Shown: positions 1 to 39,709 of the stretch, piece by piece
Position numbering within the stretch: position 1 is the first letter of the stretch
How the letters are laid out: every line of letters starts with the position of its first letter
Origin: Xenococcaceae cyanobacterium MO_188.B32
Lineage (GTDB): Bacteria > Cyanobacteriota > Cyanobacteriia > Cyanobacteriales > Xenococcaceae
Length of the DNA stretch: 39,709 nucleotides
Direction: 5' to 3'
NCBI GenBank assembly: GCA_030065635.1
Contig: JASJDJ010000037.1
Span: 1 to 39,709, forward strand
The notes under the pieces: model-generated
What the model saw: only the letters and a program-made list of their open reading frames with translations
What the model was told of the DNA's origin: nothing
Database searches by the model: none
Made by a program: the position numbers and the translations under genes

Positions 1-291
1 ACCACAAAAGAGCGGTTGCTAAGATTTGGCGCAGAATTAGTATTCTCAATGTGTGAGTTATATTCCGTTGAGGTAGTAATACTCAATAAAGCCCCAGACT
101 CTTCCCCCGAAGAGGAATTAGTTAAAGATGTTCTTGAAATTATTACGGTTTTTAGTGCCAAGCTTCATAGTATGAGAAGTAGAAAAGAGGAACGACCCCG
201 CGCCGACGTAAGGCGTTTACCCTTGAATGGGGGCAAGGGAATGCGTTCCGATGTCAAGCTCTTAGAAGAAAACTTGACTATCTGTGATTGA
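1..291 (+). pseudogene. IS607-type serine recombinase (TnpA), C-terminal part, cut by window start
   Basis: The frame is open from base 1, so the N-terminal catalytic serine lies outside the window. The visible part has the hallmark end of IS607-family serine recombinases: RFGAELVFSMCELY, then a VEVVILNK strand, a PEEELVKDVLEIITVFSAKLH helix and RSRK. This enzyme would cut and rejoin the transposon ends. After RSRK about 20 residues of atypical sequence come from an in-frame palindromic insert (bases 189-249, outer arms GGAACG/CGTTCC, inner arms CCCTTG/CAAGGG). The gene ends 8 bases inside the following tnpB, the usual translational coupling of this element. Whether the upstream part is intact cannot be seen. 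Confidence 0.8.
189..249. repeat. Palindromic insert in the recombinase gene
   Basis: Outer inverted repeat GGAACG (189-194) / CGTTCC (244-249) and inner CCCTTG (220-225) / CAAGGG (234-239). It is more GC-rich than its surroundings and translates to a segment unlike recombinase sequence, while keeping the frame open on both sides. It is interpreted as a small mobile palindromic repeat. Confidence 0.55.
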
Positions 292-919
292 AAAACAGCT
301 ACAAAGTAGATATCAAGTAGACAGCACCACAACCAGAAATATCTACCACAATCTAAAAGGTAAGCATCAAGGGATTAAAGAGTTAAGAAAAAATCAAGTT
401 AAAGACTTAAACTCGACTATCAAGAGTATTCAATCGGTAATTAAGAAGCGTTTGAAGAAGAAAAATCTGACTTCAAAAGATAGATTTTTCATTCACCAAA
501 AAAAGCGCAGACTAATTATCAAACAACATAAACTAAAAGCATTGCAAGACGGACATATCAAGCACCTGGGGAAACCCCAGGTGTCTTGTCCTCATAAAGA
601 CATTAGCTTATGTTTTGGCACTAAAAAGTTATTTAAAGCCCAATATCACCTAGAAGCAAATGGTTACTCAAATCATGATGAGTGGTTAGCAGATTGGAGA
701 GCAGCCAGAGCCTCTAGTTTTATGATGGTTGGGGCAAAAACTTACTCCTCTGGTAATCAATTATGTAGATTAACTAGCGATGGTGAACTAAGGATAACTG
801 TTCCTGTTTGCTTGCTTCATGAATTTGGCCAAAACGTTAAATGCGATGGCATCAAGTTCAGATATGGTCAAACTTTTATTGATATTGCTCTAACGCCAAC
901 ACGACACAAGAGGGCCTAG
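284..919 (+). pseudogene. TnpB-family protein, N-terminal half only (IS607-type element, copy 1)
   Basis: Starts at a GTG overlapping the recombinase stop. The 211 residues match the copy at the right end of the window (38349 onward) almost residue for residue in blocks such as KRLKKKNL, FFIHQKKRRLI, SLCFGTKKLF and CDGIKFRYGQ. TnpB proteins are RNA-guided nucleases of IS200/IS605 and IS607 elements. This copy stops right after LTPTRHKR, where copy 2 continues with another 200 or more residues carrying the RuvC-like nuclease core, so it lacks every catalytic residue and should be inactive as a nuclease. Relative to copy 2 it has about 15 extra residues around residue 90, encoded by a hairpin at 563-583. 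The break abuts a histidine kinase remnant. Confidence 0.85.
563..583. repeat. Palindrome inside tnpB copy 1
   Basis: Perfect 9-bp inverted repeat CACCTGGGG / CCCCAGGTG with an AAA loop. It is the core of an in-frame segment absent from the second tnpB copy at the right end of the window, so it looks like a small palindromic insertion that preserved the reading frame. Confidence 0.75.
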
Positions 920-1233
920 AACAGATTTTGGTCAATTTACTGAGTAACGCCATTCGTCATACTCCATCTGGTTCAATTACTCTGAAAGCTTGGTCTGATG
1001 TGGATCGAGTCTGGATATCTCTAAAAGATACAGGTTCGGGAATTGCCCCCGAAGAATTACCCCATGTGTTTCGACGCTTCTGGCGATCGCCAAAGTCCCG
1101 TTCTCAAAAATATGCTGGTACTGGTATTGGCTTGGCAATCTGTCGTCGTTTGGTAGAACTACATGGGGGAGAAATATTTGTCGACAGTCAGTTAGGAGTG
1201 GGCAGCACCTTTAAATTTTTTTTGCCCATATAG
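913..1233 (+). pseudogene. Sensor histidine kinase, C-terminal ATPase domain remnant
   Basis: From about base 913 the frame reads GLEQILVNLLSNAIRHTP (N box), then DTGSGIAPEELPHVFRRFWR (G1 and F boxes) and GTGIGLAICRRLVELHGG (G2 box), ending FFLPI. This is a nearly complete HATPase_c domain of a two-component sensor kinase, which binds ATP for histidine autophosphorylation. The sensor and the DHp domain with the phospho-histidine are missing: the tnpB fragment joins directly at 910-918 in another frame. TTG at 928 is a possible start but leaves no N box, so I call this a remnant left by transposon insertion plus deletion. Confidence 0.85.
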
Positions 1234-1452
1234 TGTCAGTGTTTGATTCATAATTTTAAGATTGAAATAACGTTTGTCAAAACTGACATCAAACTGTCAT
1301 AGCCATGTAAGAACTGTTTGTTAACTTAAATAATAAATCAATCTCACCCGTTATATCTCACAAATCGAGTTGAAAGCATAATTCAAGCTGTTGAGGAGCG
1401 AGTTTTTTGAGAATAAGAGAAAAGTTTAAGTTTTGGTCAAAATACTAAGGGT

Positions 1453-1713
1453 TCAAAGAGCTAAATTAGAGGAAATTGAAGATGAAAGATTACCGTGAAC
1501 TTGGTCATCAGTTACATCCAGGTCCAGAATAATTTGGCGCGGTGGTAAGAAGTGCGATTGCAGAAAGATATCCACAAAGGCTTTCTCTAGCTCTTGGGGT
1601 TGATGTTCAATCCGATGATAGCGACTATTTGCCTGGTCTATGATTGTTGCGGGACCTTTTATACTTCCAAAGTTTAGTTCACTGGGGAGAAACTGTGTCG
1701 AAGTGGGGGTCAT
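1453..1713 (-). pseudogene. IS1380-type transposase fragment
   Basis: The 86-residue frame contains HQPQELEKAFVDIFLQS, then PPRQIILDLDVTDDQVHGN. This matches the first catalytic block of IS1380-family DDE transposases (typical form LDLDATDDPVHG). After HGN the sequence becomes low-complexity serine/leucine and stops, so the frame is lost there. The N-terminal start is probably not the original one. Other catalytic acids and the C-terminal half are absent. It is an isolated scrap in a region of decayed genes, and I see no intact terminal repeats around it. Confidence 0.65.
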
Positions 1714-1856
1714 AAAATAGATAATTAAAATTACTTTTAAACTAAATTATATCTGATTTTATGACAATTTATCTAAAAAAAATAGGGCAGAAATGAATAG
1801 ATTGGCGGGATATTTATGCTAAACAAATTGCTTTTTGTGCCCAATCTAATTGATTT

Positions 1857-2048
1857 TGATGTCGGCAGAAACTCTCACAACACACTGTCGTGTTTCAGCA
1901 AGAGCAAACACCAGGTTCAAACCCTGATGCGATAGGCTTTTTGGCTTTACCGATCGCCTTTGGGGTGAGAAATGCGGGTTATCTCTTAACTCTATTCAAC
2001 ACGATATTTTGCGGGTTTATTGGCTATGCCCTCTGGCAAGCTCCCTAA
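1857..2048 (+). pseudogene. Unrecognised membrane-protein C-terminal scrap
   Basis: An open stretch of about 60 codons without a convincing start, ending at TAA around 2048. It reads NPDAIGFLALPIAFGVRN, then GYLLTLFNTIFCGFIGYALW, which looks like one or two membrane helices of a permease-like protein. I cannot name the family. Its position between a transposase scrap and a truncated ATPase fits another decayed gene, but chance is possible. Confidence 0.3.
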
Positions 2049-2113
2049 CTTGTTCAAATAACTCAAATTACTGAAAACTATGGAAACTATGAATTTTCCT
2101 ACTACTTCTAATC

Positions 2114-2206
2114 ATACCAATTCACTAAATGAACGCTATACATTAAACGATTACAGCCTATAGTTTATTGGGATTTATTCTTAGCAAAATTAAAGTGAAT
2201 TGGTAT
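2114..2206. repeat. Short inverted-repeat element upstream of the ATPase remnant
   Basis: Perfect 12-bp inverted repeat ATACCAATTCAC (2114-2125) / GTGAATTGGTAT (2195-2206) bounding about 93 bp. The layout resembles small dispersed MITE-like repeats of cyanobacteria. It ends 9 bases before the ATG at 2216 and so occupies the place of the ATPase leader. Confidence 0.55.
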
Positions 2207-2215
2207 CAGGCTACT

Positions 2216-3070
2216 ATGCCTCAAACTACCGAACCTTGGCATACCATCAGCCCCGAAAAAACTACTGAGTTATTGCAAAGTGATGCTTATCGCGGATTGA
2301 ATATCGATGAAATTTACCAACGACAGCAATACTTTGGTAAAAACGAACTCAAAGAGACTGGAAAACGCAGTTCCTTAACTATTCTCTGGGAGCAGTTTAC
2401 GAACATCATGTTAGTAATGCTGATTCTCGTAGCAGTAGTATCATTACTTTTAGATATACAACAGAAAAACTTTCCCAAAGACGCGATCGCTATTTTTGCC
2501 ATCGTTATTTTAAATGGTATTTTAGGATATCTCCAGGAAAGTCGAGCCGAACAAGCCCTAGCTGCTCTCAAACGTCTCTCTTCACCTCACATCAGAGTTA
2601 TCCGCGATGGAATTACCCAAGAAATTGAGGCTAAAGAATTAGTCCCAGGAGACATCATGCTCTTAGAAGCAGGAGTACAAATTGCTGCGGATGGGCGTTT
2701 GCTTGAAATACAAAACCTGCAAATTGGTGAGTCTACCCTAACGGGAGAAGCTACTGCCGTTAATAAAGATGCCAATATGATTTTAGCCGAAGATGCCCCC
2801 CTAGGCGATCGCACTAACTTAGTTTTTAAGGGGACAGAGGTAGTCCAGGGAAGAGCTAAAGCGATCGTCACCAGAACGGGTATGGAAACGGAAATCGGTC
2901 GTATTGCTGCTATGATTCAAGCTGTGGAAAGCGAACCCACTCCCTTACAACAAAGAATGACCCAACTAGGTAATGTGTTAGTGGGTGGTTCGATGACTTT
3001 AGTAGCTTTGGTAGTGATTGGAGGAGTATTAAGGGCAGGATGGCAATTTTTTGACGAACTGCTGGATTAA
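2216..3070 (+). pseudogene. P-type cation ATPase, truncated N-terminal third
   Basis: ATG at 2216 (reading MPQTTEPWH) is preferred over an upstream in-frame TTG because family homology begins there. Visible parts are the cation-ATPase N-terminal domain (residues 5-75, with a GKNEL motif), membrane helices M1-M2 (about 64-112), the actuator domain with VPGDI and STLTGEA (TGES-type loop), and M3 (about 260-280). The P2-type calcium or cation pump family normally has about 900 residues. This one stops after FFDELLD, before the M4 PEGL motif, the DKTGT phosphorylation site and the nucleotide-binding domain. It cannot pump. The break at about 3067 joins directly to a DUF1622 fragment in another frame. 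Confidence 0.85.
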
Positions 3071-3680
3071 AGCTTTAATTATTTACTGCAAGTACATTTT
3101 TTCTAATTCTCGTTCCGCGATGGCATTTCAGGCAAGTCGATTAGAGTTGGGCTATTCTTTTTCCTTGGGACTGAGCTTTCTGGTTGGAGGTAGCATTTTA
3201 AGGACAATGATCGCACCAACCTGGGATGATATCGGTCAATTGGCAGCAATTATTGCCCTACGAACAGTCCTAAACTATCTCTTATTACAAGCAATTGACA
3301 AGAGTTCAAACGATGGCGAGGGACAATCTTTATTGTCAGAAGAACAGTCAAAAGTCTCTTTAACATCGAAGGTCACTGTCTGCAATGGAAGATACTACGG
3401 AAGCGGATTGATTGTTGCTGAAGATGCAGCGATCGATGACCAAAGGCTGGATCTCTACAGTCTAGAAATGGAAAACTGGTGGGAAACCCTGATGCTATTA
3501 CCCGCCTTGATGCGGGGCAATTACATCAACTGTCGCGGGATTCGCACCCTTCAAGGGACAAAGTTTGAACTGCATACACCCAAGCCTTGCCCAATGGATA
3601 TAGATGGAGAGGCGATCGCCCAAACTCCTGCTCATTTTCATTTGATTCCACAAGCTCTATCGGTTTTTGTCCCTGATTAA
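3051..3680 (+). pseudogene. Chimeric frame: DUF1622 membrane fragment joined to lipid-kinase C-terminal domain
   Basis: A single open frame made of two unrelated gene pieces. Bases about 3066-3300 encode FQASRLELG, then LGLSFLVGG, APTWDDIGQLAAIIALRTVLNYLL, the conserved part of DUF1622 small membrane proteins. From about 3350 it reads VTVCNGRYYGSG, VAEDAAIDDQRLDLYSLE, LPALMRGNY and DIDGEAIAQTPAHFHLIPQA, the C-terminal domain of YegS/BmrU diacylglycerol-type lipid kinases. The kinase's N-terminal nucleotide-binding domain is missing. TTG 3051 or ATG 3120 could start translation, so a fusion protein is possible, but lacking half of each parent it is most likely debris from successive deletions. 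Confidence 0.75.
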
Positions 3681-3698
3681 TCATCAAAGAAATTGGTT

Positions 3699-4523
3699 AT
3701 GAACTCGATTAGAACGTTAACAATTGGTCAAATTTTCCTTGATTTCGAGCGAGATGTTTACGACAGATTGATATGTAAGTATGGAGAGCTAACGGAATTT
3801 ATAGATAGGTTGAAATCTTTCATGACCGAGCTTGCCAGCCATAGAGATGAATACAATATTAATCCTTATCCTGACAAAATTAAGAGAGGGATTTATATTT
3901 TAGGCACCTATGACTCTGAGCTAGGAATATTTCCAGATGCTCACTTGGCAATAAAATGTTCACAAAATAAGCCTTTGGCAGAAGACTTGAGAAAACAATT
4001 CTATCGAAGTATTCAACTTGCCCAGAATTTTGAAGAGAAACTCAATAGCGACCAAAAAGCTCTCCTCCAGATTTGTCCAGTCTATCTGTATGTCAAAATC
4101 AGCTCCCCAAGTTCCTTTTTTAAGCAGATTCTGTTTATGCAGAAGGTAGAGGGTGGCACGACTTTGGGAAATACCAAGTTGGGATTCAGTGCTGAATTTT
4201 GCCAAGTTTTTAAGATTCCCAGTCTTGAAGAAATCCGTGCTTTATCTCAATTTGCCTTACACCGATATCTGGATAGAGATAGGCAGCGTCAACTTTTAAA
4301 AATTCAAACTGTCTATTTATTCCAAAGGTTATGGCTGAAAGGTATTAGGATTTTTAGTTTAAATCAGAAAAATATTTTGGTCTCCCAAGACCTCAACAAG
4401 AGTCAGACTCGATACTTAATTATCGACCCTATCGCCGACTATTTTCTCCCAATTTCCCCACTCTATAATAGCTTAACCCTTCCCCTCATTGGATTGGAGA
4501 CGCGAGCAGAATCGAGAGAATAA
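3699..4523 (+). CDS. Kinase-fold-like protein of unknown function (possibly YrbL-like pseudokinase)
   Basis: ATG at 3699 gives 274 residues. I do not recognise it firmly. The order of motifs resembles a protein/small-molecule kinase fold: a central ILFMQKVEGGTTLG (hinge-like), then LWLKGIRIFSLNQKNILVSQ in the place of a catalytic loop and YLIIDPIADYFLP in the place of the DFG segment. YrbL-type PhoP-regulated proteins end in a similar way. In the catalytic-loop position the expected Asp is Ser (FSLNQKN), while the metal-binding Asp (IIDP) is kept, which would make it a pseudokinase if the fold is right. No signal peptide or membrane helix is seen. The upstream neighbours are gene fragments, so it may have been carried in or left behind. 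Confidence 0.5.
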   Translation: MNSIRTLTIGQIFLDFERDVYDRLICKYGELTEFIDRLKSFMTELASHRDEYNINPYPDKIKRGIYILGTYDSELGIFPDAHLAIKCSQNKPLAEDLRKQFYRSIQLAQNFEEKLNSDQKALLQICPVYLYVKISSPSSFFKQILFMQKVEGGTTLGNTKLGFSAEFCQVFKIPSLEEIRALSQFALHRYLDRDRQRQLLKIQTVYLFQRLWLKGIRIFSLNQKNILVSQDLNKSQTRYLIIDPIADYFLPISPLYNSLTLPLIGLETRAESRE

Positions 4524-4611
4524 TATAGAGATTTCTATTTTCTACATTTTTGCAATCGAATAGAGGAAATGTGTTTATTGAGATATGTAGGCAGGCGTAA
4601 ATAAGTGTAAA

Positions 4612-4738
4612 CACGACTTGGAAGGTTAGGCGATCGCTGCCTCAGTCCTAACATCGGTTCAAATACCTGATTCTCCGTGGCAGCGATCGCCGAAAGCCAG
4701 TTAGAGTGGATTATTCACAATTAACCTTCCAAGTCGTG
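4612..4738. mobile_element. 127-bp MITE with 17-bp terminal inverted repeats and 6-bp target duplication
   Basis: The ends are perfect inverted repeats CACGACTTGGAAGGTTA (4612-4628) and its reverse complement (4722-4738). A second internal pair GGCGATCGCTGCC (4629-4641) / GGCAGCGATCGCC (4679-4691) carries HIP1 sites and adjoins the left arm. The direct repeat TGTAAA flanks both sides (4606-4611 and 4739-4744), as expected from a target-site duplication. There is no coding capacity, so mobilisation would need a transposase elsewhere. Confidence 0.8.
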
Positions 4739-4783
4739 TGTAAAACCGAAACAAGATAGAATTTAGTTTTAGTAGTTATCTTG

Positions 4784-4811
4784 TTCCCTATTCCCTATTC
4801 CCTATTCCCTA
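4784..4811. repeat. Heptanucleotide tandem repeat (TTCCCTA)n
   Basis: Four consecutive copies of the 7-mer TTCCCTA. Short tandemly repeated heptamers are frequent between cyanobacterial genes, and at least five more such tracts lie in this window. Confidence 0.8.
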
Positions 4812-5111
4812 CCCAAACCATTTTCGCTCTTAATTTGACCTACCTACTTAACAGAAGGTTTGCGATGGCAAGAATTTTATCGAACTCAGATGCTCTACGC
4901 CAAACTTTACGCAATTTTTTCAATACTTATTATTGTAGTAATGAACCAAAAAACCGACTTTTTCCGACTTGTTTAATCGAGCGAACTTTTCCCGACTAAA
5001 TATTGACAAAAAAATTCCCGACTATCGCCGACTGAGAGACTTTGAGGATCTCGGTAAGCTGCTTAACAAAGTATAAAAGCAAACCCATATACTAAGTTAG
5101 ATCGGTTCATT

Positions 5112-6053
5112 ATGAGTAATTATTTGTCACCTAATGATTTGGCTAGAGAAGTATGTTTCAAACCTAATTTTTTCCAAACTAAAGCAAGAATTAATTTTTT
5201 AATTAATCATTATCTCAGTCTAGAAAAGCTGTGCCATCGCTTAGAAGATTTGCCAAGACAGTGGCAATACCCTCAACCTCGTCCATGGCAAAACATTAAT
5301 TGGCAAAATATCAATTCAGAGCAAATTATCGGCATAGATTTAGAAGTATTTCTCTCCATTATTGCAGGGACAGCAGATACAGAAGCACCAATTCGTGGCT
5401 ATACCCAAACTAGTAGACAATATCTAGAAAAAATCCACCCTGCTATGGCAAAATTTGTAGGTGGTTTAGTAACAGAAAATGGCACAATTATAGAATTAGG
5501 TATATGGGAAAAAGAAGAACGTCAACATACTCCAGCTTTGATTAAAATTTATCAGCAGCTTACAGGTAAAAAAATCATTCCTAACTTTCGTCCTGCTAAA
5601 AGCTATCAACCTTCTCGTAATCCTTACGCAGATTTATATTGTCATGGAATTCATCGGGTAGCAACTGAATATGCTGCGGTTAGTCTTTATTTATGGCTAA
5701 TGTCTCATACAACAGGAGAAATACAGCAAGTATTTCAAGAAATTTTGCAAGATGAAATCAATCATATGACTAAATTTTGGGGTTTTGGTCTTTGGCTATA
5801 CTCTAATAAAAATACTGTTATTACTGATAAAAGTGAATCGGGAGTAAATTGCCATAGAAGCTATATTTCTCGTTTAATTTCTACTTTTCGTCGCATGATG
5901 ACAGTATTGCATTGGGATTCTTGGACAGCGATCGACAAAATAGAGTTGATTTACACCTTCATTTGTGTGTTTCAATGTATGCAGTCTTGGAGTAATAATA
6001 TGACTGCTACTAACTTACAACAAATTTTTGATTCGTCTAATTTTAATTCATGA
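5112..6053 (+). CDS. Ferritin-like di-iron protein, acyl-ACP-desaturase-like ligand pattern
   Basis: 313 residues from an ATG. The predicted iron ligands form the six-residue pattern of soluble acyl-ACP desaturases: E91 (DTEAPIRGY), E136-x-x-H139 (KEERQHTPAL), E186 (VATEYAAV) and E215-x-x-H218 (DEINHMTKF). Spacings of 45, 50 and 29 residues are close to those of the plant stearoyl-ACP desaturase, and the region is helical, so a four-helix di-iron oxygenase or ferritin-like fold is likely. The actual substrate is unknown; cyanobacteria usually desaturate membrane lipids with unrelated membrane enzymes. No signal peptide is evident. The gene stands alone, with no operon partner. Confidence 0.65.
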   Translation: MSNYLSPNDLAREVCFKPNFFQTKARINFLINHYLSLEKLCHRLEDLPRQWQYPQPRPWQNINWQNINSEQIIGIDLEVFLSIIAGTADTEAPIRGYTQTSRQYLEKIHPAMAKFVGGLVTENGTIIELGIWEKEERQHTPALIKIYQQLTGKKIIPNFRPAKSYQPSRNPYADLYCHGIHRVATEYAAVSLYLWLMSHTTGEIQQVFQEILQDEINHMTKFWGFGLWLYSNKNTVITDKSESGVNCHRSYISRLISTFRRMMTVLHWDSWTAIDKIELIYTFICVFQCMQSWSNNMTATNLQQIFDSSNFNS

Positions 6054-6377
6054 CAGTTTTTTGGGAATAATACCGTTGATTCTTAAATTTGAATATTCTC
6101 TCATCAAAATTTTCCACTCACATCATTATTGAGTCACCGTTACACCGCCTTTTAACGACGGTGCCTGCGGGGCGCGAAGGGAGCTTTAATCTTTAATCTA
6201 TAAGGTGTGAGTCTTCAGTTGAGGGTAATAGAAGCTCCATTCCGCGGGGGCTAGAACAAACAGTTAACTGTCGGATTCATAAACATAAAAATAACCAGCC
6301 CCCTTCCCCGACCGCATTCCGCGGTCAAAACGATAAAAAACATTTGACAATCGCTGATTATTAACGAACAAAATTCA
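6054..6377. other. Intergenic region with GC-rich palindromes
   Basis: No gene is supported. It carries a GC-rich patch at 6150-6185, a CATTCCGCGG copy near 6239 and a perfect small palindrome GACCGC-ATTCC-GCGGTC at 6310-6326. The same GCATTCCGCGGTCAAA unit recurs at 22217-22232. Confidence 0.5.
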
Positions 6378-7130
6378 ATGAATGTACAATTAATACCTAC
6401 TATATCTAGTCCTATCAAAGATTTAACTAAATTACCCCAGCATATAGCTATCATTATGGATGGGAATGGTCGCTGGGCCAAAAATCAGGGATTACCAAGA
6501 ATAGAAGGACATCGGCGAGGAGCTAATACTCTCAAGGAAATATTACGATGCTGTAAAGATTATGGCATTAAAACGCTTACCGCTTATGCTTTTTCTACCG
6601 AAAATTGGGGTCGTCCTCTTACAGAAGTAGATTTCTTGATGGCTTTGTTTGAAAAATTATTACGTAAAGAGTTAGCAGAAATGAATTCTGAAGGTGTATG
6701 TATTCGCTTTATTGGCGATCTTTCACCCCTTCCTCAATCTTTACAACAAATAATGTCTGAAGCTATGGAGGAAACTAAGAATAATCAAGCTATCTATTTT
6801 AATGTGGCGATTAATTATGGTAGTCGTCTAGAAATTGTGAAAGCTTGTCGCAGTATAGCTGAGAAGATCGAACAACAAGAGCTTAAACCAGAAGCGATCG
6901 ATGAAAGTTTATTATCGGAATATCTTTACACTTGTGATAGTCCCGATCCCGATTTGCTAATTCGTACCAGTGGAGAAATGCGCTTGAGTAATTTCTTGTT
7001 ATGGCAAATGGCTTACACGGAGATTTATATAACTGATACTCTTTGGCCCGATTTTAATCGTCAAGAGTTGATTCGGGCTTTAGAAGTATATCAAAAGCGC
7101 GATCGACGTTTCGGTAGAAAAGTTTCTTAA
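6378..7130 (+). CDS. uppS: Isoprenyl transferase (undecaprenyl-diphosphate synthase family)
   Basis: 250 residues. Cis-prenyl transferases add isopentenyl diphosphate units to farnesyl diphosphate to make the C55 lipid carrier for peptidoglycan and polysaccharide assembly. The signature block is [17 protein letters not shown], with the catalytic Asp at residue 28. It is followed by [17 protein letters not shown], the NVAINYGSR strand and the C-terminal [15 protein letters not shown] and YTEIY motifs. Length is normal for the family and ATG 6378 gives the expected short leader before the first helix. It stands between unrelated genes and is convergent with the next minus-strand gene, with a shared hairpin after its stop. 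Some cyanobacteria carry paralogues with different chain-length specificity, so the exact product is inferred. Confidence 0.93.
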
Positions 7131-7141
7131 AATAAAGGTAT

Positions 7142-7175
7142 TAGGTGTTAAGTTTAATAAAAAACCTAACACCTA
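7142..7175. terminator. Probable bidirectional terminator hairpin
   Basis: Perfect 9-bp stem TAGGTGTTA (7142-7150) / TAACACCTA (7167-7175) with a 16-base AT-rich loop, placed between the convergent isoprenyl transferase and receiver-protein genes. No strong T-run follows, so the terminator call is moderate. Confidence 0.5.
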
Positions 7176-7194
7176 TAATGATTATTTAATAATT

Positions 7195-7866
7195 CTATTG
7201 AGATATTATTAACCCAAAAATAAAAAGCAAAATAATCGTAAAAGATATTATAAATATATTTAAAGTTTTTCGGATAGATAAAATAATTTTTTCTAAATTA
7301 CGAATACGATTATTTATGTCTCTGACAGTAAATTTGCTTTCTTGTAATTCTGCAAAAAATCTACTACTATCTAATTTTTCATCTATTATTTGTGCTTGAT
7401 TTATTATTAATTGTTTTAAGCCAAAAGTATTACTGAGATCGGATTGCACTTTGGCTAACTTATTTAGATATTTTTCTACCAATTTATTTTCCAAATAAAA
7501 ATATCCTTTTTGAGCATGATAAATCGCTTTTAATATTTCTTCTCCAGAAGTGTTTTTTAATAAGTAACCTTTGGCACCAACATCTAAAGCAAAGTTAAGA
7601 TACTTATCATTATCGCTAGTAGTAAATACTATAACTTTGGTATTGACAAATTTTTGACTGATTATTTTAGTAGCCCGCAAACCATTCATAATTGGCATAT
7701 TGATATCCATAAGTACTATATCGGGGTTCAAATTTTGGACTTTTTGAATAGCATCTTTCCCATTAACAGCAAATCCAACTATTTGTAAGTCTTTTTGCTG
7801 CTCTAAATTTACTTTTAACAGTTCGCGAACAGTATTTTGATCGTCAACTATAAGAATACGAATCAT
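7195..7866 (-). CDS. Receiver-domain protein with coiled coil and C-terminal membrane anchor
   Basis: 223 residues. Residues 1-120 are a canonical NarL-like receiver: acidic pair D8/D9, phospho-acceptor D54 in VLMDINMP, the TT switch region near residue 82 and K104 in YLLKNTS. A NarL-type protein would then have a LuxR DNA-binding domain. Here residues about 125-195 look like amphipathic coiled coil (EKYLNKLAKVQ, INNRIRNLEKIILS) and residues about 200-221 are a single hydrophobic helix ending the protein. It is therefore probably a membrane-tethered phospho-signalling or adaptor protein and not a transcription factor. No kinase gene is next to it. Output and partners are unknown. Confidence 0.75.
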   Translation of the reverse strand: MIRILIVDDQNTVRELLKVNLEQQKDLQIVGFAVNGKDAIQKVQNLNPDIVLMDINMPIMNGLRATKIISQKFVNTKVIVFTTSDNDKYLNFALDVGAKGYLLKNTSGEEILKAIYHAQKGYFYLENKLVEKYLNKLAKVQSDLSNTFGLKQLIINQAQIIDEKLDSSRFFAELQESKFTVRDINNRIRNLEKIILSIRKTLNIFIISFTIILLFIFGLIISQ

Positions 7867-8657
7867 GTATGATAAAAAAATAAAACAATTAAATGATGAT
7901 TAGATCGATTTGTTAAAACATAAATCAATTTAATTAGACAATAAAAATAAATAATAAAAAATCTCGATCGATACTATACTATAATAGTAGCAAAAAGCCT
8001 AACTAACACAAAAAAGTAATTTTACTGTGAAACTTTGGTAAAATAATATGAAGTTTTTGTGGTAATGTTGAAAGGATATTTAACACTAAGCTATAAACTG
8101 TCAGATACTTAATTTGACCTCATTTAAAGTAATGTTTTTCAACTATTATTCACTAAAAATTCATATAATATTTTCTATTGTTCTGTCAATCAATAAAGAA
8201 TGTTGCCATAGTTTATAGTTTCTTCTTTATTAGTCTAATTTCTTGTCCTCATTTGAAGGGGAAGAAGTTCATAAAGTTGGATTCAGAAATATTTTCTGCA
8301 TTGACGTTATTTAGAATAATCACGGTTGCCGGGCGAAAATCAATTAAAGTATCGGTAGTATTTTTTCCTTGACCTTGAATAATTTGTAGTGAGGTAGATG
8401 ATTTCTGTCTGGCTTTTGAACCGAAATGGCAAAAGAAACTATTAACTAACATAATCACCACAGTAGCTATAAATGTCTTGCCGACTAAAGCAACCTCATA
8501 AACTAAACTCAGCTTGTGGGAGTGGCGATTGTGTATTGCTCAGTGTTTTAGTCGGACAACAAACTAGTCGAACTCGCCGAAGATCGTCAATTCCTTCTAA
8601 GACTCGGAATAGAAAATAATCTGTAGACTCTAAAAAAACTCAGGAAAGGTATCGCCA
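7867..8657. other. AT-rich gap, no firm gene
   Basis: About 790 bases. On the minus strand two short frames are open: 8249-8461 (starting MLVNSFFCHFG after an in-frame Met) and 8496-8639 (reading FRVLEGIDDLRRVRLVCCPT, without a start). They could be remnants of one or two genes but match no family I know. The part from 7867 to 8250 is very AT-rich and presumably holds the promoter of the minus-strand receiver gene. No hairpin of note was found. Confidence 0.4.
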
Positions 8658-8846
8658 ATGAAATTTATTAATCCACCTGGACTTAACAATCCTGCTGACT
8701 ATGGGTATACTCAAGCTGTTATCGTACCATCAGGTTCAAAACTTAATAATGTCAGTACGGGCGATTTTATCGAGATTACAAAACAAAATAATGGTAAAGC
8801 GATCGTCAATAAAACGAGTGATGTTGCTAGCAAATCTCAAAATTGA
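8658..8846 (+). pseudogene. RidA/YjgF-family N-terminal stub with foreign tail
   Basis: The first 27 residues (MKFINPPGLNNPADYGYTQA, then VIVPSGSKL) match the start of RidA-family enamine/imine deaminases. Those proteins should continue with a VYISGQ strand and reach about 130 residues. Here the match stops at residue 27 and 35 unrelated residues follow before the stop. The catalytic Arg and the trimer interface are absent. Either a deletion joined the start of ridA to another sequence or the remainder has decayed. An upstream AGGAAAGG at 8643-8650 would serve as ribosome binding site, so a 62-residue peptide may still be made. Confidence 0.55.
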
Positions 8847-8917
8847 GCCATTTTTGAAATTCGATCGAGAACTACAGTATTTAGAATAAAAGCAAAGCTG
8901 GAAAAAATATTTTAAAT

Positions 8918-10969
8918 ATGACTCAACAACTAACTCCTCCCATAGCAGCCAAAAAACCTCACGAATTGGTAACTCATGGAGATCAGAGAATCGATAACTA
9001 CTATTGGTTAAATCAACAGGAGAATCCAGAAGTTATTGATTATTTAAAAGCTGAAAACGAATATACAGAAGAGATGATGAAGCATACAGAAGAGTTGCAA
9101 AAATCTCTGTACGATGAAATGCTCTCGCGGATTAAAGAAACCGATCTTTCTGTACCCTACCGTCTCCAAGATTACTATTACTATTCTCGCACTGAAGAAG
9201 GTAAAGGATATGCTATTTTATGCCGTAAGTATCAGAGTTTAGAGGCAGAAGAAGAAATACTATTAGACCAAAATAAATTAGCAGAGGGAAAAGAGTTTTT
9301 TAGTTTGGGAGTGACATCGGTTAGTCCCAATCAGCAAATTTTAGCTTATTCGACTGATACAACTGGTGCAGAGCAGTATACTCTATTTTTCCTCGATTTA
9401 GCTACTAGAAAGCTTTACTCAGAGACGATTCCTAATACTTATTATTCTTTTGCTTGGGGTAACGATAACCAGACGGTTTTTTACACCAAGGTAGATGATG
9501 CTAATCGTCCTTATCAACTGTGGCGACATATTTTAGGTAGCGATCCAAGTAGCGATGTTTTGGTATATCAAGAAGATGACGAAGCTTATTACTTGAGTGT
9601 AGGCAAAACTCGTTCTCGGGCATATATTTTGCTGGAATTGGGCAGTACAATTACTTCAGAAGTGCATTATCTCGATGCCAATAATCCCAGTGGCGAGTTT
9701 AAACTATTCCAACCCCGTCAGACAGGAATTGAATATTCGATCGAACATCACAGCGATCGCTTTTATATCGTGACTAATGAAGAGGCGATAAACTTTAAGT
9801 TAATGTCAACGCCAGTTAATTCACCAGATAAAACTAACTGGAAAACCGTTATTCCCCATCGAGAAGAGGTGCTGCTAGAGGGAATTGATGCCTTTGCCGA
9901 TCGTTTAGTTATTTACGAACGCAAAGGAGGATTACCCACAGCGAGAATACAAACTTTTGCAACGGGAGAAATAACACAACTAACTTTTCCCGAACCAACC
10001 TACTCTTTTGCTGGGGGAAACAATCCCGAATTTGATACTACCAAGTTTCGCTTTAGTTATAGTTCCATGATTACTCCCTCTTCTATCTTCGATTACGATT
10101 TAGAAACAGGAGAAAGAGAATTAAAGAAAGAAACAGAAGTATTAGGAGGATACGATCGCACTTTATACGCTAGTGAGAGATTAACCGCTACTGCTTCCGA
10201 TGGTACAAAGGTTCCTATTTCCCTAGTTTACAAAAAAGGCATTAACAAAGATGGTTCTAATCCTTTGTGGTTAACTGGTTATGGTTCTTATGGTTATTCC
10301 TATTCTGCTTATTTTTCTTCTTTGCGTCTTTCTCTTTTAGATCGGGGATTTGTATTTGCGATCGCTCATATTCGCGGTGGCGAAGAAATGGGGCGTAAGT
10401 GGTACGAAGATGGTAAGTTTTTACAGAAAAAAAATACTTTTACCGATTTTATTGCCTGTGCGGAACATATAATTGCTGAAAAATGGACAAATAGCGATCG
10501 CTTGGTAATATCTGGCGGGAGTGCGGGGGGTTTACTAATGGGTGCGGTAATTAATTTACGTCCAGATTTATTTAAAGTTGTTGTCGCCGAGGTTCCCTTT
10601 GTAGATGTTCTCACCACCATCTTAGATACATCCCTGCCTTTAACTGTCTTGGAATGGGAAGAATGGGGCAATCCTAATGAGCAAAAATACTACGACTACA
10701 TCAAATCTTATTCTCCCTACGATAACGTTACCGCTAAAGACTATCCAGCATTACTAATTACCGCAGGTTTAAATGATTCGCGGGTTAAATATTGGGAACC
10801 TGCCAAATGGACGGCTAAATTAAGACAAATGAAAACCGACAATAATCTCTTATTGCTCAAAACTAATATGAGTGCGGGACACGGCGGTGCATCGGGACGC
10901 TATGAAAGCCTCAAAGAGATCGCGTTTGAATACGCTTTTGTTCTCGATCGATTAAAAATAAGTTCGTAA
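8918..10969 (+). CDS. ptrB: Oligopeptidase B (prolyl oligopeptidase family S9A)
   Basis: 683 residues, full length for the family. Oligopeptidase B cleaves short peptides after Arg or Lys in the cytoplasm. Residues 1-75 and the C-terminal part form the alpha/beta-hydrolase domain, with a beta-propeller (about 80-400) between. The triad is visible: S535 in GGSAGGLLMG, D620 in AGLNDSRV and H655 in SAGHGGASGR. The block RGGEEMGRKWYEDGKFLQKK before the active site is typical of oligopeptidase B as opposed to prolyl oligopeptidase. No signal peptide is seen. It stands as a single gene, followed by a hairpin that probably terminates it against the minus-strand petN pair. Confidence 0.93.
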   Translation: MTQQLTPPIAAKKPHELVTHGDQRIDNYYWLNQQENPEVIDYLKAENEYTEEMMKHTEELQKSLYDEMLSRIKETDLSVPYRLQDYYYYSRTEEGKGYAILCRKYQSLEAEEEILLDQNKLAEGKEFFSLGVTSVSPNQQILAYSTDTTGAEQYTLFFLDLATRKLYSETIPNTYYSFAWGNDNQTVFYTKVDDANRPYQLWRHILGSDPSSDVLVYQEDDEAYYLSVGKTRSRAYILLELGSTITSEVHYLDANNPSGEFKLFQPRQTGIEYSIEHHSDRFYIVTNEEAINFKLMSTPVNSPDKTNWKTVIPHREEVLLEGIDAFADRLVIYERKGGLPTARIQTFATGEITQLTFPEPTYSFAGGNNPEFDTTKFRFSYSSMITPSSIFDYDLETGERELKKETEVLGGYDRTLYASERLTATASDGTKVPISLVYKKGINKDGSNPLWLTGYGSYGYSYSAYFSSLRLSLLDRGFVFAIAHIRGGEEMGRKWYEDGKFLQKKNTFTDFIACAEHIIAEKWTNSDRLVISGGSAGGLLMGAVINLRPDLFKVVVAEVPFVDVLTTILDTSLPLTVLEWEEWGNPNEQKYYDYIKSYSPYDNVTAKDYPALLITAGLNDSRVKYWEPAKWTAKLRQMKTDNNLLLLKTNMSAGHGGASGRYESLKEIAFEYAFVLDRLKISS

Positions 10970-10991
10970 TTTTTTACGAGGGACAAGCAGC

Positions 10992-11028
10992 AAACTCATC
11001 CTACATCATTGATGCCTGGGATGAGTTT
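10992..11028. terminator. Bidirectional terminator hairpin between ptrB and the petN pair
   Basis: Perfect 10-bp stem AAACTCATCC (10992-11001) / GGATGAGTTT (11019-11028), lying 22 bases after the ptrB stop and 19 bases beyond the stop of the convergent small membrane-protein gene. There is no long T-run. Confidence 0.6.
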
Positions 11029-11047
11029 AGTGCTAAAAGACATAGTG

Positions 11048-11191
11048 TTATTTTCCACCACGCTTATCGCGCATTTGCATACGCCTATCTTTCCACTTCA
11101 ACGCGGATAGGTAAAGGATACCAAAGCTCACTAAAATGAGTAGTACTAAGGCTACCAGAAATAAAGTGTTAAGAATATAATCTGCTTCCAC
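11048..11191 (-). CDS. Small single-helix membrane protein downstream of petN
   Basis: 47 residues from GTG at 11191, starting 4 bases after the petN stop, so the two genes are almost certainly co-transcribed. Residues 4-28 form one hydrophobic helix (YILNTLFLVALVLLILVSFG), followed by LYLSALKWKDRRMQMRDKRG, a strongly basic tail that would face the cytoplasm under the positive-inside rule. I do not recognise it as a named photosystem or cytochrome b6f subunit. Its coupling to petN suggests a thylakoid membrane protein, perhaps linked to b6f assembly, but that is inference from position only. Confidence 0.65.
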   Translation of the reverse strand: MEADYILNTLFLVALVLLILVSFGILYLSALKWKDRRMQMRDKRGGK

Positions 11192-11195
11192 GACT

Positions 11196-11285
11196 TTAGA
11201 ATCCGTTACGACCCCACACTACCATTGAAATAGACCAAGTAAATAGAGCCAACATAGCTACCCAACCTAATGTCAAAATATCCAT
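11196..11285 (-). CDS. petN: Cytochrome b6f complex subunit PetN
   Basis: 29 residues, the normal length for this subunit. The sequence [17 protein letters not shown] followed by [12 protein letters not shown] matches PetN with its conserved start and WGRNGF end. PetN is a single transmembrane helix at the periphery of the dimeric cytochrome b6f complex, which passes electrons from plastoquinol to plastocyanin or cytochrome c6, and it is needed for complex stability. ATG 11285 is fixed by homology. Its stop lies 4 bases before the next small membrane-protein gene. It was missed by the ORF length cut-off usually applied to such short genes. Confidence 0.95.
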
Positions 11286-11356
11286 ACTTGTATTCTTTTT
11301 TGAGATAAAAATAATAAAACTACTTCAAACTCTATCATATTTTTAAGTGTTGTTTT

Positions 11357-11800
11357 TTGGTGGAGATTTTGCCTAGTCTACAGACAGAAAGAATCGAATC
11401 GTTCAAAGCAGGGATGCTAGCAGCCATCTTTTTTGTCTTTGCCGAGTTCGCGATTACAATATTCAATATTTGTGTATTACCAGATTTAGGAGAACAGTTG
11501 ATTTCTTTCAACCAATCTTGGGGAGTAAATTTATTAATACGAGGAGGTATAGCTTGGATTAGTGGTTTTTTATTTGGAGTAACCTATCGTTATATTATTC
11601 GTGGCGATCGCAATTCTCATCTCAATGATGGCGCAGTTCTTGCTTTTGGTCTTGTGCGAGGCTTAGTCTTTTTAGAAGAAACTACTATATTTTGGTCTAG
11701 CAGTATTCTTGTAATTGAAAGTATACTCTGTTTTGCGATCGCTCGTCTGAGTTTAGACTTGGCTTTAAGATACAAGCTTATTAAACCTTTTATAACCTGA
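11357..11800 (+). CDS. Conserved cyanobacterial-type small membrane protein, function unknown
   Basis: 147 residues if started at TTG 11357 or GTG 11360; a later Met at residue 19 is also possible. There are four hydrophobic segments: about 20-40 (AAIFFVFAEFAITIFNICVL), 57-78, 91-108 and 113-130, with a short acidic-basic turn (YRYIIRGDRN) in the middle. No catalytic motif is seen and I cannot assign a family name. It is followed by GGAGTTC tandem repeats and then the ABC exporter operon on the same strand. The repeat tract makes co-transcription uncertain. It runs divergently from petN. Confidence 0.6.
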   Translation: MVEILPSLQTERIESFKAGMLAAIFFVFAEFAITIFNICVLPDLGEQLISFNQSWGVNLLIRGGIAWISGFLFGVTYRYIIRGDRNSHLNDGAVLAFGLVRGLVFLEETTIFWSSSILVIESILCFAIARLSLDLALRYKLIKPFIT

Positions 11801-11804
11801 GTTT

Positions 11805-11869
11805 GGAGTTCGGAATTCGGAGAGACCTTCGGTAGTCGCTCCGCGTACGGAGTTCGGAGTTCGGAGTTT
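11805..11869. repeat. GGAGTTC heptamer repeats interrupted by a GC-rich insert
   Basis: GGAGTTC-type units at 11805-11822 and 11849-11869, split by a GC-rich segment (11823-11848) with CTTCGG and CTCCGCG motifs. It is located between a membrane-protein gene and the ABC operon. Confidence 0.7.
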
Positions 11870-11898
11870 CTAACCTCTAATCCCTAATCTCGAAAAAG

Positions 11899-12858
11899 AT
11901 GATTAAAGTCGAGCATCTTAGTAAAATTTATGGTTCTAATGCTGCTATTGAGGACATTCATTTCTCAGTAAGAAAAGGAGAAATCATGGGTTTTCTCGGA
12001 CCAAATGGTGCAGGAAAAACTACAACTATGCGTATTTTAGCGGGTTATTTACCTGCTACGGAAGGAACGGCTAAAATTGCTGGCTACGATGTCCATCGAC
12101 AGTCAATGGAAGTTCGTCGTCGGGTTGGTTATTTACCAGAAAATCCCCCTCTGTATTTGGATATGACTGTAGAAGGTTTTTTAGATTTTGTTGCCCAAAT
12201 CAAAGGCGTTGCTAGAAATAAGCGCAATTCTAAAGTAGATTCAGCTATTCAACGCTGTCAATTAAGCGAACGAAGAAAAGAGATAATTCGCAAACTATCA
12301 AAAGGTTATCGTCAGAGGATAGGTATTGCTCAAGCGATCGTTCATGAACCACCAGTAATTATTTTAGATGAACCTACAGTTGGTTTAGACCCGCGCCAGA
12401 TTATTGAAGTCCGTAATTTAATCAAAAGTTTGGCGGGAGAACATACGATTATTCTATCTACCCATATTTTGCCAGAAGTAAGTATGACGTGCGATCGTGT
12501 TACCATTATCGATCGGGGTAAAGTCGTGGCTACTAATACTCCTAGCTTATTAATGGAACAGCTTAAAGGTGGTTCTAGCTATGAAGTAGAAGTTGAAGGA
12601 GATATAAAAAGCCTAATTCCTTGTTTGCAAAAAATATCTGGAGTAAACACAGTAGAAATCGATCGAACCAAATCTAATCTCCCAGTTAATCGTACTCTGC
12701 TGCAAATTACTTGTAATACAGATACAGAAGCAGGAAAAGAAATTGCTGCTGCAATTGTAAATCAAGGATTAGGTTTACTAGAAATGCGCCGTACTGGTCT
12801 TAGTCTAGAAGATGTTTTCTTAAAATTAACAACTGAAGAGTCAACTTTAGAAGAGTAA
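11899..12858 (+). CDS. ABC transporter ATP-binding protein (GldA/CcmA type)
   Basis: 319 residues. It hydrolyses ATP to drive the ABC-2 permease encoded next. Walker A is GPNGAGKTT (34-42), the Q-loop region follows in YLPENPPLYLDM, the signature is LSKGYRQR, Walker B is VIILDEPTVGLDP and the switch is STHILPEV. The C-terminal 90 residues form the extra domain typical of GldA-like exporters, with GLSLEDVFLKLT near the end. Downstream are an ABC-2 permease, a GldG-like protein and a DUF4340 protein, the arrangement seen in many bacteria that do not glide, so gliding should not be assumed. The substrate is unknown. Confidence 0.9.
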   Translation: MIKVEHLSKIYGSNAAIEDIHFSVRKGEIMGFLGPNGAGKTTTMRILAGYLPATEGTAKIAGYDVHRQSMEVRRRVGYLPENPPLYLDMTVEGFLDFVAQIKGVARNKRNSKVDSAIQRCQLSERRKEIIRKLSKGYRQRIGIAQAIVHEPPVIILDEPTVGLDPRQIIEVRNLIKSLAGEHTIILSTHILPEVSMTCDRVTIIDRGKVVATNTPSLLMEQLKGGSSYEVEVEGDIKSLIPCLQKISGVNTVEIDRTKSNLPVNRTLLQITCNTDTEAGKEIAAAIVNQGLGLLEMRRTGLSLEDVFLKLTTEESTLEE

Positions 12859-12900
12859 TGAGTAATAAGTAATAAGTAATGAGTAATGAGTAGTGAGTAT
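12853..12900. repeat. GTAATGA-type heptamer tandem repeat
   Basis: About six degenerate heptamer units (AGTAATG / AGTAATA) begin over the stop codon of the ATPase gene and extend into the spacer before the permease gene. They are of the same class as the other heptamer tracts in this window. Confidence 0.75.
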
Positions 12901-12958
12901 TAACCTAATAGTTATAGCAAATAAAATAAATTTCTTATAGAAGATAAAGTATATACCT

Positions 12959-13005
12959 AAAAAATAAAAAATAACAAATAAAAAATAACAAATAAAAAAT
13001 AAAAA
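12959..13005. repeat. A-rich tandem repeat before the permease start
   Basis: Direct repeats of AACAAATAAAAAAT-like units run up to the ATG at 13007. No Shine-Dalgarno sequence is visible, so translation of the permease probably relies on an unstructured A-rich leader. Confidence 0.65.
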
Positions 13006-13006
13006 A

Positions 13007-13798
13007 ATGTTTATTTTCAATACTATAGCTATTTTTAAAAAAGAAGTGAAAAGCTATTTCACTTCTCCTCTAGCCTATATTATTGCTGCTGTTTTTTGGC
13101 TACTATCTGGTGTATTTTTTGTAGAATTGTTGTTAGGACAAGAAGGTATTATTCAACAAGTAAGTGCTAGCGAACAACTAGGAATTACTGGAGCGATAGA
13201 TGTAGCTTATATTTTCTTAAATTCTTTCTTTGCAGTTATGGGTTCGCTTTCTTTATTTATTTTACCCATTTTATCTATGGGACTATATTCAGAAGAAAGG
13301 AAAAGAGGAACTTTGGAATTACTCGCGACATCACCTATTTCTAATTGGGTTGTTGCGTTAGGCAAACTATTAGGAGTCGTTGCTTTTTTTATAGTAATGA
13401 TCTTACCCTGGTTGTTTTATGAAGCAATTGTATTTAGTGCAGCAAATCCCCCTATTTCTCCTGGCGTACCTCTACTAGCGCATCTTGGTTTAATTTTATT
13501 AGCAGCAGCAATTCTTTCTTTAGGAATGTTTATCTCTTCTCTGACAGATAGTTCTATTTTTGCAGCCATTATTACTTTTGCTTTAGTTTTATTACTTTGG
13601 ATTGTCGATCTAATTGCTCAAAATGTTGGGGGAATATTGGGAGATATATTAAAACATATTTCTTTATTAGAAAACTATAATAATCTGGTTCAAGGAATTT
13701 TTGATACTAGTAATTTAGTGGTTTTTGCTAGTTACATTTTTTTGGGTTTGTTTCTCACGACTCAATCAGTTGAAACTATTAGATTTACTAGTCAATAG
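13007..13798 (+). CDS. ABC-2 type permease (GldF-like)
   Basis: 263 residues with six predicted membrane segments, starting with AIFKKEVKSYFTSPLAYIIA, the typical ABC-2 opening in which a short amphipathic cytoplasmic stretch precedes helix 1. Conserved inner features are LPILSMGLYSEERKRGTLELL and TSPISNWVVALGKLL, which mark the coupling region that contacts the ATPase. Helices continue to GLFLTTQSVETI at the end. It pairs with the upstream ATPase (148-base spacer filled by tandem repeats) and is followed 14 bases later by the GldG-like gene. It likely forms the channel of an exporter or an envelope-acting machine; the substrate is unknown. Confidence 0.88.
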   Translation: MFIFNTIAIFKKEVKSYFTSPLAYIIAAVFWLLSGVFFVELLLGQEGIIQQVSASEQLGITGAIDVAYIFLNSFFAVMGSLSLFILPILSMGLYSEERKRGTLELLATSPISNWVVALGKLLGVVAFFIVMILPWLFYEAIVFSAANPPISPGVPLLAHLGLILLAAAILSLGMFISSLTDSSIFAAIITFALVLLLWIVDLIAQNVGGILGDILKHISLLENYNNLVQGIFDTSNLVVFASYIFLGLFLTTQSVETIRFTSQ

Positions 13799-13812
13799 TT
13801 GAGAAATAGCTG

Positions 13813-15369
13813 ATGAAAAAAATCTTGCTTTTTTTAGGTTTGGTACTAATTACCGCTGGAATTGTTATTGGATTAATTGAAGACCCATGGTCATCCCTAG
13901 CTTGGGTTTTTATAATAGCTGGATTAATTAGCTTAATAATTTATTTTTTGGGATTTAATCAAAATAAAAACAGCTTTTTAAATAGGCGTTCGGTAGAAGC
14001 TGGAACTAATGCTATCTTATCTACCTGCGCTGTAATAATTATCCTTGGTTTAATTAATTTTCTGGCAGTTCGTCATTCTCTCCGCATAGATTTAACAGAA
14101 AATCAATTATTTACCCTTTCTCCTCAGACTCAAACTATAGTTCAAAACTTATCTAAACCCCTCAAAGTTTCTGTTTTCGATCCCCAGTCTAAATCAGCAC
14201 TAGAACCTTTATTAGAAAATTATCGTAGTTACAGCGACAATTTTCAGTATGAATTTATCGATCCAGACATCAAAATTGACTTAAGAGAAAAATTTAATGT
14301 GCAGTCCAAAGGAGATATTTACTTAGAATATGGCGATAAAAAACAATTAGTACGACAGAATAACGATAATTTTGGCAATAGTCTTTCGGAAGTACAACTA
14401 ACTAACGCGATCGCAAGAATTATCAGTCCACGTACTCCTCTAGTCTACTTCACTCAAGGACATGGTGAAACACAAATAGAAGGGGTTGATAGTAATCTGT
14501 CTAGGGCAGTTAAAAGTCTTACGGATAAAGGATATACTGTAAAGCCCATAAACTTGGCAACTAGCGGAAAAATACCCGATCGACCAGACTTAATTATAGT
14601 TCCTGGCCCTACCAGAAAATTCTTTCCTCAAGAAGTAACTATTCTGCAAAATTATCTTAAAAACGGTGGTAGTTTACTGCTAATGCTGGTTCCTAAAACT
14701 AATCCCGAGTTAACACCATTATTGCAAGATTACGGCATAAAATTAGACGATCGCTTTATTATTGATGCTTCGGGGGCTGGTAGTATTCTTGGTTTTGGCC
14801 CTGCTGCACCTTTAATTACTACCTATGGCGATCATCCTATTACTCAGCAGTTTAGTAACGGTATTTCTATTTTTCCCGAATCTCGACCCATTACTACAGT
14901 ACCAAGAGAAGGAGTGGAAGCTACCCCTCTAGTTATTACCGATGCTGAAACTTGGGCAGAAAAAAATATAACTACAGTAGAAATTGCTTTTAATGAAAAA
15001 GAAGATATTAAAGGTCCTCTCAATATAGGTTTTGCTTTTAGTCGGGATCGACCATTAGCTAAAAATAATCCCCCTGGAGATCCCCCAAGTGACTTGTCTA
15101 GCCAATCTCGTCTAGTTATTTTTGGTAGTTCTACTTTTATTACTAATGGTTGGTTTGAACAACAACTCAATGGAGATATTTTTCTTAATGCTGTTAATTG
15201 GTTAGTAAGAGAAGACGAGCACACCTTTTCTATTCGTCCCAAAGAACCAAAAAATCGTCGAATTAATTTATCTCATTTTCAAGCAAGTATTATTAGTTGG
15301 ACAGCTTTAGGAATTATGCCTTTATCAGGTTTAGTCATTGCTAGTATGGTTTGGTGGCGAAGAAGGTGA
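13813..15369 (+). CDS. GldG-like ABC auxiliary protein
   Basis: 518 residues. There are two or three membrane helices in the first 95 residues (LFLGLVLITAGIVIGLI, WVFIIAGLISLIIYFLG and NAILSTCAVIIILGLINFLA), a large extracytoplasmic domain and one C-terminal helix ending MVWWRRR. After the third helix come LRIDLTENQLFTLSPQT and LSKPLKVSVFDP, the opening of the GldG/ABC_transp_aux domain. Later blocks ITQGHGE-like (FTQGHGETQIEG), LIIVPGPTRKF and VIFGSSTFITNGWF are family features. It presumably works with the permease on the outer face of the membrane. It lies 14 bases behind the permease gene and is followed by the DUF4340 gene. Confidence 0.85.
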   Translation: MKKILLFLGLVLITAGIVIGLIEDPWSSLAWVFIIAGLISLIIYFLGFNQNKNSFLNRRSVEAGTNAILSTCAVIIILGLINFLAVRHSLRIDLTENQLFTLSPQTQTIVQNLSKPLKVSVFDPQSKSALEPLLENYRSYSDNFQYEFIDPDIKIDLREKFNVQSKGDIYLEYGDKKQLVRQNNDNFGNSLSEVQLTNAIARIISPRTPLVYFTQGHGETQIEGVDSNLSRAVKSLTDKGYTVKPINLATSGKIPDRPDLIIVPGPTRKFFPQEVTILQNYLKNGGSLLLMLVPKTNPELTPLLQDYGIKLDDRFIIDASGAGSILGFGPAAPLITTYGDHPITQQFSNGISIFPESRPITTVPREGVEATPLVITDAETWAEKNITTVEIAFNEKEDIKGPLNIGFAFSRDRPLAKNNPPGDPPSDLSSQSRLVIFGSSTFITNGWFEQQLNGDIFLNAVNWLVREDEHTFSIRPKEPKNRRINLSHFQASIISWTALGIMPLSGLVIASMVWWRRR

Positions 15370-15371
15370 TT

Positions 15372-15420
15372 TTTAGTTGTTAGTAGTTAGTTGTTAGTAG
15401 TTAGTTGGTAGTGGTTAGTC
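15372..15420. repeat. TTAGTTG/TTAGTAG heptamer tandem repeat
   Basis: Seven degenerate heptamers immediately after the GldG-like stop codon. The tract at 35205-35248 carries the same motif on the opposite strand. It fills the spacer before the DUF4340 gene and could give a false GTG start at 15405. Confidence 0.8.
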
Positions 15421-15428
15421 GGTTTTTG

Positions 15429-16001
15429 ATGAAACTTAAAAGAAGTACTTGGTTGTTAATATTTTTCGCTCTAATTTTAGGTGGTTGGGTGTATTTCTAC
15501 GAAATTAGAGGAACAGAAAAACGCAGTCAAATTCAAACCAAGCAACAACAAATATTTAATTTTACTGAAGAAGAAATTAAAAAAATAACTATTACTAAAT
15601 CTGAAAATGTACTTGAATTTGTGCGTACGGGAAATAGCGATCGACCTTGGCAAATGAAACAACCTAAAGACGTACCCGCTAGTGATGCAACTATCTCTTT
15701 TTTATTAGATTTAGTAGCTAAAGGAAAAAAAGTACGTTCTTTTGCTATTCCCGTATCGAATCTTTCTCAATACGGATTAGACCAGTCTGCTACTAAAATA
15801 ACTATTGAGCTAAAAGATCGAGAAAGTCAGGAAATTATTTTGGGTAATGCTAATTTTAGCGATCGCTTAGTTTATGCTCGAGTTAATTCCTCTACCAATG
15901 AGCGAGCAACTACAGCCAAAGACACCACAGTAATACTAATCCCTAAAAACTGGCATTATGCAGTCGAGCGTGACTTATCAGAGTGGAAACAAACTCCATA
16001 G
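15429..16001 (+). CDS. DUF4340 membrane-anchored protein
   Basis: 190 residues from ATG 15429, preferred over GTG 15405 because the latter lies in the heptamer repeat. Residues 5-25 are an N-terminal membrane anchor (STWLLIFFALILGGWVYFYE), followed by an external domain with IFNFTEEEIKKITITKSENV, RPWQMKQPKDVPASDATISFLL, NLSQYGLDQSATKITIELKD and WHYAVERDLSEWK, matching the DUF4340 domain order. DUF4340 proteins normally occur directly behind GldG-like genes, as here, so it is probably the last member of the exporter operon. Biochemical function is unknown. The following 340 bases contain no gene. Confidence 0.82.
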   Translation: MKLKRSTWLLIFFALILGGWVYFYEIRGTEKRSQIQTKQQQIFNFTEEEIKKITITKSENVLEFVRTGNSDRPWQMKQPKDVPASDATISFLLDLVAKGKKVRSFAIPVSNLSQYGLDQSATKITIELKDRESQEIILGNANFSDRLVYARVNSSTNERATTAKDTTVILIPKNWHYAVERDLSEWKQTP

Positions 16002-16343
16002 TATTTATAAATAAATTATTAAAAAATAATACTCAAAAATATTTATTAATGATTTATAACAATCGAGCGTTAACAATTAACAAAGCAGATATTTTTTAGT
16101 TCAATTCTAAATAATTTCTGAAACCTATTTTCCTTTCTCGATCGACTAATTTTCTTGATTTAAATTAATCGCTCTCTTCTCGATACCGAAATTTAGAGCG
16201 CAATCTATCTGATATAAGTTCATTATGATAGCAGTAAGAACTAATTAATAATTTCATTAATCTAGGTATATTAGCAGAGCATCATATCTAAACAAGCAAT
16301 CATTTTATCTTGATGTTGAAAAGTATGAGCTGTTTTAATTCAG
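16002..16343. other. AT-rich intergenic gap
   Basis: 340 bases without a supportable frame, strong hairpin or repeat. It presumably carries the promoter of the phosphatase-like gene at 16344. Confidence 0.5.
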
Positions 16344-16787
16344 ATGAAAGAAATATTAAATTACTATCGAGTAAGCGATAAGATTGCCACCTCCGGACAA
16401 CCAACACAGGAGCAATTTTGTGCTATTGCAGAAGATGGTTACAAAGTCATAATCAATTTATCTTTAACTTCTTCTAGCAATGCTATTGCCGATGAAGACG
16501 CAATTGTCACGGATTTGGGAATGGTTTATATTCATCTTCCTGTAATTTGGGAAGCTCCTCAAATTGATGATGTTCAAATCTTTTGTGATTTGATGAGTGT
16601 TCATAAGTTGCGAAAAGTTTGGGTACATTGCGCTAAAAATATGCGTGTTTCTTGTTTTATGTACCTTTATCAAAAACATATTCTTAACTTGTCTGAAGAA
16701 CAATCCTCTTATCCTATGAATAAAATTTGGCAGCCAAACGGTGTTTGGCAAAAGCTAATTCAAGCAACAGAAACATTTTTTAATTAA
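16344..16787 (+). CDS. Tyrosine-phosphatase-like (DUF442/beta-lactamase-hydrolase-like) protein
   Basis: 147 residues. It starts NYYRVSDKIATSGQPTQEQF and continues GYKVIINLSL and YIHLPVIWEAP, the usual N-terminal pattern of small dual-specificity-phosphatase-fold proteins related to DUF442. The nucleophile loop is VHCAKNMRVSCFMYLY with C96 and R101, giving C-x4-R rather than the classical C-x5-R. This shorter loop is shared by close relatives known to me and resembles rhodanese/Cdc25 loops, so substrate and even activity are open. No signal peptide is visible. It stands alone between long gaps. Confidence 0.7.
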   Translation: MKEILNYYRVSDKIATSGQPTQEQFCAIAEDGYKVIINLSLTSSSNAIADEDAIVTDLGMVYIHLPVIWEAPQIDDVQIFCDLMSVHKLRKVWVHCAKNMRVSCFMYLYQKHILNLSEEQSSYPMNKIWQPNGVWQKLIQATETFFN

Positions 16788-17073
16788 TCTTGTTGGTATT
16801 ACTGAATCAGGATATGAAAAATTTGTCAAGTCGAACAGAAGTTCCTCCCTACCCATTTAATACATCTGGTTTTTATGGGGAATAATTAAAATTGGCAACA
16901 CTATTTTATTTGGCATATCTGATGAGATTAAATCCTATTAACTAATAGTAAGGCTAAATAAATGGTACGGATTACCTTTAATCCAATACCATTTTTAACA
17001 AATATTCTCTAGTTGTTCTCGATTTGTTTCTAGCCTTTACCCAATTAATAGGTTAATTTCAGGAGATGTAACT
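16788..17073. promoter_or_regulatory. Upstream region of a 46-residue gene
   Basis: No gene is seen. It ends in AGGAG at 17061-17065, eight bases before ATG 17074, an unusually good Shine-Dalgarno sequence for this window and the main support for that start. Confidence 0.45.
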
Positions 17074-17214
17074 ATGAATGTTCTCATCAAAGGTAGAGTT
17101 GAACGAAAAGCGGATCGATTCCATTCAACTAAGAAAAAAGCAAAACAACCCGGTCTTGTAGCTGAATGGAAAGTTATAGATGGTAAATTGCTTTGTCAAT
17201 GGCGTAAGTCCTAA
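17074..17214 (+). CDS. Short basic protein of unknown function
   Basis: 46 residues, too short for most gene callers. An AGGAG ribosome binding site sits 8 bases upstream of the ATG. The product (MNVLIKGRVERKADRFHST, then KKKAKQPGLVAEWKVIDGK, ending LLCQWRKS) is very basic, with a lysine cluster at residues 20-24, and ends in a compact WKVIDGKLLCQW segment that could be a small beta hairpin. I recognise no family. The good start signals and codon use support it being real. It is convergent with ftsH. Confidence 0.6.
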   Translation: MNVLIKGRVERKADRFHSTKKKAKQPGLVAEWKVIDGKLLCQWRKS

Positions 17215-17255
17215 GAAGTTAACTGTGATTAATTTAAGCTTACAACTCTTCTTAA

Positions 17256-19202
17256 CTAAGAAGATGTTACTAAATTCGAGGGAGAAGATTGAGAAAATTC
17301 TGTAACTAACTTACGAAATTCTTCTCCATCAATAGTTTCTCGTTCCATCAAAAGATCGACAATACGATCGATAGTAGAACGGTTCTCCCGAATGATACGT
17401 TTAGCATCTTCGTAACACTGCATTACAATCGAGCGAATTTCCTTATCGATACGGGAAGCGATCTCTTCAGAATACTCTAATTCCTCTGATGAATCTCTGC
17501 CGAGAAACACTGGCTGATTTTGGCTTTCTAGTGCCAGAGGTCCGAGATCTGACATTCCCAGTTTAGTCACCATTGCTCTTGCCAAAGACGTTAATTGGTT
17601 GATATCCCCTGTAGCCCCCCTAGTGATTTCGGCTTTACCAAAGATAACTTCTTCTGCTGCTCTCCCTCCCAAACAAGAAGTAATCCTGGCTAGAAGCTCT
17701 GTTTTGGTTTCCAATCCCTGTTCTTCATCAGGAGTGAACCAGGTTAAACCTAAAGCTTGTCCTCTGGGGAGAACAGTAACTTTCTCGACAGGATCGTGAC
17801 CGGGAGTAAGAGTAGCGACGATCGCGTGACCAATTTCATGATAAGCAATCAGGCGTTTTATTTTACTATCAGCTAAAGAAGTCCTTTCCATACCTGCAAT
17901 GACTCGATCGATCGCGTCACTAATCTCTAGCATAGTTACCGCATCTTTGCGTCTTCTAGCAGTCAGAATAGCTGCTTCATTAAGTAGATTGGCTAAATCT
18001 GCACCGCTAAAACCAGGAGTACGACGGGCGACCACTTCTAAAGAAACTTCTGGAGCTATTTTTTTATCGCGGGCATGAACTTCTAAAATGCCCAATCTTC
18101 CCTTAAAATCGGGATAATCTACCATAGTTTGTCGATCGAAACGCCCAGGACGCAAGAGAGCAGAATCGAGAACATCAGGACGGTTAGTAGCTGCAATGAC
18201 AATAATTCCACTGTTACCTTCAAAACCATCCATTTCTGTCAGCAGTTGGTTAAGAGTTTGTTCTCTCTCATCATTACCGCCACCGTAACCCGCACCTCTT
18301 TGTCTGCCCACCGCATCAATTTCATCAATAAATACTAAACAAGGCGCATTTTCTTTGGCTTTTCTAAATAGATCGCGAACGCGAGATGCTCCTACCCCGA
18401 CAAACATCTCCACAAATTCCGAGCCAGAGATACTAAAAAAAGGAACGGCAGCTTCTCCAGCGATCGCTTTAGCCAGCAAAGTTTTACCCGTACCTGGAGG
18501 TCCGATTAATAGTACTCCGCGAGGAATTTTGGCCCCAATGGCGGTAAATTTTTCTGGCTGTTTCAGAAAAGTGACAATTTCTTGTAACTCTTCCTTAGCT
18601 TCTTCTATTCCTGCTACATCGTTAAATTTTACTCCTGTTTCCGCTTCCATCTGAAATCTAGCTCTCGATTTACCAAAATTAAAAGCTTGTCCGGAAGCAT
18701 TAGCCGAGCGACGAATAATCATTACTAACCCAGCGAGTAACAACAGGATAATAATTAAATTAGCGATTACTCCTACAGTAGTAGAGTGATCGAGAGAAGA
18801 AGTTATTTCAAAATCTACTTCAGTATTGCGAATTTTAGGAATTAAATCTTGATTTTGAGCAAACAAAATTACTTCTTGGGGGGGTTCATTTTGGTTTTGC
18901 TCTTTGAGAGTTACCCTAGCTTTATTGGTAGTTTCGTCTAGTTCTACTTTGGCTACTTCTCCTCGTTCCAGCTTTTTGATAAATTGACTATAGCTGAGAC
19001 TATTTTTTTCTCTCTGAGCTAAGGCTGGAGTTGTCAAGAAAATCGTTTGGAGAATCATCCAACCAGCAGCCAATCTACGCAGATATTGGAACTTGCTTAC
19101 CTGCTTGCTTTTTTTCTTTACTTTTGCTGCTTTCAATCGAAAATTAGTACTGATATTCTCTGACTGATTCTTAATTTTCATCTGACAACTTTGGTTCATC
19201 AA
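17256..19202 (-). CDS. ftsH: ATP-dependent zinc metalloprotease FtsH
   Basis: 648 residues, full length. FtsH is a hexameric AAA+ protease of the thylakoid or plasma membrane that removes damaged membrane proteins; in cyanobacteria paralogues handle PSII repair or essential housekeeping. Features are an N-terminal hydrophobic segment (about 48-63, ending PALAQ), an external domain starting [15 protein letters not shown], a second membrane helix (about 145-163), Walker A GPPGTGKT (about 233-240), Walker [14 protein letters not shown] region RPGRFDR and the zinc motif HEIGH (about 453). The first 35 residues are polar and basic, a longer start than usual, and one of several later starts might be used. 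I do not assign it to one of the four paralogues. Confidence 0.95.
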
Positions 19203-19323
19203 TAGATTTTATTAACTGGAAAGAAAACTATATCTCTAGTTTGACACGTTCATTAATTAGTTAGTCGATCGATTTAAGGTAAAAGTCAACTCCGAATTGC
19301 GAATTTATAACTCCAAACTCAAG

Positions 19324-21009
19324 TTAATCTCGGTTTTTTCTGCCATAACTTGAATCTTGTACACTACTGCCAATTCCTTGAATAATCCCTTTGCCAATTA
19401 AACCAATTCCTTTACCTATTACCTGAGTCAGAAGATAAACTAAACCAGTACCCAGGGATGCTACGATGGAGCGGAGACGAGGAGAAATTGCATCGCGGAT
19501 TTCTATAATCATGGTAGCTAACCAAGGTAATCCTTGTAGTTGATTTAACTCTTCTGCGCGAGAAGCATAGATAAAAAAAGTTTGAATCCCATTCTGCTGC
19601 AAAATAAATAAACGGTAACGGCTCGCAAAAATATTGTTCGGATTTTCCCAGTATTGCTCTTGACGGTATCGCCAAGAAAGATCGTTGCGAAAACGAGCAA
19701 TTTCCCTAGCACTTCTATACTTAAGCTGATAAAGATTATATTTAAATATTTCTAGATTATAAAAATTATTAAGGAAAACCTGCACGATTGCATTAGCAAC
19801 TAAAATAATCAAGTTTTCTGTTAGAGTCTGAGCTCTGTATTTAGCTTCGGGAGAATCATAACGATAGCTAATAAAATCGACAACTAAAGGTTCTTTTTTT
19901 AAGAAGTAGGTTAATAAATCTGAAGCAAAGTAAATTTGATTAAAAATATTATTTTGAATTAAAGTAGCTTCTTGTTCGATAATTTCTAAAAATTGTTCTT
20001 CAGTAATGATAGCCGTTCCACCATAATGACCGAAAAAAAAATCTACGCTAGCAGACTTCCAAAGTTCATAGATATTTTCCTCTATTGACCATTTACTCTG
20101 CTCTTTTTGCTCTAGACTTTTAATTAATTTATATAATTTACTTAAAACAAGATAGAGTATTTCTCTCCGTTTAGGAATTTGCAGAATATCAATTTCTAAA
20201 GTGATATTGGTACGATTTACTACTCCTAAATCGATAGTCGCAAAAACTCTTCTAAAAACTTGAGCAATAACAGATTGTTCTCGTGCAAGTTCGGCAATCA
20301 CATCATAGGCCGATAATAAACAAGACTGATTTGTGTTATCTTTGGCTACTAAGACTGGAGAGCTAGACAATTGCTTATTCTCATTGACAGTATCTGAAGA
20401 GATTAATTGATTAACTAACCAACTAGCAGCTAAAAGTTCGCGTTGGCGACCAGATAAAAATAATCGGTCTAGAATAGATAAATTACTCTTGTTAAGCTGA
20501 TGATTAATTTTTTCTAAATCTGCTTTAATTTCCTTTTGTCCCGATCTGCTCAGACGAAACAAATTTGTTTTCCAAAAACTATTAGAAGGAAGCTTAATCT
20601 CTTGCCAATAAGTTTTACCTGTAGTGATACAACGAATAGCATAAGCAACAGTGTCTATATCTGTTCCTTTGTTACAATAGCCTTGTACTCCTAAGTTTTT
20701 AAGTGTTCTTAAAATTTTGGGATTTGTATGAGAACTAAGTAAAAAAATTGGTAAATTATCATACTTTTGAATTATTTTTTGGCACAATTGCCAATTAGCA
20801 GTTTTTTCTGTGGCAAAATACCCTAAATTTAATTCTAATACTAATACATCGGGTATGGTTCCTTGTTCTAGTTCGAGTAGAGCATGAGAAAGGTCATTAG
20901 CTTGAGCAATTACGTGAAAATCGGGATAAGATGCTAAAGCAGTGACAAAACCCAGACGAAAAATTGGGTCTCGATCGACAATCAGAAGTTCAATTCTGTC
21001 TTTGGTCAT
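19324..21009 (-). CDS. DUF3685 protein with N-terminal pseudo-receiver domain
   Basis: 561 residues. Residues 5-125 are a NarL-like receiver fold (ELLIVDRDPIFRLGFVTAL, PIFLLSSHTNP, K114 in GYCNKGTD). The phospho-acceptor position is Glu (E59 in VLVLELNLG) instead of Asp, and the second acidic-pair residue is Arg (VDRD), so phosphorylation is unlikely. The remaining 430 residues are DUF3685, a cyanobacterial and plastid-lineage domain, recognisable from REQSVIAQVFRRVFATIDLG, ARFRNDLSWRYRQEQYWENP and the hydrophobic C-terminal stretch (TGLVYLLTQVIGKGIGLIG). The function of DUF3685 is unknown; the C-terminal hydrophobic region suggests membrane association. It lies behind ftsH on the same strand but is divergent from the PleD-like gene. 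Confidence 0.8.
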   Translation of the reverse strand: MTKDRIELLIVDRDPIFRLGFVTALASYPDFHVIAQANDLSHALLELEQGTIPDVLVLELNLGYFATEKTANWQLCQKIIQKYDNLPIFLLSSHTNPKILRTLKNLGVQGYCNKGTDIDTVAYAIRCITTGKTYWQEIKLPSNSFWKTNLFRLSRSGQKEIKADLEKINHQLNKSNLSILDRLFLSGRQRELLAASWLVNQLISSDTVNENKQLSSSPVLVAKDNTNQSCLLSAYDVIAELAREQSVIAQVFRRVFATIDLGVVNRTNITLEIDILQIPKRREILYLVLSKLYKLIKSLEQKEQSKWSIEENIYELWKSASVDFFFGHYGGTAIITEEQFLEIIEQEATLIQNNIFNQIYFASDLLTYFLKKEPLVVDFISYRYDSPEAKYRAQTLTENLIILVANAIVQVFLNNFYNLEIFKYNLYQLKYRSAREIARFRNDLSWRYRQEQYWENPNNIFASRYRLFILQQNGIQTFFIYASRAEELNQLQGLPWLATMIIEIRDAISPRLRSIVASLGTGLVYLLTQVIGKGIGLIGKGIIQGIGSSVQDSSYGRKNRD

Positions 21010-21160
21010 TATACCTATCTTTTTCTAGCCTGTTCCCTAGTCCATCAAATACTCGTTAAGTTTATCAAGATTAAATTGGCAATTAAACCGATGCGCTTGT
21101 TGAAATTTTAAGTTTTGATATTAATTGAAGGACAATATTTCTTTCCCGAATTTTAGCAAT

Positions 21161-22159
21161 ATGATCGATCCTGATTTCCAAAAAAATCCACCTTTGATTT
21201 TGGTGGTAGAAGATAATACTACCACTCGCATGATGATCCGTTCAAAAATAGAACAACAAGGATATCGTGTTTTAGAAAATACTAACGGGGAAGAATGTTT
21301 GGAAACCTGCCAAAAATTGAAGCCGAGTATGATCCTCTTAGATGGAGTCATGCCCAGATTAGATGGCTTTAGTTGTTGTGCCAAATTACAAAGTATTTTA
21401 GGCGATGATTGTCCACCAATTTTAATTATTACCGCTCTTGACGATTCTGAATCAGTCGATCGAGCTTTTGAGGTAGGGGCGACAGATTATATTACTAAAC
21501 CAATTCACTGGCCAGTTTTACTACAAAGAGTTAAAAGATTACTGCAAACTCATTGGGCAATGAAGGAACTAAAAAGACAGATAGAAAAAGAAAGATTGCT
21601 GACAGAACAATTAGAAATTGCCAATCAAAAATTAAAAAAGATCGCTTCTGTCGATGAACTGACTCAAATTGCCAACCGTCGTAGCTTTGACTTATATTTG
21701 AAGCGAGAATGGCATAGAATGAGCCGAGAAAAAGCTTATTTATCTTTGATGCTGTGCGATGTAGATTTTTTTAAACTTTATAATGACACTTACGGACATC
21801 AAGCAGGCGATCGCTGTTTGCAAAAAGTAGCTAGTGTTTTAAAGCAAAATGCTAAGCGTCCTGCGGATTTGGTTGCCCGATATGGCGGAGAAGAGTTCGT
21901 ACTCATCTTATCTAGAACTACAGCTAAAGGAGCAATGGAAATCGGGGAAAGGATCCGTCAACAAATTAAAGAACTAGATATATCCCACGCTAGTTCTCAC
22001 ATTAGCACAGTAGTTACCATCAGTATTGGCATTGCTAGTATCGTGCCTATTCCTAATTTTCCTGCCGAAAAACTAATTGCTAAGGCAGATGAAGCTCTAT
22101 ATTGGGCAAAAGAACAAGGGCGCGATCGAGTCGTGCTCAATCGCTTTACTATCATTTAA
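21161..22159 (+). CDS. PleD-like response regulator with GGDEF diguanylate cyclase domain
   Basis: ATG 21161 (MIDPDFQKNPPLILVVEDN) is preferred to TTG 21125 because the receiver starts within a few residues of it. The N-terminal receiver (residues 10-125) has phospho-acceptor D61 in ILLDGVMP and K-P in YITKPIHW. A coiled linker (about 130-160) precedes a GGDEF domain with DELTQIANRRSFD, DVDFFKLYNDTYGHQAGD and the active-site GGEEF (242-246). R-P-A-D lies five residues upstream (233-236) and fits the inhibitory c-di-GMP I-site, so product inhibition is expected. It should make c-di-GMP when phosphorylated. The gene is convergent with rpoC2 across a strong hairpin. Confidence 0.92.
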   Translation: MIDPDFQKNPPLILVVEDNTTTRMMIRSKIEQQGYRVLENTNGEECLETCQKLKPSMILLDGVMPRLDGFSCCAKLQSILGDDCPPILIITALDDSESVDRAFEVGATDYITKPIHWPVLLQRVKRLLQTHWAMKELKRQIEKERLLTEQLEIANQKLKKIASVDELTQIANRRSFDLYLKREWHRMSREKAYLSLMLCDVDFFKLYNDTYGHQAGDRCLQKVASVLKQNAKRPADLVARYGGEEFVLILSRTTAKGAMEIGERIRQQIKELDISHASSHISTVVTISIGIASIVPIPNFPAEKLIAKADEALYWAKEQGRDRVVLNRFTII

Positions 22160-22194
22160 ACATTTAAAGATTTAACTCTCTACCTTGGCGGTTA

Positions 22195-22231
22195 TTAACC
22201 GCGGAATGGGGTGAGCGCATTCCGCGGTCAA
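22195..22231. terminator. Strong hairpin between pleD-like gene and rpoC2
   Basis: Arms TTAACCGCGGAATG (22195-22208) and CATTCCGCGGTCAA (22218-22231) pair over 14 bases with one mismatch around a 9-base loop. It sits between the convergent stops of the diguanylate cyclase gene and rpoC2 and could end both transcripts. Its right arm repeats the unit found at 6314-6329, so it may be a dispersed palindrome recruited as a terminator. Confidence 0.65.
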
Positions 22232-22236
22232 ATTAA

Positions 22237-25200
22237 TTAATCTTCTTCCTCTTCATCAATATCCATAATTTCCTCTGGCAAAAGAGTGGAACTCGAATCA
22301 AAAGAACTACCGCGGTCGCTTATTACGGAATCTACACTCCTGGTATATGCTCTGGCAGTTCGATCGTCAAGAATAACATTTTCATCTTCACTCAAATCTG
22401 TATAAGAGCGTCGAGGATTAGATTCTGGCTCGGCTAATCTTTCTTCTGATAGGCGAAAACTGTCGTAACTATCACCGCCATAACTATACATAGAATTGTT
22501 ACGGAAATTATCTTTTAAGGAAGAATTTTCTAGGTCATTTCTACTACCAAAAGGTTCTTCATGAGTATTAAAACCAGTTCCGGCAGGGATTAAACGACCG
22601 ATAATCACATTTTCTTTTAAGCCTCGTAACCAATCAGATTTACCTTCGATCGCAGCTTCGGTTAAGACACGGGTGGTTTCTTGGAAAGAAGCAGCGGAAA
22701 TAAAGCTATCTGTATTGAGAGAGGCTTTGGTAATCCCTAGTAACACGGGCGTGTACTGAGCAGGGGCACCACCAGTAATTGACATAGCCTCATTGATTTG
22801 TTCGAGTTCTCTCAATGCCACCAACTCACCCGGTAACATGACTGTATCACCACCATCTTCAATTCTGACTTTAGAAGTCATCTGCCGTACGATTACTTCA
22901 ATATGTTTGTCAGAAATATCGATTCCCTGACTTTGATACACTGATTGAACCTGCATAACCAAGAATTTTTGGGCTTCTTGCAATCCAATTAAAGAAGCTT
23001 CGTAACAGCCTTTTTCTTCCAAGTAGTAGTTGAAGAAAATCTCTAAAATCTCATGAGGATTAGCTGGACCATCAGTCAGAGGCTCCCCAGGTTCTACTCT
23101 CTGTCCATCTGTTACCATGGCATTTTGACCGGGACTGATGGGATAATCACTGACCACACCATCTTCTTCAATGATTTTAATGTCTACAGTTTCGTTTTCT
23201 TCGTAGACTACCTGGCAAATTCCCGGACGACGGCTGAGGATACAAGCTTCTTTTGGTTTACGCGCTTCTAGCAATTCTTCAATCCGAGGTAAACCCTGGA
23301 TAATATCTCCTGTTTTAGCTCGTTCAAATACCAACAGAACTAAATTATCTCCTCGCTGTACCAAATCACCATCATCAATGTGTAATACTGCACCCTGAGA
23401 AACCCGATAAGGACGAGCATGACGCAAAACAACAGTAGTTTTTCCGTCTTCTTTTTCAACTATTTCGACGACTTGTCCAGATTCTTCTAATTTGACCCCA
23501 GGAGCAATTTCTGCTGCTGCTACCAGTAAATCATTTTCTTTACACCGACATTCGCTCTTGGGCACATCCAAATCGTGGGAAACTAGATCGGAATCTCGCA
23601 CTACTAAAATTCGTCGAATAGCTTCTCCTCCTTCACGAATACCTCGTACCTGACCGGCTTCTTTACATTTTATTTCTGTACGAGCAATCACTGCACCTTG
23701 AGGTATTTCTTGTCCATCTTCGACTAAGATTCTGGTCTGAATATTTCCACTATGAGGATCGGCATCAGTATCTCGACGAAGTACTAAAGACTCTAGAATA
23801 ACCATTTGCAATTTGTGGGATTCTGGGTCTTCTTCATCTGCTTTTAACTCAATATCAGCATTAATATTAGCGATTGTTCCCAAATCTCCAGTCACATCAA
23901 TTTCTAATACTAGTTGAGTAGTTAGCAAAGAAACTCCATTTACAGACTTAACTCGTTCTCCATCTTTATAAAAGATCCGCTGTACAGAACGTAATTCAAT
24001 CTGACGACCATCTTTGCTATTAATTGAAGCTTGAGAAGGAACGGCTGGTTCGTCAGCTACTTGATATTCCTGAACTGGTCGCAGTAATAAGGCTATACCT
24101 TCTGTTGTTTCTACAATTTCAGCGTATTTGAGTTCATCAACCGTTACTCCTGGTAAAACTTCAGTTCCCGGTTGAATTAGCTGTTCGTGCAGACTAGGGT
24201 TAGGTTCATCTAAAAGATGAATTTCTCCTGGCTTGATAATAATTTCTCTTAAAATGTCGTTTTTCTGGACAACTTCCGCTACCCCAGAAGACTGAGCGAA
24301 AATATCTTTGACTACTTCTGTACCGGCTTCTACATATTGACCGTCTTCTACCGCTAGAAGAGAAATATCTTTGTTGACTTCGTGACTTTCTTCAGGAATC
24401 CAGAGAAGAGTTCCTCCTTTAATTACTTCATAGCCTTGTTTGCGAGTTCCTTTACCCACTTCTACACCGGCATATTTAATAATGCCACCAGTTTCAGTTT
24501 TATACTGGTCATCAATCAGTTCGGCTACTACTTGGCTAGTTTGGACTTTAGTCCCTGGAGTAGTTCTGAGCAAAAAGCGTCGATCGTCTGCCGTATAGAT
24601 AATATATTGTTCGCGACCGCTATCACTTTCAATTTTTACTTTCGCCTGGTCTAATAGGACAGAAGCAGTGATTACTTCAATTTCCCGACTATTGGGAATC
24701 ATCCGTATTACGCCACCACTACTAGAAACCAACTTAGTCTGAGCCAGAATATCTCCAGGTTCTACTTGAGCGCCGTTTTTGACTACTGGTTCGGCTCCAG
24801 GCAAAAGATTGTATACTTCCCCTGATAAAATCCACAGTAATCCCGATCTTTGAGCAATACGAGTAGTATTACCCTGACGGTCGGTTTTTTCTTCAGGAAT
24901 GAGGTCGGCAAATAAAACTTCACCAGCTAAATGAGAAGATACGTCTTTAGCTGCTTTTTCTGTAGAACGTTGTACTTTAGCTAAAGCTACTTCGGCTAAT
25001 AATTGTCCTTTTTGAACAGAATCCCCTTTATTCACTGGTAATAAGGAACCTACTGTCAAACTATAGGCAATCTGCTCGGATTTAGTTTTTGCTCCTTTAG
25101 CGGGAATAAGTAATAAATCTCCCGCGGTTTCTACTTGTTCTCTCTCGTCACCATGACGGGTACGGACAGTACGAGTAGTTAGACCTTTACCGAACTCGAT

Positions 25201-26265
25201 CTTACCAGCGCAATCTGCTTTGATTTGTCTGGCTACTTCTCCTGTAAATACCCCTCCAGTATGGAAAGTCCGCATGGTTAATTGGGTTCCGGGCTCACCA
25301 ATAGATTGAGCAGCAATAATGCCTACTGCTTCTCCCATGTCTACCATCTTGCCGTGAGCTAAACTCCAACCATAACAATGGCGACAAACCGAACGGGCAG
25401 CTTCACAGGTTAGAGGAGAACGCACCATTACTTCTTCGACGCGATCGCCAATTTTTTTGGCTAATTCTTCATTAATGTCTTGATTCCGTTTAGCAATTAC
25501 TTCTCCTGTTTCGGGATCGACTACATCTCTAGCCAGAACTCTGCCGAGCAAACGATCCGAGAGGGGAATTAAAGTGCGATCGCCATCGGTCATTGCTCGC
25601 TTGCTAATACCCCGTTGAGTCCCGCAGTCTACTTCCCTAACGATTACATCTTGGCTAACGTCAACTAAACGGCGAGTCAGATAACCAGAGTCTGCCGTCC
25701 GTAATGCTGTATCGACTAGTCCTTTTCTGGCTCCATAGGATGAGATGATGTATTCGGTAACGGTTAGACCTTCACGGAAATTAGTCTTAATGGGTATATC
25801 GATAATTTCTCCTTGAGGATCGGCCATCAGACCGCGCATTCCCACTAGCTGGCGTACCTGAGATAAATTTCCCCTCGCTCCACTAAAAGCCATCATATAG
25901 ACAGAATTAAGGGGATCGGTACTTCTAAAATTGGTAACTACTTCATCTTTTAAATTTTCTGAAGTACTATTCCAGGTATCGATTACTTTTTGAAAACGCT
26001 CTACTTCAGTAATTTCCCCGCGAGCATAACGCTGTTCTGTTTCTCTAATTTCTGCTTCGGCAGCTTCGAGCATCTGCCTTTTCACTGGGGGAACTTGCAA
26101 ATCATCTACACTAATCGATACTCCTGCTTTGGTAGCGTAACGAAAGCCCAATTCTTTGAGATGATCTGCCATAGTCGCACAGTGAGCAGAACCATAATTG
26201 GTATATGCCCAGGCAATTAATTTTTTCAGACGACCTTTATCAACAATTCGATTGTAGAATTTCAT
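22237..26265 (-). CDS. rpoC2: DNA-directed RNA polymerase beta' subunit (RpoC2)
   Basis: 1342 residues. In cyanobacteria the bacterial RpoC is split, and RpoC2 carries the C-terminal two thirds. The start [17 protein letters not shown] and the following [14 protein letters not shown] match the family. The trigger-loop region is [20 protein letters not shown], then [20 protein letters not shown], and zinc-binding cysteines follow in VDCGTQRG and SVCRHCYG. A long insertion (about residues 340-970) is the cyanobacterial SI3 lineage insert with repeated sandwich-barrel-like units. The final 90 residues are Ser/Glu/Asp-rich, disordered and end DEEEED. It is the last gene of the rpo operon, 44 bases behind rpoC1. 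Confidence 0.97.
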
Positions 26266-26309
26266 ACTTTTTCCTTTTTATCTGCTCTGGCTCTTTATTT
26301 TTTTGAGGT

Positions 26310-28190
26310 TTATGCTAGTTCAAGGGCATCTTGAATAGTTTTGTTATAAATAATTCTGCCGACTGTAGTGTATATATATTGAGAAATTTGCTCTCCACTA
26401 GCAGTTTCTCTAACTAGTCTTTGACGGTAATATTTCACCACAGTGCCATCAGCTAGGCTTGTCGATTCTATAACCTCATTATCTGGTTCTAAGGTTTCTA
26501 CTTCTCCTTCATAGCGTACCCAAACATGAGTATGTAAATCTAATTGACCTTGTTCGTAAGCGTAGATGGCATCGCTTAAACTCGCGAAACGTCGACCTTC
26601 TCCTTTGGTCGCGTTGGGATTTTCGGCGGTCAAATAGTAACAACCCAAAACCATATCTTGGGAAGGAGCAACAATTGGTCTACCCGTGGCTGGAGAAAGA
26701 ATATTATGGCAAGCCAACATTAACAATCTTGCTTCCGATTGAGCTTCTAAAGATAGGGGAACGTGAACTGCCATTTGGTCGCCGTCAAAGTCAGCGTTAA
26801 AAGCAGGACAAACCAAGGGATGGAGTTGAATAGCGCGACCTTCTACTAAAATAGGCTCAAAGGCTTGAATCCCCAGTCGGTGTAGAGTAGGGGCGCGATT
26901 GAGCAAGACTGGGTGTCCGGTAATAACCTCTTTTAGGACTTCGTAAACGTTAGGATCGCCTCGCTGAATTAACTTTTTAGCTGCTTTAATGTTATTTACC
27001 ATTCCGCTATGAATTAAGCGATGAATAACAAAAGGTTGGAACAATTCGATCGCCATTTCTCGCGGTAAACCACATTGATAAATCTTAAGTTTCGGTCCGA
27101 CGACGATTACCGAACGTCCTGAATAGTCTACTCGTTTACCTAATAAGTTTTGGCGAAAACGTCCCTGTTTCCCTTCAATAATATCGGAAAGAGACTTGAG
27201 GGGACGATTATTTGCACCAACAACCGTACGTCCCCGACGACCATTATCAATTAGAGCGTCTACTGCTTCTTGCAACATCCGTTTCTCGTTACGGACGATG
27301 ATTTCTGGGGCGAGAATTTCCTGTAGGCGAGCCAAACGATTATTGCGATTGATTACACGGCGATACAGATCGTTCAAGTCGGAAGTAGCAAAACGACCTC
27401 CATCTAGTTGTACCATGGGGCGTAAATCTGGAGGAATTACTGGGATATAAGTCAGTACCATCCATTCAGGACGCGCACCAGTGGCAATAAAGTTATCGAT
27501 TACTCGCAAGCGTTTGATCAATTTGGCTCGCTTTTGACCTTTTGCTCCACCAATTTCTTCTCTAAGTTTTTCTGCTTCTACTTCTAGCTCTACTTCTTCT
27601 AGCAATCTTTGGACTGCTTCTGCCCCAATACCTACTTCTACACCGATTAGTTCCGAATCTTCACTGTATAACTGTTCTTCAATTTCTATCCATTGATCTT
27701 CGGTTAAAAGCTGCTTATATGAGAGATTGCCAGCATTACCTGCATCTAAAACCACATAGGCATTAAAGTAGACAATTTGCTCTACATCTCTTAAGGGCAT
27801 ATCTAAAATAATACTCAGATAGCTAGGAATCCCTTTGAGATACCAAACGTGAGTTACAGGGGCAGCTAATTTAATGAAGCCCATGCGGTGGCGACGTACG
27901 CGAGATTCAGTTACTTCTACTCCACAACGTTCGCACACAATGCCACGATGGCGTACCCGCTTATATTTACCACAATGACATTCCCAGTCTTTAGCGGGTC
28001 CAAAAATTCGTTCGCAAAATAGCCCGTCCATTTCGGGTTTGAGAGTACGGTAGTTAATCGTTTCTGGCTTGGTAACTTCGCCGACTACCTGACCGTTGGG
28101 TAAAGTACGAGCACCCCAGTGACGAATTCTGTCGGGAGAAGCTATCCCAATTTTGACATAATCAAATCTTTGTTCTAATTGATTTCTCAT
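26310..28190 (-). CDS. rpoC1: DNA-directed RNA polymerase gamma subunit (RpoC1)
   Basis: 626 residues, the normal size for the cyanobacterial RpoC1. The opening [20 protein letters not shown], the zinc-ribbon cysteines in [20 protein letters not shown] and the catalytic magnesium motif [12 protein letters not shown] (about 463-474) are all present. The clamp region [11 protein letters not shown] and the rudder/lid region [12 protein letters not shown] are also present. It builds the active site together with RpoB and RpoC2. Sequence integrity is complete. It starts 481 bases after rpoB, an unusually large gap filled with repeat material, whereas its own spacing to rpoC2 is 44 bases. Confidence 0.97.
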
Positions 28191-28671
28191 AATCTAGCGA
28201 GGGATGAAATTTTAGTAATTAAGTAAATTAGTTAGGGCGATATCTAGTAAACCTCTTGCCTATGTAAATCTTCAATTCGTATTCAGTAACTTGCTACTTG
28301 TGAAACAGTCAGGTCTTGATGATTTCTCCAAGAAACAACTGCCAAAAGGTTGTAACGACATAAGCAAAGTGAAGGTCGCATTTTCCGAGGATACCTCGGA
28401 AGTTTATGACACCCGTCTGAACCTGAAGGGGATTTTCGAGGGGGGTGATTCCGTCATTGTACGGCGGAACTCGCACGCCCCATCCCGTTGAGCAAACTAG
28501 ACCTCTTGCCAAAATAAATGAGAAATTCAAATTAATTCCTTTTACCTTTTACCTTTTACCTCAACTTGACCGAGGTTTATAGAACTTATGCCAGAAGTCT
28601 AGTGTCGAACCCGAAGGGCTACTTGCTACTTAACCGAACCCCTATGGGGGCAAGAGGTCTGTCTGTCTAGT
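28191..28671. other. Structured, repeat-rich spacer between rpoB and rpoC1 (possible transposon-end relic)
   Basis: 481 bases inside an essential operon. It contains a hairpin TTCCGAGG-ATA-CCTCGGAA (28382-28400), a repeated ACTTGCTACTT at 28289-28299 and 28621-28631, ACCTCTTGCC at 28501-28510 with an inverted copy near 28650, and a TTTTACC heptamer tract (28538-28560). Both strands have a short open frame across 28291-28530 (for example QLPKGCNDISKVKV on plus and WGVRVPPYNDGITPL on minus), and neither is a recognisable full protein. The plus-strand text resembles the far C-terminus and RNA-coding end of TnpB-type elements, so a transposon-end relic is my leading guess. RNA polymerase must read through it to reach rpoC1. 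Confidence 0.4.
28538..28560. repeat. TTTTACC heptamer tandem repeat
   Basis: Three copies of CCTTTTA/TTTTACC in the rpoB-rpoC1 spacer, of the same class as the other intergenic heptamer tracts. Confidence 0.75.
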
Positions 28672-31600
28672 TTAGGCTTCTTCTTCTTGTAATTCGTCGC
28701 GGGTTAAAGACTCATAGGTAGGACGATTGGGAGTACGACGGGAAGTGTCTGCCATCAAGTCTACTTCTGCATCTCTGCTGCTACCGTCTTCTGCGGTTTC
28801 CAGTTTGTGTACGGCAATATCAAGTCCTAAAGATTGTAACTCCCGCATCAGTACTTTGAAAGATTCTGGAGTACCCGGACGAGGAATGGGTTTTCCTTTG
28901 ACAATAGCATTGAGAGCTTCGTTTCGCCCTTGCATATCATCGGATTTCACGGTTAGTAGCTCTTGCAAGATATAAGCTGCACCATAAGCTTCTAATGCCC
29001 ATACTTCCATTTCTCCAAAACGTTGACCGCCTTGTTGAGCTTTACCGCCGAGAGGCTGTTGGGTTACTAGAGAGTAAGGGCCAGTAGAACGAGCGTGGAT
29101 TTTATCATCTACTAGGTGAACTAGCTTGAGCATATAGGCTTTACCGACGGTAACGGGACGATCGAATGGTTCTCCTGTCCGCCCGTCGAAAACTTTGATT
29201 TTGCCAGGATTGGCAGGATCGAATACCCAATCTTTTCCTGGCTTGCGGGTAGCATCTTGTAGTTTACCGTGAACTGTTTCTCTAGATGCTTCTGCTCCGT
29301 GCATTTCATCAAAGGGAGTCATTTTAAACCGCAGACCCAGGTTTTCTCCTGCCCAACCCAGAAGACATTCAAATACTTGCCCTACATTCATCCGCGAAGG
29401 AACACCTAAAGGATTAAGCACGATATCTACTGGGGTACCATCGGGTAAATAGGGCATATCTTCGATCGGCAGAATTCGGGAAATAATTCCTTTATTTCCA
29501 TGGCGACCGGCCATTTTATCTCCTACCTGAATCTTCCGTTTTTGAGCAACATAGACTCTGACTACCATGTTGGCACCAGGAGGTAGTTCATCTCCTTGTT
29601 CTCTGGTAAATACTCTTACGTCTACTACTCGACCTTTTTCGCCATTGGGTACGCGCAAGGAATTATCTCTTACATCTCTGGCTTTTTCGCCGAATATCGC
29701 CCGCAAAAGTTTTTCTTCTGGGGGTTGATCCGATTCTCCCTTAGGAGTCACCTTACCGACTAAGATATCTCCTGCTTCTACCCAAGCACCGATATGAATA
29801 ATTCCTCTTTCGTCTAGATGTCTCAGAGAATCTTCCCCCACATTAGGGATTTCTCGGGTGATTTCTTCGGGCCCTAATTTAGTCTGCCTTGCTTCGATCT
29901 CGAATTTTTCGATGTGAATACTAGTGTAAACATCATCGTAAACTAGCCTTTGACTGATAAGGATCGCGTCCTCGTAGTTGTAACCCTCCCAAGGCATATA
30001 AGCAACGAGTACATTTTGCCCTAAGGCTATTTCCCCTCCTTCGGTAGAAGAACCATCGGCTAATACTTGACCGGGTACGACATCTTCCCCTACATACACT
30101 AGAGGACGTTGATTGAGACAGGTATCTTGATTAGAACGCTGATATTTTTGCAGCTTATATTCTATGATTTTGCCCGGAGCTGGAGTATGTTTATCGTTGT
30201 TTCCCTCGGTGACTCTTACTTTAACAGTAGTAGCATCGACATGAGCAACTATCCCGTGAGTACGAGAAACTACTACCATCCCTGAATCTCGGGCTGCTTG
30301 AGCTTCTAATCCCGTACCTACTAAGGCTCTTTCAGGACGCAAGAGAGGTACTGCTTGCCGTTGCATATTCGACCCCATCAAAGCACGGTTAGCATCATCG
30401 TGTTCTAAGAAAGGAATGAGGCTAGTGGCTACCGAAACGATTTGCATGGGAGAGACAGCAACGTAGTCTACCTCCTCTGGCGTACAGGTCGAAAATTCTT
30501 GGCGATAGCGGATCGGTACGGTTTCCCCTTGAATATAGCCATTTTCATCGCTGGGTATATCTCCTGGGGCTACCCGCAAATCGTCTTCTTCATCGGCGGT
30601 GAGATAGAGTGGATCGCGATCGCGCAAGATGCAACCATTTTCAACAGGATAGTAAGGAGTAGCAATAAAACCATAGGCGTTTACTCTGGCATAAGTGGCT
30701 AGAGAACCAATCAAACCAGCATTCGGCCCTTCTGGCGTTTCTACAGGACAAATACGACCGTAGTGAGAGGGATGAATATCTCGTACCGCAAAACCTGCTC
30801 TTTCTCTGGTAAGTCCTCCAGGGCCTAAGGCAGAGAGGCGACGTTTGTGGGTCAACTCTGCTAGAGGATTGGTTTGATCCATAAATTGAGATAGCTGAGA
30901 AGAACCAAAAAATTCTTTGATTGCTGCGACTAGAGGTTTAGGGTTGACTAGGGCTGCTGGGGTGAGACTATCAGCTTCGCTAACTGTCATTCGTTCTCGA
31001 ATAATTCTCTCTAGACGATTTAGACCTACTCTTACTTGGTTTTGGAGTAGTTCGCCCACAGAACGAACGCGACGATTACCCAAATGGTCGATATCGTCGG
31101 TGCTACCTGCATCAAATTCTAAATTAATTAGATAGGCGATCGCTGCTAGGATATCATCGGGAGTAAGTACTCTGATCGTATCAGCAACAGTCAGGCGCAG
31201 TTTTTTATTAATTTTGTAACGACCAACCCGACCTAAATCGTAGCGTTTGGGATCGAAAAAGCGTGATTCTAACAACTGTTGTCCTCCACTTACCGTGGGA
31301 GGTTCACCAGGACGTAATTTTCGATACAGTTCTAGTAAAGCTTCTTCTTCACTGGGATTACCTTCTTTATCTAAAGTTTTTTGATAGAAGTCGGGATGGC
31401 GCAGTCCATCTAAAATTTCATTATCAGATAAGCCGATCGCTTTTAGTAATACTTGGGCTGAGAGTTTACGGGTTTTATCGATTCTCACCCAGACTAAACC
31501 ATTTTTATCTGTCTCAAATTTTAACCAGGCTCCTCGGTTGGGAATTAGAGAGGCTGAATAGGTACGGCGACCATTCTTATCTGTTTCTGCTTTATAGTAA

Positions 31601-31986
31601 ACTCCAGGTGAACGCACAATTTGGTTGACAATTACCCTTTCTGCACCATTGATGATAAACGTCCCCCTATCTGTCATCAAGGGTAAGTCTCCTATAAATA
31701 CGTCCATCTCTTTGATTTCGCCGTTTTCTTTGTTAATTAGACGAGTAGGGACGTACATTTGTACGTTGTAGGTGCTATCTCTGCGTTTTGCTTCTTCAAC
31801 ATAATATTTAGGTTCTTTGAGTCGATAGTTTTCCCCAATAAAATGTAATTCAAATTTACCCGTATAGTCTGTAATGGGAGAAAAACTATTTAATTCTTCG
31901 ATTAGTCCTTCTTCGAGAAACCAACGAAAGCTGGAACGTTGGATTTCAATCAGGTCTGGCAATAGATTGTAAGATAAAGTAGTCAT
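28672..31986 (-). CDS. rpoB: DNA-directed RNA polymerase beta subunit (RpoB)
   Basis: 1104 residues from ATG 31986 ([20 protein letters not shown]), the start that matches cyanobacterial RpoB; an in-frame ATG at 32076 adds 30 residues with no homology. Conserved elements include the fork and rifampicin-region block [20 protein letters not shown] followed by [29 protein letters not shown], the [12 protein letters not shown] block and the C-terminal [18 protein letters not shown]. The tail ends in an acidic stretch (DELQEEEA). It follows tatD after about 400 bases on the same strand and precedes rpoC1. There is no rifampicin-type change that I can judge by eye. Confidence 0.97.
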
Positions 31987-32390
31987 AAGATGGTTCGTGA
32001 TGGAGACTAAAGCAAGTAATTGTGGGAGTTCACTGAACTTAGAAGAAAAATCAAGGAATAAAGCTTTGTTACTCAAGTAGTTTTTTTAAACTAAGTTAAG
32101 CAACAGGTCTTTACTTGACAACAACTCAGATTTTTTTGGGAGGATGGGGTCATTGTAAGTTAAAGAGCAATAGTCAAAGTTAGCTTAACTTACATATCAT
32201 TGGTTTATTAATTAAAACTTGTAATATTCTCTTCATAATGGCAGTATAAGATTGAGCTAAGATTACCAATAATGATTTCCAGGTCATACTCAGTTTTTTG
32301 ACAGTATTAATCGTTGTTTTTAGAGAGCGATCTAATTTAGCTAGATTTTTGTTTCCTTTTTTTGGGTTTTAAGATATTTAACTGGTTGGT
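31987..32390 (-). promoter_or_regulatory. rpoB leader region
   Basis: About 400 bases between tatD and rpoB, both on the minus strand. No gene is supported. The length leaves room for an rpoB-proximal promoter or attenuation site, but I could not identify convincing -10/-35 boxes or a clear hairpin, and no Shine-Dalgarno sequence is visible before ATG 31986. Confidence 0.35.
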
Positions 32391-33212
32391 TCAGTTTAGA
32401 GAAACTACCTTGTCTGAATTATATCTGGAAGGGGGTAGCTGAATGCCGAAAAGTTGGCAAGCATTAGCCGTTGTCTGTTGAGCTAATATTTCTAGAGGAA
32501 TGTTGCGTAATGAAGCAACACATTCTGCTACATAACGGACATAGGCTGGTTCGTTTGTTTTACCTCTTTTGGGGACTGGAGCCAAAAAAGGACAATCTGT
32601 TTCGATTAGCAAACGATCGCTAGGAACTATTTTGGCTGCTTCTCGAATAGATTGGGCATTTTTGAAGGTTACTATCCCACTAAAGCTAATATAGAAACCC
32701 AGGTCTAGAAACCATTTAGTTTCTTCCGTGCTTCCTCCCCAGCAATGCATTACGCCTTTAACTACTCCTACATTTTGCCAAAAATCTTCCAGTATTTCTT
32801 TCAAATGTAAAGCTGCATCTCGACAATGGATGATTACTGGTTTATTTAGTTTTTTGGCTATGTGCAATTGTTCGACAAAAGCCTGTTTTTGCTGCTCATA
32901 GTTATCGGCTTTGTACAAGTCTAATCCCGTTTCACCAATGGCAACTACTCGCCGGTCGGCACTAGCTAATGACAAAATTTCTTCGGCAGTGTCCTGCTTC
33001 CATTTGTGAACGTCTAAGGGGTGTAAACCTACTGCCAATGACAATTCAGGGAACCTATCTGCCAAAGATTGCATTCCCTGAAATTCGTTTGGCTCTACAC
33101 AAGAATGCACTAAGTGAACTACCCCTGCTTCCTGCCAATGTTCTTGTAGAGAGTTTAAACGTCCCTGAAATACATCAAAATTGATGTGAACATGGGTATC
33201 TATTAACCGCAT
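32391..33212 (-). CDS. tatD: TatD family metal-dependent hydrolase (3'-5' DNase-like)
   Basis: 273 residues. It has the amidohydrolase-type TIM barrel metal ligands in order: H7 and H9 in [10 protein letters not shown], Glu in [10 protein letters not shown], His in PVIIHCRDA, His in GVMHCWGGS and Asp in [10 protein letters not shown]. TatD enzymes are cytoplasmic 3'-5' exonucleases acting on DNA and linked to DNA repair and degradation. ATG 33212 (MRLIDTHVH) fits the family's N-terminus. In cyanobacteria tatD commonly lies between rpsT and rpoB, as it does here. It lies 114 bases after rpsT, so co-transcription is likely. Confidence 0.93.
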
Positions 33213-33326
33213 TTGCTTGGTGTGTTGCCTAATTTTAGATATAGATTTTAATAAACTGCAGAATTTATTAGTTGCTTTTTTCTTGGGTACTAGATCGAAT
33301 AAGTGCTTACTGCTATAATAAATCGA

Positions 33327-33623
33327 CTAGGACGCAGTTGCAGTTACTTGCTTGAGTGCTTTGGCTAAACGAGCTTTTTTCCTTGCCCCATTATTACGAT
33401 GTAGAACTTTACGTTTAACCGCCTTATCTATTTGACTATAGGCTGCTGACATCATTTGCCGAACCTCGACCATTTTTTCTGGGCTAGGTTCTACTGCATA
33501 GCTTTTGACGGCATTATTATATTTTTTAATCAGAGTTCTCACTGCTGATTTATATGCTTTGTTGCGCAGTCGGTTGCGCTCTGCTATTTGAATACGTTTG
33601 ATTGCTGATTTATTGTTAGCCAC
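33327..33623 (-). CDS. rpsT: 30S ribosomal protein S20
   Basis: 98 residues, the normal length. Starts [20 protein letters not shown] after Met, then a helix-rich basic protein with [38 protein letters not shown] and [11 protein letters not shown], all typical of S20, which binds 16S rRNA near the base of the small subunit. It is the first gene of the rpsT-tatD-rpoB-rpoC1-rpoC2 series, so its upstream region (33624-33841), shared with the divergent hisD, should carry the main promoter of the operon. In some bacteria S20 represses its own translation; nothing visible here decides that. Confidence 0.96.
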
Positions 33624-33841
33624 AGTTTTCTTAAGAAAAAGTTGCTTAGATTTTATTTATATACTCAGAAACCTAAGTGTAGCAATTTTAGCCCACTTTA
33701 GTCAAATAAATATCTTCATCTGATTCTAAATCTTGTTTTTTTAACATACGCTAAAATTTATATGTTATTAAAGTAGCTATCAATCAATAGACATTGCTAA
33801 TATAACTCACATTGGGTAGCTCAATTGGATATGGGGACTCC

Positions 33842-35134
33842 ATGCTGCGAATAATCAATCAGCAGAGCGAGGCAGAAACTGAATTAATCAGAATTGGCTC
33901 TCGTACTCACAATGACGATACTCGTCTTAAAGAAGAGACCGTAAAAGAAATTATCGCGGTAGTAAGAGAAAAAGGCGATCGCGCCCTATTAGACTATACC
34001 GAGAAATTCGATCGACAAGTTTTAACCGCAGAAAAAATTAGGGTAAGTGGTTCGGAATTAGATGCTGCTTATCAACAAATATCTCAAGATCTACTCCACG
34101 CAATTCAGCTAGCAGCGCAAAAAATTGAAGCGTTTCATCGCCAAAGAATTCCTAAATCCTGGGTACAGTTCGACGATGATGAAGTTGTTTTGGGTAAACG
34201 CTACACACCAGTAGATCGAGCAGGATTATATGTTCCTGGAGGCAGGGCTGCTTATCCTAGTACGGTTTTGATGAATGCCATTCCCGCTAAAGTAGCCGAT
34301 GTACCGCGTATCGTAATGGTCACTCCTCCAGGGGAAGACTTGAAAATGAACCCGGCAGTGCTAGTAGCTGCCCAAGAAGCAGGAATAGGCGAAATATACC
34401 GAATTGGCGGGGCTCAGGCAGTAGCAGCTTTAGCTTATGGAACAGAAACTATACCTAAGGTAGACGTTATTACTGGTCCTGGTAATATTTATGTCACTCT
34501 GGCGAAAAAAATGGTCTACGGTACGGTAGGGATCGATTCTCTAGCAGGTCCATCAGAAGTCTTAATTATTGCGGATGAGCAAGCCAACCCCGTTCATGTG
34601 GCTGCGGATTTGCTAGCACAAGCAGAACACGACCCCTTAGCAGCAGCCATCCTATTGACAACAGATAGCCAACTTGCTGAAAGAGTACAACAGGAAGTAA
34701 GTAAGCAACTAAAAAACCATCCTCGTCGCCTGCTGACAGAAAAGGCGATCGCTCACTATGGTCTAATTGTAGTGGTTGACTCTTTGGCAGAAGCAGCCAA
34801 ACTTTCTAATTTATTTGCTCCAGAACACCTAGAGTTAGAAGTTGCCGATCCTTGGGCATTAGTAGAACAAATTCGTCATGCAGGAGCTATTTTCCTGGGG
34901 AATTCCACCCCAGAAGCAGTAGGAGATTATTTAGCCGGACCCAATCATACTTTACCTACTTCGGGAGCAGCCCGTTATGCCTCGGCTTTGGGGGTAGAAA
35001 CTTTTATGAAGCATTCTAGTTTGATTCAGTATTCACCTACAGCTTTGAAAAAAATGTCCAGTACAATTCAAATCTTGGCTCAAGCAGAAGGTTTACCTTC
35101 CCATGCTGATTCAGTCAAATTTAGAACTGAGTAG
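33842..35134 (+). CDS. hisD: Histidinol dehydrogenase
   Basis: 430 residues from ATG 33842 (MLRIINQQSEAETELIRIGS), giving the usual length; a TTG 30 bases upstream adds ten unsupported residues. It catalyses the last two steps of histidine synthesis, oxidising histidinol to histidine with two NAD+ and a zinc ion. Family blocks are YVPGGRAAYPSTVLMNAIPA, GGAQAVAALAYGTETI, VDVITGPGNIYVTLAKK, GIDSLAGPSEVLIIAD, LLAQAEHDPLAAAIL and FAPEHLELEV, with GDYLAGPNHTLPTSGAARYA near the C-terminus. It is transcribed away from rpsT and has no other his gene beside it, as usual in cyanobacteria. Confidence 0.96.
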   Translation: MLRIINQQSEAETELIRIGSRTHNDDTRLKEETVKEIIAVVREKGDRALLDYTEKFDRQVLTAEKIRVSGSELDAAYQQISQDLLHAIQLAAQKIEAFHRQRIPKSWVQFDDDEVVLGKRYTPVDRAGLYVPGGRAAYPSTVLMNAIPAKVADVPRIVMVTPPGEDLKMNPAVLVAAQEAGIGEIYRIGGAQAVAALAYGTETIPKVDVITGPGNIYVTLAKKMVYGTVGIDSLAGPSEVLIIADEQANPVHVAADLLAQAEHDPLAAAILLTTDSQLAERVQQEVSKQLKNHPRRLLTEKAIAHYGLIVVVDSLAEAAKLSNLFAPEHLELEVADPWALVEQIRHAGAIFLGNSTPEAVGDYLAGPNHTLPTSGAARYASALGVETFMKHSSLIQYSPTALKKMSSTIQILAQAEGLPSHADSVKFRTE

Positions 35135-35204
35135 ATTTTTTGTATAAGTCTGATAAATCTTGGTATTCTCAAATAGCGAGTAGCGAGTAAATAATTTTGA
35201 TGGT

Positions 35205-35248
35205 CTAACAACTAACAACTAACCACTAACCACTAACCACTAACCACC
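35205..35248. repeat. CTAACCA/CTAACAA heptamer tandem repeat
   Basis: Six heptamer units ending 6 bases before ATG 35255, the inverse of the tract at 15372-15420. It occupies the ribosome-binding region of the phosphatase gene and leaves no Shine-Dalgarno sequence. Confidence 0.8.
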
Positions 35249-35254
35249 AGCAAA

Positions 35255-36073
35255 ATGCCCCTAATCATCTTCACAGATTTAGACGGTACTTTACTAAATC
35301 AAGAAGACTATGACTACAAGCCAGCTATACCCATGCTGGAAAAATTTAAGAAAAAAGGTATTCCGATTATTCCTGTCACCAGCAAAACTAGAGCAGAAGT
35401 AGCCCAGTTGCGGGAAGATATCGGCTTAAATGACCCTTTTATTGTGGAAAATGGTAGTGGTATTTTTGTCCCCCAAAAAGACGACCGCTTTGTAGTTTCC
35501 ACTGATAATTTAGAGGATAAATATGTCTTACAGCTTCTTGGGTGTAATTACGAAGAAGCTAGGGCGGGATTAAAACAAATTTATGCCGATTTAGGCGAAG
35601 ATTTGCGTGGATTTGGCGATCTGAGTCCAGCAGAATTACAATCCTTGACGGGACTTCCCTTAGAAGAAGTCAAACTAGCTCAAACCAGAGAATTTACCGA
35701 ACCCTTTATTACACCAAAAAACATATCAACAGCAGTAATTGAACATACGGCAGCCAAATATAATTTTCGCGTATTAGTAGGCGATCGCTTTTCCCATTTA
35801 ATTAGTGCTAATGCTGGCAAAGGTAAAGCAGTAACCTGGTTGCTCCAAAACTATCAAACCTCAAGTCCAACTGACAAGCTGGTAACGGTAGGATTAGGTA
35901 ATAGCCCTAATGATTTGGAAATGCTGGAAAGTGTAGATATCCCCTTGGTTATTGCCAGTAAAAAAGGAATACATCCTGGGTTAAAGGATAGAGGATGGTC
36001 AGTTCCTAACTCCCCTGGATCTCAAGGTTGGGCAGAAGCTACAGCTAAGATATATCAAAGATTTTTTAGTTAA
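35255..36073 (+). CDS. Mannosyl/glucosyl-3-phosphoglycerate phosphatase family protein (HAD)
   Basis: 272 residues of the HAD-IIB phosphatase family. Motif I is FTDLDGTLL with nucleophile D8 and acid/base D10, motif II is VTSKTRAEV, motif III the Lys of NAGKGKAVTWL and motif IV GLGNSPNDLEML. The cap segment IVENGSGIFVP and the LTGLPLEEVKLAQTREFTEPF block fit mannosyl-3-phosphoglycerate phosphatases, which make mannosyl- or glucosyl-glycerate, compatible solutes used under osmotic stress or nitrogen limitation. The matching synthase is not in the window. Start is fixed by the motif I position. A strong hairpin follows the stop. Confidence 0.82.
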   Translation: MPLIIFTDLDGTLLNQEDYDYKPAIPMLEKFKKKGIPIIPVTSKTRAEVAQLREDIGLNDPFIVENGSGIFVPQKDDRFVVSTDNLEDKYVLQLLGCNYEEARAGLKQIYADLGEDLRGFGDLSPAELQSLTGLPLEEVKLAQTREFTEPFITPKNISTAVIEHTAAKYNFRVLVGDRFSHLISANAGKGKAVTWLLQNYQTSSPTDKLVTVGLGNSPNDLEMLESVDIPLVIASKKGIHPGLKDRGWSVPNSPGSQGWAEATAKIYQRFFS

Positions 36074-36103
36074 ATCTGATGTGAATCAAGCAAAAACCCG
36101 TTA

Positions 36104-36127
36104 AAATCCCCCAAGATTGGGGGATTT
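36104..36127. terminator. Hairpin after the phosphatase gene (REP-like)
   Basis: Perfect 9-bp stem AAATCCCCC / GGGGGATTT with a 6-base loop, 31 bases after the stop. The AAATCCCCC...GGGGGATTTAGGGGG form is a common dispersed palindrome in cyanobacteria and may act as a terminator here for the convergent genes. Confidence 0.6.
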
Positions 36128-36182
36128 AGGGGGCGATAGAAAAGTTACCTAGGCGAACAGGATTTAGTATGATTACTTTCGA

Positions 36183-38012
36183 CTAAGAAAATACCCGACT
36201 GCGCCATTTATTCAGACGTGCCTCGCCAATGCTAGCTAAACTTCGAGATTGTGCTATCTGCTGTTGAAGACTGGCAATTTTCTCTTGTTGGTCTTGAGAA
36301 CGTTGTTGTAAAGCTTCATAGCTACCTGGTTGAATCCAAGTTCTGCTGATGGGACTTTGAGTTGAGAAGCTAGATACTGACTCATTCTGCTCATCAACAT
36401 TAGTTAGATAAGATTGCCATTTACTCAAGCCTGCTGCGCCAATAGTGGCAAAGGACTGTAGTTCTTTTAATTCTTGTTCCAAAGAAGCAATGACTTTTTC
36501 TTGTTCTTCACACTCTTGTTGCAAAGCTTGATGAGCTTGAGATAAAGAAGATTTTTTAACTTCAGGAGATACAACAAAATCAAATTTAGGCTTGAATACT
36601 TCAGCCAACAAGCTTTCAACATCGGTAATCGGGACATTACCATTAGGATTGTTGTAAATAAGTGGTCGAACTAATCTTGGTTCATTTCCTGACACACCAG
36701 CTTTATCACTGGTAGAGACACTAGGTAGCATGGCGAACATATTAGTATACCCAAGCAATCTCTTGCCAGTTTGAGTCTTATAGCCTCGGTAATAAGGCAC
36801 TATATTTTCACCAAAAGCATCTTGATATTCGTCGCTATCAATATAGGAATCAATATCAGCTTCATAACCCTCTCGATCGAGGACGTTGCTATGATAAAGC
36901 GTTTCTTGATAACTATCGGGAGCACGACCAAGAAGGTGCTTGAAGTTCAATTCATGAGCACGATAGCGGGGACAATTATCAATAAATCTTGACTTGTACA
37001 ATTCTGATTTGGCTATCTGACGCACAAACTCCCGAACGCTTATTTCTCCTCGTTTTAGCTGAGACTCAGGGACAGTAAGGCGTTCGCTTTCCATGATGTG
37101 GGCATTGCCTAAAACCTGCTTGTATACTGCCTTAATTACAATTTCTAGTTCCTCTTGAGAGCTACCAGCTGTTAACTCGAGAGGATTAGTATCTGCCAAG
37201 GCATTATATTGACCTTGCCAAATTAAAGCTCTTGGTGAAATTACTTCTTCTTTTGGTTCTGGCTTGACAACTGGTACAGGAACAAATGGCTGATAGTTAT
37301 TAAGATTGAGAACTTTAGATAGTAGCTGATTAACATTCGTTGGTGGCGGAGTAGGCTTCCAAGAAGCGGGAATTGTTGACAGAGGAATAATTGAACTTGG
37401 CTTATTGGTTATCAGTGACTTTTGCAACCGAGAACGAGTACCAACAAAAGTAGAGCGATCGCTACTACAAGAACCCCGTAATAATTGGAAAATATGGGTA
37501 AAACCAGCTACATTTTTACCTGTCTGAGTTTTGTAGCCTAAATAATAGGGTACTGTATTTTCGCCAAAATTTTCTCGATACTCTTCGCTGTCAATATAGA
37601 AATCTATTTCGGCTTCAAAACCATTTTCATCTAAAATTTGCGTGTGTTCTACGATTTCCTCGTGATTTTCAGGGGCGCGACCGAGAAGATGCTTGAAATT
37701 CAATTCAATTGCTCTGAGGGTAGGACAATCGAAGAAAAATAGAGAACGATACAACTCTGACTTAGCTAATTGACGTACAAATTCTCGTACAGTGATTTCA
37801 CCATTTTTAAGTTGGGATTCAGGAATAGTTAACTGTTCGCTCTCCATTACATGAGCGTTGCCTAAAACCTGACGATAGGCTGCACGAATGACAACTTCTA
37901 TTTCTTCTTCTGAACTATGGGCAAAAAGTTCAATTGGTTCAGAATCCTCGTATAAACCTACTCCTAATTCTGATGCTTTACCAATTACTGGACTAATAAA
38001 AGTACTAACCAT
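36183..38012 (-). CDS. Phycobilisome linker polypeptide with two REP domains and duplicated C-terminal coiled coil
   Basis: 609 residues from ATG 38012, chosen because GGAGG sits 8 bases upstream; ATGs at 38039 and 38033 lack such a site. Two PBS-linker (REP, pfam00427-type) domains lie at about 33-180 and 283-432. They are close copies of each other, both with NAHVMESE-like, PESQLK, ELNFKHLLGRAP and PYYLGYKTQTGK blocks. A proline-rich linker (200-260) separates them. The C-terminus has two copies of a 45-residue module (493-537 and 564-608) with ALQQ, IASL, IG-A-L-KW motifs and coiled-coil character. There is no phycobiliprotein-like domain, so it is not ApcE. It likely joins two phycobiliprotein hexamers in a rod. 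It lies just behind an IscB stub. Confidence 0.85.
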   Translation of the reverse strand: MVSTFISPVIGKASELGVGLYEDSEPIELFAHSSEEEIEVVIRAAYRQVLGNAHVMESEQLTIPESQLKNGEITVREFVRQLAKSELYRSLFFFDCPTLRAIELNFKHLLGRAPENHEEIVEHTQILDENGFEAEIDFYIDSEEYRENFGENTVPYYLGYKTQTGKNVAGFTHIFQLLRGSCSSDRSTFVGTRSRLQKSLITNKPSSIIPLSTIPASWKPTPPPTNVNQLLSKVLNLNNYQPFVPVPVVKPEPKEEVISPRALIWQGQYNALADTNPLELTAGSSQEELEIVIKAVYKQVLGNAHIMESERLTVPESQLKRGEISVREFVRQIAKSELYKSRFIDNCPRYRAHELNFKHLLGRAPDSYQETLYHSNVLDREGYEADIDSYIDSDEYQDAFGENIVPYYRGYKTQTGKRLLGYTNMFAMLPSVSTSDKAGVSGNEPRLVRPLIYNNPNGNVPITDVESLLAEVFKPKFDFVVSPEVKKSSLSQAHQALQQECEEQEKVIASLEQELKELQSFATIGAAGLSKWQSYLTNVDEQNESVSSFSTQSPISRTWIQPGSYEALQQRSQDQQEKIASLQQQIAQSRSLASIGEARLNKWRSRVFS

Positions 38013-38051
38013 TGAAAAATCCTCCGATATCATCAACATAATTCGCGTGAG

Positions 38052-38080
38052 TCCCTAGGCTCAACGCAGTAGCCTAGGGA
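38052..38080. repeat. Perfect hairpin at the 3' end of the IscB stub
   Basis: Arms TCCCTAGGCT (38052-38061) and AGCCTAGGGA (38071-38080), loop of 9 bases. IS200/IS605-type elements carry subterminal hairpins recognised by the Y1 transposase, and this one sits where the right end of the former iscB element should be. A role as terminator or leader structure of the linker gene is also possible. Confidence 0.65.
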
Positions 38081-38083
38081 GGT

Positions 38084-38098
38084 AGAGCGCGCCGCTCT
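38084..38098. repeat. Small GC-rich palindrome next to the IscB hairpin
   Basis: AGAGCG-CGC-CGCTCT, 6-bp arms and 3-base loop. It lies between the end of recognisable IscB coding sequence and the larger hairpin. Confidence 0.5.
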
Positions 38099-38348
38099 TG
38101 CAATACATAACTTATTTGACCTCCGCAATAACTTAACTTTTGACAAACTAAACTGACCTATCCGTTTCCAGTTCAGGTCATAGACACTCAGCTTTTGAGA
38201 CTTTTCAGTATTGGTGAAACCACCAATCCAACCCCGATAGACAACACCTGCTTTCTCTGCTTCTACATAATCACCAGCCCGATAACCAAAAGGCGTAACT
38301 GTACCTCCTTTACGGCACTCTTGTTTGATGGGTGGCGAAAAGATTGGC

Positions 38349-39709
38349 ATTATTGAAAAATCACTTCAATCTAAATATCAAGTTGATAGCACTACAGTTA
38401 GAAACGTATACCACAATTTAAAAGGAAAACATAAAAGCATCAAAGAACTAAGAAAAACTCAAATTAAAGATTTAAAATCGACTATCAAGAGTATTCAATC
38501 AGCAATTAAGAAGCGTTTGAAGAAGAAAAATCTAGACGAAAAAGATAGATTCTTTATTCACCAGAAAAAGCGCAGACTAATTGTCAAACAACACAAACTA
38601 AAAGCCTTGGAGGAGAAAGGCATTAGCTTATGTTTTGGCACTAAAAAGCTATTTTTAGCTCAATATCACAAGCGAAAAAAATGGTTATTCAAATCATGAT
38701 GAGTGGTTAGCAGATTGGAGAGCAGCCAGAGCTTCTAGCTTTATGATGGTTGGAGCAAAAACTTACTCTACTGGAAATCAATTATGTAGATTAAGCAAAG
38801 ATGGGAAACTAAAGATAACTACACCTCCTTGCTTGTTAAAAAAATTTGAGGCTTACATTCAATGTGATGGCATTAAGTTCAGATACGGGCAAGAATTTAT
38901 TGATATTGCTTTAACTCCAACCAAGCACAAGCGAGGGAAAGAGTATCGTCATGGAACTGAAAAAGCTGTAACTCATCGTTTTGTTAGGCGAAATAATAAG
39001 TGGTATTTGCACACGACAGTTGAACTGCCAGACATACCAACTATCTCGAACAAAAAGAATGGAGCAATCGGTATCGATTTAAATGTCAAAAGTATTGCCT
39101 GGGCTTATTGCGACAGTGAAGGCAATCTTAAGCAACACGGACAAATTAATATTGACTTAGAAAATAAATCATCAGGTCAAACCACACATATTTTATCTCA
39201 GGCTATTGGGCAAGTAATTGATCTTGCAGTAGAAAAAGAATGTCAGATAGTAATAGAAAAATTAGATTTCAGAAGCAAGAAAAATAGACTGAGAGAACAT
39301 GGTAAACGCACTCGCGAAATGTTATCTCAATTTGCTTATTCCAAGTTGGCCGACTTAGTTCATTCCAAGGCTAGATTATCCGCTATTCAAACGATAGAAG
39401 TTAATCCTGCTTATTCGAGTTTGATTGGAATGATTAAGTTTATGGGGCTTTACGGATTAAATAGCGGTACGTGCGCAGCATTAGTACTCGCCCGTCGCAG
39501 TTTTCGATTCTCTGAGCGTTTGCCTAGATGCCAATTGCGCCTTTTTTCATCCAGTGGATTGTAATAAGCACGTATGGCATTATTGGGCAACGACATCAAA
39601 GTTACTGAAGGGTTGCCATCGGCATAGTTTCTTTAATGTGAGAGTCAGGTTTGGGGTCAAGCCTAATATCCAGAGTTCTTCCGAGAAAAGGAAGATATTA
39701 GGCAAAAGG
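38349..39709 (+). pseudogene. TnpB-family protein, copy 2, two frameshifts, runs off the window
   Basis: Homology to tnpB copy 1 begins at 38349 (IIEKSLQSKYQVDSTTVRNV), but the GTG start of copy 1 is ATT here and no recombinase gene precedes it. At an A7 run (38675-38681) the frame shifts; removing one A restores KRKNGYSNHDEWLADWRAAR as in copy 1. The next part (to about 39541) carries GIDLNVKSIAWAYCD (first RuvC acid) and IVIEKLDF (second). A T6 run at 39542-39547 shifts again; removing one T continues FHPVDCNKHVWHYWATTSKL to the window end. The usual zinc-ribbon cysteines and third Asp (D-x-NAA) are not visible: VNPAYSSLIG and GTCAALVLARR occupy the place. Likely inactive. Confidence 0.8.

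Follow-up and report, generated by a model that had tools for sequence, protein, structure and literature searches.

A cyanobacterial family of PF00427 linker proteins with one, two or seven REP domains and a conserved, predicted helical tail without a CpcD domain

The REP domain (PF00427) is established as the element that occupies the central opening of a phycobiliprotein hexamer. In rod-base linkers a REP comes first and a non-CpcD tail last, and in the red-algal rod-core linkers LRC2 and LRC3 a REP is followed by a long C-terminal arm. Chains with several REPs and no chromophore domain are represented by Glr1262 and Glr2806 of Gloeobacter violaceus, with three REPs each, and by CpcJ and CpcN of Anthocerotibacter panamensis, with two and five REPs, respectively. 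In the available part of one paper (PMC12525769) Glr1262 occupies three hexamers at the base of the rod bundle, its whole chain not being traceable, and both Glr1262 and Glr2806 are described as unique to Gloeobacter. The available part of another (PMC10696076) reports that CpcJ sits in side hexamers and that CpcN is without a CpcD-like domain, and suggests that both were eliminated en route to crown cyanobacteria.

The window, that is, the whole 39,709-bp stretch of DNA analysed here, from Xenococcaceae cyanobacterium MO_188.B32, contains a linker gene with two REPs and a C-terminal tail at 36183..38012 on the minus strand. The frame is open over 36183-38039 (minus strand), where an upstream ATG at 38039 gives a protein of 618 aa; the ATG at 38012, preceded by the ribosome-binding site GGAGGA (38020..38025, minus strand), is nevertheless the start position of the same-genus orthologue (locus L069, genome G392), which has this site too, and the length of 609 aa given by the sequence-only reading is thus correct. 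The same-genus genome shows the same architecture of two REPs and a tail, and since 11 further proteins are built in this way, the window's linker is no assembly artefact. A promoter and terminator scan gave no signal above chance.

Pfam matched PF00427 twice in the linker (E 1.2e-102; 339.3 bits against a cut-off of 28.7), with REP1 at 37542..37913 and REP2 at 36786..37160, both on the minus strand and modelled with pLDDT values of 60-92 and 65-94, respectively, by blocks of ten. Between them lies a proline-rich spacer (37242..37406, minus strand; 12 prolines in 55 residues) of low model confidence, and the interval between REP2 and the tail includes a partly conserved stretch, NNPNGNVPITDVESLLAEVFKP (36588..36653, minus strand; alignment A1). 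The phycobiliprotein domain PF00502 and the CpcD domain PF01383, either of which would have spoken for an ordinary linker, are both absent from the Pfam matches at E<=1, in line with the sequence-only reading, whose proline-rich spacer is confirmed too. Of the two REPs, which it described as near-duplicates, the arms are identical at 115/201 aligned residues (290/438 columns at the DNA level) and the cores at 83/127 columns, and the two fall into different tree groups, which makes them related domains but not recent duplicates. The AlphaFold2 model of the whole chain, made with 31 sequences, includes both REPs and two long helices (mean pLDDT 61.9, pTM 0.32), with the spacers at low confidence; at this pTM the mutual placing of the two REPs is not predicted.

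Among the REPs of its own genome, those of CpeC are nearest to REP1 and REP2 (77/123 residues, 63%, and 81/121, 67%), followed by other complete rod linkers (57-61%), whereas the identity to the ApcE REPs is 36-45% and to the CpcG/CpcL-like REPs 36-39%. By these comparisons the linker's REPs are of the CpeC/rod type and not of the ApcE/CpcG type, although the REPs of CpeC and of the phycocyanin linkers come out at almost the same distance, a near-tie that favours neither hexamer type over the other. The linker thus has the rod-type REP in common with CpcC and CpeC but lacks their C-terminal CpcD domain; compared with CpeC-type rod linkers (one REP and CpcD), its family has a coiled tail instead and one, two or seven REPs, and a CpeC-like gene stands in the same cluster as the double-REP gene in the same-genus genome. 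CpcG (rod-core) and CpcL (rod-membrane) linkers likewise begin with a REP and end in a tail other than CpcD, but the best NCBIfam CpcG model reached 218.2 bits, below its cut-off of 420. With ApcE the linker shares several REPs per chain but not PF00502, and the same genome has a separate apcE-like gene, a frame of 902 aa that codes for three REPs.

The best sequence matches among solved structures were CpcN (5.2e-219), Glr2806 and Glr1262, followed by ApcE and CpcJ, and the best fold matches of the linker model were Glr1262 at the top, CpcJ and CpcN. Having two REPs and neither PF00502 nor PF01383, the linker falls under the definition of the Gloeobacteria multi-REP linkers (at least two REPs and neither of these domains), and the likeness to them noticed from the sequence alone is therefore real. 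The tandem REPs are also shared with CpcJ and CpcN, but no tail comparable to that of the window's family, which belongs to crown cyanobacteria, was found in these two or in Glr1262 and Glr2806 with the tail as a query against the PDB. In that search the best match had an E value of 0.2 and no phycobilisome chain appeared at E<=1; LRC2 and LRC3 are matched over their REP stretches alone, and the tail alone matches neither at E<=1.

On balance, we consider it probable, though far from certain, that the protein is a rod linker of the phycoerythrin gene cluster in which a docking tail has replaced the CpcD cap, the multi-REP forms gathering several hexamers. It would be a linker of the CpeC kind, each REP of which would fill the hole of one hexamer, while the CpcD domain, which would enter the next hexamer of the rod, would be replaced by a two-helix coiled tail with the LNKWRxRxF end. 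This tail would most likely dock the plugged discs outside the rod, be it on a second copy of the linker, on the base of the rods or on a further antenna protein. Having two REPs and a flexible proline-rich spacer, one molecule might hold two hexamers, as Glr1262, CpcJ and CpcN hold several, and these would then belong to two rods or to two side-by-side discs; the absence of CpcD together with this layout makes stacking in one rod not easy and discs held externally more likely. Going beyond what the sequences show (the domains, the family, the gene neighbourhood, the type of the REPs and the helix and heptad predictions), we infer that the linker sits in phycobilisomes, where it would bind phycoerythrin rather than phycocyanin hexamers and gather rods.

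A search with the window's tail found matches in at least 30 of 386 genomes of the phylum, the own genome included, and in 13 of 27 genomes of the window's family, Xenococcaceae; a profile built from the tails of the REP-tail proteins matched at least 42/386. As no more than 9 to 11 preliminary candidates were scored in each genome, the counts over the 386 genomes are lower bounds. At least eight of the 386 genomes had a match with E <= 5.1e-49 that spans almost the full profile; after these the best value is 4.8e-20. Three points went unnoticed in the sequence-only reading: single-REP relatives share this tail, the family goes with phycoerythrin clusters, and there are forms with seven REPs. 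Named genomes were scanned with the single pattern LN[KR]WR[SND]RVF, which misses members with an altered end and gave 47 loci, one of which (L128) holds no intact member. Among 1178 ORFs (loci L034-L049, L069-L130 and the window), 68 combine a REP with a strong tail; 60 of these are different proteins, among which single-REP forms number 46, double-REP forms 12 and seven-REP forms two. The family was found in Nostocales, Pseudanabaenales and pleurocapsalean cyanobacteria, and the named two-REP carriers are a Xenococcaceae MAG, Mastigocoleus, Nostoc B(2019), Nostoc MG11, two Komarekiella, two Pseudanabaena, a Pseudanabaenaceae MAG and Cyanobacteria bacterium SBLK. A cyanobacterial region with cpeR and a REP-tail gene is also filed under a Candidatus Gracilibacteria MAG (L098), probably by contamination.

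The tail is predicted to consist of two helices on the minus strand, supported by module alignment, model and periodicity: helix 1 (36417..36563) with module copy 1, which ends in FATIGAAGLSKW, and helix 2 (36189..36320) with module copy 2. The duplicated C-terminal module, first described as 45 residues long, proved to be a pair of about 42 residues, identical at 19/42 positions, with a score of 105 that was reached by 0 of 2000 shuffles (mean 27.5, sd 5.1, maximum 57). AlphaFold2 placed long helices at residues 493-541 and 574-617 of the whole chain (numbered from the 38039 start, 618 aa) and gave the same two helices for the tail alone (pLDDT 64.6, pTM 0.45), and the duplicated helical tail is borne out by this model too. 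The heptad periodicity (102.86 degrees) was reached by 4/5000 shuffles for helix 1 and 49/5000 for helix 2, and the periodicity at 100 degrees by 38/5000 and 246/5000, respectively. In alignments of 13 and 31 tails the key residues L, L, I and G of module 1 vary hardly or not at all, and as these tails come mostly from single-REP proteins, the tail is no by-product of REP doubling. The chain closes with the motif LASIGEARLNKWRSRVF (36189..36239, minus strand; alignment A1), whose residues G, L, N, W, R, R and F are invariant in the 13 rows, the conserved consensus of the tail end being IGEARLNKWRxRxF. The last 20 residues, which are the most conserved part, have no heptad periodicity (reached by 2797/5000 shuffles) and must do something other than form a coiled coil; such a conserved end without heptads suggests a docking peptide.

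The position of the tail after the REP, as in rod-base linkers, also fits an anchor to the membrane or a photosystem, by which the protein would be a soluble-tailed counterpart of CpcL tying phycoerythrin rods to the thylakoid or photosystem I without a core. Three ribbon-helix-helix proteins adjoining REP-tail genes in two genomes end in a hydrophobic stretch (hydropathy 2.18-2.68) where relatives elsewhere have the tail motif, so that the two ends could be interchangeable; against this, a protein adjoining a REP-tail gene in genome G360 (partly masked) itself ends in the tail motif, and two more such neighbours are cut by contig ends. No transmembrane stretch exists in the tails of the REP-tail family, in which the mean hydropathy over 19 residues is at most 0.95 as compared with 2.22 in the CpcL-like protein of the own genome, taken as a control. 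The window's linker hence lacks the C-terminal hydrophobic helix of CpcL, and a transmembrane anchor was rejected. An amphipathic membrane helix at the C-terminus was rejected as well, its moment being low and reached by 3524/5000 shuffles. The membrane anchoring considered in the sequence-only reading is accordingly not supported, and with a CpcL-like gene already present in the genome an anchor of either kind appears unlikely.

Another alternative is a homotypic coiled coil, with tails coupling linkers to each other and thereby cross-linking phycobilisomes or rods into arrays. As modelled, the duplicated helical tail could join linkers: the heptads, the two predicted helices of 44-50 residues and the key module residues conserved across the family agree with this, and a recognised ribbon-helix-helix coiled-coil gene adjoins only 5 of 59 different members, which means that an adjoining gene for a separate partner is not usual. 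Such a coiled-coil protein was for the same count dropped as a general partner, although a similarity search may miss distant ones. The two helices may, however, simply fold onto each other, the non-heptad end is the best conserved part, and the fold matches of the tail are unspecific, with Z values of at most 8.0 for common helical arrangements (designed coiled coils, SNAP-25, gp41 mimics and spectrin repeats); the absence of red-algal linkers among them carries no evidential weight. Coupling of this homotypic kind is rather improbable, if somewhat less so than the anchor.

The placement of the linker in the phycoerythrin gene cluster, on which the preferred reading as a rod linker with a docking tail partly depends, comes from its relatives. 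In 43 of the 59 members other than the window's (6 of the 59 having less than 1.5 kb of upstream DNA in the fetched piece), a CpeR-like gene precedes the linker gene on its own strand by no more than 698 bp, namely in 34/46 singles, 9/11 doubles and 0/2 sevens; the other 16, including both seven-REP genes, have none adjoining. We take this gene, 111 aa in length, to be CpeR-like from its sequence features and its place, Pfam having given no match for it. In the same-genus genome (L069, G392) the cluster runs from a CpeC-like gene through two linkers, CpeS, CpeT and CpeR to the double REP, followed on the opposite strand by MPGP and hisD; CpeS (7e-64) and CpeT (1.5e-69) were confirmed by Pfam, while neighbours outside L069 were labelled by similarity to L069 and L034 proteins. 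CpeR matches were found in 55/386 genomes, comprising 7 of 8 sampled full-tail genomes, the eighth having no match at all, and 48 of the 378 others (Fisher p 6e-6, kinship ignored). In Pseudanabaena sp. PCC 7367 a 341-aa copy with a single REP, whose tail matches at 118 bits, follows CpeS, CpeT and CpeR-like genes. This copy is situated in the cpeBA region of a plasmid typed as conjugative (L145, NC_019690.1 259613-288086), a stretch that holds phycoerythrin and phycocyanin genes, lyases and the single-REP tail linker. A literature search over titles and abstract starts of openly licensed papers returned no linker combining a REP with a coiled tail and no linker gene following cpeR.

The own genome carries cpeB- and cpeA-like genes on contig C209, 81% and 90% identical to their PCC 7367 counterparts (the gene annotated there as cpeB and the one that follows, beside the REP-tail gene), and on the strength of this sequence similarity it encodes phycoerythrin. 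The window shares MPGP and hisD with L069, the break point between the two lying just before the ribosome-binding site; in the expected place of cpeR, directly upstream of this site, there is mobile-element sequence (38033-39564) with ORFs of 105 and 124 aa and a TnpB-like ORF of 273 aa (E 1.2e-16), and the gene may therefore be poorly expressed in this genome. It could even be a decaying leftover with no present role, cut off from its operon by mobile elements, given that in the same-genus genome 32 bp separate cpeR from the linker gene and the sole CpeR-like match of the own genome is on another contig, C102. The frame, however, is unbroken, the gene has retained its ribosome-binding site, and its tail shares 81% identity with the tail of the same-genus orthologue; moreover, the cpeC-linker cluster on contig C204 ends in a third linker at the contig end, so that the missing genes may be an assembly gap. 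Decay is consequently unlikely in our estimation. On C102 (L162) the CpeR-like gene stands beside a CpcL-like gene in a set with a response regulator, which resembles a CcaS/CcaR chromatic-acclimation locus. Hirose (2010) reportedly described an operon with cpcG2 in N. punctiforme. The idea that the REP-tail gene is this cpcG2 was dropped, as the linker of the operon is called the rod-membrane cpcL in the available part of PMC12461855.

The two seven-REP proteins come from the window's family (G409 and G410; 2007 and 2009 aa; L076 4007-10033 and L077 4321-10341, both on the minus strand) and have the same tail, with successive REPs that begin at intervals of 236-321 residues and are arranged alike in both; Pfam, applied to one of them, found seven stretches, and each REP pairs with its counterpart in the other protein in the tree. 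No other phycobilisome genes were recognised in the 12-14 kb around them. In the REP tree (123 columns) most REP2s cluster with single REPs from their own lineage and REP1s form separate groups, at 99/94 in Nostocales, at only 81/86 in Xenococcaceae plus SBLK and at 99/97 in Pseudanabaena, where two single-REP members fall inside. This lineage-wise grouping suggests that the REP number changed by repeated gain or loss.

The presence of the family in crown lineages means that chromophore-free multi-REP linkers are not confined to Gloeobacteria, and its members in Nostocales, Pseudanabaenales and Xenococcaceae speak against the Gloeobacter-only or eliminated view as given in the available parts of PMC12525769 and PMC10696076. 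A more far-reaching proposal, which we regard as possible but doubtful, is that thylakoid-bearing, phycoerythrin-containing cyanobacteria gather rods into bundles or side chains by self-docking tail linkers with one to seven REPs. If so, bundle-like antennas would be no relic of Gloeobacteria but would have been made and remade across the phylum by changes in REP number. Isolates in which non-hemidiscoidal antennas could be sought are Xenococcus sp. PCC 7305, Pseudanabaena sp. UWO311 and Komarekiella delphini-convector.

Of 1193 fetched proteins of at least 100 aa (duplicates kept), 88 end in a relaxed version of the motif, 67 with a REP and 21 without, whereas 105 other REP proteins of the same set lack it; the loci having been chosen for the tail, this fraction is no measure of frequency. 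Nine of the 21 are, by similarity, ribbon-helix-helix coiled-coil proteins, and two of three such proteins scanned match PF01402 (21.3 and 19.7 bits against 20.5). The 21 proteins lie in 20 stretches, 8 with a phycobiliprotein, linker or lyase gene and 12 without, as judged by similarity. That the motif recurs points to a docking module of antenna-related proteins which had gone unrecognised. HMA_2-domain proteins of one genus (g22; L153, L154 and L155) have the tail in weaker form, and no phycobilisome genes were recognised around them in the fetched stretches. A 228-aa ORF (L079 7363-8046), possibly an assembly chimera, joins a glycosyltransferase-like start to the tail of the REP-tail family with no REP. 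Two tail hits in G360 had raised the idea of a fusion of neighbouring linker genes, which was rejected because the second hit falls in no linker but at the C-terminal end of a ribbon-helix-helix coiled-coil gene. In proteins of this kind adjoining REP-tail genes (L074 1871-3340, L080 8666-9298 and 9302-11071) a hydrophobic C-terminal helix stands where the tail motif would be. Coiled-coil proteins with a like C-terminal motif, most of which start with a ribbon-helix-helix, are found near phycobiliprotein lyase genes at L046 7404-8867, L049 6829-7476, L152 6003-6668 and L045 8039-9382.
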